Part shown: piece after piece, positions 1 through 64,000 of the stretch
How the letters are laid out: every line of letters begins with the position of its first letter
Numbering within the stretch: position 1 is the first letter of the stretch
Assembly (NCBI GenBank): GCA_003246625.1
Contig: QJZR01000007.1
Location: 1 to 64,000 of the forward strand
From: Alphaproteobacteria bacterium
GTDB lineage: Bacteria; Pseudomonadota; Alphaproteobacteria; Rhodospirillales; Rhodospirillaceae
Length of the DNA: 64,000 nt
Reading direction: 5' to 3'
Translations under genes and position numbers: made by a program
Notes under the pieces: model-generated
What the model was told of the DNA's origin: nothing
The model's database searches: none
The model's input: the letters and a program-made list of their open reading frames with translations, nothing else

Positions 1-673
1 ATGTGGCGGCGAAGATGCAGCATGCGACCGGGAACAAGCGTCGGCTTTTCTCCGGCAAGGCGATGGCCGGGCGCAAGGACGCCAGCACGCCGGGGCGGCG
101 CGGAACCGTCTCGCGCGCCATGAGAACGAGAACCGCACACACCGCGAGCGCCGCCATCACGATCAGATAGGGCAGCGTGTGCACCATCTGGCCGGAGCGG
201 ATCACCGTGCCCGACCCGATTGCGCCGATGGTTAGCCCGACCATCGGCCCGCTGCTGGTGATCGCAGGCGCAAGCCAGGGCGATGGGGGGGCGTTATCGG
301 CGATGAATGCTGCAATCGCGCTGGACGCAAGTCCGCAGGCGAGACCGAGGAGCACCCGTCCGCCAATCAGCGGCGCCGCGCTCGGAACATCCAGAAGAAT
401 GCCGCAAGATACCCCGGCCAGCGCAAGCGACAGCAGTGCGACCGGCCGCCGCCCGAGATGGTTGGACACCCGCCCGAAGATGAGCAGCGCGGTGATCGCT
501 CCGGCGAAATAGCTGACCGCGGTCAGGGAGAGGTCCGCATAGGTCAGGCCGTCCTCGGTCCGGTAGATCGCATAAAGCGGAATCGGCGTGGCCGAAGCCG
601 CGAAAACCGCACAGAGGGAAAGCGTGGCCGCGGCAAAGGCGAAGCCGCGGGACTTGACGATGCCTCGGCGCAT
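1..673 (-). CDS. MFS transporter (partial, runs off left edge)
   Basis: Minus-strand frame from ATG at 671-673 reads MRRGIVKSRGFAFAAATLSLCAVFAASATPIPLYAIYRTEDGLTYADLSLTAVSYFAGAITALLIFGRVSNHLGRRPVALLSL; hydrophobic with an MFS-type GRVSNHLGRR loop. Start overlaps the stop of the upstream P460 gene. Confidence 0.8.
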   Translation of the reverse strand, partial: MRRGIVKSRGFAFAAATLSLCAVFAASATPIPLYAIYRTEDGLTYADLSLTAVSYFAGAITALLIFGRVSNHLGRRPVALLSLALAGVSCGILLDVPSAAPLIGGRVLLGLACGLASSAIAAFIADNAPPSPWLAPAITSSGPMVGLTIGAIGSGTVIRSGQMVHTLPYLIVMAALAVCAVLVLMARETVPRRPGVLASLRPAIALPEKSRRLFPVACCIFAAT

Positions 674-1146
674 CAGCGCGCCGCCCGCAAACGGTCGTAG
701 GTGAAAACGAAATCGTTTCCGGCCTGCGACTTGTGACAGGCCAGACAGCGCGTGCCGTCTTCCGCCGGATTGGGCGTCTTGTCCGCCCGGAATTCGCGGT
801 AGTCCCAATCGCCGTTGCGGATATCCTCGGGATAGGCATTGCCCCAGCCCGCGCGCTTTTCCATCACCACGTAGCGATAAAGGCGGTCCTGGCGGTAGTC
901 CTCGAGCATGACGACCGTGCCCTCGGGCAACGGCAGCCCCTGCTTGGCGGCCTCGACCGCCGCGCGGCTGGCGAACAGTTCCTCTCGGATTCCGCCGCGG
1001 TTGACCGTCGCGTAGTGCACGCCGGCCTCATAGCCGTGCGGAAACGCGACCCTCTCGTTTTCCTCCGCCCGGAGTTGCCGGACGCCGGACGTCCCCACCA
1101 GCACGGAGGCGGCAAGCGCGGCAAAAAGGATGTTCTTTACGGTCAA
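673..1146 (-). CDS. Cytochrome P460 family protein
   Basis: 157 aa, signal peptide, single CLACH heme-c motif near the C-terminus, P460-like layout. Confidence 0.75.
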   Translation of the reverse strand: MTVKNILFAALAASVLVGTSGVRQLRAEENERVAFPHGYEAGVHYATVNRGGIREELFASRAAVEAAKQGLPLPEGTVVMLEDYRQDRLYRYVVMEKRAGWGNAYPEDIRNGDWDYREFRADKTPNPAEDGTRCLACHKSQAGNDFVFTYDRLRAAR

Positions 1147-1334
1147 CTGTCGGCCTTTCCAGTCTCGAGGCTCTCCGCGCCCGCGCGGCGGGGCAGATGC
1201 CGCTATATCGAGCGTTCGCTTTCCAAAAGCTAGCTGGGCAAAATTGCATGCCCTTATGGCTTTTTTTCATAAATCCGCGCGAGCGTTAGCCCTATATACA
1301 GATCGCCCCTCCTCAATCGACGGGAACCGATGCC

Positions 1335-2237
1335 GTGACCAAAAAGAACATCAACAGCTTCCTCGCGTTCCTCGCCGTGGCGAAGGAGAGAAGCTTCACC
1401 AAGGCGGCCGCGCAAATCGGCATCTCGCAATCCTCGCTCAGCCACACCATCCGCCAGCTCGAGGCGCGTCTCGGCATCCGTCTGCTGTCGCGCACCACAC
1501 GCAGCGTCGCCCTGACCGAGGCCGGCGAGCGCCTTTTCCTTCGGATCGCACCGAGGTTCGAAGAGATCGAGGCGGAAATCGAGGCGATCGGCGAATTCCG
1601 CGACAGACCATCGGGAAACATCCGCATTTCCGCGACGGACTATGCCATCGAGAAAATCCTCTGGCCGAAGCTCAAGGGGTTCCTGTCCGAATACCCCGAG
1701 ATCAAGCTGGAACTCATCATCGACTACGGCCTGGCGGACATCGTCGCGGACCGCTTCGACGCCGGGGTCCGGCTTGGCGCGCAAGTCGCGAAGGATATGA
1801 TTTCGGTCAAGATCTGCCCCGACGTCCGGTTCGCGGTCGTCGGTTCACCCGCCTACTTCGCGCGCCATCCCAAGCCGACCGTTCCGCAAAACCTAGTGGA
1901 CCACGCGTGCATCACCCTGCGCCTGCCCACGCATGGGGGGCTATATGCCTGGGAATTCGAAAAAGAGGGCGAAGAGCTGCGGGTCCGGGTCGGGGGGCAG
2001 CTCGTCTTCAACAGCGTCTTCCAGGTTCTGAAGGGGTGCTTGGACGGCTTCGGGCTCGGCCACATGCCCGAGGATCTCGCGGCGCCCCACCTGGCCGACG
2101 GAAGCCTCGTGCGCGTACTCGAGGATTGGTGCCCGACGTGGGAAGGGCACCATCTCTATTATCCTAGCCGCCGCCAATCCTCCCCTGCCTTCGCCCTTCT
2201 GGTCGACGCGCTTCGCCATCGCGCGGCGAGAGCCTGA
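1335..2237 (+). CDS. LysR family transcriptional regulator
   Basis: N-terminal LTTR HTH (FLAVAKERSFTKAAAQIGISQSSLSHTIRQLEARLGIRLLSRTTRSVALTEAG); GTG start. Confidence 0.9.
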   Translation: MTKKNINSFLAFLAVAKERSFTKAAAQIGISQSSLSHTIRQLEARLGIRLLSRTTRSVALTEAGERLFLRIAPRFEEIEAEIEAIGEFRDRPSGNIRISATDYAIEKILWPKLKGFLSEYPEIKLELIIDYGLADIVADRFDAGVRLGAQVAKDMISVKICPDVRFAVVGSPAYFARHPKPTVPQNLVDHACITLRLPTHGGLYAWEFEKEGEELRVRVGGQLVFNSVFQVLKGCLDGFGLGHMPEDLAAPHLADGSLVRVLEDWCPTWEGHHLYYPSRRQSSPAFALLVDALRHRAARA

Positions 2238-2272
2238 GCACGGCGACGCTTTCGCTTCGGAAAACAGAAAAA

Positions 2273-2291
2273 CGGCCCCAGGGAGGGGCCG
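2273..2291. terminator. Bidirectional hairpin terminator between convergent genes
   Basis: cggcccc-aggga-ggggccg between the LysR stop and the SDR stop. Confidence 0.6.
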
Positions 2292-2316
2292 CTTCCTCGT
2301 TTGGGCAACGCCCCAA

Positions 2317-3039
2317 CTACCAGGGCAACGGTCCCTGATCGTTGGAGAAGGTGCCGCTGGGGCAGACCTCGCGCAGCGCCAGATCGATCGCGACCACGGC
2401 GGCCTGTTCCGGCGTTCTGGTTCCGGCAAAGTTGGTGGCCTCGGTCGCAGTGTAGCCGGGGCAGATGGCGTTCACCTTGATACCTTTCCCCGAAAGCCGG
2501 TCGGCATAACTGCAGGTCAGGGAATTCACCGCCGCCTTGGAGGCCTGATAGGTCGGCATCTTCGTCTCGGTGTAGGCCCAGCTCGGGTCGGCGCGCAGCC
2601 CGAAAGACGCCAGCTCGGACGAAACGTTGACGATACGCGGATCCTGCGAACGCTCCAGCAGAGGGATCATCGCCTCCGTCAGGCGAACGGTGCCGATCAC
2701 GTTGACCGCCAGCGTGCCTTCCATGCGTGCGCTCGCCGACAGCGACGGGTCGTAATCCAGGGCGATCCCGGCATTGTTGACCAGGACGTCCAGGCGGCCG
2801 TATTCCCGTTCGATCCGCCCGGCCAGCGCCGCAACGCTGGCTCCATCCGTGGTGTCCAGTTGCACCGGCGTGACCTGCAGACCTTCGGCCAGAAGGGGCG
2901 CCGCGGCAGCCGTGCCCCGGGAAAGATCGCGGCACCCGAGGAGCACATGGCATCCCCGGCGGGCGAGACCGGTGGCGATGGCGAGGCCGATGCCGCGATT
3001 GGCGCCGCTGACAAGCGCAAGAATTGTGTCGGTTCCCAT
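2317..3039 (-). CDS. SDR family NAD(P)-dependent oxidoreductase
   Basis: MGTDTILALVSGANRGIGLAIATGL Rossmann motif, NNAG, YxxxK-type YQASKAAVN. Confidence 0.88.
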   Translation of the reverse strand: MGTDTILALVSGANRGIGLAIATGLARRGCHVLLGCRDLSRGTAAAAPLLAEGLQVTPVQLDTTDGASVAALAGRIEREYGRLDVLVNNAGIALDYDPSLSASARMEGTLAVNVIGTVRLTEAMIPLLERSQDPRIVNVSSELASFGLRADPSWAYTETKMPTYQASKAAVNSLTCSYADRLSGKGIKVNAICPGYTATEATNFAGTRTPEQAAVVAIDLALREVCPSGTFSNDQGPLPW

Positions 3040-3162
3040 TTTAACGTCCTTTCTCAGGGGGAGGCGCGCCGGGATCATGGAACGTTCCGGTATCGCCCCG
3101 GAAATTGCTTTGGCCGCCAGACGCAAGGGGCTTGCACGGACGAACCGACATTTCGTATACAA

Positions 3163-3180
3163 CCTCAACTTAACTTGAGG
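3163..3180. promoter_or_regulatory. SoxR-box operator
   Basis: CCTCAACTTAACTTGAGG: one mismatch from the 18-bp dyad CCTCAAGTTAACTTGAGG, in the intergenic region upstream of a soxR-like gene and divergent SDR. Confidence 0.85.
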
Positions 3181-3197
3181 TCAAGTGGATATTCGCC

Positions 3198-3677
3198 ATG
3201 ACGGAAAGCTACCGCCCTTCATCGCTGCTGACGGTCGGCGAAGTGGCCGATCGTGCCGGTGTCGCCATCTCCACCCTGCACTTCTACGAATCCAAGGGGC
3301 TCATCTCGTCCATCCGGACCCGGGGTAACCAGCGCCGGTATTCGAAGGATATTCTCAGGCGGATCGCGATCATCCGGACGGCGCAGGGCCTGGGGATTTC
3401 CCTCAAGGAAATCTGCGGCTTCGTGAAGCCCATCCCCGCCGGAAAAAAGCCGACCGCCGCCGACGTCCGGGAAATGATCGCCACCTGGCGCGGCGTTCTG
3501 CAGAAGCGCATCGATGGACTGACCCAACTGCGCGACCATTTGGACGGCTGCATCGGCTGCGGCTGTCTTTCCTTGGAGGAGTGCCCCTTGCGCAATCCTT
3601 CCGACGAACTGGGAGCAAAAGGGAAAGGGGCCGTGCTTCTGGAAAATGCGCGTTCCGAGCATGCCGCAGCAGATTAA
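3198..3677 (+). CDS. soxR: Redox-sensitive transcriptional activator SoxR (MerR family)
   Basis: MerR HTH plus [2Fe-2S] motif CIGCGCLSLEEC. Confidence 0.92.
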   Translation: MTESYRPSSLLTVGEVADRAGVAISTLHFYESKGLISSIRTRGNQRRYSKDILRRIAIIRTAQGLGISLKEICGFVKPIPAGKKPTAADVREMIATWRGVLQKRIDGLTQLRDHLDGCIGCGCLSLEECPLRNPSDELGAKGKGAVLLENARSEHAAAD

Positions 3678-3795
3678 CCGCCCTCCCACGGCAACGGACC
3701 AAGCAGTCAAGTGAATGGGCCGCTTTCAGGAACTCGGATTGGCGCAGTCATCGTCCGCAATGGAGCATGCTCCAGATAATCTGGATCGCAGGCAG

Positions 3796-3824
3796 GACAC
3801 CTCGGGTCTGAAACCGAGGTGTCC
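3796..3824. terminator. Strong hairpin between soxR and the integrase remnant
   Basis: gacacctcgggt...accgaggtgtc inverted repeat. Confidence 0.45.
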
Positions 3825-3833
3825 CCTTCAGTC

Positions 3834-4485
3834 TTAGATTTCGGTGCATTCCGCGAGATGAAGCGCGCCCTCTATGTCGACGCCAAGGTAGCGGACCGTG
3901 CTCTCGATTTTGGAGTGGCCAAGCAGGATCTGCACGGCACGCAAGTTGCCCGTCTGATTATAGATGATGGACGCTTTGGTGCGGCGCAGAGAATGTGTCC
4001 CGTAGTCCTCCCTACGCAAGCCGATCCCGGTTACCCATTCATCGACGAGACGTCATGCTGGCGGGTGCTGATATGCTTGGCGTGATTGGTCCTACTGGGA
4101 AACATGAAATCGTCGAGCGTGCCTCCTCGACGTTCGAGCCAGGCAAGAATGCTGTTTCGAGCAGGTTCAAGAAGCTCGAACTGAACCGGGCGACCGGTTT
4201 TCTGCTGAACGACGATCTCCCTTGAGCGAACCTGGCCGCCTCTGACGACATCTCCAATTTTCATCTTGACGATGTCGCACCCGCGAAGCTTGCTGTCGAT
4301 CGCTGGCTCGAACATGCGCGATCCCGCAATCTCCGCTCTCGATCCAACCAGAACCGGATAGCCCAAACTTGCTGCGGCTTCAGTGCGCGCTTGGCACCGA
4401 TTTTTTGGCCCGCGTTCCATGGCCGCCGATCTTTCGCACATGGATCATATTCGGAGCATCCCATAGCCGTTCTCCCTTTAGCCAA
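3834..4485 (-). pseudogene. Tyrosine-type recombinase/integrase, broken by two frameshifts
   Basis: Three ORF pieces in three frames: ALKPQQVWAIRFWL.. (4485-~4314), FEPAIDSKLRGCDIVKMKIGDV..KHISTRQ (~4312-~4058), RLVDEWVTGIGLRREDYGTHSLRRTKASIIYNQTGNLRAVQILLGHSKIESTVRYLGVD (to 3834) with R..LRR, LGHS and YLG catalytic motifs. Confidence 0.85.
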
Positions 4486-4671
4486 TTGCGACCGAAGGAA
4501 AGTTGGCGTTCTTCAGTTTCACGCTAAGGGGGGCGAAAGCGGACGGGTTGTTTTTTGGTGCGGGAAAGGCGCCCCGGAATGGCTTAGATGGGCGCAAAGG
4601 GGCCGGTTGCGGTTTTGGCGTTGGGCGCGAGAGAGCATCCTGCCGCGCGGTGGGCGGCGGGGAGTTCGCGG

Positions 4672-4800
4672 CGAAAATAGGAATGGGATGCAAGGGGATT
4701 GGAACCCCGGTCCCCGTGAGGGGGCAAATCGCCCCGGCGGGGCGATTTGAGGGTGGAAATCCCCCGGAGGGAAGCGCCTTGCCGGGTCCGGGCAGCGCCC
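4672..4800. repeat. Mosaic intergenic palindromic repeat, copy A (divergent)
   Basis: ggaatgggatg...accccggtccccgtgagggg, then the perfect inverted repeat CAAATCGCCCC-GGC-GGGGCGATTTG (4725-4749); sits beyond the trpA stop. Confidence 0.5.
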
Positions 4801-4881
4801 GGCCTTTTTGTCGAAGGCGTGCATGCCCGGATCGGGTCCGGGCATGACGCATGCGAGGGGGCGGTGCGTTTCCCGCCTATG

Positions 4882-5727
4882 TTACTTCCGCGCGCCGCGC
4901 ACGCCCTTGGCCAGGTCGGCGACGAAGGCGAGGGCGGTGGGCACCAATTCCGGCTTGGCCTTGCCCTGGTCGTCCAGGCAGGCGGCGAGTTTGTCGATCA
5001 CCGCCGAGCCGACCACGGCGGCGTCGGCGACGCGGGCGATGGCGGCGGCGTTGTCCGGGGTCTTGATGCCGAAGCCGACGGCGACCGGAAGCTGGGTGTG
5101 GCGTTTGATGCGTTTCACCGCGGCCTCCACCGCGTCGGCGGCGGCGGTGGCGGTGCCGGTGATCCCCAGGATCGACACGTAATAGAGGAAGCCCCCCGCG
5201 TATTTCAGGATTTGCGGCAGGCGGGCGTCGTCCGAGGTGGGGGTGGCCAGGCAGATGAAGGCGATGCCCTGGGCCAGCAGCGGCGGTTGCAGTTCGTCGG
5301 CTTCCTCGGGCGGCACGTCGACGACGATAACGCCGTCCACCCCCGCCTGGGCGGCATCCTTGGCGAAGCGTTCGACGCCGTAGGAATCGATGGGGTTGTA
5401 GTAGCCCATCAGGACGATCGGGGTTTCCGTGTCGGTTTCGCGGAAGCCGCGCACCTGGGCCAGGGTATGGTCCATGCAGGCCCCGGCCTTCAGCGCGCGC
5501 AGGGCGGCCCGCTGGATGGCGGGGCCGTCGGCCATCGGGTCGGTGAAGGGCATGCCGAGTTCGATGATGTCGGCGCCCGCGCCGGGCAGTCCGGCCAGCA
5601 GCTTGGCCGAGGTTTCGGCGTCGGGGTCCGAGGCGGCGATATAGATCACCAGTCCGGCGCGGTTTTCCGAGGCCAGCTTGGCGAAGCGGCGGGTCAGGCG
5701 GTTGTTTTTCAGGATGTCGGTCATCAT
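4882..5727 (-). CDS. trpA: Tryptophan synthase alpha chain
   Basis: ELGMPFTDPMADGPAIQ, GFGIKTPDNA motifs. Confidence 0.97.
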   Translation of the reverse strand: MMTDILKNNRLTRRFAKLASENRAGLVIYIAASDPDAETSAKLLAGLPGAGADIIELGMPFTDPMADGPAIQRAALRALKAGACMDHTLAQVRGFRETDTETPIVLMGYYNPIDSYGVERFAKDAAQAGVDGVIVVDVPPEEADELQPPLLAQGIAFICLATPTSDDARLPQILKYAGGFLYYVSILGITGTATAAADAVEAAVKRIKRHTQLPVAVGFGIKTPDNAAAIARVADAAVVGSAVIDKLAACLDDQGKAKPELVPTALAFVADLAKGVRGARK

Positions 5728-6944
5728 CACAGCTCCGTCCCCATGGCCTGCGCCACGGTGTTCACGTCCTTGTCGCCGCGCCCGGACAGGCTGACCAGCA
5801 GGATGTGGTCGGCGGGCAGGCTGCCCGCGACCTTGAGGGCCTGGGCGATGGCGTGCGAGGACTCCAGCGCCGGGATGATGCCTTCCAGACGGGTGGTGCG
5901 GTGGAAGGCGTCGAGGGCCTCGTCGTCGGTGATGGCGACGTAATCGATGCGCCCCGCGTCCTTCAGCCAGGCGTGTTCCGGCCCGACGCCGGGATAGTCG
6001 AGCCCGGCGGAGATGGAATACGCCTCGGTGATTTGGCCGTCCTGGTTTTGCAGCAGATAGGTGCGGCTGCCGTGCAGCACGCCGGAGCGTCCCTTGCCGA
6101 GGGACGCGGCGTGTTCCTCGGTTTCGGTGCCCTTGCCCGCCGCCTCGACGCCGACGATCTTCACCGTGGGTTCGTCGAGGAAGGGATAGAACAGCCCCAT
6201 GGCGTTGGAACCGCCGCCCACCGCCGCGATCAGGGTGTCGGGAAGGCGGCCTTCCATGGTTTGCATCTGCGCCTTGGCTTCCTCGCCGATGATCTTTTGG
6301 AAGTCGCGGACCATCACCGGATAGGGGTGCGGCCCGGCGACGGTGCCGATCAGGTAATAGGTGTCCTCGACGTTGGCGACCCAGTCGCGCATCGCCTCGT
6401 TCATCGCGTCCTTCAGGGTGGCGGCGCCCGAGGTGACGGGCCGGACCTCGGCCCCCAGAAGCTTCATGCGGAAGACGTTGGGCTGCTGGCGGGCGATGTC
6501 CACCGCGCCCATGTAGACGACGCAGGGCAGGCCGAACAGGGCGCACACCGTGGCGGTGGCGACGCCGTGCTGTCCGGCGCCGGTTTCGGCGATGATGCGG
6601 GTCTTGCCCATGCGCTTGGCCAGCAGGATCTGGCCGATGCAGTTGTTGACCTTGTGCGCGCCGGTGTGGTTCAGGTCCTCGCGCTTGAAATAGATCTTGG
6701 CGCCGCCGCAGGCCTGGGTCAGCCGCTCGGCGAAATAGAGCGGGCTGGGGCGGCCGACGAAGTGGGCGAGGTAGCGGGACAGTTCCGCCTGGAAGGCGGG
6801 GTCGTCCTTCGCCGCGTCGAAGGCCTTTTCGACCTCAAGCACCAGGGGCATCAGGGTCTCGGCGACGAAGCGTCCGCCATAGGGGCCGAAGTGGCCGTTC
6901 TCGTCGGGCCCCTTGGCGAAGGAATTGGTCAGAATCGATGTCAT
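5727..6944 (-). CDS. trpB: Tryptophan synthase beta chain
   Basis: [31 protein letters not shown]-lysine motif. Confidence 0.98.
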
Positions 6945-7046
6945 GTCGTGTGGTCTCGCATCACGAGGGTCGCGGGATGCCGCGTCAAGCGGTCCCGCCA
7001 GAAAGGTTGAATGCCGCGTCGGGGCGGCGAAATCCAGGAAAAAGCG

Positions 7047-7700
7047 TCACCAGCACCCGGTGCCCGCGTTTTTCGCGGCACGGATGAAGGCGGCGATGCG
7101 CGCCGGGTCCTTGGACCCGGGGGCGCTTTCCACGCCGGAGGAGACGTCCACCGCGCCCGCGCCCGAGGCCTTGATCGCCCCGGCCACGGTTTCGGCGGTC
7201 AGCCCACCGGCCAGCATCCAGGGGGTGGCGCCGTTCCATTCGCGCATCAGCTCCCAGGGGAAGGACTGGCCCAGGCCGCCGGTGCGCGGGGCGTCGGCGG
7301 GCGGCTTGGCGTCGAAAAGCAGCCAGTCGGCATGTTCGTCGAAGGCATGCGCGGCGGCGACGTCGGCGGCGGTGGCGACGCCGATCGCCTTGATCACCGG
7401 CAGGCCGAATTCCAGGCGGACCGCGTCGACCCGTTCCGGGGTTTCGTGGCCGTGCAGCTGGATCAGGTCGAGGCGCAGATGGGTCAGCACGGCGGTGAGT
7501 TCGTCGTCGGTGGGGTCGACGAACAGGCCGACCTTCTGCACCTCGGCGGGCAGGGCGTCGGCAAGTTCGGCGGCGGCCTCGGCGGTCAGCGCGCGTGGCG
7601 ATTGCGGGCAGAAGACGAAGCCGACGAAGTCCGCCCCGGCTTCCACCGCCGCGTCCAGGCCGTCGGGTTCGGTGATGCCGCAGATCTTGACCAGGGTCAT
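7047..7700 (-). CDS. trpF: Phosphoribosylanthranilate isomerase
   Basis: MTLVKICGIT, QLHGHE, AVDVSSGVE. Confidence 0.97.
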   Translation of the reverse strand: MTLVKICGITEPDGLDAAVEAGADFVGFVFCPQSPRALTAEAAAELADALPAEVQKVGLFVDPTDDELTAVLTHLRLDLIQLHGHETPERVDAVRLEFGLPVIKAIGVATAADVAAAHAFDEHADWLLFDAKPPADAPRTGGLGQSFPWELMREWNGATPWMLAGGLTAETVAGAIKASGAGAVDVSSGVESAPGSKDPARIAAFIRAAKNAGTGCW

Positions 7701-8437
7701 GACGGGTCGCTCCGCAGCGGCTGCTCGGCGCAGCCGATCGAGGCGGCGATGCGCAGGGCGGCGTCGGCGGGGTCCTTGGCCTGGCTGATCGGGCGGCCGA
7801 TCACCAGGATGTCGGCGCCCTCGCGCAGGGCCTCGGCGGGGGTCATCACCCGCTTTTGGTCGCCGGCCTCGGCCCAGTCCGGGCGGATGCCGGGGACGAT
7901 GCGCAACAGGTGGCCGAATTCCGCCTTCAGCGACTTCGCCTCGTGGGCGGAGCAGACCAGTCCGTCCAGCCCGGCCTCGGCGGCCAGGGCGGCCAGACGG
8001 TGCGCCTGGGCGGAGACGCCGCCCGGCACGCCGACCTGGGCTAGGTCGTCCGCGTCGAAGCTGGTAAGGACGGTGACGCCGATCAGTTTCGGCGGCGCCG
8101 CGTCGACGCTGTCGGCGGCGTCGCAGGCGGCCTGACGCGCCGCCTTCAGCATCGCCAGCCCGCCCGCGGTATGCAGGGTGAGATAGCGGGGGCGCAGGCG
8201 CATCACCGCCTTTACCGAGGCGGCGACGGTATTGGGGATGTCGTGCAGCTTGAGGTCGAGGAAGATGTCCTTGCCGAGGGCGGATTGCACCTCGCGCACG
8301 CCCTGCGGGCCGTTGGCGATGAAGAATTCCAGCCCCAGCTTGAGGCCGCCGACATGGGGCGAGATGCGTTCCGCCAGGGAAACGGCGGCGCCGAGGTCGG
8401 GGGTGTCGATGGCGCAGAAGATCGGGTTGCTGCTCAT
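7697..8437 (-). CDS. pyrF: Orotidine 5'-phosphate decarboxylase
   Basis: IFLDLKLHDIPNTV, VPGIRPDW, VIGRPIS. Confidence 0.97.
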   Translation of the reverse strand: MSSNPIFCAIDTPDLGAAVSLAERISPHVGGLKLGLEFFIANGPQGVREVQSALGKDIFLDLKLHDIPNTVAASVKAVMRLRPRYLTLHTAGGLAMLKAARQAACDAADSVDAAPPKLIGVTVLTSFDADDLAQVGVPGGVSAQAHRLAALAAEAGLDGLVCSAHEAKSLKAEFGHLLRIVPGIRPDWAEAGDQKRVMTPAEALREGADILVIGRPISQAKDPADAALRIAASIGCAEQPLRSDPS

Positions 8438-8475
8438 CAGCGTCTCTCTTGTCGATGGCGGTCCGGCGGGGCGGG

Positions 8476-8796
8476 TCAGGCCGGGGTGTCCGGCGCGGGC
8501 AGGGCCTTGGCGGCGGGCGCGGCGCGCAGGGCCTCGACCTCCTGGGACAGGGCGCGGGCCTTGGCCTCGGCCTTGGCGGCGCGGGCGGAGGCACGGCTGC
8601 CCGCCCCCGCCCAGCCGAAGAACAATCCGACCAGCAGACCGGCGGCCAGGGCCCCCAGCACCGCCAGATAGACGCTCACGCGCACCGAGAAGGGCAACGG
8701 CCACAGGTCGAAATCGACGTCCTGGCGGTTGGCCACGGCAAAGGCGACGGCCGCGACGGCGACCGGAAGGCCGATGATCCAGGATACGATGCGCAC
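8476..8796 (-). CDS. LapA family (DUF1049) membrane protein
   Basis: Two TM segments, FAVANRQDVDFDLWPLPF motif; between ihfB and pyrF. Confidence 0.75.
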   Translation of the reverse strand: MRIVSWIIGLPVAVAAVAFAVANRQDVDFDLWPLPFSVRVSVYLAVLGALAAGLLVGLFFGWAGAGSRASARAAKAEAKARALSQEVEALRAAPAAKALPAPDTPA

Positions 8797-8824
8797 GATG
8801 AACTTACCTTTTTCGGTGGCGGCG

Positions 8825-9115
8825 TCAGTCGGCGGCGCCGTCGTTGATCAGGTCGCGAAGCTGCTTGCCGGTCTTGAAGTACGGCACCACCTTGGAGCCG
8901 ACGCGCACGGCGTCGCCGGTGCGCGGGTTGCGGCCGGTGCGGGCGTCGCGGGTCTTGGTCGAGAACGCGCCGAAGCCGCGCAGTTCCACCCGGTCGCCGC
9001 GGGCGAGCGCGATGGTGATTTCCTCGAAGATGGTGGCCACGATCCGCTCCACATCCCGCTGATAGAGGTGCGGGTTGCGTTCGGCCAGGCGAGCGATCAG
9101 TTCAGACTTTGTCAT
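8825..9115 (-). CDS. ihfB: Integration host factor subunit beta
   Basis: [38 protein letters not shown]-binding arm. Confidence 0.95.
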
Positions 9116-9324
9116 AGCGTGCGATCCCCGACGGTTCGAAGGGGGCGGTCTGCGCCCCGATGCATGCCGAAGCCTTTGATCTTCCGGGCGGAAAAATCCC
9201 CGGCCGGAGAAACCGAAAAGCCGTCCTGACGATTACGTGCCACCCAGACTGCCAGATTTCAACCCCAGCATCAAGGTTAACCCTCTCAAGGGAAAGCCTT
9301 TTTCAGAATCGTCATGGAAAATGA

Positions 9325-9353
9325 AAAACGCCGCCCGATGGGGGCGGCGTTTT
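9325..9353 (-). terminator. rpsA terminator
   Basis: aaaacgccgccc..gggggcggcgtttt hairpin just past the rpsA stop. Confidence 0.7.
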
Positions 9354-9377
9354 CCGTGTCGCGACTCCGCGAAGGAA

Positions 9378-11105
9378 TCAGGAGTTGGCCTTCTCGTCCT
9401 GGGCCTGGCGCAGAGCGGCGCCCAGGATGTCGCCCAGCGAGGCGCCGGAGTCGGTGGAACCGTACTCGGCCATCGCCTGCTTTTCTTCTTCCATCTCGCG
9501 CGCCTTGATGGAGAGCGAGAGTTTGCGGCTCTTGCCGTCGATCTGCATGATCTTGGCGTCGAGCTTTTCGCCGACGGCGAAGCGTTCGACCCGCTGCTCG
9601 GAACGTTCGCGCGACAGGTCGCCCTTGCGGATGAAGCCGATCGCGCCGCCTTCGGCGGTGGAAACCTCAAGCCCGCCGTCGGTGACCTGGGTGACCACGC
9701 AAGTCACCACCGCGCCCTTCTTCAGGCCCTTGGTGGCGTTCTCGAAGGGGTCGTCCTTGAGCTGCTTCAGGCCGAGGCTGATGCGCTCCTTGTCGACGTC
9801 GACGTCGAGGATCTTGGCGGTGACCATGTCGCCCTTCTTGAAGGCCTTCACCGCTTCCTCGCCGCTCATCTCCCAGGAGATGTCGGAGAGGTGGACCATG
9901 CCGTCGATTTCGCCCGGCAGGCCGACGAACATACCGAATTCGGTGATGTTCTTGATCTCGCCTTCCAGGGTGGAGCCGACCGGATGGTTGGCCATGAAGT
10001 CGGTCCACGGGTTGGACAGGCACTGCTTCAGACCCAGGCTGATGCGGCGCTTGTTGGGATCGACGTCCAGCACCATGACTTCCACTTCCTGGCTGGTCGA
10101 AACGATCTTGCCGGGGTGGATGTTCTTCTTGGTCCAGGACATTTCGGAGACGTGGACGAGGCCCTCGACACCCGGCTCCAGCTCGACGAACGCGCCGTAG
10201 TCGGTGATGTTGGTGACGCGGCCGGTGAACTTGGTGCTGACCGGGTACTTGGTCTCGACGCCGGACCACGGATCGGCCTCGAGCTGCTTCATGCCCAGGC
10301 TGATGCGCTGCGTCTCGGAGTTGAAGCGGATCACCTGCACCTTGATGGTCTGGCCGATGGTCAGGGCCTCGGCCGGGTGGTTGATGCGCTTCCAGGCGAT
10401 GTCGGTGACGTGCAGCAGGCCGTCCACGCCGCCCAGGTCGACGAACGCACCGTAGTCGGTGATGTTCTTGACCACGCCGTCCAGGATCTGGCCTTCCTTC
10501 AGGTTCTCGATCAGTTCGGAACGCTGTTCGGCGCGGGTCTCTTCCAGGACCGCGCGGCGGGAGACGACGATGTTGCCGCGCGAGCGGTCCATCTTGAGGA
10601 TCTGGAAGGGCTGCGCCTGACCCATCAGCGGGCCGATGTCGCGCACCGGACGGATGTCCACCTGGCTGCCGGGCAGGAAGGCCACGGCGCCGGACAGGTC
10701 GACGGTGAAGCCGCCCTTGACGCGGCCGAAGATGACGCCGTTGACGCGCTGGTTGCCTTCGAAGGCCTTCTCCAGCTCGTTCCACGATTCTTCGCGGCGC
10801 GCCTTTTCGCGCGAGAGGACGACCAGGCCGTCGCGGTCCTCGTAACGGTCCACGAACACCTCGATGGTGTCGCCGACCTTGACCTCGGCCTTGTGGCCGA
10901 ATTCCTTAAGGGGCACACGCCCTTCGGACTTCAGGCCGACGTCGACCAGGGCGAAGTCGTTGGTGATGGTGACGATACGGCCGGTGATGACGGAGCCTTC
11001 GAGGCTCGCGTTCTTGGCGAAGGATTCTTCCAGAAGGGCGGCGAAGTTCTCGTCCGCGCCCGGGATGGCTGCGATTTCGGTCATGCCGAAAGGGTTCCTT
11101 TTCAC
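9378..11105 (-). CDS. rpsA: 30S ribosomal protein S1
   Basis: 575 aa with repeated S1 domains. Confidence 0.98.
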   Translation of the reverse strand: MKRNPFGMTEIAAIPGADENFAALLEESFAKNASLEGSVITGRIVTITNDFALVDVGLKSEGRVPLKEFGHKAEVKVGDTIEVFVDRYEDRDGLVVLSREKARREESWNELEKAFEGNQRVNGVIFGRVKGGFTVDLSGAVAFLPGSQVDIRPVRDIGPLMGQAQPFQILKMDRSRGNIVVSRRAVLEETRAEQRSELIENLKEGQILDGVVKNITDYGAFVDLGGVDGLLHVTDIAWKRINHPAEALTIGQTIKVQVIRFNSETQRISLGMKQLEADPWSGVETKYPVSTKFTGRVTNITDYGAFVELEPGVEGLVHVSEMSWTKKNIHPGKIVSTSQEVEVMVLDVDPNKRRISLGLKQCLSNPWTDFMANHPVGSTLEGEIKNITEFGMFVGLPGEIDGMVHLSDISWEMSGEEAVKAFKKGDMVTAKILDVDVDKERISLGLKQLKDDPFENATKGLKKGAVVTCVVTQVTDGGLEVSTAEGGAIGFIRKGDLSRERSEQRVERFAVGEKLDAKIMQIDGKSRKLSLSIKAREMEEEKQAMAEYGSTDSGASLGDILGAALRQAQDEKANS

Positions 11106-11238
11106 GTGTCGCTATTCGGGCCAACCGGTTTTTCCGGCGGTCTTGCCGCGTTGGCGACCTTGTTGCACCAAAAACCGTCCCGCGGCGGGGGAAGCCCGCG
11201 CCAGGAGGCGGTTCCTCTTTCCGGATTTCTCCGGGTCT

Positions 11239-11886
11239 TCAGTCCGCGATGCGTCCGGTCCTGGAACGGAAAAGAGCGGCGGCGCGGTCGAATACCGCGT
11301 CGGCGTTCATTTCGGTGGTGTCCAGAACGATGGCGTCGTTTGCCGCGGCAAGCGGCGCCGTCTTCCGGTCACGGTCGCGTTCGTCCCGCGCGATCATGTC
11401 GGCGAGAACGCGGTCCTGTATAGCGTCGATGCCCTTGTCCTGCAACTCCAAGGTTCGCCGCCGCGCCCGTTCTTCCAGCGAGGCGGTGACGAAGATCTTG
11501 AGAGGGGCGTCCGGGCAGACCACGGTGCCGATGTCGCGGCCGTCCAAAACCGCGCCGGTGCAAGGGCTTGGCGGGTTCTTGGCGAAGTTCCTCTGGAAGT
11601 CGAGCAGGGCGGCGCGGACCGCCGGGATGGCCGCCACCTTGGAAGCGGCGTCGGCGGCGTCCTCGTCGCGCAGGCGGGGCGAATCGAGGCCGGAAACGTC
11701 CAGGGTGCGCGCCGCGTGGGTCGCCGAGGCGGGGTCGGCGGGGTCGGCGCCCATTTCCAGGACGCGCAGGCCGACGGCGCGGTACAAGGCCCCGGTGTCG
11801 AGGTAGGCAAGGTTGAATTCGCGGGCGAGGCGGCGGGCCAGGGTGCCCTTGCCCGCGCCCGCCGGTCCGTCGATGGCGACGATCAT
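11239..11886 (-). CDS. cmk: Cytidylate kinase
   Basis: [47 protein letters not shown]. Confidence 0.97.
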
Positions 11887-13241
11887 GTCAGGCTCATTCC
11901 CAATCGGTTCATCAGCGGCACGAAGCCGGGAAAGCTGGTGTCGACGGCGCGGATGTCGTCGATCGCCACCGGGGCATCGCCGACCGCGCCGAGGACCAGG
12001 AAGGACATCGCGATGCGGTGGTCCAGGTTGGCGGCGATCGTCGCGCCGCCCCGGGGCGGGCGGCCGGTGCCGTGCACCAGGATGTCGTCGCCCGCCGCCT
12101 CGACCTTGGCGCCGCAGGCGGCAAGGCCGGAAAGGACGGCGTCGAAGCGGTTGCTTTCCTTCACCCGCAGCTCGGCCAGGCCGCGCATCCGCGTGGTGCC
12201 GGTGGCGCAGGCGGCGGCGACCGCCAGGATCGGGTATTCGTCGATCATGCTGGGGGCGCGTTCCGGCGGCACGTCGACGCCGACCAGGGCGGAGGCGCGG
12301 ACGCGCAGGTCGGCGACCGGTTCGCCGGCGATTTCGCGGGGATTTTCCAGGACGATGTCGGCGCCCATCTCGGCCAGGGTGTCGAACAGGCCGAAGCGCA
12401 GGGGGTTGGTGCCGACCTCGGGCAGAAGAATCTCGGACCCCGGCACCAAAAGCGCCGCCACCGCGGGAAAGGCGGCGGAGGAGGGGTCGGCGGGCACCGT
12501 CACCGCGCGGGCGGAGAGGCGCGGCTGGCCGGTCAGGCGGATGACGCGGCCGCCGTCGGCGGTTTCCTCCACCGACAGTTCGGCGCCGAAGCCCTTGAGC
12601 ATGCGCTCGGTGTGGTCGCGGGTGGCCACCGGCTCGATCACCGTGGTCACGCCGGGGGTGTTCAATCCGGCCAGCAGCACCGCCGACTTCACCTGGGCGG
12701 AGGCGACCGGAACCGTGTACGACACCGGCACCGGCGTCGGGTTGCCGGAGATCGCCAGCGGCAGGCGGCCGCCCTCGCGCCCCATGAAGGTGGCGCCGAA
12801 CAGGGACAGGGGCGCGATCACCCGGTTCATCGGGCGGCGGCGCAGGCTGGCGTCGCCGGTGAAGATGGCGGTGATCGGGTGGGTGGCGACCAGCCCCATG
12901 ACCAGGCGCACGCCGGTTCCGGCGTTGCCCATGTCGATCACGTCGGCGGGTTCGGCCAAGCCGCCGACGCCGACGCCGTCCACCGTCCAGGCGCCGTCGG
13001 CGGCGCGTTCGACGGTGGCCCCCATGGCGCGCATCGCGGCGGCGGTGCGCAGCACGTCCTCGCCTTCCAGCAGGCCGGTGACGCGCGAACGGCCGACCGC
13101 CAGAGCGCCGAACATCAGGGCGCGGTGGGAAATCGATTTGTCGCCGGGAACCCGGGCCGTGCCGGACAGCGCGCGGGCACGCGACGAGGCCGCCGGAATC
13201 GGCGCGTCGGACGGCACGGAAATCTCGGTCTTCTGCGTCAT
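11883..13241 (-). CDS. aroA: 3-phosphoshikimate 1-carboxyvinyltransferase
   Basis: [37 protein letters not shown]. Confidence 0.97.
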
Positions 13242-13499
13242 GCGCGGGTCCTGCTCGCGGGGAAAAACGGTCCTCGTCGTACCACACTTGGCGGGGGCGC
13301 GTACAGAACCTCGCTTTCCCCCTCTTTTGCGGATGTGGGCATTCATGATATGGGGGATTCCAGGGACGCGCGCGTCGTCCGATAAAACGCTTTGACAGCG
13401 AAACCGCTTCATGGCAAATGCGCGGCCAGTGCAGACGAAACCGACAGCGCGGCGTCCGCGAAAGGCGGAGCCGGACAACGCCGGGAGGGAGAAGAAACG

Positions 13500-13838
13500 A
13501 TGACGAAACCGGAATGGGGCGGTAAACGGACCTGCCTGAATTGCGGCACCCGTTTCTACGACATGCAGCGCAGCCCGATCGTCTGCCCGAAATGCGGCAG
13601 CGAGAACGCCCCCGACGCGGTGGCGAAGGTGCGGCGCTCGGTGAAGAAGGCGGCCCCCCACCCGGTGGCGGAGCCGAAACCGAAGGCGGTGCCGGTCAAC
13701 GACGAGGACGTTCTGGACGACGTCGAGGTCGACGACGACGAGACCGACGACGCGCTGATCGAGGATGCCTCCGACCTGGCCGAGGACGACGACATGTCCG
13801 AGGTGATGGAGCACCTGGGCTCGGCGGACGAAGAATAA
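13500..13838 (+). CDS. TIGR02300-type zinc-ribbon protein, acidic tail
   Basis: [35 protein letters not shown], then an Asp/Glu-rich C-terminus. Confidence 0.85.
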
Positions 13839-13948
13839 ATTTCCGGCATCCGCCGCGAATTTTTTTGTTGCGAAGGCGCGAACGACAGACTACCTTGCGC
13901 CACCCATGACCGACCGGGCCCGCGCGGGCCCGCCGGTTCCCAGGTTTC

Positions 13949-14024
<76 letters not shown>

Positions 14025-14025
14025 T

Positions 14026-14056
14026 CGAAACCCGCCGCCTAAAGCGGCGGGTTTCG
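14026..14056 (+). terminator. Terminator after tRNA-Ala
   Basis: cgaaacccgccgc-ctaaa-gcggcgggtttcg perfect stem. Confidence 0.8.
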
Positions 14057-14124
14057 TCGTGTCTGGGGCGATTTTCGCCGCCACGAGTTGTTTTCCTCCG
14101 AAAACCCTCCCGGAAGGGGCGAGC

Positions 14125-15597
14125 ATGCCGGATGCCACCCTACAGTCTTTGTTTCCGCGCCAGCCGCGCCGCATCTGGCGCGTCTACCTTTTGATCCTGG
14201 TCGGCGGGCTTCTGCTTTCGACGGCGTTCTACGTGTTCGGCATCCGCCCCCTGGACGACCGCGTGCGGATGCTGCACGCCGAGCGCATCGCCCACGACTT
14301 CGGCGATGTGGGGCGGGCCTTCGACGGCATCGTGGCGCGGCACCTCGGCCTCGCCGAACAGGTGGCCAGCCGCACGGCGATCCGGCAGCGGCAGGCCGAC
14401 TTCCTGCAAGGGCGGGAAAGCCTGGACGATCTGGCCGCCTTCGCCCTGCCCAAGCTGGCCGACGCGCTGAAGGCCAACGCCGAGATCGTCGGCATTGTCC
14501 GTCACGACCCGTCGGGCCGCCGCCTGTTCGCGGTGGGCGAGGAGATTCCGGCGGCGTTGTCCGCCGCGTGCCGCCCGGGGGAGGAAGACCGCGCCCGGCC
14601 TCTGCCCCTGCTGCGGACCGAGGGGCAGAGGCGTTTCGCCTATTGTTCGCCGATTCGGGACGACCGTCATGGCCTGGTCGGCTTCGACGTGGTGGTGGCC
14701 GACGACGTGGCGGTGCAGGCCCTGGTCGATACCCACACCGGAGAGGTGATCGTCTATGCCCTGGGCCTGGACGGCGGGGAGTTGGCGTTCCGTCCGGCGG
14801 TGGGTGGCGACGCGGCGATGCGGGCGGTCCGGCGCGCCGACGCGTCCACGCCCGGGTTGACCGTGCTGCGGGCGCCGACGCGGGTTCCCGGCCTGTCGTT
14901 GTGCTCGGTGGTGGATCAGGCGCGCTTTTTCGCGCCGCAGCGCGAACAGAGCCGCCTGCTGCTGTTGACCCTGGCGGTGGCGGCGGCGGCGATTCTGGCG
15001 TTGTCCGTGGTTTTGATGCGGCCGATCATCCGTTCCCTGCTCGACGAACAGCACCTGATCGAGATGGCGTCCTTCGACCGGCTGACCGGCCTGTTGAACT
15101 GGGGCACCTTCCATCGGGTTCTCGACCACGAATTCGCCCGCGCGCAGCGGTATCGGCGCCCCCTGTCGCTGATCATGTTCGACATCGACCACTTCAAGCG
15201 GGTCAACGACACCTACGGCCATCCGGTGGGGGACGAGGTGTTGCGCGCGATCGGACGGACCTGTTCGGGGCTGTTCCGCCAGACCGACTCCTGGGCCCGT
15301 TACGGCGGCGAGGAGTTCATGGCGGTTCTGCCGGAAACCCAGGAACCCTACGCGGAGTCCCTGGCCGACCGCCTGCGCCAGCACATCGCGGCGAATCCCA
15401 TCGCCACCGCGGCGGGGATGCTGTCGGTGACGGTCAGCGCCGGGGTTCTGTCCTGCCGTCCGGGGGTCGACGGCCTCGACAAGGTGGCGATCGTCGCCGA
15501 GGTGGACAAGGCGCTTTACGCCAGCAAGGAAGCCGGGCGCAACCGCGTCACCGTGGCGGTTCTCACAGGCCGGACTGATACTTCACCGCCAGGGTGA
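14125..15597 (+). CDS. Membrane-anchored diguanylate cyclase (GGDEF)
   Basis: Two TM segments flanking a periplasmic domain, C-terminal GGDEF domain with intact GGEEF. The ORF-track start at 13906 runs through the tRNA and is rejected. Confidence 0.92.
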   Translation: MPDATLQSLFPRQPRRIWRVYLLILVGGLLLSTAFYVFGIRPLDDRVRMLHAERIAHDFGDVGRAFDGIVARHLGLAEQVASRTAIRQRQADFLQGRESLDDLAAFALPKLADALKANAEIVGIVRHDPSGRRLFAVGEEIPAALSAACRPGEEDRARPLPLLRTEGQRRFAYCSPIRDDRHGLVGFDVVVADDVAVQALVDTHTGEVIVYALGLDGGELAFRPAVGGDAAMRAVRRADASTPGLTVLRAPTRVPGLSLCSVVDQARFFAPQREQSRLLLLTLAVAAAAILALSVVLMRPIIRSLLDEQHLIEMASFDRLTGLLNWGTFHRVLDHEFARAQRYRRPLSLIMFDIDHFKRVNDTYGHPVGDEVLRAIGRTCSGLFRQTDSWARYGGEEFMAVLPETQEPYAESLADRLRQHIAANPIATAAGMLSVTVSAGVLSCRPGVDGLDKVAIVAEVDKALYASKEAGRNRVTVAVLTGRTDTSPPG

Positions 15598-16075
15598 CGA
15601 CCAGCGCGCCGTCGCCCAGGATGCGCGGCCGCGCCACGCTGCCCGAGGCGGCGTGCACCGCGGCGTCGGCGTCGGCGTCGAGCCCGGCGTCCCCCGATCC
15701 GCGAAGCATGGCGATGGCGGCGAAGCGGCCGTCGCCGTCGATGACGATGCGGAACAGGGCGTTGCCGATCAGGCGGCGGCCCGTGCCGCCGACGCGGCGG
15801 CGGGCGTGCACCGATTCGGAGACCAGATCGAGATAGTGGCTGAGGGCGGCGCGGCGGCGGTCGGCGGCGGCGTCCTGCGGCGTGGCGGGCGGGGCCTGTT
15901 CCAGGATGATCGGCGCGGCCAGGCTGACCCCGGTCTCGGGGCCCGCGATGTCGACCACCGCGGCGTCGTCGCCCGGCGCGGCGGCGGGCGGTTCGGGGCG
16001 CCAGCCGCTTAACCCCGCCCAATGCAGGGCGACCGACAGCGCCACCGCGGTGGCGATGCGTTCGCCGTCGGTCAC
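15563..16075 (-). CDS. TonB family energy transducer (short)
   Basis: N-terminal TM, YLDLVSESVHARRR..GNALFRIVIDGDGRFAAIAMLRGSGDAGLDADADAAVHAAS TonB-C-like; directly follows exbD. Confidence 0.75.
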   Translation of the reverse strand: MTDGERIATAVALSVALHWAGLSGWRPEPPAAAPGDDAAVVDIAGPETGVSLAAPIILEQAPPATPQDAAADRRRAALSHYLDLVSESVHARRRVGGTGRRLIGNALFRIVIDGDGRFAAIAMLRGSGDAGLDADADAAVHAASGSVARPRILGDGALVVTLAVKYQSGL

Positions 16076-16488
16076 GGCTTTTCTCCGCCCGCGGGGGCGG
16101 GGTCGGCGGCGATCACCAAGCGGTCGCCGCCGCTGTCGCGGATGGCGCTGACCGTGGCCATGAAGTCGCCGACCGAGGCGCCGCGGTCGGGAATCAGCAG
16201 GATCTGCCGGTTGCGGTCCAAGGCGTTGGCGCGGATCAGGAAGGTGACGTCGCGCAGGGTGACCGGCTGGCCGTCGTGGCGCAGGCTGCCGTCGGCGGCC
16301 AGCAGGATTTCCAGGGGCTTGCCGGCATAGGCGCGGGCGGCCGACGACTTCGGCAGGCGCAGGTCGACGCCGTGGATGGCGAAGGCGGCGGCGATGACGA
16401 AGAAGATCAAGAGGATGAAGACGACGTCGAGCAGCGGCGTGACGTCGGGCAGGGGGCTTTCGCGGCGGCGGCGGGAAAGCGGAATCAT
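16072..16488 (-). CDS. exbD: ExbD/TolR family protein
   Basis: LPDVTPLLDVVFILLIFFVI motif. Confidence 0.9.
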   Translation of the reverse strand: MIPLSRRRRESPLPDVTPLLDVVFILLIFFVIAAAFAIHGVDLRLPKSSAARAYAGKPLEILLAADGSLRHDGQPVTLRDVTFLIRANALDRNRQILLIPDRGASVGDFMATVSAIRDSGGDRLVIAADPAPAGGEKP

Positions 16489-17090
16489 GGCGTGGCGGCG
16501 TCCTTGCGCCGGACCAGGCTCAGGTTGGCGATGCGCCCCAGGGCGAAGGCGACGGCGTCCTCGCGGCGCAGGAAGGCCTGATGCGCCGCCACCGCCGGAA
16601 TCGCGATGATCAGCCCGGCGGCGGTGGTCAAGAGCGCCTGCCAGATGCCGTCGGCCAGCATCGTCATGTCGATGGCACCCTGCTGCGACGAGGACAGGCG
16701 GGAAAACGTCTGGATCATCCCGAACACCGTGCCCAGCAGGCCGAGCAGCGGCGACACCCGTCCCGCCACCGCCAGCAGGCCGAGACGGCGGTCGAGGCCG
16801 CGCACCGCTTCCTCGATGCGGACGGCGGCGGCGCGTTCGCGGGTTTCGGCGTCGCCGTCGGCGGTCAGGGCCTCGACCAGGGGCGGCAGTGCCGGAAAGG
16901 GCGTGGCCAGACCGCGCGCCGCCTCGGCGTCGCCGGTCTTCAGGGCGTCCAGCAGGGCGCCCTCGGACGCCGCGTCGGGCAGGCGGAAGGTGGAAAACGC
17001 GATGGCGCGGTCCAGCAGGATCGCCAGCGTCGCCACCGACAACGCCAGCAACGGCCACATCAGCAGGCCGCCTTGTTCCATCCAGATCAT
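16485..17090 (-). CDS. exbB: ExbB/TolQ/MotA proton channel family protein
   Basis: GRVSPLLGLLGTVFGMIQTF, DGIWQALLTTAAGLIIAIPAVAAHQAF. Confidence 0.92.
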   Translation of the reverse strand: MIWMEQGGLLMWPLLALSVATLAILLDRAIAFSTFRLPDAASEGALLDALKTGDAEAARGLATPFPALPPLVEALTADGDAETRERAAAVRIEEAVRGLDRRLGLLAVAGRVSPLLGLLGTVFGMIQTFSRLSSSQQGAIDMTMLADGIWQALLTTAAGLIIAIPAVAAHQAFLRREDAVAFALGRIANLSLVRRKDAATP

Positions 17091-18976
17091 CGGTGCGAAT
17101 CCTCGTCGAGAAGGGGAAGCCACAAACGTTTCAGGGCGGCGGCGTCGAGGCCGCGTCCGATCGCCAGAACGAAGGGCGCTTCCGTGCTGGGCTTGGCCGC
17201 CGGTTCGCATCCGGCGCGGCCCGGCACGTACTGCACCACCTGCGGCCGGTCCTCGTCAACCAGGCGGGCGAGCCCCTTGATCCGCAGCACGCCGGGCGGG
17301 CTGGCCGCCAGGATCCGCATCAGCAGGTCGCGTTCGATGCGGGGGGCAAGGGCGAATCGCAACGCGGAAAAGCCCTCGTCCAGGTGGGTGACGCCGTGAT
17401 GGTGATGGTGGTGGTGCCCGTCCTCGCCGTGGTGGTGGCCGTGCGGGTGCTCGTGGTGGTGGTCGTGCGGGTGCTCGTGGTGGTGGTCGTGATGATGGCC
17501 GCCGCAGCCGCAGGCGCAGACAGGAGGCTCCCCGGCGTGGCGGGACAACCCCTCGCCGAGGACGGCGGGATTGACCCGTCCGTGCACCGCGGGAACGATC
17601 TGCGCCGTCGGGTTGCGGCGGCGGATTTCCGCCTCGATGGCGGCGCGCTCGGCGTCGTCCACCAGGTCGCATTTGTTGAGGATCACGGTGTCGGCGGCGG
17701 CGATCTGTTCCGCCGCGACCTCCGACGCGGTCAGGTTCTCGGCGAAGCGTTCGGCGTCGACCACCGCGATCACCGCGGCAAGTTCGGCCAGGTCGCCGAT
17801 TTCGTGGAATTCCTCCAGCATGTTCATCGGGTTGGCCAGACCGGTGGTTTCCAGGACGACGATTTCCGGGGCCAGCCCCTCGGCCAGTTGCCGCAGACCG
17901 CGGGTCAGGCTGCCCGCCAGGGTGCAGCAGACGCATCCGGCGTCAAGGGCCAGCACCGATTCGTCGCCTTCCAGCAGGTTGGCGTCCACCCCGGTCTCGC
18001 CGATTTCGTTCTGGATCACCGCCACCAGTTGGTCGCGGGCCAGGTGGAATTCGATGAACTGGTTGAGGAACGACGTCTTGCCCGAGCCGAGAAAGCCGCT
18101 CAGCACCACCAGGCGCGGCCGGGTCAGGGCGGCGGCGTCCGCCGCGTCCGGCGCTTCCGCATGGGCGGCGACGCGGGCGACGCGATAGGGGGCGGGGTCG
18201 GCGGCGATGCTCGCCTCGGGGCAGGCGGCGCGGCCGCCTTCGCCCCAGGTCAGAAGCTCGGTGCGCCGTTCCGCCTCGGCATCGGGGGCTTCGCCGAGGG
18301 AGCCGTCGGGGTGCCGCGTCCAGCGATTCGCCGGGGCCGTGGCGGCAAGCGGGGCGTCGGGGGGAACCCCCGCCGCCGCGGCGACCCCGGCGGCAAGCGC
18401 GCGGAACAGTTCGCGCGCCAGGTCGAAGGCGGGCAGGTCCTCTTCCAGGCCGCCCGGCGGCACCAGCCAGCCGCCGCCGGGGGCGGCGACGCCAGCGGGC
18501 ACCACGATGCGGCGGCGGGTCGGCGCGGTCAGCGCCAGGCCGAGGTCGCGCCCGGGATGGGTCAGCGCCAGGCGCATCTCGGCGATGGCGAAGTGCGCGG
18601 CGAATTCGGGGGCGGCGGGGAAGTCGCGGATGCGTTCCGCCGCGTCGCCTGCGGCGGCGGCCAGCGCGGCGGGCAGCGAGACGCGATCGATGATCGCCTC
18701 GTCGGGCGAGGGGAAATAGAACAGCCGGAAATCGGCGGTGGCGGTGGCGCCCGGCCGCGCCGCGAGGGGCAGCAGGCCGAAGACGCCGGGATGCGTCTTG
18801 ATCCGGCAGGTGAAGGCGCGGGCGAACGAGCCGCAGGGGGCCAGGCCCAGCCAGCCGGAAAGGCGGCGGAAGCCTCCGTCCATGCAGGCGGCGGTCATCC
18901 AGAGGGAGGGCAGGGCCAGCAGATCCGCTTCCGCCGGGATGCGGTCTGGATCGGGGCCGAAGAACGCGGCATGCAT
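17087..18976 (-). CDS. COG0523 (CobW-like) GTPase with His-rich region and an unassigned ~300-aa N-terminal domain
   Basis: Walker A GFLGSGKTSFLN, GCVCCTL motif, NKCD, HHHDHHHEHPHDHHHEHPHGHHHGEDGHHHHHHHG; residues 1-~300 not recognisable. Confidence 0.9.
   Translation of the reverse strand: MHAAFFGPDPDRIPAEADLLALPSLWMTAACMDGGFRRLSGWLGLAPCGSFARAFTCRIKTHPGVFGLLPLAARPGATATADFRLFYFPSPDEAIIDRVSLPAALAAAAGDAAERIRDFPAAPEFAAHFAIAEMRLALTHPGRDLGLALTAPTRRRIVVPAGVAAPGGGWLVPPGGLEEDLPAFDLARELFRALAAGVAAAAGVPPDAPLAATAPANRWTRHPDGSLGEAPDAEAERRTELLTWGEGGRAACPEASIAADPAPYRVARVAAHAEAPDAADAAALTRPRLVVLSGFLGSGKTSFLNQFIEFHLARDQLVAVIQNEIGETGVDANLLEGDESVLALDAGCVCCTLAGSLTRGLRQLAEGLAPEIVVLETTGLANPMNMLEEFHEIGDLAELAAVIAVVDAERFAENLTASEVAAEQIAAADTVILNKCDLVDDAERAAIEAEIRRRNPTAQIVPAVHGRVNPAVLGEGLSRHAGEPPVCACGCGGHHHDHHHEHPHDHHHEHPHGHHHGEDGHHHHHHHGVTHLDEGFSALRFALAPRIERDLLMRILAASPPGVLRIKGLARLVDEDRPQVVQYVPGRAGCEPAAKPSTEAPFVLAIGRGLDAAALKRLWLPLLDEDSHR
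17441..17488. repeat. Perfect 24-bp tandem repeat (x2) inside the His-rich coding region
   Basis: gtgcgggtgctcgtggtggtggtc repeated exactly at 17441-17464 and 17465-17488. Confidence 0.9.
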
Positions 18977-19005
18977 GGGAGACCTCGTCGAAGGGGGAAG
19001 GAAAA

Positions 19006-19032
19006 GGGGCCGCGCGCGGCGCGCGCGGCCCG
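19006..19032 (-). terminator. GC hairpin between the MBL gene and the COG0523 gene (attenuator or processing site)
   Basis: gggccgcgcgc-ggc-gcgcgcggccc near-perfect dyad in the 65-bp gap. Confidence 0.5.
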
Positions 19033-19041
19033 TCCCGTTGG

Positions 19042-20208
19042 TCAGAAGGTCAGGGTGTCGCCGTTCCCCAAGTAGTCCGGCGACGAGGTGCGGAAGCGCG
19101 CGGTGCCGCGCACCACCGGGTAACCGCGTTCGACGAACTTCTTGGCGGTGAGGTGGCCGGTGCAGTGGTTGCAGCCGACCTTCTCGAACTTCCATTTGCC
19201 GAGCGAGATGACCAGGTCGTCGTACTTCGGGTCCCAGTCCTCGAACGGCGAAATGTGCAGGCCGCCGTAGATGCCGTAGAAACGGTCGTTGTCGTACTTC
19301 AGCTTCTGGAACGCGGTGCTGGTCATCTGCAGGATGCCCTGATGGTTGCATCCCGAAACCAGGACCAGCCCCTTGTCCTTGACGTTGAAGGCGAGCGAGG
19401 TTTCGCCGAAGACGCGGCAGATGATCGGCACGTCGAACTTGACCAGCATCATGCCGGGGCGGATGACGGTCATTTCCTTGTCGACCTTGACCGGCTCGCC
19501 CTTGTAGCCGGAGTCCTTGATGTACTGCAGGCCTTCCTTGTAGAAGCCGTTGTGAATGTACATCGGCAGTTTGTTGTTGTACTTCATCGTCGCGGGCAGG
19601 CCCCAATAGTGGTCGAAGTGCTCGTGGGTGAGGATCAGGGCCTCGATCTCGCCCGACCGCAGCATCTGGTCGATGCCTTCGCGTTTGAAGCTCTGGTCCA
19701 TCCATTTGTAGGACCAGCCGGTGTCGAGCAGGTACTTGTGCTTGCTGCCGTCCAGGTCCTCGACCTCGATCAGGGTGGAGAAACCGCCCGGATTGTCGGG
19801 GTGGAGGGAGAGCTTCTCCTGGACCGCCCAGGCTTCCTCCAGGTCGTTCGGCAGCATCTTCTTGATGTTGGCGACGCCTTCCTCGTAGCTGCCCTTGCCG
19901 ACCCCCTTGCCGTTGCCGAAGGGGCCCCAGCCGATGGTGTACTGGTCGACCAACAGGCCGCCCGCCTTCTTGATGTCCTCCATCAGGTGGGCGTTGTTGA
20001 ACCAGCTGGTTTCGGAGATCGCGGTCACCTTGACGCTGCGTACCGCGCCGAAGTCCTGTTGCTGGCGGGTCACCTTGGCCAGACGGTCATAGGCCGAGCC
20101 GGTATAGGAATAGAGCCCCATCCCGGCCAGGGCCCCGCCGATCGCACCGGTGGCGACGCCCTTGACGAAGTCGCGGCGGGAAGTGGTGGTATCGTCTGTC
20201 ATTTTCAT
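19042..20208 (-). CDS. Tat-exported MBL-fold metallo-hydrolase (COG1237-like)
   Basis: Twin-arginine SRRDFVKG signal; LTHEHFDHYWGLP metal motif; VSGCNHQGIL, GGLHIS, GCNHCTGH. Confidence 0.85.
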   Translation of the reverse strand: MKMTDDTTTSRRDFVKGVATGAIGGALAGMGLYSYTGSAYDRLAKVTRQQQDFGAVRSVKVTAISETSWFNNAHLMEDIKKAGGLLVDQYTIGWGPFGNGKGVGKGSYEEGVANIKKMLPNDLEEAWAVQEKLSLHPDNPGGFSTLIEVEDLDGSKHKYLLDTGWSYKWMDQSFKREGIDQMLRSGEIEALILTHEHFDHYWGLPATMKYNNKLPMYIHNGFYKEGLQYIKDSGYKGEPVKVDKEMTVIRPGMMLVKFDVPIICRVFGETSLAFNVKDKGLVLVSGCNHQGILQMTSTAFQKLKYDNDRFYGIYGGLHISPFEDWDPKYDDLVISLGKWKFEKVGCNHCTGHLTAKKFVERGYPVVRGTARFRTSSPDYLGNGDTLTF

Positions 20209-20218
20209 GCCTCCTTCC

Positions 20219-21625
20219 CTAGCGGATCATCTGGATATGGCCGAGCCACGGCAGGATGGAGATCACCCCGAAGTAGACGACCGCCCCGGCGACCGCGCCG
20301 ACCGCCAGACCCTTGGCCAGACCAGGCGTCCAGGTGACGTCGTGGGCAACGATGGTTTCCTCGACCTCTTCCAGTTCCGCGGAGGTCTTGGGAACCGCCT
20401 TCCATCCCGGCCAGCCGTCCATGAACCACATGTTGACCAGGAAGATGTTGATCAGCCAGATCATCGGGATCATCGGGAACTGCTGCGGATGCGACAGGCC
20501 CTTCTGGGTGCCGAGGATCAGGTGGGCGTAACGGTAGTAGAGGAAGTAGACCGCCGCGCCGATCGCCATGCTGAGCAGGGTGCGCAGGAAGACGTTGACC
20601 GGACGGCTGAACTTGTTCGGCCAGTTGCCGCCGTAGAAGCTGAGGGCGAGAACGCCGACCAGCCAGAAGATGGCGCTTTCGCCGACGTGCAGCCAGCGCC
20701 AGTCGGGCGCCATGTCGCGGCGGGTGCCGCGGATGTTGAGGCCCCAGGCCAGGTCCTGCACGTAGAACAGGAAGAAGCACATGCACAGGGCCACCGCGAT
20801 GATGCCGAAGAAGGCCGTGGTGCGGCGCAGCCAGTCGGTCTTGATCAGGTTGAAGGGATAGCGCTGCCAGATGCTTTCATAGACCCAGACGGTCACCGTG
20901 CAGCACATGATCCACGCGATGTGGAAGTTGCCGGACACGGTGTTGGCGAACTTCTCCCAATAGGGCGGGGTGATCGCGGTGTACTGCTGCCAGGGATAGA
21001 ACAGGATCGCCATGTGCGAGTGCATGGTGACGAAGTAGACGATGGTGCCGATGAAGAAGGTCACCACGATGATGGTGATGCCGCGCGCCGGTTGGTCCAG
21101 TTTCTGCCAGGGCGCGTTTTCGCAGGCGACCACCCAGCTGGGGGCCAGCCACGAGGCGATGGCGGCGAACATCATGATCGCCTCGGTCGCGTATTCCTCG
21201 GCGTAGAACTCGGTCAGTCCCATCGCATGCAGGCGGCTGGGGCTGAAATAGGCGATGCCGTACTGACCCAGGATGCCCTTGAAGAATCCTTCGATCAGCA
21301 GTTCCATCACCAAGACGCAGGCGGCGGTCAGGATCGCCCCCTTGACGACGGGATGGGTTTTGTTCAGCCAGCTGCGCTTGAAGGGCCAGAAGTCGAGAAT
21401 ATAGGCCAGCCAGATGAACATGATCAGAAGCCAGCGGCAGATCATGTAGCCGACATAGGGCGTATACATGCGCATAATGCCGCGCGGGTCCTGGAAGATC
21501 CACCAGGTGACGTAGAAAATAGCGAAGATCATGAGGAAGTTGGCTACTGCCGGCCACGGCCCGTCCCAGCGTTTGACGAGCTTACGGCTTTCGAGATAGC
21601 TTACCCCCCGATTGTCCGCTTCCAT
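20219..21625 (-). CDS. Multi-pass (roughly 10-12 TM) membrane protein of unknown function
   Basis: 469 aa with many hydrophobic helices; strong SD (CAAGGAGGTT) before ATG; family not recognised. Confidence 0.8.
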   Translation of the reverse strand: MEADNRGVSYLESRKLVKRWDGPWPAVANFLMIFAIFYVTWWIFQDPRGIMRMYTPYVGYMICRWLLIMFIWLAYILDFWPFKRSWLNKTHPVVKGAILTAACVLVMELLIEGFFKGILGQYGIAYFSPSRLHAMGLTEFYAEEYATEAIMMFAAIASWLAPSWVVACENAPWQKLDQPARGITIIVVTFFIGTIVYFVTMHSHMAILFYPWQQYTAITPPYWEKFANTVSGNFHIAWIMCCTVTVWVYESIWQRYPFNLIKTDWLRRTTAFFGIIAVALCMCFFLFYVQDLAWGLNIRGTRRDMAPDWRWLHVGESAIFWLVGVLALSFYGGNWPNKFSRPVNVFLRTLLSMAIGAAVYFLYYRYAHLILGTQKGLSHPQQFPMIPMIWLINIFLVNMWFMDGWPGWKAVPKTSAELEEVEETIVAHDVTWTPGLAKGLAVGAVAGAVVYFGVISILPWLGHIQMIR

Positions 21626-21711
21626 GAGACAACCTCCTTGGTTTGGGATAATCCGGCGCGGGGGATATCGACTTGCCGGTCCTTTCCCCGCGCCGTTTCC
21701 GTTGCGTTGGT

Positions 21712-21912
21712 TTAGGGTTCTCCTGCCTTCAGGCCGAGCAGCTCGGGCAGTCGCTCGGGGTCCACGGTTGCGGGGTCGATGCCGCGCGCCATGGCCAGAC
21801 GGAACAGGTCGTTCATCACGGCCTCCTTCCGTTCCGTCAGGGCGGTCTTTTCCCCCTGCGGCGCATCGACCCGGAAGGGATTGATCCGGGAAAAGAACTG
21901 TCTGCGGTTCAT
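21712..21912 (-). CDS. 66-aa small protein with N-terminal RR motif
   Basis: MNRRQFFSRINPFRVDAPQGEK..; ATGA overlap with the upstream gntR stop. Confidence 0.65.
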   Translation of the reverse strand: MNRRQFFSRINPFRVDAPQGEKTALTERKEAVMNDLFRLAMARGIDPATVDPERLPELLGLKAGEP

Positions 21913-22583
21913 GCCACGTTCTCCCGCGGTGGCGCCGTTTCGGCGTGTCCCAGCATGGCGGCGAAGGCATCCAACCCGTGCGACGCCAGCGGCTGCGCGC
22001 GCCGGGCGTCGTGGGCCTGAATCGCCTGCAACAGGCTGACGTGCAGGGCGAAGAAGGCCTCCACCCCGGCCTTGTCCATGCTGGCGGCGGAGGCCAGGTG
22101 GCCGCGCGCCGCGGCGATTTCCTTCATCATCAATTCCAGGTACGGGTTCTCGGCCAGACCGGCGAGGACGACGAAGAAGGTGACGTATTCGCGTGCCGTC
22201 TGCGTCGCGTCGCGGTTGACCAGATAGCGACCCAGGCGGGCGGTGACGGTTTCCAGGCGGCGGCTCTGGTCGGCCTGACAGCGTTTGGCGGCGCGGGCGG
22301 CGAGATGCGGGCCGATGGCGCGCAGGGCGTCCATCGCGGCCTCGGCGTCGGCGTGCAGGCTTTGCCAGGGGGTGGGCGGCGTCAGGGAGAGGAGATAGCA
22401 GCCGCTGCGCTTGCGTACCTCGATCTGTCCCTGGGCGGCCAGCGAGACCAGGGATTCGCGCACGGTGTTGCGGCTGAATCCCAGGTTCTGGGCAAGTTCG
22501 CGTTCGCCGGGCAACCGGTCGCCTTCCCCCAGGTGGAGGGTGGCGACGAGGTCGAGGATGCGTTCGGTGCAGGCGTTGGCCAT
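21909..22583 (-). CDS. FadR/GntR family (FCD) transcriptional regulator
   Basis: GDRLPGERELAQNLGFSRNTVRESLVSLAAQGQIEVRKRSGCYL winged HTH. Confidence 0.93.
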   Translation of the reverse strand: MANACTERILDLVATLHLGEGDRLPGERELAQNLGFSRNTVRESLVSLAAQGQIEVRKRSGCYLLSLTPPTPWQSLHADAEAAMDALRAIGPHLAARAAKRCQADQSRRLETVTARLGRYLVNRDATQTAREYVTFFVVLAGLAENPYLELMMKEIAAARGHLASAASMDKAGVEAFFALHVSLLQAIQAHDARRAQPLASHGLDAFAAMLGHAETAPPRENVA

Positions 22584-22591
22584 GTCGTGCC

Positions 22592-22610
22592 TATCTGGTC
22601 CAACCAGATA
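22592..22610. promoter_or_regulatory. Putative FadR/GntR operator 1
   Basis: TATCTGGT-CCA-ACCAGATA perfect 8-nt arms just upstream of gntR. Confidence 0.75.
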
Positions 22611-22813
22611 TCCCAGCGGTCGAGCAATCCCGGATCGGGAACACCTTCAGGTTACCCTATCCGAAGGGGGCGGGCCAAGCGGTTTTCTTTTCTGGTTGGG
22701 GCAGGGCGAATGTGGCGTTTTCCGCCTTTTTCTTTCCAGATAAATAGTCGTTCGCAACTGCTGCGGGGGATTGCGGCCTCCTCCTCCGGGTCGGAAAAGC
22801 GAGGGAATCCAGT

Positions 22814-22826
22814 CTGGTTGGACCAG
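22814..22826. promoter_or_regulatory. Putative FadR/GntR operator 2
   Basis: CTGGT-TGG-ACCAG, same dyad as operator 1, abutting the PAS gene stop. Confidence 0.6.
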
Positions 22827-24113
22827 TTATTCCGCCACCGGGGGTTTCGGCAGGCCGGGCAGCACGCGCGGCAGTTCCGCCCACAGGCTTTCCGCCAGCC
22901 CGGTATAGGGGCCCAGGTCGGCCTCGCCGAAGGCGCGGGGACGGGTGGAACAGAAGATCAGGACCTCGCGCAGGACGCCTTCGACGAAGAACGGTAGGGC
23001 CAGGTACGAGCGGATGCCCTTGGGGATGAACAGCGCCCAGTCGATCGGCTTGATGCTTTTCGTGGTGTCCTCGACGATGATGTGGGGCAGGTCGAACAGC
23101 ACCATGTTCTCGGCGATCGAGCCGGGATAGGGGTGGGTGTCGTTGTCGTGCACGCTTTCGAAGGGCTCGCCGATGCCGGTCACCGCCACCCGTCCGTCGG
23201 CGATGAAGATCTGCGACAGCATCGCCGCGTCGGCGCGGCGGCCGGATGGCTGGTTGTCCAGCAGCACGCGCAACAGGCCGCGGATGTCGGTGGCGCGGGC
23301 CAGCCCCGCCGACACCTTGGGCGGCGGCGAGGGGATGGGGGACAGGTCGGCGTCCTTGGCGGGCTGGCGCGGGCTCATCGAGAACCACAGCAGGCTGCGC
23401 CCGTCGCGGTCGTAGGCGCGCACCCGGCTCATGCATACCACCGGCCGCCCCGCCGCGCCGCGGATGGACAGGATGCCGTTCCACGCGCGGGAGAACAGCA
23501 GCCGTTCATAGATGTCGCGCAAATAGGCGTCGGTGTTGGCGGCGAACAGATCGGACAGGGTCACCGGTTCGCCCTTGGCGTCGATGCCGAAGGCCTCGCG
23601 CGCGGCGGCGTTGGCGATGAACACCCGGCGGTCGGCGCTTTCCACCATGAATACCGGGTTGTCGAAGAGTTCGACGTGTTCGGCGATGCCGGTTTCGCTG
23701 CCGCGTTGCAGGATGCCGTTGGCCAGGCCGGTGCAGTCGGCGAGCAGGCCGAGATAGCAGAAGCTCATCTCCGGGTCGGGGGTGCCGAGGATATAGAGCC
23801 AGCGCATCAGGCCGTCGCGGCCGTGGGCGCGGAAGACCTCGGAAACCGGCTGGCGCTGGCGCATCCGTTCGTGAAAGCGGGCGAACACCGGACGGTCCTG
23901 CGCGGCGAGGATGGCCTCGGCGCCGGTGGCGTCCTGCAACAGGCGGGGGATGCTGTCCTCCAGTCCGGGGATGGCGTGGTCGGACAGGAAGGTGATTTCG
24001 TTCTTCACCAGGTCGGCGCGCCAGACCAGGGCGGGGACCGAACCCACGTCGCTGGCGAACAGGCGGAGCAGCCGGTCGTAGGGAAGTCCCCCGAATCGCG
24101 AGGTTTCGGACAT
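22827..24113 (-). CDS. PAS domain-containing protein with unassigned C-terminal region
   Basis: PAS-like segment ELFDNPVFMVESADRRVFIANAAAREAFGIDAKGEPVTLSDLF; no kinase, GGDEF or HTH output seen. Confidence 0.75.
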   Translation of the reverse strand: MSETSRFGGLPYDRLLRLFASDVGSVPALVWRADLVKNEITFLSDHAIPGLEDSIPRLLQDATGAEAILAAQDRPVFARFHERMRQRQPVSEVFRAHGRDGLMRWLYILGTPDPEMSFCYLGLLADCTGLANGILQRGSETGIAEHVELFDNPVFMVESADRRVFIANAAAREAFGIDAKGEPVTLSDLFAANTDAYLRDIYERLLFSRAWNGILSIRGAAGRPVVCMSRVRAYDRDGRSLLWFSMSPRQPAKDADLSPIPSPPPKVSAGLARATDIRGLLRVLLDNQPSGRRADAAMLSQIFIADGRVAVTGIGEPFESVHDNDTHPYPGSIAENMVLFDLPHIIVEDTTKSIKPIDWALFIPKGIRSYLALPFFVEGVLREVLIFCSTRPRAFGEADLGPYTGLAESLWAELPRVLPGLPKPPVAE

Positions 24114-24175
24114 GACGGACCTTTCCGGCTGGTGGGGAATGGAAGAAAAAGTCTCGGCTTCGCGCGGCGGCCTTG

Positions 24176-27100
24176 TCAAGGCCGGTCGTCCACCGGCAGG
24201 CGGACCACGAAGGCCGCGCCCTGGGCCACGGAGTCGTCGAGGAAGATCTGCCCGCCGTGCTTCTTCACCACGATGTCCTGGCAGATCGAAAGCCCCTGGC
24301 CGGTGCCCTTGCCCACCCCCTTGGTGGTGAAGAAGGGGTCGAAGATGCGGTCGCGCAGGGCCTTCGGCACCCCGGGGCCGTCGTCGGCGACGCGGATTTC
24401 CAGCCGGTCGCCGTCCAGGCGGGTGCTGATCCGGATCACCCCCAGGGCGCCCGCCTTGACCTCGGCGATGGCGTGGGCGGCGTTGACGATCAGGTTCAGC
24501 AGCACCTGGTTGATGTCGGCGGGGAAGCACATGATCTTCGGCAGGTCGGGGGCGAAATCGGTTTCCAGCCGGGCGACGTGCTTCCATTCGTTGCGGCAGA
24601 CGGTGGCGGTGCTGTCGATCGCGGCGTTGATGTCGATGCCGATCTTGGCGGCGCCGCCGGGGTGCGAGAAATCCTTCATCGAGTGGACGATGTGGATGAC
24701 GTGGCCGACGCCCTGCAACGCCTGGTCGATGGCGTCGGGATAGTCTTCGAGAAGCTCGGCGACGTCGTGGTCGCGGTACGCTTCCTCGGCGGATTCCGGG
24801 GGCAGGGCCGCCTTCAACTGGTCCAGGGTGGCGACGATGTCGGGGAAGGTGTCCTGGATGTAGTGCAGGTTGTCGCCGACGTACTGGATCGGGGTGTTGA
24901 TCTCGTGCGCGATGCCCGCCGCCAGTTGACCGACGCTGGCCAGGCGCGAGGCCTGCAACGCCTCGCGCTGGGCTTCCTTCAACGCCTCGATGCCGCGGAA
25001 CGAAATCACCGCGATGCGGCTTCTTCCGTCTTGTTCCAGCGGCGCGGCGGCGAAGGCGACCGGCAGTCTGCGGCCGTCGGCGGCGACGAACACCGCGTCG
25101 TCGGTGGAAACCGTTTCGCCGCCGACGATGACGCGGCGCAGGGGGCCGTTGGCGAAGGCGACGGCGCCGTCGTCCGTCTCCAGGGTCAGCACTTCGTCGA
25201 GGGCGCGTTCCAGCAGCACCTCGGCGTCCAGCCAGCGGTGCGCCGAGGGATTGGCGAAGGCGATGACGCCGTAGGCGTCGACCAGCAGCACCCCCTCGAA
25301 CAGGCTGGAGGTGATGCCGAGCAGACGTTGGCGGCTTTCCTGCAACGCCTGGTCGATCTTGGCGCGGGCGTCGATTTCCGCCAGAAGCTCGCGGGTGCGT
25401 TCGGCGACCTGCTGTTCCAGGACCTTCTGGTGGTTGGCCACGCCCTCTTCGTAGCGTTTGCGCAGGGAAACGTCGCGGAAGACCAGCACCGCGCCGGCGA
25501 AGTGCTGGTCCTCGCAGATCGGGGTCAGGATGTATTCGGCGGTGAAGGGGCTGCCGTCGGCGCGGTGGCAGGCGCATTCGTCGGCCGTCGACTGCGCGCA
25601 GCGCAGGGGGAAACCGGGCAGGTCGGGGGCGCGCAGGGCCTCGCCGAAGGGACGGCCCTCCATCTCCTCGGGGGCGACGCCCAGCATCCGTGCCGCCGCC
25701 GAATTGGCGAAGCCGACCCGGCCCTCGGTGTCGATGCCGACGATGCCGTCGCCCGCCGCGCCGAGGATCAGTTCGTAACGGGATTTCAGGCGTTCCAGTT
25801 CCGCCTCGCGCGCCTTCAGCGCGGTGACGTCGGTGCGGATGCCGACGACGCCGCCGTCGCGGGTGCGGTTCTCGCGGTTGATCAGCCAACTGCCGTCGGC
25901 CATGCGTTGCAGCGAGGCGCTGCCGTCGGCAAGGCGGTGGATGCGCAGCCGGTCCTTGAGGAAACGGTCCAGCGCCGCCCCCTCGTAGCCATAGAAGCCG
26001 CGTTCGGAGACGTGTGCGACGATGTCGGCGAAGGGGCGACCGATAATGAAGGCGTCCTCGATGCCGGGGAACATCGCCCGCAGGCGGGAATTGGCCAGGA
26101 CCAGGCGGTCGTCGGCGTCGTAAAGGGCGAAACCCTCGCTGATCGCCTCGATGGCGTCGCCCAGTTGCTGTTCCGCCTTGCGGGCGCGGCGTTCGGCTTC
26201 CACCTCGCGCGAGATGGTGGCGCGGATGTTGTCCAGCCCGGCGCGCACGTCGGAGACATGGGCCAGCACGCCCTCGATCTCGCTGGCGAGTTCCGGGCTC
26301 GCTCCCAGGTGCTGGGTGAGGCGGCGGGTGATGTCGGCGCGCAGGCGGTTGACGATTTCCAGGCGGTGCAGGCGGCGGCGGGTGAAATAGGTGTGGAAGC
26401 GGGCGTAGTGCACGGGGAAGCGGTCGACGAAGTCGTCGGCGACCGGGCCGTCCGCCGCGTCGAAGAAGGCGACGGCGGTCAGGGTCTGGTTGATGTTGAT
26501 GCCGAGAAGCTCGCCGAAGGTGGAGAACCCCGCCGCCGGGCAGGGCCACAACCCGCGCAGGCGGTCCAGGTTCGCCCCGTTGTTCAGCCGCCGCAGGATG
26601 CAGTCGTTGAGGATCACCGCCAGGGGCCGGGGCTTGCCGGACAGGAAGGCGGCGACGTCGGCCCGGGTTTGCGCGGCGAAGTCGGTGGCCTCCAGCAGCA
26701 GCAGCTCGTCGCCCTGGTTGACGTCGCAGAAAAAGCGCAGGCGGCCGTTGTCGTGGTCGATGTGCGCCACCGAGCGGACGAAGATCTCGCCGTCCAGTTC
26801 GATGCCGAAGGTCAGACCGGTCAGTGCCTCGGAAAGGTGGATGGCGTCGGTGCCCAGGGAGTGAGCGAGGAATTCGATGGCGGGCCGCGCGGTGTCGTCG
26901 GCGGGGTCGAGCAGGGCGGAAACGCTGCGCGTCGCGGGGTCGGCGTCGACGACGACGAAGGACTTGCCGGTCTTGCGGAAGTTCTGGCTTTTCAGCGCGC
27001 CATAGCGTTTGCCGGGGGCCAGCTTGACGAAGGCGATCACCGCGTGGCCGGTCAGCACCTTTTGCCCGTCGAACAGCCAGGTGCCGGAAAAGTCCAGCTT

Positions 27101-27676
27101 GCCGCCCGCCGAGCCGCCGACGAACAGGCAGGGGAAGCGGCCGCTGCGGTAGACCGCCTCCATCAGGTGGTCCTCGCCGCCGGACAACCCGTCGCAGAAG
27201 GCCAGCGCCAGGGTGTCGTCGGCGTCGATGGCGAACGGCAGCTCGACGCGCTCCAGGTCGGCATGAATCGCCCCGACCCGGTCGCCGTCCGCGTGCAGGT
27301 CGACGGTGCGTACCGCGGCGGTCAGAAGTTCGGCGGAAAACACCTGTACCGTCAGGTTGGGGTGCGCCGGGTCCAGCGGATGATAAAGGGGGGCGTCGGC
27401 GGACAGCGCGCACAGTTCGCCCGCCGTGGTCATCGCCACCACCGGGGTGCCTCCGGCCAGGGCGGCCAGCCGCCGTGCCGTCGCCGCGAAGTCGAGGAAG
27501 GGGGAGACGAAGGCGATCGCCAGCGCGGCGGGGGTGTCCCGGAAACGGAAGGCCCCTGCGTCGAGGGCGGAAAATCCGCCGTCGTCGAGGATGACGCGTA
27601 CCAGATCGGACGACTGCACCACCGCCGGATCTCCCCCCGTAGAAGTTGTTCTTCCCTCCACCTCAGACTCGCACAT
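24176..27676 (-). CDS. FIST domain + PAS sensor histidine kinase
   Basis: N-terminal FIST-like region (FVGGSAGGKLDF, KLAPGKRYGALKSQNF), PAS repeats, coiled coil, H-box AAGIAHEINTPIQYVGDNL, HATPase NLIVNAAHA..DDGPGVPKALRDRIFDPFFTTK. Confidence 0.93.
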   Translation of the reverse strand: MCESEVEGRTTSTGGDPAVVQSSDLVRVILDDGGFSALDAGAFRFRDTPAALAIAFVSPFLDFAATARRLAALAGGTPVVAMTTAGELCALSADAPLYHPLDPAHPNLTVQVFSAELLTAAVRTVDLHADGDRVGAIHADLERVELPFAIDADDTLALAFCDGLSGGEDHLMEAVYRSGRFPCLFVGGSAGGKLDFSGTWLFDGQKVLTGHAVIAFVKLAPGKRYGALKSQNFRKTGKSFVVVDADPATRSVSALLDPADDTARPAIEFLAHSLGTDAIHLSEALTGLTFGIELDGEIFVRSVAHIDHDNGRLRFFCDVNQGDELLLLEATDFAAQTRADVAAFLSGKPRPLAVILNDCILRRLNNGANLDRLRGLWPCPAAGFSTFGELLGININQTLTAVAFFDAADGPVADDFVDRFPVHYARFHTYFTRRRLHRLEIVNRLRADITRRLTQHLGASPELASEIEGVLAHVSDVRAGLDNIRATISREVEAERRARKAEQQLGDAIEAISEGFALYDADDRLVLANSRLRAMFPGIEDAFIIGRPFADIVAHVSERGFYGYEGAALDRFLKDRLRIHRLADGSASLQRMADGSWLINRENRTRDGGVVGIRTDVTALKAREAELERLKSRYELILGAAGDGIVGIDTEGRVGFANSAAARMLGVAPEEMEGRPFGEALRAPDLPGFPLRCAQSTADECACHRADGSPFTAEYILTPICEDQHFAGAVLVFRDVSLRKRYEEGVANHQKVLEQQVAERTRELLAEIDARAKIDQALQESRQRLLGITSSLFEGVLLVDAYGVIAFANPSAHRWLDAEVLLERALDEVLTLETDDGAVAFANGPLRRVIVGGETVSTDDAVFVAADGRRLPVAFAAAPLEQDGRSRIAVISFRGIEALKEAQREALQASRLASVGQLAAGIAHEINTPIQYVGDNLHYIQDTFPDIVATLDQLKAALPPESAEEAYRDHDVAELLEDYPDAIDQALQGVGHVIHIVHSMKDFSHPGGAAKIGIDINAAIDSTATVCRNEWKHVARLETDFAPDLPKIMCFPADINQVLLNLIVNAAHAIAEVKAGALGVIRISTRLDGDRLEIRVADDGPGVPKALRDRIFDPFFTTKGVGKGTGQGLSICQDIVVKKHGGQIFLDDSVAQGAAFVVRLPVDDRP

Positions 27677-27695
27677 GGTGCGTTCGGCGGCAAAG

Positions 27696-28598
27696 TCAAA
27701 GTGCGGATGCCGCCGCCCGTTCCCACAGCCGTTGCACTTCCCTGCGGCCGCGTTCGGCGGCGCGGTAGAGGCGGATGTTCAGCGTCATCACCAGGCGGTC
27801 GCCGCCGCTTTGCACCAGGGAGCCCTCGGCGAGTTCGCGGCGGATCGCGCTTTCCGGCAACCAGGCCAGGCCCTGCTGTTGCAGCGCCGCGGCCTTGAGC
27901 GCTTCGGACATCGAGTTTTCGTAGCAGAAGTCGAGCTTTCCCGAGAGGTCCTCGCGGTCTACCACCTTTTGCACGATGCGGCCGAGAAAGCTGTCCGGCG
28001 TGTAGCAGAGATAAGGCAACGCGTCCCCCGCCGCGTCGATGTCGTAAAGCGGGCGCCCGGCGGCGTCCGGCGCGCAGACCGGCAGGATGCGGTCGTTCGC
28101 CAGGCGCAGCGACGGATAGCGGCTGATGTCCACGGCGGTGGGCACGATCGGATGGCTGTAGCAGAGCATCAGGTCGCAGGCCCCCGCGGTCACCGCTTCG
28201 ATGCAGTCGTGCACGTTCGTCGCCGCCATGCGCGTCTTGAGGGGACCGAGATTTTCCTCAAGCCCGCGCAGCCAGGCGGGGAAGAAGCTCAGGGCCAGGG
28301 TATGCAGCGCGGTGAACGAGATCACCGCGCCGTGCGTCGGGGTGCGGCCCAGGGCTTCCTCGCGCGCTTCCGCCAGTTCGCGCACCAGATCCGCGGCGGC
28401 GGCGCGGAAGGCGGTGCCCGCCGGAGTCAGCGTTACCGGATAGACGCTGCGGTCGACCAGGCTGGTCCCCACCCAGATTTCAAGGTTGCGGATGCGGCGG
28501 CTGAACGCCGACTGGGTGACGTTGCGGGCCTCCGCGGCGCGCGAGAAGTTGAAGGTGACGGAGAGGGCGAGGAAGTCCTCCAGCCAGTCGAGTTCCAT
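27696..28598 (-). CDS. LysR family transcriptional regulator
   Basis: MELDWLEDFLALSVTFNFSRAAEARNVTQSAFSRRIRNLE LTTR HTH. Confidence 0.93.
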   Translation of the reverse strand: MELDWLEDFLALSVTFNFSRAAEARNVTQSAFSRRIRNLEIWVGTSLVDRSVYPVTLTPAGTAFRAAAADLVRELAEAREEALGRTPTHGAVISFTALHTLALSFFPAWLRGLEENLGPLKTRMAATNVHDCIEAVTAGACDLMLCYSHPIVPTAVDISRYPSLRLANDRILPVCAPDAAGRPLYDIDAAGDALPYLCYTPDSFLGRIVQKVVDREDLSGKLDFCYENSMSEALKAAALQQQGLAWLPESAIRRELAEGSLVQSGGDRLVMTLNIRLYRAAERGRREVQRLWERAAASAL

Positions 28599-28635
28599 GG
28601 GATTCCTCCGGGTGATCGCGGCAATGGGCTATATT

Positions 28636-28649
28636 ATAGGCATAACTAT
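28636..28649. promoter_or_regulatory. Candidate LysR-type operator
   Basis: ATAGGCATAACTAT dyad in the AT-rich divergent intergenic region. Confidence 0.4.
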
Positions 28650-28748
28650 TCCAAAAAAGCATAGTCGATGGCAAATCGGCATTGGACCCGGCGCGACGGA
28701 CGCAGCCATGCTGTCCCGGTTCCAGTCATTTGCCGCGGGAGACGATAC

Positions 28749-29477
28749 ATGCTTGGCGTCCTTGGAGGGATGGGTCCGTTGGCCACCGTCGATTTTCTGG
28801 CGAAGCTGGTGGCGGCTACCGAGGCCGCCACCGACCAGCAGCACATTCCGGTGGTGGTGCGTTCGGTGCCGCAGATTCCCGACCGCTCCGCCTGCATCAT
28901 GAAGGGCGGGGAAAGCCCGTTGCCCGCCCTGCGTCTCGGCATGCGGGAACTGGCCCGCGCCGGGGCGACGGCGGTGGCGATTCCCTGCAACACCGCGCAC
29001 CATTGGGCCGATTCGCTAAGCTCTCCGGATTTGCCGCCGATCCTGCATATCGTCGACGCGGTGGCCGAGCGTTTGGAGCGGATTCTGCCCGGCGGCGGGG
29101 CGATCGCGGTGCTGTCCACCGAGGGCACGCACACCGCCCGCGTTTACGAACATCGGTTGGATGGCGCGCGTTGGCCGATCCTGTCCGCCTCGGCGGCGGA
29201 GATGGCGGCGGTGGGGTACGGCATCGTCCAGGTCAAGGCCGGGCGGATCGACGCCGCGCGGCAAATTTTCCAGCAGCAGGTGGACCGGCTGCGCGCCCGT
29301 GGCGCGGCGGCGATCGTTCTGGCCTGCACCGAAATTCCGGCGGTCTTGCCGGGCGGCGATTCGACGGTGATCGACGCGACCGATGCCTTGGCCTGTCGGT
29401 GCGTGCGGTGGTTCCGGGAAACCTATCGCGGGTTTTCCCCGAACGAAGGCGAGTCGGCGCACCGCATCGCGTCCTAG
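28749..29477 (+). CDS. Aspartate/glutamate racemase family protein
   Basis: MLGVLGGMGPLATVDFLAKL, IPCNTAHHW, VLACTEIP (two catalytic Cys). Confidence 0.92.
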   Translation: MLGVLGGMGPLATVDFLAKLVAATEAATDQQHIPVVVRSVPQIPDRSACIMKGGESPLPALRLGMRELARAGATAVAIPCNTAHHWADSLSSPDLPPILHIVDAVAERLERILPGGGAIAVLSTEGTHTARVYEHRLDGARWPILSASAAEMAAVGYGIVQVKAGRIDAARQIFQQQVDRLRARGAAAIVLACTEIPAVLPGGDSTVIDATDALACRCVRWFRETYRGFSPNEGESAHRIAS

Positions 29478-29537
29478 GACGCCCGCGATATCCGGGCGAG
29501 TGGGTTTTGAAAACAACGGAACAGGAAGGTGACGATC

Positions 29538-30344
29538 ATGAAGAAGTTTTTGATGCCGGCCCTGGCGATGGCCGTGGCCCTGACCGCCGGGTCCGTCGCG
29601 GCCAAGGCGGACGTGTTGGACAAGGTGAAGGAAAAGGGCGTTCTGGTGGTCGGGGTGAAGACCGACTACAAGCCGTTCGGTTTCCGCTCTCCCGATGGGT
29701 CGATCATCGGCATCGAGCCCGAGCTCGCCGCCGACGTGGCGAAGCGCCTCAAGGTGAAGCTGGAACTGGTTCCGGTGATCTCGTCCAACCGCATGGAGTT
29801 CCTGAAGCAGGGCAAGATCGACCTGATGATCGCGACCATGTCGGACAAGCCCGAACGCCGCGAACAGGTGCAGTTCATCGAACCGCTCTACTATTCCGAC
29901 GCGGTCAACATCCTGATGTCGAAGAAGGTCAAGGTCACCGCCTGGAAGCAGCTTAAGGACGCGCCGATCTGCGGTTCCACCGGGACCTTCTACAACAAGC
30001 CGGTGGAATCCGAATACGGCGCCAAGATCGTCGCCTTCGACGGCACGGAAAAGCCGCTGGCGGCCCTCAAGCAGGGCAATTGCGTCGGCTTTCTTTACGA
30101 CCAGAGCCTCGTCCAGGCGAAGCTGACCGAACCGGAATGGTCCGCCGACTACGCCATGCCCTTGCCCTCGATCATGGAGACGCCGTGGGCGATGGCGGTG
30201 GCCAAGGGCGAGGACCGCTTCGCCAAATTCATGAGCGACGTCACCAAGGACTGGATGAAGTCCGGCGCCATCGTCGCCCTGGAAAAGAAGTATGGCATCG
30301 CGCCCACCGCCTACAGCCAGCGCATGCACGCGCAGTTCAAGTAA
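29538..30344 (+). CDS. Amino-acid ABC transporter substrate-binding protein
   Basis: Signal peptide; LVVGVKTDYKPFGFRSPDGSIIGIEPELAADVAKRL SBP family 3. Confidence 0.93.
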   Translation: MKKFLMPALAMAVALTAGSVAAKADVLDKVKEKGVLVVGVKTDYKPFGFRSPDGSIIGIEPELAADVAKRLKVKLELVPVISSNRMEFLKQGKIDLMIATMSDKPERREQVQFIEPLYYSDAVNILMSKKVKVTAWKQLKDAPICGSTGTFYNKPVESEYGAKIVAFDGTEKPLAALKQGNCVGFLYDQSLVQAKLTEPEWSADYAMPLPSIMETPWAMAVAKGEDRFAKFMSDVTKDWMKSGAIVALEKKYGIAPTAYSQRMHAQFK

Positions 30345-30359
30345 GCCGCGATCCGTTTC

Positions 30360-30382
30360 GGCCCCGCTTTCGCGGCGGGGCC
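30360..30382 (+). other. Intra-operon RNA stem-loop
   Basis: ggccccgc-tttcgcg-gcggggcc between the SBP and permease genes. Confidence 0.55.
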
Positions 30383-30416
30383 GGCGCGCCGCCGCGACGA
30401 CGAAGGAGACGCCTCC

Positions 30417-31157
30417 GTGCTTGCCGAATGGTTCCGCGAACTCTATCGCCTGACCGGCATCAATCTGACGATCTTTACCGATTCCTTCGATCAGGCGTTG
30501 TTCCTGCGCGGTCTCGGGACGACGGTGAGCCTGTCGGTGATCTGTCTTTCCCTGTCCCTGCTGATCGGCGTCCTGGGGGCCTGGTGGCAGGCCTCGCGCA
30601 TTCCTCTGGTGCGGGCCTTGGTCAAGGGGTTCGTCGTGGTGTTCCGCACCACGCCGCCGCTGGTGCAGATCTATTTCTTCTATTTCGGGCTGGGGGCGAT
30701 TCTGCCCAGGGTGCCGAACGCGTTCGGCGTGATGCAGCCGATGGTCGGCAATACCCAGTGGGCGATCCTGTCGCTGGCCCTGTTCGCCGGGGCCTTCAAC
30801 ATCGAGATTTTCCGCTCCGGGATCGAGGCGGTGCCGCGTTCCACCATCGAGGCGGCGGAGTCCCTGGGCTTTTCCCGTTCCCTTATTTTCTTCGACGTGG
30901 TGCTGCCCCTGGCCTTCCGCGTCTGCCTGCCCGCCCTCAACAACAATCTGGTCAACTTGGTGAAGACCACCACCCTGGCCTACGCCATCGCGGTTCCGGA
31001 AACCCTTTATGCCGCGCAGCAGATCTGGACCGACGCGTCCAACGTGCCGGAAATGATGACGGTTCTGCTGATCACCTATGTCGCGTTGGTCGGCGTCCTG
31101 GTCGCGGCGGTGCGCCGCATCGAGGCGAAACTGGCGATTCCGGGAGGAATGCGATGA
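30417..31157 (+). CDS. Amino-acid ABC transporter permease
   Basis: RTTPPLVQIYFFYFGL, EIFRSGIEAVPRSTIEAAESLGFS EAA motif; GTG start. Confidence 0.92.
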   Translation: MLAEWFRELYRLTGINLTIFTDSFDQALFLRGLGTTVSLSVICLSLSLLIGVLGAWWQASRIPLVRALVKGFVVVFRTTPPLVQIYFFYFGLGAILPRVPNAFGVMQPMVGNTQWAILSLALFAGAFNIEIFRSGIEAVPRSTIEAAESLGFSRSLIFFDVVLPLAFRVCLPALNNNLVNLVKTTTLAYAIAVPETLYAAQQIWTDASNVPEMMTVLLITYVALVGVLVAAVRRIEAKLAIPGGMR

Positions 31158-31918
31158 AGAAGCTTTCCGCCCTGGCGCTGCTTTTCGCGTTTTGTGCGTG
31201 CCTGCCCGGCGAGGCGTTCGCCGCCGACGGCGGGCGCCCATCGATCCTGGGGGCGCTGTGGAAGTGGGCGCCGCTGTTGCTGTCCGGTTTTGCCTTCAAT
31301 CTGTTGATTTCCGTGCTGGCGATGGCGCTCGGCACCGTGCTGGGGGCGGTTCTCGGCCTTGGCCTGGTCGCGCCGTCCTCCGGCCTGCGCCGGACCAGCC
31401 ACGCCGCCACGCAGTTCTTCCGCAACGCCCCGTGGCTGGTTCTGCTGTTCTTTTGCATGTACCTGATGCCGTTCGAATTCGTCGTCGGCGGCGCGGTGGT
31501 GCCCTTTCCGGGCTGGGTGAAGGCGGTGATCGGCTTCGCCCTGCCGGTGATGGCCAACACCGCCGAGATCGTGCGCGGCGCGGTGCAGTCGATTCCCCCG
31601 GCGCAGTGGGAGGCGGCGGAGTCCCTGTCCTTCACCCGCCGGCAGACCCTGTGGATGGTGATCCTGCCGCAGTGCGTGAAGCGGATGCTGCCGTCCTGGA
31701 TGAACCTGTATTCCCTGGTCACCATGGCGACGTCGCTCGCCTCGGTGGTCGGCGTCTCCGAGATGCTGACCCTGACCGCCGACGCACTGGCCGCCGAGGG
31801 CGGACGCACCGACTTGATGGCGCCGTTCTACGGCTTCGTCCTCTTTTGCTTCTTCGTCTATTGCTATCCGATCGGCGTGTGGACCCGCCGGTTGGAGGCC
31901 CGATACGCGGTGAAATGA
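31154..31918 (+). CDS. Amino-acid ABC transporter permease
   Basis: FRNAPWLVLLFF, EIVRGAVQSIPPAQWEAAESLSF. Confidence 0.92.
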   Translation: MKKLSALALLFAFCACLPGEAFAADGGRPSILGALWKWAPLLLSGFAFNLLISVLAMALGTVLGAVLGLGLVAPSSGLRRTSHAATQFFRNAPWLVLLFFCMYLMPFEFVVGGAVVPFPGWVKAVIGFALPVMANTAEIVRGAVQSIPPAQWEAAESLSFTRRQTLWMVILPQCVKRMLPSWMNLYSLVTMATSLASVVGVSEMLTLTADALAAEGGRTDLMAPFYGFVLFCFFVYCYPIGVWTRRLEARYAVK

Positions 31919-31922
31919 GACC

Positions 31923-32702
31923 ATGATCAAAATTCCAAGCACCTTTCCCTCTCCCCCGGCCTGGACCCCCGACCATCCGATCGTCCGCGTCTCCCAGGTC
32001 TACAAATCCTTCGGCGAGACCCAGGTGCTGAAGGGGGTTTCCATGTCGGTGATGAAGGGAGAGGCGGTGTGCATCGTCGGCCCTTCCGGTTCCGGCAAGT
32101 CGACCCTGCTGCGGACGATCAACGCCCTGGTGCCGATCGACGCGGGTTCGGTGGTGGTGGAAGGACAGGAAGTCTGCGATCCGGAGCTCGACAAGCTTCA
32201 GCTGCGGCGCAAGGTCGGCATGGTCTTTCAGCAGTACAACCTGTTCCCGCACATGACCGCGCTTCAGAACGTGATGATCGCGCCGATCAAGGTGCTGGGG
32301 CAGGACAAGGCCGAGGTCGAGGCGCGGGCCCGGGCGCTGTTGCGGAAGGTCCGTCTGGAGGACAAGGCGGACCGTCATCCGGGCGAGCTTTCCGGCGGCC
32401 AGCAGCAACGCGTCGCGATCGCCCGATCCCTGGCGATGACCCCCGACATCATGCTGTTCGACGAGGTCACGGCGGCCCTCGACCCCGAAACGGTGAAGGA
32501 GGTGCTGGTGACCATCCGCGAACTCGCCGAGGAGGGAATGACCTGCCTGCTGGTGACGCATGAAATGGGCTTTGCCCGCGAGGTGGCGGACCATGTCTAC
32601 TTCACCGACCACGGGGTGATCGTCGAGCACGCGCCGCCCGCCCAGTTCTTCGGCGAGGCAAAGGACCCACGCACCCGCGCCTTCCTCAGCCAGGTTCTCT
32701 GA
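31923..32702 (+). CDS. Amino-acid ABC transporter ATP-binding protein
   Basis: Walker A GPSGSGKST, LSGGQQQRVAIARSLA, Walker B. Confidence 0.96.
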   Translation: MIKIPSTFPSPPAWTPDHPIVRVSQVYKSFGETQVLKGVSMSVMKGEAVCIVGPSGSGKSTLLRTINALVPIDAGSVVVEGQEVCDPELDKLQLRRKVGMVFQQYNLFPHMTALQNVMIAPIKVLGQDKAEVEARARALLRKVRLEDKADRHPGELSGGQQQRVAIARSLAMTPDIMLFDEVTAALDPETVKEVLVTIRELAEEGMTCLLVTHEMGFAREVADHVYFTDHGVIVEHAPPAQFFGEAKDPRTRAFLSQVL

Positions 32703-32713
32703 ACCGTTCCGCG

Positions 32714-32755
32714 AACATATACGCTTGACCATATATATGGTCAGGCGTATATGTT
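32714..32755. promoter_or_regulatory. 42-bp palindromic operator (ArsR)
   Basis: AACATATACGCTTGACCATAT | ATATGGTCAGGCGTATATGTT: 21-nt arms with one mismatch, immediately before the arsR start. Confidence 0.85.
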
Positions 32756-32760
32756 TGCCC

Positions 32761-33114
32761 ATGACCGATCCATCCGCCGTCTTCGTCGCCCTGTCCGATC
32801 CCCTGCGCCGCCGCGCCGTGGCGCTGCTGGCCGCGCGGGGCGAGCTTTGCGTCTGCGAGCTGACCTCCGCCCTGGGCGAGGCGCAGCCGAAGGTTTCCCG
32901 CCATCTCGCCCTGTTGCGCGACGCCGGTTTGGCGCGGGTGCGGCGCGACGGGCGATGGATGCTGTATTCCCTCGATCCCGAGCTGCCGGGCTGGGCGGCG
33001 GACGCGGTGGCCGCCGCCGCCGCCGCGCGCGCCGCCGAACCCGAGGCGGCGGAGGACGCGGCCCGCCTGGCCGCCTTCGCCGGACGCCCGGAAGGAGCCT
33101 GTTCCGATGTCTGA
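32761..33114 (+). CDS. arsR: ArsR family transcriptional regulator
   Basis: ELCVCELTSALGEAQPKVSRHLALLRDAGLARVRRDGRWMLYSL; CVC metal-binding motif. Confidence 0.92.
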   Translation: MTDPSAVFVALSDPLRRRAVALLAARGELCVCELTSALGEAQPKVSRHLALLRDAGLARVRRDGRWMLYSLDPELPGWAADAVAAAAAARAAEPEAAEDAARLAAFAGRPEGACSDV

Positions 33115-34072
33115 TCCGTTTCTCTGGCTGGCCGACCGCGCCGCCTTCGGCCTGCTCGGCCTGACCCCCGGCAGCCACCTGGGCGACGCCGTTCACTTCT
33201 TCGTCGAGGACACGGTCAAGATCTTCGTCCTGATGAGCGCCATCATCTTCCTGATGGGGCTGTTCCGCAGCGTCGTGTCGCCGCACCGGGTGCGCGCCGT
33301 CCTGGCCGGGCGGTCGCGCGGCGCCTCGTACGTGATGGCGGTCGGCCTGGGCGCGGTGACGCCGTTTTGCTCCTGCTCGTCGGTGCCGCTGTTCATCGGC
33401 TTCCTGGAAGGCGGCGTGCCGGTGGGGGCGACCATGGCCTTCCTTATCGCCTCGCCGATGATCAACGAGGTGGCGGTGGTGCTGCTCGGGGTTCTGCTCG
33501 GCTGGCCGGTCGCCGCGCTTTACGTCGTCACCGGCCTCGCCGTCGGCGTGTTCGGCGGCTGGCTGGCCGACCGCACCGGTTTCGAGCGCCACGTCGAAGC
33601 CTTCGTCTGGACGATCCGCATGGGTGCCGAGACCGAGATTCCCGGCGAAACCGGCCTGCGCGCCCGCCTTGCCTTCGCCGCCTCGGAAACCCGCTCCATC
33701 GTCGGCCGGGTCTGGCTTTACGTGCTGGTGGGGGTCGGCCTGGGAGCGGGGCTGCACGGCTTCGTCCCCGAGGACTTCGTGCTGCGCGTCGCCGGGCCGG
33801 ACAATCCGTTGGCGGTGCCGCTGGCGGTGGTCCTGGGGATTCCGCTTTATTCCAACGCCACCGGCATCATTCCGGTGGCCGAGGCCCTGCTCGGCAAGGG
33901 GATGCCGGTGGGCACCGTGCTCGCCCTGATGATGAGCACGGTGGCGATTTCCCTGCCCGAATTCGTCATTCTGCGCCGGGTGGTGACGGTGCCGGGGCTG
34001 GTCCGCTTCGCGATCTTCCTGGGCCTGGCCTTCACCGCCGTCGGCGTGGCCTTCAACCTGATCCTGTCGTGA
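33107..34072 (+). CDS. UPF0718/ArsP-like permease
   Basis: GAVTPFCSCSSVPLFIGFLEGGVPVGATMAFLIASPMINEVA. Confidence 0.88.
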   Translation: MSDPFLWLADRAAFGLLGLTPGSHLGDAVHFFVEDTVKIFVLMSAIIFLMGLFRSVVSPHRVRAVLAGRSRGASYVMAVGLGAVTPFCSCSSVPLFIGFLEGGVPVGATMAFLIASPMINEVAVVLLGVLLGWPVAALYVVTGLAVGVFGGWLADRTGFERHVEAFVWTIRMGAETEIPGETGLRARLAFAASETRSIVGRVWLYVLVGVGLGAGLHGFVPEDFVLRVAGPDNPLAVPLAVVLGIPLYSNATGIIPVAEALLGKGMPVGTVLALMMSTVAISLPEFVILRRVVTVPGLVRFAIFLGLAFTAVGVAFNLILS

Positions 34073-34086
34073 AAGGAAATCCCGCG

Positions 34087-34323
34087 ATGAAACGCATCAA
34101 GGTTCTCGGTTCCGGCTGCAAGACCTGCACCAACGTCGCCGAAACCATCGCCGCCACCGCCAAGGCCCTGGGGGTCGAGGCGACGGTGGAAAAGGTCACC
34201 GACATGGCGGTGGTGATGGGCTATGGCGTGATGGCGATGCCCGGCGTGGTGATCGACGAAAAGGTGGTGCACGCGGGCGGCGCGCCCAGCCCGGCGCAGA
34301 TCGAGGCGTGGCTGAAGGGCTGA
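34087..34323 (+). CDS. Small thioredoxin-like redox-active disulfide protein
   Basis: MKRIKVLGSGCKTCTNVAETI..MAMPGVVIDEKVVHAG. Confidence 0.9.
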   Translation: MKRIKVLGSGCKTCTNVAETIAATAKALGVEATVEKVTDMAVVMGYGVMAMPGVVIDEKVVHAGGAPSPAQIEAWLKG

Positions 34324-34330
34324 TCCGCCC

Positions 34331-35077
34331 CTATTCGTACCAGGCGCGGACGAAATACAGCCCGTCGCTGGGGGCGGTGGCCCCGGCGGCGGCGCGGTCC
34401 CTTGCCTCCAGGGCGGCGCGCAGGTCGTCCGCCGTCCACTTGCCCAGGCCCACCAGGGCCAGGGTGCCCACCATGTTGCGCACCTGATGGTGCAGGAAGG
34501 ACCGCGCCTGGGTGCGGATTTCCACGGTTTCCCCGACGCGGGTCACCGACAGCGCGTCCAGGGTCTTCAACGGCGATTTCGACTGGCAGGCGACGGCGCG
34601 GAACGAGGTGAAATCGTGCCGCCCCACCAGCACCTGCGCCGCCGCGTGCATCGCCTCGGCGTCCAGGGGCCGGGCCACCCACCAGGCGCGTCCGGCCTCC
34701 AGCGCCAGGGGCGCCGGGCGGTTGACGACGCGGTACAGATAGGCCCGCCCCAGACAGGAAAACCGGGCGTGGAAATCGTCGCCGACGATGTCCGCCGCCA
34801 GCACCGCCACCGGCTGCCGCGCCATGTGCAGATGGGCGTTGATCGCGGCGCGCACGGTGTGCGGCGGATCGTCGCGCGGCAGGTCGAAATGCGCCACCTG
34901 ACCCAGGGCGTGGACCCCGGCGTCGGTGCGGCCGGAAGCGAAGGTCGGACACGCCTGGCCGCAGTATCCCAGAATCGCCGCCTCCAACGCCGCCTGCACC
35001 GAGGGACCGTTGTCCTGCCGCTGCCAGCCGACGAAGGAGCGGCCATCGTATTCCAGGGTCAGCTTGACGCGAGGCAT
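34331..35077 (-). CDS. truA: tRNA pseudouridine(38-40) synthase
   Basis: [20 protein letters not shown]. Confidence 0.97.
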
Positions 35078-35094
35078 GGCGTTTGGAATCCAGG

Positions 35095-35301
35095 GTAAGA
35101 GAAACCCAGGCCGGGCTCGGCCCGGACCCGCGAAGGGGCTTGGCCCCTTCGATCCCATTTGTACGGTTTTTCGCCGCGCAGCGGCAATCGTTGATCACGC
35201 CGCGCGATGGCTTTATCGCGCTTCGCGCAAAAATAGGAATGGGGTTTGGGGGGCAAGACCCCAACGGGGTCCGGGGCTGGCCCCGGCCCGGTTTTTACCC
35301 G
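35095..35301. repeat. Mosaic intergenic palindromic repeat, copy B
   Basis: Serial hairpins AAGGGGCTTGGCCCCTT, CGCCGCGCAGCGGC, CGCGCTTCGCG, GGGGCAAGACCCC, GGGGCTGGCCCC between truA and fmt. Confidence 0.8.
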
Positions 35302-36224
35302 AACCGCGTTCCGGCGGGCACCGCGCGGCCGTTGAGGAAGGCGGCGGCGTCGGCGGCCTTGGCTCCGGCGCGTTGCAGCAGGGTCAGGCGCACCGCGCCG
35401 CCGCCGCAGGCGACGGCAAGCTGGTCGTCGAGGGCGGTGCCGGGCTCGCCCGCGCCGGGGATGGCGGCGGCGTTGAGAATCTTGACGCGTTCGCCCGCCA
35501 GTTCGCACCAGGCGCCGGGGAAGGGGGAGAGGCCGCGCACCTGGGCGGAGACCTCCGCCGCGGGGCGGGTCCAATCGACGCGGGCCTCGGCCTTGTCGAT
35601 CTTCTTCGCATAGGTGACGCCGTCGGCGGGTTGCGGTTCGGCCTTCGCCCGTCCGGCGGCCAGGTCGGCGAGCAGCGGCCCGATCATCCGCGCGCCCAGG
35701 GCGGCCAGGGCGTCGTGCAGGCTGGCGGCGGTGTCGGCGGGGCCGATCGGCAGGGATTCCCGCGCCAGCATCGCGCCGGTATCCAGGCCCGCGTCCATTT
35801 GCATCAGGGTGATGCCGGTCGCCGCGTCGCCCGCCATGATCGCGCGCTGGATCGGCGCGGCGCCCCGCCAGCGCGGCAGCAGCGAGGCATGGATGTTGAC
35901 GCAGCCCAGGCGCGGCGCGTCGAGGACGGCCTGCGGCAGGATCAGGCCATAGGCGGCGACCACCGCGACGTCGGCGGCCAGGGCGGCGAACTCCGTCTGC
36001 GCCTCGGGCGTCTTCAGGGAGGTGGGGGTGCGCACCGGCAGGCCGAGCTTCTCGGCCAGGGCGTGCACCGGCGACGGCGTCAGCTTATAGCCGCGTCCGG
36101 CGGGGCGCGGCGGTTGGCTGTAGACGCAGACGATTTCGTGCGCCGGGGCCAGGGCGGCCAGGGCCTCCGCCGCGAAGTCCGGCGTGCCCATGAACACGAT
36201 GCGCAGGCGTTCGGCGTTCCCCAT
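35295..36224 (-). CDS. fmt: Methionyl-tRNA formyltransferase
   Basis: [36 protein letters not shown]. Confidence 0.97.
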
Positions 36225-36245
36225 GCTGCTTTCCCCCCGCGCCGG

Positions 36246-36761
36246 TCAGTCGTCGGCGCGCTGCTGTTCCTTCTTCACCTTGCGCAGGATCATGTTGCGC
36301 TTCAAGGCGGACAGGTAGTCGATGAAGAGGGTGCCGTCCAGGTGGTCGATCTCGTGCTGCACGCAGGTGGCGAGGATGCCGTCGGCCTCGATCTCGCGCT
36401 TGGCGCCCTCGCGGTCGAGGAAGCGCACCTTCACCTGGGCCGGGCGTTCGACCTCGGCGTACTGCTTGGGCACCGAGAGGCAGCCTTCCTCGTAGGTGTT
36501 GAGGTCCTCGGACTCCCAGATCACCTCGGGGTTGACCAGGCACATCGGCGCGGGCGGTTCGTCCTTGCCCGCCACGTCCAGCACCACGATGCGGCGGGAA
36601 ACGCCCACCTGCGGCGCGGCCAGGCCGATGCCCGGCGCGGCGTACATGGTTTCCAGCATGTCGTCCATCAGGGCACGCACGCCGTCGTCGACGGTTTCCA
36701 CCGGCGCGGCCTTGGCCTTGAGGACGGGGTGGGGGGCGACCAGGATCGGCAGTATCGCCAT
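36246..36761 (-). CDS. def: Peptide deformylase
   Basis: GIGLAAPQVG, EEGCLSVP, QHEIDHLDGTLF. Confidence 0.97.
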   Translation of the reverse strand: MAILPILVAPHPVLKAKAAPVETVDDGVRALMDDMLETMYAAPGIGLAAPQVGVSRRIVVLDVAGKDEPPAPMCLVNPEVIWESEDLNTYEEGCLSVPKQYAEVERPAQVKVRFLDREGAKREIEADGILATCVQHEIDHLDGTLFIDYLSALKRNMILRKVKKEQQRADD

Positions 36762-36884
36762 GGGCGGACAGTCCTTAGTTGCAAACGGTTATCGCTTCGT
36801 CAAAGGGGACATAGGGCGTTTTGCCCCTTCGCGTCAAGCGGCGGCTGGCCTATCCTGCCGGGGAAGGACGGGGAAAGGACGCAG

Positions 36885-38000
36885 ATGACGACCTACGAGA
36901 TCATTCTATCGGCGGGTTTGGCGGCGGTTCTGGCGGGCGGCGTCGCCTGGGCGTTGGCGCGGCGCGGCGGCGGGCGGCCCGATCCGCTGCTCGGCGAACT
37001 GGCGGGGCGGCTGGCGCAGATGGCGGAAACCCAGGCGGCGCAGCAGGCGATGCTGGCCGAACGGATGCAGGCGCAGGAACGCGCCCTGGCCAAGGCGATG
37101 GACGAGCGCCTGGCCGAGGTTTCCCGCCGTGTCGGCGAGAATTTGACGGTTTCCGCCGAAAAGACCTCCGCCACCCTGCACGACCTGCGCGAACGCCTGG
37201 CGGTGATCGACGCGGCGCAGAAGAACCTGACCGAGCTGTCCACCCAGGTGGTGGGGTTGCAGGACATCCTCTCCAACAAGCAGGCGCGCGGCGCCTTCGG
37301 CGAGGTGCAGCTGCACGACATCGTCGCCGCCGCCCTGCCGGCGGAGGCCTATGCCTTCCAGGCGGTGCTGTCCAACGGCCGCCGCGCCGACTGCCTGCTC
37401 AACCTGCCCAATCCGCCCGGTCCCATCGCCATCGACGCCAAGTTCCCCCTCGACGGCTATCAGGCGCTGCGCGACGCCGCCGACGACGCGGCGCGGAAGC
37501 TGGCGGCGCGGCGTTTCGCCGACGACGTCGGCAAGCACATCAAGGACATCGCGGACCGTTACATCATCGCGGGCGAGACGGCGGAATCCGCCCTGATGTT
37601 CCTGCCTTCCGAGGCGGTCTACGCCGAGCTTCACGCCAACTTCCGCGCGGTGGTCGAGGATTCGTACCGCAGCCGGGTGTGGATCGTTTCCCCCACCACC
37701 CTGATGGCGACCCTCAACACCGTGCGCGCGGTGCTGAAGGACGTGCAGATGCGCAAGCAGGCGGGACGCATCCAGAAAGAGGTGGGCAGCCTGCTGGCCG
37801 ACGTCGGCCGTCTCGACGACCGGCTGAAGAAGCTGTTCACCCATATCAACCAGGCGCACGGCGACATCGCGCCGGTGCAGACCTCGATGGACAAGATCGC
37901 CAGCCGCGCCGAACGGATCGAGGCGGTGCAGCTGGGCGCGCCCGACGCCCCGGAAATCGCCCATCGCCCGCCCGAAGCGCCGCCGCGGGCGGAGGACTGA
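36885..38000 (+). CDS. rmuC: DNA recombination protein RmuC
   Basis: N-terminal TM, coiled coil, AIDAKFPLDGYQAL RmuC domain. The ORF-track extension to 34926 is antisense to fmt/def and rejected. Confidence 0.93.
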   Translation: MTTYEIILSAGLAAVLAGGVAWALARRGGGRPDPLLGELAGRLAQMAETQAAQQAMLAERMQAQERALAKAMDERLAEVSRRVGENLTVSAEKTSATLHDLRERLAVIDAAQKNLTELSTQVVGLQDILSNKQARGAFGEVQLHDIVAAALPAEAYAFQAVLSNGRRADCLLNLPNPPGPIAIDAKFPLDGYQALRDAADDAARKLAARRFADDVGKHIKDIADRYIIAGETAESALMFLPSEAVYAELHANFRAVVEDSYRSRVWIVSPTTLMATLNTVRAVLKDVQMRKQAGRIQKEVGSLLADVGRLDDRLKKLFTHINQAHGDIAPVQTSMDKIASRAERIEAVQLGAPDAPEIAHRPPEAPPRAED

Positions 38001-38004
38001 ACCG

Positions 38005-38442
38005 ATGCCCTTCGCCGGATTCCCCCCCCTGGCCTGGATCGGATTGGGCGCCGCGCTGCTGGCTCTCGGCCTGTGGCGGAACTGGAGCCTGTGCACCGCC
38101 CTGGGGGTCGGCGGCGGGATTTCCGGTCTGGCCCAGTTGGGGATGGCCCCGGTCGGCCCCCTGGAGCAGGGGATGATGTTCGCCGGGCTTTCCCTGATCG
38201 CCTGGTTCGGCGGGCGGCGCATGGACCGTCTGGCGGACAGCCTGCCGACGTCGCGCCACGGCGGCCTCGGCCCCCTCGGCCACGCCGCCGTCGCCGCCGA
38301 GGACTTCCATAACGGCCACGGCACGGCGACCGTGGAGGGCGAGACCTATCCCGCCGTCTGCCGCGACAACCCGGCGAAGGGCACGCGCCTGCGCGTCGTC
38401 GGCCGCACCGACGAGGCGCTGAAGGTGGACGTCCTGGGGTAG
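38005..38442 (+). CDS. NfeD-like membrane protein
   Basis: TM segments followed by a small beta domain (GHGTATVEGETYPAV..GTRLRVVGRTDEALKVDVLG). Confidence 0.7.
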   Translation: MPFAGFPPLAWIGLGAALLALGLWRNWSLCTALGVGGGISGLAQLGMAPVGPLEQGMMFAGLSLIAWFGGRRMDRLADSLPTSRHGGLGPLGHAAVAAEDFHNGHGTATVEGETYPAVCRDNPAKGTRLRVVGRTDEALKVDVLG

Positions 38443-38490
38443 GGCCGGGGCGCCGCCCCGGAGCTGGGGGCTTGGTTGGGTTCCCGAGCT
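38443..38490. repeat. Truncated copy of the mosaic intergenic repeat at the edge of the AT-rich island
   Basis: gccggggcgccgccccggagctgggggcttgg immediately after the nfeD-like stop. Confidence 0.4.
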
Positions 38491-38615
38491 TATAGGCACA
38501 TTCTTTTTAATTGCTGGGATGCAGCAGATTTGCGCGTGTTTGCCGTGGATGTTTCTGCCGACAAGTTTATCGTTGATGAAGTTTTGTTTCCTTGTCTCTA
38601 AAGCCGTAAGGAGGG

Positions 38616-40082
38616 GTGATGATGACGGTGTTCGGAACGGAATTTCCGCTTTGCAGAGAAATTACCCGTGGAGAGTTTATTTCACAGGTTATTCTCTGGC
38701 TTAGGGGCATGGAATATAGCTCAGTGCTAAATGATGTCGAGGGAAGAGATCTTGACGTGAATGATGCGTGTCTGGTTTCAACATCCGGAGAGACTCTACG
38801 ATTTAGGTGCTTTGATGATTGTGATGGGTACGACGGGATTGGTTTTAGGCATGATTTTCCGGATTCCGATGGTCGTGTTTGGAGAACAGAAGTTGTATTG
38901 AGGAAATCGTGTGACGGGGCGGGAGATAACATTGCTAGGTTCAGGACGGAATGCCGGGCGGCTGACCCTAAGGCAAAACTTGAGACGCCGAAAAAACCAT
39001 ATCTCATTAAAAGTATAATATCAGATTCATGGCCTGGAGATGATGGGCTTATGTCAGTTTCTGATAAACCAATATTCTTGTTGGATTGCCCGGACGACCT
39101 TGAGATAGCAAGAATCATATGTAATGGATCGGCGTCTACATATCTTCCTATTATATATATCTCATCTATTTCGAAAATGCGTTGGCTGATAGGCCGGGAG
39201 AAAATTGAGAAGCTAGCCTATGACTTGGGTGGTGTTGCTCATGTTGTCGTTGAGCCGGATAGGTTGTTTTCATTGAAGCTTAGAGATTTGACTGATGGTG
39301 GTAATATATATGGTGGTCATATAGGCGTATTTGCTCCAGGAATGGGGCTGATGAAGCGGCTGTTTGTGGGGTGGGAATTTTCTGATGAGAGGATGCTTAT
39401 TCATAATCTGCGCTTGATATCTATAAACATTCGCTCGCGTATGGCCTCTCTTGGATGGGATTGGATTGATCTGCAGGAAGCTTGTTTGCGCTCCCAGCGT
39501 CTGCGAGAGCGGAATAAGCTTACAGATGCTGAATTTGAGGAAATGTATTTGGAAGAAATATGCGAAAAGAATGAGCGTATAGATGAGCTAAATAAAAGAA
39601 TATCAGAGATGATGATTGCGTCGGCACAAACAAGCGTTTCTTGTGATCAACTTATGGATCAAAAGCTCGTAAGAAAAGTTGGTCCAGAAATATATGATGG
39701 AGAATTCTCTGATAGAATTAGGCTCGCGGTGGAGACGTGCCTTTCTCATAGAGAATTGGACGGCCTTGACAAGAGAAGTATTGCCGTATTTCGCAGGGTG
39801 ATTGAGGCGTATCCCTTCTCGAGGCAGCTTGACGAGCTTAAGAGTGATCTCAAACGAGCTTGTAAGGACCCAAAGAGGATGGCAGGAGAAATTACGGCAC
39901 TCCTAAGAAGACATGGGTATGCAGAGAAGTCAGATAATAAGCATATTCGGTTGCAGGCGAATGATGGTTATATGGGTCTTGATAGTATAACCCTGCCTAA
40001 GACACCAAGCGACTATCATTCTTCAAAGAATCAGTGCAAGGATATAGAAAAAACGCTGGGCATAACAAAATTATCAAATTAG
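38616..40082 (+). CDS. Orphan 488-aa protein of unknown function, HicA-like C-terminal segment
   Basis: Only AT-rich gene in the window; C-terminus LLRRHGYAEKSDNKHIRLQANDGYMGLDSITLPKTPSDYHSSKNQCKDIEKTLGI resembles HicA/YcfA fold; remainder unrecognised. Confidence 0.75.
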   Translation: MMMTVFGTEFPLCREITRGEFISQVILWLRGMEYSSVLNDVEGRDLDVNDACLVSTSGETLRFRCFDDCDGYDGIGFRHDFPDSDGRVWRTEVVLRKSCDGAGDNIARFRTECRAADPKAKLETPKKPYLIKSIISDSWPGDDGLMSVSDKPIFLLDCPDDLEIARIICNGSASTYLPIIYISSISKMRWLIGREKIEKLAYDLGGVAHVVVEPDRLFSLKLRDLTDGGNIYGGHIGVFAPGMGLMKRLFVGWEFSDERMLIHNLRLISINIRSRMASLGWDWIDLQEACLRSQRLRERNKLTDAEFEEMYLEEICEKNERIDELNKRISEMMIASAQTSVSCDQLMDQKLVRKVGPEIYDGEFSDRIRLAVETCLSHRELDGLDKRSIAVFRRVIEAYPFSRQLDELKSDLKRACKDPKRMAGEITALLRRHGYAEKSDNKHIRLQANDGYMGLDSITLPKTPSDYHSSKNQCKDIEKTLGITKLSN

Positions 40083-40231
40083 ATCTTTCGTGGAAGTTAT
40101 TTGCCGGATTTGGGGGCTTCCCAAGCGCCTTCGAGAACCTTCTTGACAATCGTCAATTTTTAACGATTCCAATAGTCGTTGCCGCCGCGCCGCGCGGGCG
40201 GCGTGGGACGGTTTTCGGGACAGGGGTTTTC

Positions 40232-40474
40232 ATGGCGTCGATTCACGGACACGAAGTTCTGCACATGATGTTGGAGGCGAAGGACGGCTTCGCCTCGGTC
40301 GAGGATCTGGTGGCGGCGATCGAGGCCCGCTTCGGCGCGGCGGCGCGTTTCCACACCTGCTCGGCGGAGGGAATGGACGCGCGGGCGCTGGTGGATTTCC
40401 TGGCGGAACGGGGCAAGTTCGTGCCGCAGGCGGCGGGTTTCAACACCGCGCCGGACAAGATCTGCGCGCACTGA
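40232..40474 (+). CDS. YecH-like small putative metal-binding protein
   Basis: HGHEVLHMML..FHTCSAEGMDARALVDFLAERGKFV..CAH. Confidence 0.75.
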   Translation: MASIHGHEVLHMMLEAKDGFASVEDLVAAIEARFGAAARFHTCSAEGMDARALVDFLAERGKFVPQAAGFNTAPDKICAH

Positions 40475-40588
40475 CGCGGGGCGGCGCCCGCCGCCCGGGC
40501 GCAGGTGCGTCTTACGAACGGTTGCCAGAGTCGTGCTTCTTCGCTATTCCAGCGTTTGGGGCGGGGGCGCCCCAAGCGTGAGGACGCG

Positions 40589-42196
40589 ATGTTGCGTTGG
40601 GCCGGTTATGCGACGGTGACGATTCCCGGGGCGATTCTCTGCGCCGGGGCGCTCGGCATGGCGGCCCTGGCGGTTCACGCCCGCCGCCGTCCCGATTTTC
40701 CCGGCCGTCCGGAATTCGTCAGGATGATGCTGGCCTCCGTCTGGTGGTCGGTCGCGGCGGCGTTCGAGAACTTCGCCCTGGCGCCGGAAAGCAAGGTCTT
40801 CTGGGCGGAAATGGCCTGGCCCGGCATCGTCGCCATGCCGACCTTCTGGGCGATGTTCATCTGGATCTATTGCCGGGGCGAACGGGGGCTGCGCAGCCCC
40901 CTGATCCGCGCCGTGGCCTGGGGGTTGCCGCCGATCGCCTGGGGGCTGGCCCTCAGCAACGACCTGCATCACCAGATCTATCGCACCGCGACGCCGATGG
41001 GGGACGCACCCGGCGCGCCGATTCTGTACGAACACGGTCCGCTGTTCTTCGTCATCGTCGCGTTCTGCTATTTCTGCCTGCTGTTCGGCCTGCTGGCGAC
41101 CATCGCCGCGGCGCAATGGGCGCCGAGCGCGCATCGCCGCCGTTACCTTTGGCTGCTGGTGGCGGCGGTGATTCCGTGTTTCAGCAATATCGGCTACATC
41201 AGCGGCGCGTTCTATCTGTTCGGTTTCGATCCGACGCCGTTCTGCTTTCTTTTCACCGGCAGCGTGTTCTTCTGGCTGGTGGAGCGCCGCCGCCTGTTTT
41301 CGTTCCTGCCGGTCGCCCTGCGTCCGTTGCTCGACGGCCTGCCCGACGCGGTTCTGGTGCTCGACGACGACGGCACGGTGGTGGAGGCCAACGCCGCCGC
41401 CCTGCCGCTGGCCACGGCGGACGGGGCCTCCCCGGTCGGCCGCCCCCTGCTTCCGGCGCTGGCCGAGGCCCTGGCGCCGCTGCTGCGGCAGGACGCGGCG
41501 GAGGTGGAGGGCGAGCTTTGCCTCGGCCTCGGCGACCGCAGCCACGAGGTCCGCATCCGCCCCTTGCAGCACGCGGGCCACCGGCTGGGCCGGATGCTGG
41601 TGCTGAAGGACATCACCCGCCGCAAGGAAGCCGAACGCCGCTTGACCGAGGAACTGAAGGCCAACCGCGCCTTGCAGGAACGGTTGCGCGACCAGGCCAA
41701 CCGCGACCTCCTCACCGGGCTGCGCAACCGCAACTTCCTGCAAGGCGCGCGGGACGCCCTGCTGGCCGAGGTCCGCGCCGGGCACGGCCCTCTGGCGGCG
41801 GTGATGATCGACCTCGACCACTTCAAGCAATTGAACGACACCTGGGGGCATCCGGTGGGCGACGCCTGCCTGCGCGCCACCGCCCATTTCCTGGAAGGCC
41901 GGGTCCGTCACGACGACCTGATCGTCCGCATCGGCGGCGAGGAGATCCTGGTGCTGCTGCCGCTGACCTCGGCGCAGCAGGCGGCGTCCGGGGTCGAACG
42001 CTGGCGCGCCGACTATTGCGCGCAACCGATGATCCTGCAGGGGCAGGCGGTGGGGGTCAGCTTCTCGGCGGGCGTCGCCGAGTGTTCCGCCGCCGACGCG
42101 GATTGGGATCAGCTGATCCTGCGCGCCGACCAGGCGCTGTACCGGGCCAAGGGCGGCGGACGGAACCGCGTCTGCGTCTGGCGGCACCAGGACTGA
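40589..42196 (+). CDS. 7TM-sensor + PAS + GGDEF protein (degenerate signature GGEEI)
   Basis: Seven N-terminal TM helices (HisKA_7TM-like), PAS, GGDEF domain with VRIGGEEILVLLP. Confidence 0.9.
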   Translation: MLRWAGYATVTIPGAILCAGALGMAALAVHARRRPDFPGRPEFVRMMLASVWWSVAAAFENFALAPESKVFWAEMAWPGIVAMPTFWAMFIWIYCRGERGLRSPLIRAVAWGLPPIAWGLALSNDLHHQIYRTATPMGDAPGAPILYEHGPLFFVIVAFCYFCLLFGLLATIAAAQWAPSAHRRRYLWLLVAAVIPCFSNIGYISGAFYLFGFDPTPFCFLFTGSVFFWLVERRRLFSFLPVALRPLLDGLPDAVLVLDDDGTVVEANAAALPLATADGASPVGRPLLPALAEALAPLLRQDAAEVEGELCLGLGDRSHEVRIRPLQHAGHRLGRMLVLKDITRRKEAERRLTEELKANRALQERLRDQANRDLLTGLRNRNFLQGARDALLAEVRAGHGPLAAVMIDLDHFKQLNDTWGHPVGDACLRATAHFLEGRVRHDDLIVRIGGEEILVLLPLTSAQQAASGVERWRADYCAQPMILQGQAVGVSFSAGVAECSAADADWDQLILRADQALYRAKGGGRNRVCVWRHQD

Positions 42197-42220
42197 CGCC
42201 GCCGCGGTCTTCAGATACGA

Positions 42221-42247
42221 AAAGGCCGCCCCATGGGGCGGCCCTTT
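42221..42247. terminator. Bidirectional terminator
   Basis: aaaggccgcccc-at-ggggcggcccttt between convergent genes. Confidence 0.75.
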
Positions 42248-42266
42248 GCCGTTGGCGGGGGCCGTG

Positions 42267-44516
42267 TCAGTTGGTTCTGACCTTGCCCAGGAAGCCGTTG
42301 AGGGCGGTTTGCAGGTTGCCGACTTCTCCCGACAGTTCCGTGGCGATGCCCAGCAGTTCCTTGGCGGTTTCGCCCGAGCGTTCCGCCGCGGCGCGGACGG
42401 TGTCGATGGTGGAGGAAACATCGTGGGTTCCCTGTGCCGCCTCGCCGACGTTGCGGGCGATTTCCTGCGTGGCGGCGCCCTGTTCCTCCATCGCCGAGGC
42501 GATGGTCGTGGAGATTTCGTTGATGCGGCCGATCACGGTGCCGATGTTTTGGATGACTTGCGCGGTTTCCTTGGTGACCCGCTGCATGTCGTCGACTTGG
42601 GTGCTGATCTGTTCGGTCGCCTTGGCGGTCTGGTTGGCCAGGTTCTTCACCTCGCCCGCGACCACCGCGAAGCCCTTGCCCGCGTCGCCCGCGCGCGCCG
42701 CCTCGATCGTGGCGTTGAGGGCCAGCAGGTTGGTCTGGTTGGCGATGTCGGTGATCAGGTTGACGACCTCGCCGATTTTCTCGGCGGCGGAGGTCATCCC
42801 CAGGACCTGTTCGTTCGCCTGCGCGGCGGTTTTGACCGCGTCGTCGGCAATCTGCGCCGAGGTCGAAACCTGCTGGCCGATTTCCCGGATGGACGCCGAC
42901 AGTTCCTCTGTGGCCGAGGCCACGGTCTGGACGTTGGCGCTGGCCTGTTCCGCCGCCGCAGCGACGCTGCTGGCTTGTTCGGTCGTTTGCGTCGCCGTGT
43001 CGTTCATGATCTGGGCGGCGTTGGTCATTCGCGTCACGGCTTCCGTCACCTGGAAAACCACCTGGCTGACGCTGGCGTCCAGGTCGTCGGCCAGGGCCAG
43101 CATGGTCTGGCGGCGCGTCGCCTCCGCCGCGGCCTGATCGGCGGCCCGTTGAGCCAGGGAGCTCTTCAGGTCTTCAAGCATCTTACGGAGCGCGTTGGCC
43201 AGGCTTCCGACTTCGTCCTTGAGGTCGACGTCGAGGGTTTGTTCGAAATCTCCGCGGGCGATGCCCTCGGCGAATTCGGCGCTGGCCCGGATCGGCTTGG
43301 CGATGCCGCCCGCAAGGAACCACATGATCGCCATGCCCGCCGCGGCGACCAACAGGCCGACCGCGACCTGCCAGAACACGGCGCTGGTGTTGCGGGATTC
43401 GAGTTCCGCGGACAAGGCGGTCGCCTCGGCCAGAAGAACCGACTGGGGAATTTGGATCAGCACCGACCAGGACTTCCCGGTATCCCCCAGCGGAATCGGC
43501 GAAAACACCCGCATGGTGCCGGTTTTCTCGTCGTTGAGGACCGCGGCCTTGCCGGCCTGGATGATCTTAAGGTCTTCCTGCCAGGAAGGGCTGATGGCGG
43601 ATGCGGACGAGCCGATCATCTCGGGCTTGCCGCTGTGGGCGACCACCAGGCCGAGGTCGCTGAGAATCAGGACCTCGTTCTTGCCGCCGAAAATCGACTG
43701 GCTGACCTTGTGCGTCAGCTTTTCGATGAAGCTGAGGTCGTAATCGGCGCCCGCCACCCCGGCGAACTTGCCGTTGACCATGATCGGCGCGGACATCGTC
43801 GCCAGGAACACGTTCCGGCCCTGGACCACGTAAGGCAACGGCCCCAGGACGCTGGGCTTGCCGGTTTCGCGGGGGCCGATGAACCAGCCCCCCTTCATCA
43901 CGCCGTTGGCGTGCAGGTCGCGGCTTTCGTACTCGACCAGGGGCTGAAGGCCTTCTTTTCCGTCCTGGCGCGTCCAATACGACAGGAACCTGCCGGTTTC
44001 GTCGGTGCCCAGGTCGCGCCGTCCGCGAAAGGCCGCGTCGTTGCCGTCGATCGCGTTGGGCATCCAGGCCGAATAGGTGCCGTTGAAGCTGTCGTTGCTT
44101 TTCAGAACGCGGTGCAGGATGTCGTTGATCTGCCCCCGGCGCTGACCGGCGGCAGCCGACGCGGACTCCTTTTCCTCCGCGATTTTGGCGAAGACGTCGG
44201 CCATGGTCTGCGCGGTGGTCAGCGCCGCTTCCAGATCGGAACGGATCAGACCGCTTTGCGAAGCGCCGATTCCTTGGGCGATTTCCTTGCCCTTCTGCTC
44301 CAGGACGGCGGAGGTTCTGTCGGCGACCAGGGTGGCGTTACGGCTGGCGGTGACGACGCTGAAACCGACCAGTGCGATCGCTGTGCCGAACAGGGAGAGC
44401 CCCGCCAGAGTGGCGATTTTTGTTTGGATCGACGAAAAATTCAATTCGCGGTTCTCCCGATTGTACGCGTGGGGGAGGGTGTTGCCCCTCTCCCCTTGAA
44501 AGGTGGAGATTTCCAT
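42267..44516 (-). CDS. Methyl-accepting chemotaxis protein (dCache-type)
   Basis: TM-Cache-TM-HAMP; signalling hairpin ITDIANQTNLLALNATIEAARAGDAGKGFAVVAGEVKNLA. Exact start uncertain. Confidence 0.95.
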   Translation of the reverse strand: MEISTFQGERGNTLPHAYNRENRELNFSSIQTKIATLAGLSLFGTAIALVGFSVVTASRNATLVADRTSAVLEQKGKEIAQGIGASQSGLIRSDLEAALTTAQTMADVFAKIAEEKESASAAAGQRRGQINDILHRVLKSNDSFNGTYSAWMPNAIDGNDAAFRGRRDLGTDETGRFLSYWTRQDGKEGLQPLVEYESRDLHANGVMKGGWFIGPRETGKPSVLGPLPYVVQGRNVFLATMSAPIMVNGKFAGVAGADYDLSFIEKLTHKVSQSIFGGKNEVLILSDLGLVVAHSGKPEMIGSSASAISPSWQEDLKIIQAGKAAVLNDEKTGTMRVFSPIPLGDTGKSWSVLIQIPQSVLLAEATALSAELESRNTSAVFWQVAVGLLVAAAGMAIMWFLAGGIAKPIRASAEFAEGIARGDFEQTLDVDLKDEVGSLANALRKMLEDLKSSLAQRAADQAAAEATRRQTMLALADDLDASVSQVVFQVTEAVTRMTNAAQIMNDTATQTTEQASSVAAAAEQASANVQTVASATEELSASIREIGQQVSTSAQIADDAVKTAAQANEQVLGMTSAAEKIGEVVNLITDIANQTNLLALNATIEAARAGDAGKGFAVVAGEVKNLANQTAKATEQISTQVDDMQRVTKETAQVIQNIGTVIGRINEISTTIASAMEEQGAATQEIARNVGEAAQGTHDVSSTIDTVRAAAERSGETAKELLGIATELSGEVGNLQTALNGFLGKVRTN

Positions 44517-44563
44517 AAAAATATAAAGGTTATGTGTCGCGAATTGGGTTTCGTCGGAAACGG

Positions 44564-44592
44564 CAAAGGGCCGCCCCATGGGGCGGCCCTTC
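44564..44592 (-). terminator. cysK terminator
   Basis: aaagggccgcccc-at-ggggcggcccttt; same stem as 42221-42247. Confidence 0.75.
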
Positions 44593-44614
44593 GCTTTCGC
44601 CGGGAAGGGGGAAA

Positions 44615-45571
44615 TCAGGCCTCGATGCCCTCGAACAGGGCGGAGGAAAGATAGCGTTCCCCGGCGTCGGGCAGAATGACGACGATGGTCTTGCCGGCGA
44701 AGGCCGGGTCGGCGGCCAGGCGGGCGGCGGCGGCGGCGGCGGCGCCCGAGGAGATTCCGGCCAGGATGCCTTCCTCCCGTCCCAGGCGGCGGGCGAATTC
44801 GACCGCCTCGTCGTTGCCGATCCGCTCCACCCGGTCGATCAGCGAGGTGTCCAGGGTTTCGGGGATGAACCCGGCGCCGATGCCCTGAATCTTGTGCGGG
44901 CCGGGTTGCAGCGTCTGGCCCGCCAGGAACTGGCCGATCACCGGGCTGGATTCGGGTTCCACCGCCACGGTGGCGATGGCCTTGCCCTTGGTCTTCTTGA
45001 TGAAGCGCGAGATGCCGGTGATGGTGCCGCCGGTGCCGACGCCGGAAACCAGGGCGTCGACGGCGCCGTCGGTGTCGTCCCAAATCTCCGGGCCGGTGGT
45101 CGCCTCGTGAATCGCCGGGTTGGCCGGGTTCTTGAACTGCTGCGGCAGGTAATAGCGCTTGGGGTCGGCGGCGGCGATTTCCTCCGCCCGGCGCACCGCG
45201 CCCGCCATTCCCTCGGCGCCGGGGGTGAGGATCAGTTCCGCCCCCAGGAACTTCAGCACGCGGCGGCGTTCCAGGCTCATCGTTTCGGGCATCAGCAGGG
45301 TCAGCTTGTAGCCCTTGGCCGCCGCGACATAGGCCAGCGCGATGCCGGTGTTGCCCGAGGTCGGCTCGACGATTTCCACGCCGGGGCGCAGCAGCCCCTT
45401 CTTTTCCGCGTCCCAGACCAGGGCGGCGCCCAGGCGGCACTTCACCGAGTACGAGGGGTTGCGTCCCTCGACCTTCGCCAGAACCGTCGCGGCGCCGGGG
45501 GCGACGCGGTTAAGGCGGACCAGGGGGGTGTGGCCGATGGACTGGGCGTTGTCGGTGAAAATGCGGCTCAT
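44615..45571 (-). CDS. cysK: Cysteine synthase A
   Basis: [35 protein letters not shown]-lysine context [10 protein letters not shown]. Confidence 0.96.
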
Positions 45572-45687
45572 GATGGGTGTCCCGTCATCGATGTTGTGTC
45601 CTGGAGTGGGAAATAACCCCTATTTCACATTTCGTCAATAGAAATAATTTTATATAACATATAAAAAATGTATAAATAGGAAAAGGG

Positions 45688-45888
45688 CCAAGGGGAAGGC
45701 CGGGCCCTGCCCGGACCCGCAAAGGGGCTTAGCCCCTTTGATCCCATGAGGTTTGTTTTTGCGCGTAGCGCGATAAGACGATCACGCGGCGTGATGGATG
45801 ATTGCCGCTGACGCGGCGAAAAAAGGAATGGGGTTCTAGGGGCCTTTCGGCCCCTAGCGGGTCCGGGCGGCGCCCGGTCCGGTTTTAC
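45688..45888. repeat. Mosaic intergenic palindromic repeat, copy C
   Basis: CAAAGGGGCTTAGCCCCTTTGATCCCAT, GCGCGTAGCGCG, GATCACGCGGCGTGATGGATGATTGCCGC, GGAATGGGGTTCTAGGGGCC...GGGTCCGGGCGGCGCCCGG. Confidence 0.8.
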
Positions 45889-47051
45889 CCGATGGCGCGG
45901 AACGCCGCCTTCAGCGCCCGTTTCAGGTCGGCGGCGTCTTCCAGTCCCACCGACACCCGCAGCAAGCCGCCGGTGATTCCCGCCACCGCGCGGGCCTGCG
46001 GGTCCATCGCGGCGTGGGTCATCGTCGCCGGATGGGCGATCAGGGTTTCGAACCCGCCGAGGGATTCGGCCAGGCTGAACGGCGCGCCGGGGCGGGTGAG
46101 GGCCTCGACGAAGGGTTCGGCGGCGGCGGCGTCGGCCAGCTCGAAGGAGAGCATCGCGCCGAACCCCGTCTGCTGCCGCTTCGCCAGGGCGTGGCCGGGG
46201 TGGCCGGGCAGGCCGGGGTAATGGACGCGCGCCACGACGGGCTGGGCGTCCAGGAACTTCGCCAGCACCCCGGCGGTCTTACCCTGCGCGGCGATGCGCA
46301 GGTGCAGGGTGCGCAGGCCGCGCAGCACCAGCCAACTGTCGAACGGCGCGCCGGTGACGCCGGTGGCGTTGGCGTGGGCGGCCAGTTCCTCGTGCAGTTG
46401 CGGGGTCTTCGCCACCACGGCGCCGCCGACCACGTCGGAGTGGCCGTTGACGTACTTGGTCAGCGAGTGGACCACCACGTCCGCCCCCAGGGCGAGCGGC
46501 CGTTGCAAGGCGGGGGAGAGGAAGGTGTTGTCGGCGACGACCAGGGCCCCCGCCGCGTGCGCCCGCGCCGCCACCGCCGCGATGTCGGTGATCCGCAGAA
46601 GCGGGTTGCTGGGGGTCTCGATCAGCACCAGGCGCGGCGGCTCGGCGAAGGCCGCGTCCAGGGCGGCGGGGTCGGTCAGGTCGGCGAAGCGGACGCGCAG
46701 GTGCCCCTTCGCCGCGCGGGTGCACAGCAGGCGGTGGGTGCCGCCATAGCAATCGTGGGGCGCCAGGACCAGGTCCCCCGCCCGGCACAGGCCGAAGGCG
46801 AGGTCCAGGGCGGCCATGCCGGTGGCGGTGATCACCGCGCCCGCGCCGCCCTCCAGCTCGGCCAGGGCGTCGGCCAGGGCGTCGCGCGTCGGGTTGCCGC
46901 TGCGGGTGTAGTCGTAGGTGCGCTTGGCGTCGAACCCGGCGAAGGCGAAGTTGCTGGACATCACGATGGACGGGGTGATCGCGCCGAACGCGGCGTCGGC
47001 GTCGATGCCCGCGCGGGCGGCGGCGGTACGGGGGGAACGGAATTTCGGCAT
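45885..47051 (-). CDS. Cystathionine gamma-synthase/PLP-dependent trans-sulfuration enzyme
   Basis: YTRSGNPTRDALADALAELEGG, SLTKYVNGHSDVVGGAV PLP motif. Confidence 0.93.
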   Translation of the reverse strand: MPKFRSPRTAAARAGIDADAAFGAITPSIVMSSNFAFAGFDAKRTYDYTRSGNPTRDALADALAELEGGAGAVITATGMAALDLAFGLCRAGDLVLAPHDCYGGTHRLLCTRAAKGHLRVRFADLTDPAALDAAFAEPPRLVLIETPSNPLLRITDIAAVAARAHAAGALVVADNTFLSPALQRPLALGADVVVHSLTKYVNGHSDVVGGAVVAKTPQLHEELAAHANATGVTGAPFDSWLVLRGLRTLHLRIAAQGKTAGVLAKFLDAQPVVARVHYPGLPGHPGHALAKRQQTGFGAMLSFELADAAAAEPFVEALTRPGAPFSLAESLGGFETLIAHPATMTHAAMDPQARAVAGITGGLLRVSVGLEDAADLKRALKAAFRAIG

Positions 47052-47455
47052 CTGCGGTCTCCTGCGGTTGGGCGAGGGGCCCCGAAGACCGGATATGGGG
47101 AGGAACGGAAACGATTCGAGCCTCCAAACGCATGCGGCCTTTCGGGACCACATCGCCGGGAAGCTCTGTGGCGCTTTAGCGTTTGGTCTCGCGGTCGCAA
47201 GCTGCACCCATCAAATCCCGCGGGCCCGTCGCGGTGGGCCATGCCGTGAATTGACGATTCGCAAATTCACGCCCGCACGTCAAGAGGGAAAAACCGGCCG
47301 GGGCACGATTCCGGAAAATGCCGACGGGAAGCCGGGAAGGCGGGCTTCTCAAGCCGGGGGGAAACCCCAAATTGAAGAAGGTGCGGCGCGGTTTCCTCGG
47401 GCGCCGTCCGGCGCGCGGACAGGGCGGCCGGGGTTCGAAGACAAGGAGCCTGCGG

Positions 47456-50356
47456 ATGAAGAGCTTTCGGACGGCGATCAAGTATGTCCTGCCCTTTCTC
47501 GCCGCCGTGGCGTTGTCCGTGTTCGGCACGTTCGGCGTGCTGAAGCCCGCGATCAAGGACTATATGCTCCGCCAGAAGAAGGAAGAGCTGAGCACCCTGG
47601 TCGGTTCCTTCATGTCGACGATCGAAAGCCTTCACCAGCTTGAATTGAAGGGGGAATTGTCGCGCGCCGACGCGCAGGAACGGGCGGTTCGGATCATCAT
47701 GTCGGTCCGCTATGGCGACAAGGGCAAGGATTACGCCTGGGTCAGCGATTACCAAGCGCGCCTGATCGCGCACCCCTATCGCAACGAACTGCTCGGCCAA
47801 TCCCTCTGGGACTACAAGGATCCCGATGGCGTCCTGGTTTTCAGGCGATTTTCCCTCGATTCGGAAAAAACCGGCGAGGCCTTCCTGGTCTACAGGTGGC
47901 AACTGCACGACGACAAGGACCGCATCGTTCCCAAGCTGTCCCTGGTCAAACGGTACCAGCCGTGGGGATGGATCGTCGGCACCGGCGTCTACATCGAGGA
48001 CATCGAGCGGGACAGCCGCGAAATCAGCCGCAAGTTCCTGATCGCGGGTTGGTCGATGCTTTCCTTCGTTCTGGCCCTGTTCGGCGTGTCGTCGTGGCAG
48101 GCGATCGTCAACGCGCGGCGGGTCCGGGCCAGCGAGGAACTGTTGCAGGGGGTGTTCGACCAGGCGGTGCAGTGGATCGCGGTCCTCGACACCCAGGGCC
48201 GGTTGCAGCGGATCAACCAGACGGCCATGGATTGGTGCGGCGTGCGGCCCGCCGACGTGGCCGGGCGCTGGTTCTGGGAAACCCCCTGGTGGGTGGGGGC
48301 GAGGAACGAAGGCGCCCGCCTGCGCCAGGCCGTCGAGGCCGCGGCGCGGGGCGAAGCTTCCTGCTTCGAAAGCATGCACGTCAACCCGGCGTCCCTGAAG
48401 ATCATCGAATATCACGTCACGCCGCTGCGGAATCCCCAGGGCGAGGTGGTCAACGTTCTGGTCCTGGGAAACGAGGTCACCGAGCTTAAGAACGCGGAAA
48501 GAAAGCTGCTGTCGATCAACAAGAACCTTGGGGAACTTGTGGAACACCGGACGATGGAGTTGCAGCAGGCGAAGGAGGTCGCGGAACGGGCCAGTTTGGC
48601 GAAGGGGCAGTTCCTCGCCAACATGAGCCACGAAATCCGCACGCCGATGAACGCGATTATCGGCTACCTCAACCTGATTCTCGATTCGTCGGATCTGAGC
48701 CAGGGGGTTCGCGGCCATGTGGAGATCGTCTCCCGCTCCGCCCGTTCCCTGTTGCAGATTTTGAACGATATCCTCGACATCAGCAAAATCGAGGCCGGGA
48801 AGATGGTCCTCGACGCCGAAAGCTTCGTGCCGCGCCAGGTGGTCGACGACGTCTCGGCGACCTTCGCCTTCGACGCCAGGAAAAAAGGCCTGAAGTTCAC
48901 CGTGGAATACGACGACGGGCTGCCCCCGTGCGTGATGGGGGACCGTGTCCGGTTGCGGCAGGTTCTGGTCAACCTGGTCGGCAACGCGGTGAAGTTCACC
49001 GAGAAGGGCAGCGTCGCCATCTCCGTCGAACGGGACGAAGGCGACCGCATCCGTTTCTCGGTGAAGGACACCGGCATCGGCATTCCCGCCGACAAGATTC
49101 AGACCATCCTCGAACCCTTCACCCAGGCCGACGTCACGACGACGCGCCGGTTCGGCGGCACCGGATTGGGAACGACGATCGCCTCCCAGCTGGTGCAGCT
49201 GATGGGGGGCGAGCTCGGTATCGAGAGCGAGCCGGGCCAGGGAAGCGTCTTCTGGTTTGCGCTTCCCCTTCCGGCCGCCCCCTGCGTGTCGGCGCTTGCC
49301 GGGGACGGCGTGGAGGCGTCGGCCTTCACGGACCGGCGGGCGTTCAACGTTCTGCTGGCCGAGGACATCGACGAAAACGCCGAACTCGCCCGCCTTCGCC
49401 TCGAATCCGAGGGGCACGCCGTGACGCGGGTCGGCAACGGCCGGGAGGCCGTCGAGGCGGTGAAGGGCGGCGGCTTCGACCTGGTCCTGATGGACGTGCA
49501 GATGCCGGAAATGGACGGCGTGGCGGCCGCCAAGGCGATCCGCCGCCTCGATTCCGCCCAGCGGGAGATTCCCATCCTGGCGTTGACCGCCAGCATCATG
49601 CCCGAGGACAAGGCGCGCTGCCGGGACGCGGGGATGAACGCGGTGGTCGCCAAGCCCATCGACTTCGCCGAGCTCTTCTCGGCGATGCGGCGGGCGGTGC
49701 CGTTGACCCGGGGACGGGACCGGCAGGCCGCCGCGCCGCCGCCGTGTTCGCCCCTTGCGGATTTCCCCGCCGTTCGCGGGGTCGACGTCGCCGCCGGTCT
49801 GGCCATGTGGGGGGACGACGTCGCCTATCGGCGCGCCCTGTGTTCGTTCGCGGACAAGAACGCCGACGTGGTCGACGCGATCCGGGATAAACTCGCCCAT
49901 GGCGACGAGGCGCAGGCCCGCCGCGCCGTGCATGCGCTGAAGGGCGTCCTCGGCAACTTGGCGTTCACCTCGGCCTATGACCTGGCCGTCCGGCTGAACG
50001 CGCAGGTCAAGGAAGCCCCCGCGTCATCGGCGGATCTGTTGGACTCCCTGGAGGAGGCGTTGCACCCCGCGTTCTCGGATATCGCCGGACTGAAGACCTG
50101 GGACGACGCGGCCTTCGGCATGGACGAAGACGCATCCGGGCGGCGGCTGCCGGTTCTGCGCCAGCTTCGCGCCGCCCTGGAGACGGACGACCCGGGCGAT
50201 GCCGAGCAATACCTCGCCGAGCTGGAAACGATGCTGCCGCCGGGAACCCTGCGCGGCGTGGTGCACGCCCTGGAGGGGTTCGATTTCGCCGCCGCCAAGG
50301 CCGAGACGGAAGCGGTGATCCGGCGTTTCGCCGGACATGACGGGGAAGCAACCTGA
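47456..50356 (+). CDS. Hybrid sensor histidine kinase (Cache-PAS-HisKA-HATPase-REC-Hpt)
   Basis: [31 protein letters not shown] Cache; [18 protein letters not shown]-box; [11 protein letters not shown] receiver; [12 protein letters not shown] Hpt. Confidence 0.95.
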
Positions 50357-51345
50357 TGCAGAAGATTCTCGTGGTCGACGACGTCGCCGAAAACCTCCAG
50401 CTGATGCGCAACATCCTGGCCGGGGACTACAAGCTGGTCTTCGCCACCGATGGCGAAAAGGCGGTGGCGGCGGCGGAAAAGCACCGGCCGGACCTGATCC
50501 TGATGGACGTCATGATGCCCAACATGGACGGTTACGAGGCTTGCCGCCAGATCAAGACGCGGCCCGACCTGTCCGGCATTCCGGTCATCTTCGTCACCGC
50601 GATGGGCGAGCTTTCCGACGAGATGCTGGGCTTCGACATCGGCGGCGTCGACTACATCATGAAGCCGGTCAAGCCGCCGCTGGTGCGGCGGAGGGTCCAG
50701 ACGCACCTGTCCCTGGTGCGGGTCGAGGAACTGGAAAAGACCCGCCTTCAGATCATCGAGCGCTTGGGCCGGGCCGCGGAATTCAAGGACAACGAGACGG
50801 GGCTGCACGTCATCCGCATGTCGCACTATGCCCGCATCATCGCCGAGGACTGCGACGTTTCCCCGGCATGGACGCGGCAATTGTTCATGGCCGCGCCGAT
50901 GCACGACGTCGGCAAGATCGGCATTCCCGACGGCATCCTCACCAAGCCGGGGCCGCTGGACCCGGAAGAATGGGCCCTGATGCGGAAGCATCCGGAAATC
51001 GGCGCGGAAATCATCGGCAAGTTCGATACCGGACTGCTGCAAATGGCGGGCGAGATCGCCCTGGCGCACCACGAGAAATGGGACGGTTCCGGCTATCCGA
51101 AGGGCCTTGCCGGAGAGGACATTCCGTTGTCGGCGCGTATCGTCGCCGTGGCGGACGTGTTCGACGCGCTGACGACGAAACGCCCGTACAAGGAGGCCTG
51201 GTCCGTCGAGGCGGCGATCGCCCATATCCGGGAGGTCGCGGGAACCCACCTCGACCCCCGCGTGGTCGCGGCGTTCCTGAAGCGGACCGACGACGTGCTG
51301 ACCGTCATGGCGACCTGGGGCGAGGATCGCGCCGCCCCGGCGTGA
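50356..51345 (+). CDS. Response regulator with HD-GYP c-di-GMP phosphodiesterase domain
   Basis: REC LILMDVMMPNMDGYEACR; HDVGKIGIPD and HHEKWDGSGYP; start overlaps the kinase stop (TGATG). Confidence 0.96.
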   Translation: MQKILVVDDVAENLQLMRNILAGDYKLVFATDGEKAVAAAEKHRPDLILMDVMMPNMDGYEACRQIKTRPDLSGIPVIFVTAMGELSDEMLGFDIGGVDYIMKPVKPPLVRRRVQTHLSLVRVEELEKTRLQIIERLGRAAEFKDNETGLHVIRMSHYARIIAEDCDVSPAWTRQLFMAAPMHDVGKIGIPDGILTKPGPLDPEEWALMRKHPEIGAEIIGKFDTGLLQMAGEIALAHHEKWDGSGYPKGLAGEDIPLSARIVAVADVFDALTTKRPYKEAWSVEAAIAHIREVAGTHLDPRVVAAFLKRTDDVLTVMATWGEDRAAPA

Positions 51346-51361
51346 TAAAACCCCGCCGGAG

Positions 51362-51958
51362 CTATTCCACGCTGCGGCGGGCACGCAGGGCGGCGGCGAT
51401 GGTGCCGTCGTCCAGGAATTCCAGTTCGCCGCCCACCGGCAGGCCGTGGGCGGGCACGGTGACGCGTATTTCCAGGCCGGACAGGCGGTCGGCGGCGTAA
51501 TGGGCGGTGGTCTGGCCGTCGACGGTGGCGGGCAGGGCCAGGATCACCTCGCGCACCTGGCCGTTTCCGGCGCGGGCGACCAGGGTGGAAAAGGCCAACT
51601 CCTCCGGCCCGGTGCCGTCGAGGGGCGACAGCAAGCCGCCAAGGACATGATAGCGTCCGCGAAAGGCGGCGGTGCGTTCCAGCGCCCAGATGTCGGCGAC
51701 GTCGGGCACCACGCACAGCACCGCGTCGTCGCGGCGCGGGTCGGCGCAGATGGCGCAGGGGTCGGTGGTGTCGAAGTTGCCGCAGACCGAACAGGGGCGC
51801 ACCCCTTCCAGAACCTCGGCCAGGCTGCGGGTCAGGGGGTCGCCCAGGCTCTCCCGCTTTTTCAACAGATGCAGCACGGCGCGGCGGGCGGAGCGCGGGC
51901 CCAGGCCCGGCAGCTTCGCCAGCAATCCGATCAACCGTTCGATTTCCACGCTGCTCAT
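51362..51958 (-). CDS. recR: Recombination protein RecR
   Basis: [17 protein letters not shown], zinc finger [22 protein letters not shown]. Confidence 0.97.
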
Positions 51959-51967
51959 GGCGTCCGA

Positions 51968-52147
51968 TCCGACAAGGGGGCTTCGCTCCCTCAACCCCCA
52001 CCTTGGGCCCTTTGATCCCGTTCGTTCTTGCGCGAAGCGCCGTCGAACCGTCGCTTCCGCGTGAAGGATGATTGCCGCGGCGCGGCGGAAATCCAAGGCA
52101 TGGGTGGTGCGGAGGGTCCGCGACCCTCCGCGAGGGTCTTCCCCTTA
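51968..52147. repeat. Mosaic intergenic palindromic repeat, copy D
   Basis: GGGCCCTTTGATCCCGTTCGTTCTTGCGCGAAGCGC...GAAGGATGATTGCCGCGGCGCGGCGG...GGAGGGTCCGCGACCCTCC between recR and ybaB. Confidence 0.75.
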
Positions 52148-52468
52148 GAACGGCAGGCTCATGCCCGGCGGCAGCTTGAGGCCGCCGGTCAGGGCCTTCA
52201 TCTGTTCGGCGGTTTCCTGCTCGGCCTTGGCCTTGGCGTCGTTGTGCGCGGCGACGATCAGGTCTTCCAGGATTTCGGCGTCGTCGGGGACGATCAGCGA
52301 GGGGTCGATCTTCACCCCGCGCAGGTCGCCCTTGCCGGTCAGGGTCACCGTGACCATGCCGCCCGCGGCGTTGCCGGTGAATTCGGTTTCCGCCAGTTTC
52401 TGCTGCATCTCGGTCATGCGGGCCTGCATCTGCTGGGCCTGCTTCATCAGGTTGCCGAGGTTCTTCAT
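52145..52468 (-). CDS. YbaB/EbfC family nucleoid-associated protein
   Basis: [27 protein letters not shown]. Confidence 0.96.
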
Positions 52469-54240
52469 TCTTCGGGGTCTCCGTTGGTCCAGTCCGCGTC
52501 GGTGGCGGCCGGTGCGGGTTGGGTCATGCGCACGCGGGTGATCGCGGCGCCGGGGAAGGTTTCGATCACCGCCCGCACCAGGGGATGCTGCGCGGCTTCC
52601 GCCTCGCGGCGGCGTTCGATTTCCTCCGCCTGCTGGCGAAGGGTGGGGGCGCCGTCCTCGTCGGCGGTGGCGACCACCGACCAGCGGCGCTGGGTCAGTT
52701 CGGTCAGCCGCTGCCCAAGGCGCAGGGCGAAATTGGGGTCGAGACCGGGGGCGGGGCGGTAAACCAGCTTGCCCGGCTCGTACGCGATCAGATGGACGTC
52801 CTGGTGCAGCGCGGCGGAAAGCAGGGCCTCGCGCTGTTCGCTCAGGAACCCGGCCAGCGCCTCGAAGCTGGCGGGCAGGATCACCGCGCCGGTTTCCGGC
52901 AGCGGCGCCGCCCGCATCGTCGGCGCGGGCGGCATCGCCTGCGGCGGCAGGGATTCGCCCACCGCCATGCGCGCGCCGCCGCCGCCGCCGCCGGGGGCGC
53001 CCATCGGCGCCGCGGGCGCGGCGCCGCGAGAGGCCAAGGTCTTGATCGCGTCGCCGGGGGTGGGCAGGTCCTGCGCATAGATCAGGCGGATCAGCACCAT
53101 CTCGGCGGCGTGCAGGGGATGCGGCGCGAAGCGGACTTCCTCCAGCCCCTTCAGCAGGATCTGCCAGGCACGGGTCAGCGTCGCCATGGTCAGGGACTGG
53201 GCCATCGCCTTGCCGCGCACCCGTTCCGCCTCGGGCAGGGTGGGGTCGTCGGCCGAGGCGGGGGTGACCCGCGCCCGGGTCAGCCAGTGCGCCAGGTCGA
53301 GAAGGTCGGAAACCACGGTCGCCGGGTCGGCGCCCATCGCGTACTGGCGCGCCAGGATGTCCAGGGCGTCGGCGGCGCGGCCCCGCATCGCCGCCTCGAA
53401 CAGGTCGAAGGTCAGGCCGCGGTCGGCCAGCCCCAGCATGTCGCGCACCTGGTCGGCGGATACCGCGCCGTGGCCGTGGGCGATCGCCTGGTCCAGCAGC
53501 GACATGCCGTCGCGCACCGAGCCGTCGGCGGCCCGCGAAATCAGGCGCAGGGCCTCGTCTTCGACCGTCGCGCCTTCCTTGGCGGCGATCCCCGCGAAGT
53601 GGGCGGAGAGGACCTCCACCTCCACCCGCTTCAGGTCGAAGCGCTGGCAGCGCGACAGAACCGTCACCGGCACCTTGCGGATTTCGGTGGTGGCGAAGAT
53701 GAACTTCACGTGTTCGGGCGGTTCCTCCAGCGTCTTCAACAGGGCGTTGAAGGCGGCGGTGGACAGCATGTGGACTTCGTCGATGATGTAGATCTTCGCC
53801 CGCGCCGAGGTCGGGCGGTAGCGCACGCCCTCCAGGATCTCGCGGATGTCGTTGACCCCGGTGCGGCTGGCGGCGTCCATCTCCATCACGTCGACGTGAC
53901 GGTCCTCGGCGATGGCGCGGCAGTTGGGGCAGACGCCGCAGGGCTCGGCGGTGGGCTGGGTCAGGGTGCCGTCGGCGCCGGTGCAGGTGAAGGCGCGCGC
54001 GATGATCCGCGCCGTGGTCGTCTTGCCGACGCCGCGCACCCCGGTCAGGATGTAGGCCGAGGCCAGCCGTCCGGCGGCGATGGCGTTGCGCAGGGTGCGG
54101 ACCAGGGCTTCCTGGCCGATCAGGTCCTCGAATCGGGTGGGGCGGTACTTGCGGGCGAGCACGCGATAGACGCCGGCCTTGTCGTCGGCCGGGGGAGTCG
54201 TCGGTTGCTGTGCGGAAATGTCGGTCACGCCGTGCCCCAT
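52465..54240 (-). CDS. dnaX: DNA polymerase III subunit gamma/tau
   Basis: [47 protein letters not shown]. Confidence 0.97.
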
Positions 54241-54267
54241 CTGATCGCCGCGCCCGGCATCGGGCGC

Positions 54268-54383
54268 CCGGCGGAAAGAGGGAGAGACTGGCAGCGACCC
54301 AGACCGGAAATCGTTACGGCTGCTTCCTTCCGGACCTGACCGGGTTGGCGACGGGCCTGCCCGCCGCCAGCCTCCGCCCCCAT
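54268..54383 (-). ncRNA. ffs: Signal recognition particle RNA (4.5S, small bacterial type)
   Basis: Minus strand contains the canonical domain IV GGTCAGGTCCGGAAGGAAGCAGCC (54318-54341) with complementary ends GGCGGA/TCCGCC; next to dnaX. Confidence 0.93.
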
Positions 54384-54419
54384 ATATCGACGGTTTTCCC
54401 CTTGCGCGCAAGCGGCAAA

Positions 54420-54612
54420 AACCAGGCCGGGCTCCGCCCGGGCCCGCAAGGGGGCGCCGACCCCTTGACCCCGTTCCCTTTTCCGCCGCGCAGCGGCAAA
54501 CATCCGTCACGCCGCGCGATGATTTCATCGCGCTACGCGCAAAAACAAGGTTTGGGGTTCGGGGCCCAAGGCCCCGGCGGGGTCCAGGGGCGGAGCCCCT
54601 GGCCTGATTTTA
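54420..54612. repeat. Mosaic intergenic palindromic repeat, copy E
   Basis: AGGCCGGGCTCCGCCCGGGCCCGCAAGGGG..GACCCCGTTCCC..CGCCGCGCAGCGGCAAAC..TCACGCCGCGCGATG..TCGCGCTACGCGC..GGGGTTCGGGGCCCAAGGCCCC. Confidence 0.8.
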
Positions 54613-55491
54613 CAGAGACCGCTTGCGCACGTCGAAGCGCATCGGCGCGGCGGGATAGGTGCCGAGGATGCGCAGTTTTTCGGTGAAGAACTGCAACTCG
54701 TCCAGCGCCAGGCCGACCAGGCGGTTGTCGGGGTGGCCCTCGATCTCGGCGAAGAACTGCGCGGCGACGAAGTTGCCGTCCACCAGATAGCTTTCCAGCT
54801 TGGTGATGTTGACGCCGTTGGTGGCGAAGCCGCCCAAGGCCTTGTACAGGGCGGCGGGGACGTTGCGCACGCGGAAGATCAGGCTGGTCACCACCGGTCC
54901 GTTGTCGGCGGAGGCGGGCATCGGTTCCTTGGCCATGATCAGGAAGCGGGTGGTGTTGGTGGCGGCGTCCTCGACGTTGGTCATCAGGGACTGCAGGCCG
55001 TGGATCTCGGCGGCGAGGCTGGAGGCGATGGCGGCCTCCGCCGGGTCGTTGAGGTGGGCGATTTCCGCCGCCGCGCCCGCGGTGTCGGCGGTGACCATCG
55101 GGGTCAGGCCGAGCTTGCGGATCAGCTTGCGGCATTGCGCCACCGCGTGGACGTGGCTGCGCACCCGGCGGATGGTTTTCAGGCTTGCGCCCTTCACCGC
55201 CAGCAGGTGGTGGTGCACTTCCTCGTAGTGTTCGCCGACGATGTAGAGGCCGGAATTGGGCAGCAGGTGGTGCACGTCGGCGACGCGCCCGGCGACCGAA
55301 TTGTCGATCGGGATCATCGCCAGGGCGGCGGGACCGTCGTTGACCGCGGCGAAGGCGTCCTCGAAGGCGGTGCAGGGCATCACCTCCATGCCGGGAAAGA
55401 CATGGGCGCAGGCGATCTGGGAATAAGAGCCGGGTTGGCCCTGGAAGGCGATCTTGCCGCCCTTGTATTTCTCCGCAACCGCTGTGTACAT
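54610..55491 (-). CDS. pheA: Prephenate dehydratase
   Basis: KIAFQGQPGSYSQIA, TNTTRFLIM, C-terminal ACT domain. Confidence 0.95.
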   Translation of the reverse strand: MYTAVAEKYKGGKIAFQGQPGSYSQIACAHVFPGMEVMPCTAFEDAFAAVNDGPAALAMIPIDNSVAGRVADVHHLLPNSGLYIVGEHYEEVHHHLLAVKGASLKTIRRVRSHVHAVAQCRKLIRKLGLTPMVTADTAGAAAEIAHLNDPAEAAIASSLAAEIHGLQSLMTNVEDAATNTTRFLIMAKEPMPASADNGPVVTSLIFRVRNVPAALYKALGGFATNGVNITKLESYLVDGNFVAAQFFAEIEGHPDNRLVGLALDELQFFTEKLRILGTYPAAPMRFDVRKRSL

Positions 55492-55503
55492 GCCGTCTTG
55501 TCC

Positions 55504-56289
55504 CTATGAATGCGCCAGGATATCCCGGGCGCGCGCCAGATCGGCGGAAGTATCGACGCCGAGCGGCACGGTGTCAACGCGCACCAGGGCGATGGAAAGT
55601 CCATGCTCCAGGGCGCGCAGCTGTTCCAGTTTCTCCCGCTTTTCCAGCACCCCGGGCGGCCAGGCGACGAAGCGTTCCAGCGCCTCGCGGCGATAGGCGT
55701 AAAGCCCGATGTGGTGATAGAGCGGCCCGTCGTTGGCGGGAACCGTGGCGCGGCTGAAATAAAGCGCGCGGGCCACCGGCCAAAGCTTGGCGCCGTCGGG
55801 TTCGAACCCGGCCACCGCCTTGACCACGTTGGGATCGGTTTTTTCCTCGTCGCGGACGATTTCGGCGCCCAGGGTGGCGATGTCGTACCCCGGATAGGCG
55901 AAGGGGATCAGCGCGGCGCGGATCAGGGCCGGGTCGATCGTCGGCAGGTCGCCCTGCACGTTGATCACCGCGCGGTGGCGGCCCTTGGGGTCGACCTCGG
56001 TCAGCGCGGCGAAGATGCGGTCGGAACCGGACGGCAGGTCGGGGTCGGTCATCACCGCGCGGCCGCCCGCCGCGGTGACCGCCGCCGCGACCTCGGGCTC
56101 GGAACAGGCCACCACCACCGGGCCGACGTCGGCGGCCATGGCGCGTTCCCACACCCGCACGATCATCGGCGCGCCCAGGATGTCGGCCAGCGGCTTGCCG
56201 GGCAGCCGGGTGGAAGCCATGCGCGCCGGAATCATCACGATCGGCGCCAGCTCGGCGATCAAGGCGGCGGAAACGGCTGCGGTAGGCAT
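55504..56289 (-). CDS. kdsB: 3-deoxy-manno-octulosonate cytidylyltransferase
   Basis: [31 protein letters not shown]. Confidence 0.96.
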
Positions 56290-56444
56290 GGGAATTCCCT
56301 CGGGGAAAAACGGCGACCGCAGGCACTCTACCCGCGCCATTCGCCTTCGGCAAACGGCTTCCCCTTTCCGTCCCTGGAAATTTTCCGCACACTGCCCATG
56401 TCTCTTCCAGTTGCATGCGGGAAAGCCGAGGCGGGCGGTCATCC

Positions 56445-56963
56445 ATGTTCAAGACGATAGGCAAAGGCGCGGCGGGAGCGGGTCTCGCGCTGCTGGTGGT
56501 GGTGGGGGTCAACCTCTACGGGGATCTGCTGGTCCCGGTCGGCGCGGACCAGGCGGTCGGCCCGGTCGGCTTGACCGCCGCGTCGGGTCCGGCGGCGCCG
56601 GAAGCGTCCTTCGGCGCGATGCTGGGCGCCGCCACCGCCGCCGACGGCAAGAAGGTGGCGAAGAAGTGCCTCTCCTGCCACACCTTCGATCCCGGCGGCC
56701 CCAACAAGGTCGGTCCCAACCTTGCCAACACCGTCGGCGCGGACAAGGGCAAAAAGCCCGGCTTCGCCTATTCCGGCGCGGTGGCGGGCCTGGGCGGCAA
56801 ATGGACCTATGACGACCTGAACGCCTTCCTCACCAAGCCCTCGGCCTTCGCTCCGGGCACCAAGATGACCTTCGCCGGCCTGCCCAAGGCCAAGGACCGC
56901 GCCGCGGTGATCGCCTACCTCGCCTCGCTGACCGCCGCGCCGCCGCCCTTCCCCGCGCCGTAG
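56445..56963 (+). CDS. Membrane-anchored class I cytochrome c
   Basis: N-terminal TM anchor, [30 protein letters not shown] Met ligand. Confidence 0.93.
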
Positions 56964-56967
56964 GGAA

Positions 56968-57135
56968 GGCAGGGTAAGGGAAAACCTTGCGAAGGGCCTT
57001 GGGCCCTTCGCGCATCCCGTTCCTTTTTTCGCCGTGCCAGCGGCTGGCGATTTTCACGCGGCGTGACGGTTGGATCGCGCTTCGCGCAAAAACCAACGCA
57101 TGGGATCAAAGGGCCGACCGGCCTGGTTTTTCCTT
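56968..57135. repeat. Mosaic intergenic palindromic repeat, copy F
   Basis: GCGAAGGGCCTTGGGCCCTTCGC, GCCAGCGGCTGGC, TTTCACGCGGCGTGACGG, GATCGCGCTTCGCGCAAAAACC. Confidence 0.75.
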
Positions 57136-57199
57136 CCCCTGGCCTTTTCCGCCGCCGCGTGCGAGGGTTCATTCCCGGTTTTTCGGTGTGGAGCGGATC

Positions 57200-58570
57200 G
57201 TGTCGTTTCCCTGGTCGTCCGTCGGCTCGCATGCGCGGGAACTGCTGCGTCTGGCGTTGCCGACGGTGGTGATGCGCAGCGGCGCCCTGGTGATGCTGAT
57301 GGTCGACATCCTGATGCTCGGCCACGCCTCGTCGCGCGAGCTGGCGTTCTACAGTCTGGCGCAGGGGCCGCTCACCACGCTGCTGCTGACCTCCCTCGGT
57401 CTGATTCTGGGGACGTTGGTGGTGACCTCGCAGTTGTTCGGCGCGGGCTACGACGCCCGCTGCGGCGGGGTCTGGCGGCGGTCGCTGCCCTATTCCCTGG
57501 CGATCGGTTTCGCGGTGTCGCTGTTGTGTTGCGTCGGTCCCGCGCCGTTCCGCTGGATGGGGCAGGACGAGGCCCTGTCCCTCGGCGCGGCGGAGGTGCT
57601 GCGGGTGGTCGGCTTCGGCGTGCCGGGGTATTTGGGGTACCTGGCCTCGGCCTATTTTCTCGAAGGGTTGAAGCGTCCCTGGCCCGGCACCTGGCTGATG
57701 CTGTTCGGCAACCTGCTCAACGTCGTCCTGAACGCCTGGTGGATTCCCGAACACGGCGCGGTGGGGGCGGGGTGGGCGACCACCACGTCGCGTTGGTTCC
57801 TCTGCCTGGCGGCGGCGGCCTGGGTGTGGGGGATGCGCGACCACGACCGTTTCCGGGTCCGTCACCACGGCTTGCGCGACCGCGTCGGCTGGGCGTTGCA
57901 GCGGCGCCTGGGCTATGCGGCGGGGATGAGCATCGGGGTGGAGGCCTTCGCCTTTTCCTCGCTCAACGTGATGGCGGGGTGGTTCGGGGCGGCGTCCCTG
58001 GCCGCCTATGCCATCGGCATCAATCTTCTGGGGGTCATTTTCATGGTCGCCCTGGGGGTGGGCTCGGCGACCAGCGTGCGGGTGGGCTACGCGGTGGGGC
58101 GCGGCGATCCGCGCGACGCCGAGGTGGCGGGCTGGACCGGGCTGGGGCTCGACGTTCTGCTGTCCCTGCCGGTCGTCGTCCTGTTCCTGCTGTGGCCGCG
58201 CGCCTTCGCCGCCGTCTATACCGCCGATTCGGAGGTGCTGGCCCTGGCGACGGTCCTGGTCGGGTGGATCGCGTTGGTCCTGCCCTTCGACGGGGCGCAG
58301 GCGGTGATGTCGAACGCCTTGCGCGGGCGGGGCGAGACCTGGGCGCCGATGGTGCTGCAATCCGGCGCCTATCTGGCGGTGATGATGCCGTTGGCCTGGT
58401 GGCTGTCGACGCGGCAGGGGATGGGGGCGCCGGGCCTGTTCGCGGCGATCGCGGCGGGCAGCGTGGTTTCCGCCGTGGCGCTGTCGGCGCGCTTTCGGTA
58501 TCTGGCGGTGCGTGGCTATACTAAGGCGGAAACAACGGTGGATGCGGGATTGCGGGACGATGCGCGATAG
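57200..58570 (+). CDS. MATE family efflux transporter
   Basis: 12-TM layout, LRLALPTVVMRSGALVMLMVDILMLGHASSRELAFYS; GTG start (57188 alternative). Confidence 0.88.
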   Translation: MSFPWSSVGSHARELLRLALPTVVMRSGALVMLMVDILMLGHASSRELAFYSLAQGPLTTLLLTSLGLILGTLVVTSQLFGAGYDARCGGVWRRSLPYSLAIGFAVSLLCCVGPAPFRWMGQDEALSLGAAEVLRVVGFGVPGYLGYLASAYFLEGLKRPWPGTWLMLFGNLLNVVLNAWWIPEHGAVGAGWATTTSRWFLCLAAAAWVWGMRDHDRFRVRHHGLRDRVGWALQRRLGYAAGMSIGVEAFAFSSLNVMAGWFGAASLAAYAIGINLLGVIFMVALGVGSATSVRVGYAVGRGDPRDAEVAGWTGLGLDVLLSLPVVVLFLLWPRAFAAVYTADSEVLALATVLVGWIALVLPFDGAQAVMSNALRGRGETWAPMVLQSGAYLAVMMPLAWWLSTRQGMGAPGLFAAIAAGSVVSAVALSARFRYLAVRGYTKAETTVDAGLRDDAR

Positions 58571-59609
58571 GGGCTTTTCAGACCGTCCCGGACGGCTGGG
58601 TCGGCGCGGCTTCCTGGCGGCGGGCCTGGGCGGCCTGGCGCTGGCGGCGCTTCCCGGCGTCGCCGCCGCGCAGGCGGTGCGCTTCTTCCGCATCGGCGGC
58701 GGGCCGCCCGGCGGCACCCTGTTCGCCGCCGCCGGATGGATCAGCGCGGCGATCAGCAATCCGCCGGGATCGCGTCCCTGCGAAAAGAACGGCAGTTGCG
58801 GCGTGCCGGGGATGATCGCCCTGGCGCAGTCGACCGAGGGCGCCCTGGCCAACCTGCGTGCCCTGCGCGAGGGCGCCTTCGACGCGGCCATTGCCTATGC
58901 CGACATGGCGCACGACGCGCGGCTGGGCAAGCGGGCCTTCGCCGCCGCCGGGCGGTTCGCCGATCTGCGGGCGCTGGCCGCCCTGTCGGCGGAAAGCCTG
59001 CACATCGTGGTGCGGCGCGGCGGCCCGGTGCGCGGCATCGCCGATTTGCGCGGGCGGCGGGTGGCGGTGGGGGCCGAGGCGGTGGGCTCGGCCTCGCTGG
59101 CCGATCTGGTGCTGCGGCTGCACGGGGTTTCGCGCGGGCAGTACCGCGCGGTGTCGCTGAACCCCGAGGCGGCGGCGAACGCCTTCGCCGACGGCGGGGT
59201 GGACGCGATGATCTTTCTGGCCCGTCCCCCCGCCGGGGTGGCGCGCCAGGTGATGGAAGACCACGGCGGCGTGCTGTTGGGGATTGCCCCGGCGAAGGCG
59301 AAGGCGGCGATCAAGGCCGACCCGTTTCTCGCCGCGACGGAGATTCCGGCGGCGGCCTATGGCGGCAACGCGGTGCCGACCCTGGGGGTGGCGCCGGTGC
59401 TGCTGGCGCGGGAAAGTCTGGACGCCGATCTGGTCGCGGCGATGAGCCGGGCGTTGTGGCTGGCGATGCGCTCCTCCGCCAGCCATCCTCTCGACCCCGC
59501 CACCTTCGACGCGGCGCAGATCGGACGGCGCGGCGTGCCGCTGCATCCGGCGGCGCAAGCCTTCCGCGACGCCCTGCTGCGCGAGGCGGCGGAGTCGGCG
59601 CCGCGATAA
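58560..59609 (+). CDS. TAXI-family TRAP transporter solute-binding protein with Tat-like signal
   Basis: LGRRGFLAAGLGGLALAALPGVAAAQ signal; GPPGGTLFAAAGWISAAISN..; overlaps the MATE stop by 11 nt. Confidence 0.83.
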   Translation: MRDRGFSDRPGRLGRRGFLAAGLGGLALAALPGVAAAQAVRFFRIGGGPPGGTLFAAAGWISAAISNPPGSRPCEKNGSCGVPGMIALAQSTEGALANLRALREGAFDAAIAYADMAHDARLGKRAFAAAGRFADLRALAALSAESLHIVVRRGGPVRGIADLRGRRVAVGAEAVGSASLADLVLRLHGVSRGQYRAVSLNPEAAANAFADGGVDAMIFLARPPAGVARQVMEDHGGVLLGIAPAKAKAAIKADPFLAATEIPAAAYGGNAVPTLGVAPVLLARESLDADLVAAMSRALWLAMRSSASHPLDPATFDAAQIGRRGVPLHPAAQAFRDALLREAAESAPR

Positions 59610-59879
59610 CCGTTTCGCGGCATCTCTCGCCGGGGAAACCCACACCTTCGATTGAATTATTTTCCTTTTTTCGTCCGACGTTTTCTTTGGGCGGGGGCGG
59701 CGAAGCGCGCCGCAGCCCTGGGGTTGCGGCGGGAAGTTGGGACGATGCCAAGGCCAGCTTCGGTTTTTTCAGGGGTTTGGGGATTGCGGCGGCCCCGTGC
59801 CTCGGGTAAATAGATACGATACTGAAACAAAATCTCCCGCGCCTTCCTCGCGGGATGGCCCCTTTCCCAAGGACGGCTC

Positions 59880-60233
59880 ATGTCGCAGAAACTCTCCCCC
59901 GTCGAAGCCCTCGATCTCTGGCAGAGAGTGAGCGTGGCGAGCGTCCGTCAGGACGCGCCGGACCTTTCGGCGCGGCAGATGGCCCTGCTGCTGACCGTCT
60001 ATCTGACCCAGCCGCCGCATACCGTGCGCGGTCTGGCGGAAACCCTGCGAATTTCCAAGCCCGCGGTGACCCGCGCCGTCGACCGCCTGGGCGAGCTTGG
60101 CATCGTCAAGCGCAAGGTCGACGAACACGACCGCCGCAGCGTGCTGATTCAGCGCACCGTCAAGGGATCGGTTTTCCTGCGGGAATTCGGCGACATCATC
60201 GTCGCCGCCAGCGCCTCGGACAACTCCGATTGA
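59880..60233 (+). CDS. MarR family transcriptional regulator
   Basis: LAETLRISKPAVTRAVDRLGELGIVKRKVDEHDRRSVLIQ winged helix. Confidence 0.9.
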   Translation: MSQKLSPVEALDLWQRVSVASVRQDAPDLSARQMALLLTVYLTQPPHTVRGLAETLRISKPAVTRAVDRLGELGIVKRKVDEHDRRSVLIQRTVKGSVFLREFGDIIVAASASDNSD

Positions 60234-60272
60234 AGTTGCCGCGCGGCGGATTCGATCCGGCCGCGAAATTTC

Positions 60273-60734
60273 TTAGACGCGGGTGAACAGCGAGCGGACG
60301 ATCTCGGTGAGGTTGACGCCCAGCTTGTCGTCGTCGGTCACCGTGACCTCGCCGCGCGCGATCAGCACGTTGTCGGCGAACACGTCCACCGGTTCGTCGG
60401 TCTTGCGGTCGAGTTCCACCACCGCGCCGCGGCCGAGTTTCAGCAGCTGGTGCACCCGCAGGTCGGCCTTGCCCAGCACCACCGAGATCTGCACCGGAAC
60501 GTCGTAGATCGCCTCGCGGTTGATGCCGCCGACGGTGGCCGGGGGGGCGTCGGCCGGCGCGGCCTTTTTCGCGGCCTCCTCGGCCTCGATTTCCGCCAGC
60601 GCGGCGGCCATGTCCATGTCGTCGTCGTCGGCAGCCGCGGCCTTTTTCGCGGCTTCCTCGGCTTCGATTTCCGCCAGTGCGGCGGCCATGTCCATATCGC
60701 CGTCGTCGTCGTCGGTCTGGTTTTCGTCGGCCAT
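60273..60734 (-). CDS. fliN: Flagellar motor switch protein FliN with duplicated N-terminal acidic/Ala repeat
   Basis: VPVQISVVLGKADLRVHQLLKLGRGAVVELDRKTDEPVDVFADNVLIARGEVTV SpoA/FliN domain. Confidence 0.93.
   Translation of the reverse strand: MADENQTDDDDGDMDMAAALAEIEAEEAAKKAAAADDDDMDMAAALAEIEAEEAAKKAAPADAPPATVGGINREAIYDVPVQISVVLGKADLRVHQLLKLGRGAVVELDRKTDEPVDVFADNVLIARGEVTVTDDDKLGVNLTEIVRSLFTRV
60561..60716. repeat. 78-bp intragenic tandem duplication in fliN
   Basis: Encodes DMDMAAALAEIEAEEAAKKAAAADDD twice, with a few mostly synonymous changes. Confidence 0.88.
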
Positions 60735-60763
60735 GGCAAATCCTCGCCCGGTTCAGCGGGAAC

Positions 60764-62368
60764 CTATTCTAGTCCGTTGGGGTTAAGATTTGGTAGCGCG
60801 GCGGCCAGCAGCATCCGGGTATAGGGATGCTCGGGGGCGGCCAGCACCCGCTCCGCCGGGCCGCTTTCGACGATGCGGCCGTCCTTCATCACCAGGATGT
60901 CGTCGGACAGCGCCCGCACCACCGCAAGGTCGTGGCTGATGAACAGATAGGCGATGTTCAGGCGTTCCTGCAGGCCGCGCAGCAGTTCGACGATCTGCGC
61001 CTGCACCGAGACGTCGAGGGCCGAGGTCGGTTCGTCCAGGATCAGCAGTTTCGGCCCCAGGATCAGGGCGCGGGCGATGGCGATGCGCTGCCGCTGGCCG
61101 CCCGAGAATTCGTGCGGATAGCGGTCCTGCATCGCCGCCTCCAGCCCCACCTGGACCAGGGCGTCGCCGATGCGGCTGCGCCGTTCGGCGCGGGGCAGGC
61201 CGGGGGCGTGGATGTCCAGGCCCTCGCCGACGATTTCGCCGACCGAAAGGCGCGGGCTGAGCGAGCCATAGGGGTCCTGGAACACCACCTGCATCGCGCG
61301 GCGCAGGGGGCGCAGGGGGCCGCGCCGCATCGCCGAGATTTCCTGCCCGTCGAAGCGGATGGTCCCTTCCGAACCGATCAGGCGCAAAAGGGCGAGGCCC
61401 AGGGTGCTTTTCCCCGATCCCGATTCGCCGACCACGCCGAGGGTGCGCCCGGGTTTCAGGGTCAGGTCCACGCCGTCCACCGCCTTGACGTAGCCCCGGG
61501 TGCGGCGGAACAGGCCGCCCTTCACCGGGAACCAGACCTTGAGGTCCCGCGCCTCGATCACCGGCGGCTCGCCGCTGGGCGGCCGCGCCTGGCGGGGTTT
61601 CGGCTGGGCGGAGATCAGCTTGCGGGTATAGGGGTGACGCGGATCGGCGAACAGTTGCGCGGCGGGCGCGGTTTCGACGATTTCGCCCCGGGTCATCACG
61701 CAGACGCGGTCGGCGATGCGCCGGACGATGGACAGGTCGTGGGTGATGAACAGCACCGCCATTCCCAGCCGCGCCTTGAGGTCGGCCAGAAGGTCGAGAA
61801 TCTGCGCCTGAATGGTGACGTCGAGGGCGGTGGTCGGTTCGTCGGCGATCAGCAGGTCGGGGTCGTTGGCCAGGGCCATGGCGATCATCACCCGCTGCCG
61901 CTGGCCGCCGGACAGTTCGTGCGGCAGGGCGCCCAAGCGGGCCTCGGGGTCGGGCAGGCCGACCAGGGACAGAAGCTCGATCACCCGCGCCCGCGCCGCC
62001 GCGCCGGACAGCCCCTTGTGCAGGGCCAGGGTCTCGCCGATCTGGCGGCCGATGCCGTGCAGCGGGTTCAGGCTGGTCATCGGTTCCTGGAAAACCATGC
62101 CCACCCGTCCGCCGCGCAGGGCGCACAGGGCGGCCGGGTCCATCGCCGGGACCTCGTCGCCGTCGAAGCGGATGCTGCCGCCGACCCGCGCCGCGGCGGG
62201 CAGCAGGCGCAGCACCGACAGGGCGGAAACCGACTTGCCCGAGCCGCTTTCCCCGACCAGGGCCAGGGTCTCGCCACGGGCGATGGCGAAATCCACCCCC
62301 TTCACCGCGGGCGGCGCGTCGCCGAAGGCGACGGTCAGGCCGGAAACCTGCAACAGCGGCGCGGTCAT
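60764..62368 (-). CDS. yejF: Peptide ABC transporter, fused double ATPase
   Basis: Two Walker A motifs (GESGSGKSVSAL, GESGSGKSTLGLA) and two LSGGQ/FSGGQ signatures. Confidence 0.95.
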   Translation of the reverse strand: MTAPLLQVSGLTVAFGDAPPAVKGVDFAIARGETLALVGESGSGKSVSALSVLRLLPAAARVGGSIRFDGDEVPAMDPAALCALRGGRVGMVFQEPMTSLNPLHGIGRQIGETLALHKGLSGAAARARVIELLSLVGLPDPEARLGALPHELSGGQRQRVMIAMALANDPDLLIADEPTTALDVTIQAQILDLLADLKARLGMAVLFITHDLSIVRRIADRVCVMTRGEIVETAPAAQLFADPRHPYTRKLISAQPKPRQARPPSGEPPVIEARDLKVWFPVKGGLFRRTRGYVKAVDGVDLTLKPGRTLGVVGESGSGKSTLGLALLRLIGSEGTIRFDGQEISAMRRGPLRPLRRAMQVVFQDPYGSLSPRLSVGEIVGEGLDIHAPGLPRAERRSRIGDALVQVGLEAAMQDRYPHEFSGGQRQRIAIARALILGPKLLILDEPTSALDVSVQAQIVELLRGLQERLNIAYLFISHDLAVVRALSDDILVMKDGRIVESGPAERVLAAPEHPYTRMLLAAALPNLNPNGLE

Positions 62369-63396
62369 CGGGTTTTCCTCGGGTCGAAGGCGTCGCGCAC
62401 CGCCTCGCCGACGAAGACCAGCAGGCTGAGCAGCAGCGACACCACGATGAAGCCGGACAGACCCAGCCAGGGGGCCTGAAGGTTCTCTTTCCCCTGGCGC
62501 AACAGGTCGCCGAGCGAGGCGGAGCCGGGCGGCAGCCCGAGGCCCAGAAAATCGAGAGAGGTCAGCGCCACCACCCCGCCGGACAGCACGAAGGGCAGGA
62601 AGGTGATGGTCGCCACCATGGCGTTGGGCAGCACGTGGCGGATGACGATGCGGGTGTCGGAAAGCCCCAGGGCGCGGGCGGCGCGCACGTATTCGAAGTT
62701 GCGGGCGCGCAGGAACTCGGCGCGCACCACGCCGACCAGGGCGGTCCAGCTGAACAGCAGCAGAATGGCGAGAAGCGTCCAGAACCCCGGCACGATCGCC
62801 GAGGAGACGATGATCAGGATGAACAGCTGCGGCAGGCTGCCCCAGATTTCCAGGAACCGCTGGAAGATCAGGTCGACCCAACCGCCCAGATAGCCCTGCA
62901 CCGCCCCGGCGGCGACGCCGATCGCCGAGGCGAACACGGTCAGCGCCAGACCGAACAGCACCGAGACGCGGAAGCCATAGATCATCCGCGCCAGCACGTC
63001 GCGGCCCTGGTCGTCGGTGCCCAGCCAGTTCTGCGCCGAGGGCGGCGACGGCGCGGGCTGGGTCAGGTCGTAGTTGACGGTGGCGTGGGAAAAGCGGATC
63101 GGCGGCCACACCGCCCAGCCGTGTTCGGCGATGCGTTCGCGGATATAGGGATCGCGGTAGTCGGCGGGGGTGGGGAAGTCGCCGCCGAAGGCGGTCTCGG
63201 GATAGTCGGCGGCCACCGGCACGAACCAGCCGCCGTCATAGACCACCAGCAGCGGCCGGTCGTTGGCGACCAGTTCGGCGAACAGGCTGACGCCGAACAG
63301 GGTCAGGAACACCACCAGCGACCAGAATCCCCGCCGGTTGGCGCGGAAGGCGGCCAGACGGCGGCGGGTGACGGGGGAAAGCGCGAAACGCGGCAT
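62365..63396 (-). CDS. yejE: Peptide ABC transporter permease
   Basis: ANRRGFWSLVVFLTLFGVSLFAELVANDRPLLV; NWLGTDDQGRDVLARMIYG. Confidence 0.94.
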   Translation of the reverse strand: MPRFALSPVTRRRLAAFRANRRGFWSLVVFLTLFGVSLFAELVANDRPLLVVYDGGWFVPVAADYPETAFGGDFPTPADYRDPYIRERIAEHGWAVWPPIRFSHATVNYDLTQPAPSPPSAQNWLGTDDQGRDVLARMIYGFRVSVLFGLALTVFASAIGVAAGAVQGYLGGWVDLIFQRFLEIWGSLPQLFILIIVSSAIVPGFWTLLAILLLFSWTALVGVVRAEFLRARNFEYVRAARALGLSDTRIVIRHVLPNAMVATITFLPFVLSGGVVALTSLDFLGLGLPPGSASLGDLLRQGKENLQAPWLGLSGFIVVSLLLSLLVFVGEAVRDAFDPRKTR

Positions 63397-63399
63397 GGC

Positions 63400-64000
63400 C
63401 TACAGCTCCCGCGATCCGAAGTCGATGCGCGGGTCCACCGCGTGATAGGTCAGGTCGCTGACCAGGCTCAGCACCAGGCCGAGCAGGGAAAAGGCGTACA
63501 GGGTGCCGAACATCACCGGATAGTCGCGGTTCATCGCCGCCTCGAAGCCGAGCAGGCCGATGCCGTCCAGCGAGAAGATCACCTCGATCAGCACCGAGCC
63601 GGTGAACAGCATGCCGATCAGCGCCGCCGGGAAGCCCGCGATCACCACCAGCATGGCGTTGCGGAAGACATGGCCGTACAGCACCCGCCGCTCCGGCAGA
63701 CCCTTGGCGCGGGCGGTCAGCACGTACTGCTTGTTGATTTCCTCCAGGAAGGCGTTCTTGGTCAGCATGGTCAGACCGGCGAAGCCGCCGATGGAGAGCG
63801 CGGTGACCGGCAGCGCCATGTGCCAGGCATAGTCGGCGACGCGCGCCGGCCAGGAAAGGTCGGCCCAGTCGTCCGAGGTCAGGCCGCGCAGGGGGAACCA
63901 ATCGAGATACCGCCCTCCGGCGAAGACGATGATCAACAGGATGGCGAACAGGAACCCCGGCACCGCGTGGCCGACGATCACCGCCCAACTGCTGGCGACG
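63400..64000 (-). CDS. yejB: Peptide ABC transporter permease (partial, runs off right edge)
   Basis: [75 protein letters not shown]. Confidence 0.93.

Follow-up and report, generated by a model that had tools for sequence, protein, structure and literature searches.

The island and its gene

The locus analysed here raises a simple question: what is a lone AT-rich gene doing in GC-rich DNA, and could it be, as the initial annotation supposed, a laterally acquired single-gene defence system or toxin? The window, that is, the whole stretch of 64,000 nucleotides that was analysed, has a mean GC content of 0.672. Within it lies an AT-rich island of about 1.6 kb (GC 0.436), which holds one gene, encoding a protein of 487 aa. 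Scanned per 1.5 kb, the 64 kb reach their GC minimum (0.434) at this gene, the next lowest value elsewhere being 0.579. GC3 is 0.41 in the island gene, compared to 0.86 to 0.94 in three neighbours. No second gene was found, the island gene being the only gene-like open reading frame of the island, so that its initial description as a single-gene AT-rich island stands. The features discussed below are collected in Table 1.

Table 1. Features of the island and of its gene, in window coordinates (residue numbers of the domains are counted from position 38619)
Feature	Position	Strand	Basis and remarks
Imperfect 16-bp direct repeat, left copy	38458..38473	+	island edge; lead only
Ribosome-binding site AGGAGG	38609..38614	+	sequence; 7 bases 5' of ATG 38622
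Island gene	38616..40082	+	486 to 488 codons; likeliest start ATG 38622, alternatives GTG 38616 and ATG 38619
N-terminal beta-rich domain, residues 2-120	38622..38978	+	model, Foldseek, hhalign; part of the module common to HEC-07
Thioredoxin-like domain without CxxC, residues 126-256	38994..39386	+	model, Foldseek, conservation
Long helix, probable coiled coil, residues 303-338	39525..39632	+	model; coiled-coil matches
Helical linker region, residues 346-415	39654..39863	+	model
C-terminal HicA-like domain	39876..40058	+	PADLOC profile, structure models, hhalign, Foldseek
H442 codon	39942..39944	+	aligned with the HicA GSH histidine; conserved in 63/64
Imperfect 16-bp direct repeat, right copy	40104..40119	+	island edge; 14/16 identical to left copy; lead only

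The relatives of the protein begin at the same place as the ATG at 38622. Upstream of the gene, a consensus scan of its strand gave no sigma-70-like promoter, scans of this kind being weak evidence. Directly upstream lies an open stretch of 37 codons (38488-38601, AYRHILFNCWDAADLRVFAVDVSADKFIVDEVLFPCL*), which could be taken for the 3' terminus of a further AT-rich gene. A two-gene system, of which this stretch would be the end of the second gene, was considered and dropped, because no credible match to the stretch was found in the homologue loci or in plasmids. The edges of the island carry an imperfect direct repeat; in controls, a repeat as good was reached in 1 of 300 shuffles and in 5 of 300 random pairs. 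This repeat is only a lead, because the 16-bp motif is not rare by itself and the repeat was absent from the two other islands checked.

A broad family with patchy, lateral spread

Sequence searches of Pfam, NCBIfam and the PDB gave no family match for the window protein, and to that extent its initial description as lacking a recognisable family was correct. It is not an orphan, however, because full-length relatives were found, and these make up a broad family. A profile scan retrieved 75 loci in bacterial genomes, spread over Pseudomonadota, Planctomycetota, Acidobacteriota, Verrucomicrobiota and one Bacillota metagenome-assembled genome, while viral contigs contributed 11 relatives and plasmid records 8. 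The window protein alone, used as a query against genome contigs, gave no match, whereas the profile query did find loci. Using tblastn, a full-length homologue 46% identical to the window protein was found on a Skermanella plasmid, and homologues about 25% identical on Klebsiella Col plasmids of 5.9 kb. In the tree, the window protein groups with copies from Rhodobacterales prophages, among others, in an alphaproteobacterial clade that is well supported. Two different family members gave no match when searched against GenBank phage records, and two members of the prophage type gave none in E. coli genomes.

In the taxonomic family of the window, only 2 of 76 genomes carry the gene, at different sites, which supports the lateral acquisition first proposed from base composition. 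The second copy, from the same genus and 44% identical to the first, also stands alone in an AT-rich island, at another site (GC 0.43 to 0.52, compared to about 0.70 around it). Across the loci, the gene lies at least 5 GC points below its flanks in 69 of the 77 measurable loci (median -11 points), and at least 5 points above them in none. Upstream of the island, a block consisting of def, rmuC and a 145-aa gene is conserved within the genus, while the yecH-like gene found downstream sits elsewhere in the genus. A clean empty insertion site could not be demonstrated in the genus, because the genes on either side of the island are not adjacent to each other there.

Several copies are broken (L003, L004/L044 and L007). 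The Stenotrophomonas copy has an internal TAG and lies beside an apparent tRNA gene, the Ancylobacter copy is cut short beside a transposase gene, and a truncated copy was found on a Citrobacter KPC plasmid.

Domain layout of the protein

An AlphaFold2 model of the window protein was built from 66 family sequences (mean pLDDT 87.7). It places, in order, a beta-rich domain, a domain of thioredoxin topology, a long stretch that probably forms a coiled coil, a helical region and, at the C-terminus, a domain of alpha-beta-beta-beta-alpha layout. In Foldseek searches the beta-rich domain shows a weak resemblance to Bet v 1/START-like proteins, with a TM-score of 0.26 only. Thioredoxin-like matches were obtained with probabilities of 0.98 to 0.99 and a TM-score of 0.60; their placement on the second domain is a reading of the topology. 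Conservation within the family is highest in this domain (LPIVYVS...G.AHVVVEP...N.YGG), with nine positions (P177, Y180, S182, G205, A207, H208, E212, P213 and G233) invariant across 64 sequences; the CxxC motif is absent from all 66. Full-length Foldseek searches also matched portal proteins and PR-10 proteins; these matches were set aside, since their TM-scores are low and they amount to noise or at most to a hint about the first domain.

A HicA-like C-terminal domain

The initial annotation had likened the last residues to HicA and called for profile and structure searches of that region. These were run, and PADLOC, hhalign and Foldseek agree on HicA. The PADLOC HicA-like profile matches the window protein with an E-value of 1.6e-5 over residues 426-479 (in its 488-aa reading), and matches 27 of the 66 relatives at 1e-3. 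A stand-alone member of this PADLOC family exceeds the cut-off of the Pfam HicA_toxin family; the window protein itself has no match to Pfam HicA (PF07927) at the curated cut-off, and one of its relatives scores 13 of the 27 bits needed. When the tail was aligned with HicA using hhalign, the whole domain was colinear and H442 fell on the histidine of the HicA GSH motif, with p-values of 4e-4 to 3e-3 and a probability of only 11 to 36%; the HicA side of this comparison consisted of some 20 sequences collected by a HicA search, including a few misread fragments. A model of the isolated tail, compared with the PDB by Foldseek, had as its first match HicA of Streptococcus pneumoniae (probability 0.99, TM-score 0.64, rmsd 2.5) and as its fourth HicA of Burkholderia pseudomallei (probability 0.94, TM-score 0.69), the entries matched being 5yrz_B and 6g26_E. 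The E-values of these two matches are weak (0.03 and 0.24), which is expected because the domain has only 60 residues. On these profile and model comparisons, a HicA fold for the tail is supported.

The GSH histidine is catalytic in HicA. If the tail acts likewise, the near invariance of H442 in the family would fit an RNase. The domain might also bind RNA without cutting it, the gene then being an accessory regulator or stress factor, for instance a thioredoxin-like protein with a binder of the dsRBD type. The HicA fold is indeed a dsRBD fold, catalysis here is putative, and the SDxR/N motif of the tail differs from the classical HicA motif. We nevertheless hold this to be rather unlikely, since the HicA-type histidine is almost invariant, and since lateral mobility and the defence neighbours described below do not point to a host regulator.

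HicA toxins are mostly familiar as the small proteins paired with HicB. As stated initially, no hicB-like antitoxin lies next to the island gene, and neither HicB (PF15919) nor HicA (PF07927) had a match anywhere in this genome assembly. Membership of a type II HicAB system was therefore rejected, on the lack of an adjacent hicB, of a PF15919 match in the genome and of a second island gene. An Rfam search for an RNA antitoxin gave no credible match.

A front module homologous to that of HEC-07

HEC stands for Hma-embedded candidate, and HEC-07 is part of PADLOC-DB 2.0.0. Antiviral activity has been reported for several HECs; no literature text on HEC-07 itself was found. The HEC-07 profile matches 51 of the 66 relatives at 1e-3 and, where the extent is shown, covers the front part only. 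Using hhalign, bona fide HEC-07 proteins (L156-L159) were aligned with the front of the family over 205 columns, with a probability of 98.5% and an E-value of 2e-15, whereas the tails could not be aligned (probability 0.7%). From this profile comparison we report, as a new finding, that the N-terminal 250 residues or so of the family are homologous to the N-terminus of HEC-07. Since the fronts are homologous and the C-termini differ, one front module is combined with two alternative tails.

When the front module was used as a query, 9 of 399 Pseudomonadota genomes had a match. Four of these matches were of the HicA type, of which one ended ahead of the tail and another had an internal stop; four were HEC-07, and one was a divergent protein with an HEC-07-like end. 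A divergent alphaproteobacterial protein of 515 aa (L161) matches both halves of HEC-07 in pieces and is perhaps a further branch of front-module proteins. The window protein itself has no match to the HEC-07 profile, the PADLOC search giving HicA-like alone, and the HEC-07 profile PDLC04161 has no match in the window genome. Current HEC-07 profiles miss the window branch, and this part of the family is therefore probably under-annotated.

Genomic contexts

Mobile or defence contexts were expected for the homologues. There are clear examples of copies within a prophage, on a plasmid or next to defence genes, but many stand alone among housekeeping genes. Over the 137 nearest neighbours of the family loci, no recurring partner gene was found; the commonest Pfam families were a phage cement protein (6) and ThyX (3). 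PADLOC matches among neighbours, as raw counts, included PDC-M03B (4), Mad, CapP, RmrA, PD-T4-6 and PDC-S19, and also PDC-S06; some of these are generic, UvrB for instance scoring as PbeA. Other neighbours are housekeeping genes, such as those for an H+-pyrophosphatase and a ribonucleotide reductase. The Klebsiella 5.9-kb plasmid that carries a copy is mobilizable. The copies in Rhodobacterales prophages border the head-and-portal block on one side, and the opposite side carries an AIPR/AbiU-like, Type ISP or N6-methylase gene.

Other arrangements were also observed. In the Rhodobacterales prophages of L071, L075, L095, L096 and L097, the head-portal block is conserved while the cargo to either side of it varies, which looks like a hotspot for defence cargo. 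In three Rhodobacterales genomes (L065, L066 and L067) the gene is directly 3' of thyX, with a gap of 5 to 40 bp. On four prophage contigs (L090, L091, L092 and L094) a conserved pair of genes, encoding 326-327 aa and 248-253 aa and probably PDC-M03, lies just upstream. At L068 (4366-6675) a PDC-S06/AAA_13 ATPase adjoins the copy, which also has on either side one of two paralogous small proteins; these share an ALSWL.xAE motif and are HEPN-like by eye.

These contexts bear on the idea that the protein is a fused toxin-antitoxin, in which the front would serve as antitoxin in cis and the HicA tail would only stabilise the plasmid, prophage or island. A HicA fold without HicB and the copies on small plasmids and prophages would suit such a role. 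A toxin and its antitoxin in one chain, however, cannot easily punish gene loss, because both parts vanish together; moreover, most copies are chromosomal and alone, and defence genes adjoin several of them. We regard maintenance as unlikely.

Proposed function

We propose, with a probability of about 0.6, that the gene encodes a horizontally mobile anti-phage or anti-plasmid protein, which acts on its own and whose effect would be abortive infection or growth arrest. Its two N-terminal domains would form a module that is both sensor and restraint in cis, and the coiled coil may assemble the protein into an oligomer. Upon meeting an invader signal, the front module would release the C-terminal HicA-like domain with its H442, which would cut or bind RNA, so that translation stops. 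For this reading we count the HicA tail, the HEC-07 front, the patchy AT-rich copies, the mobile and defence contexts and the lack of HicB or any partner; against it, the lone copies among housekeeping genes, the hhalign probability of 11 to 36%, the absence of a match in GenBank phage records and H467 of the window copy, at a tail position where 62 of 64 sequences have arginine.

That residue, the missing promoter and the visibly broken copies elsewhere (internal TAG, truncation beside a transposase gene, truncation on a KPC plasmid) suggest that the family may be defensive while the window copy might be inactive, a decaying remnant of a mobile insertion, but this copy has a full-length open frame and a good ribosome-binding site, its HicA part is the best-kept region in comparison with two relatives (0.56 to 0.58 identity), and promoter scans are weak evidence, which leaves the remnant quite improbable.

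Beyond the single-gene defence protein that we favour, a wider reading, which we put forward tentatively and at somewhat less than even odds, is one of modular single-gene immunity: a sensor module would restrain interchangeable C-terminal killers in cis, without an antitoxin gene. The beta-rich and redox-dead thioredoxin-like domains would form the sensor, attached to a HicA-type RNase in one branch and to the HEC-07 domain in the other. A HicA restrained within one protein would offer a handle on how fused RNase toxins are held without an antitoxin.

Comparison with known systems

Compared to the HicA toxins (PF07927) of type II HicAB systems, the domain found here is the tail of a protein of about 490 aa, lacks HicB and scores below the Pfam cut-off. 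The initial annotation had considered HicA fused to large N-terminal domains unusual. Such proteins are already known: among the 14 HicA contexts of Gerdes 2024 (PMC10865869), classes 13 and 14 come closest to the window family in the text of that article, class 13 being fusion proteins of 340-440 aa with a mainly alpha-helical front and class 14 having an SMC front. As there described, they resemble the window family in that a larger protein ends in a HicA domain and no separate antitoxin is present; the window family differs by its beta-rich and thioredoxin-like front. Class 13 as described does not accommodate the window protein, which has about 487 aa and a mixed alpha/beta front, and the SMC-HicA fusions of class 14 were set aside since the P-loop is absent from 65 of the 66 members, window protein included. 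Judged by the text descriptions, the window family fits none of the 14 published classes (PMC10865869); a member may stand unrecognised in the sequence table of that article.

CapRel-SJ46, as summarised in the same article (PMC10865869), would follow the one-polypeptide logic proposed here, with a toxin, a restraint in cis and a phage sensor; its toxin fold and target are different, and the likeness is a functional analogy only. With HEC-07, the likeness extends to homologous N-terminal 200-250 residues followed by a coiled coil, in a single large gene, whereas the C-terminal domain is non-homologous to the HicA-like one of the window protein. The common front module may provide a handle on what proteins of the HEC-07 type sense.
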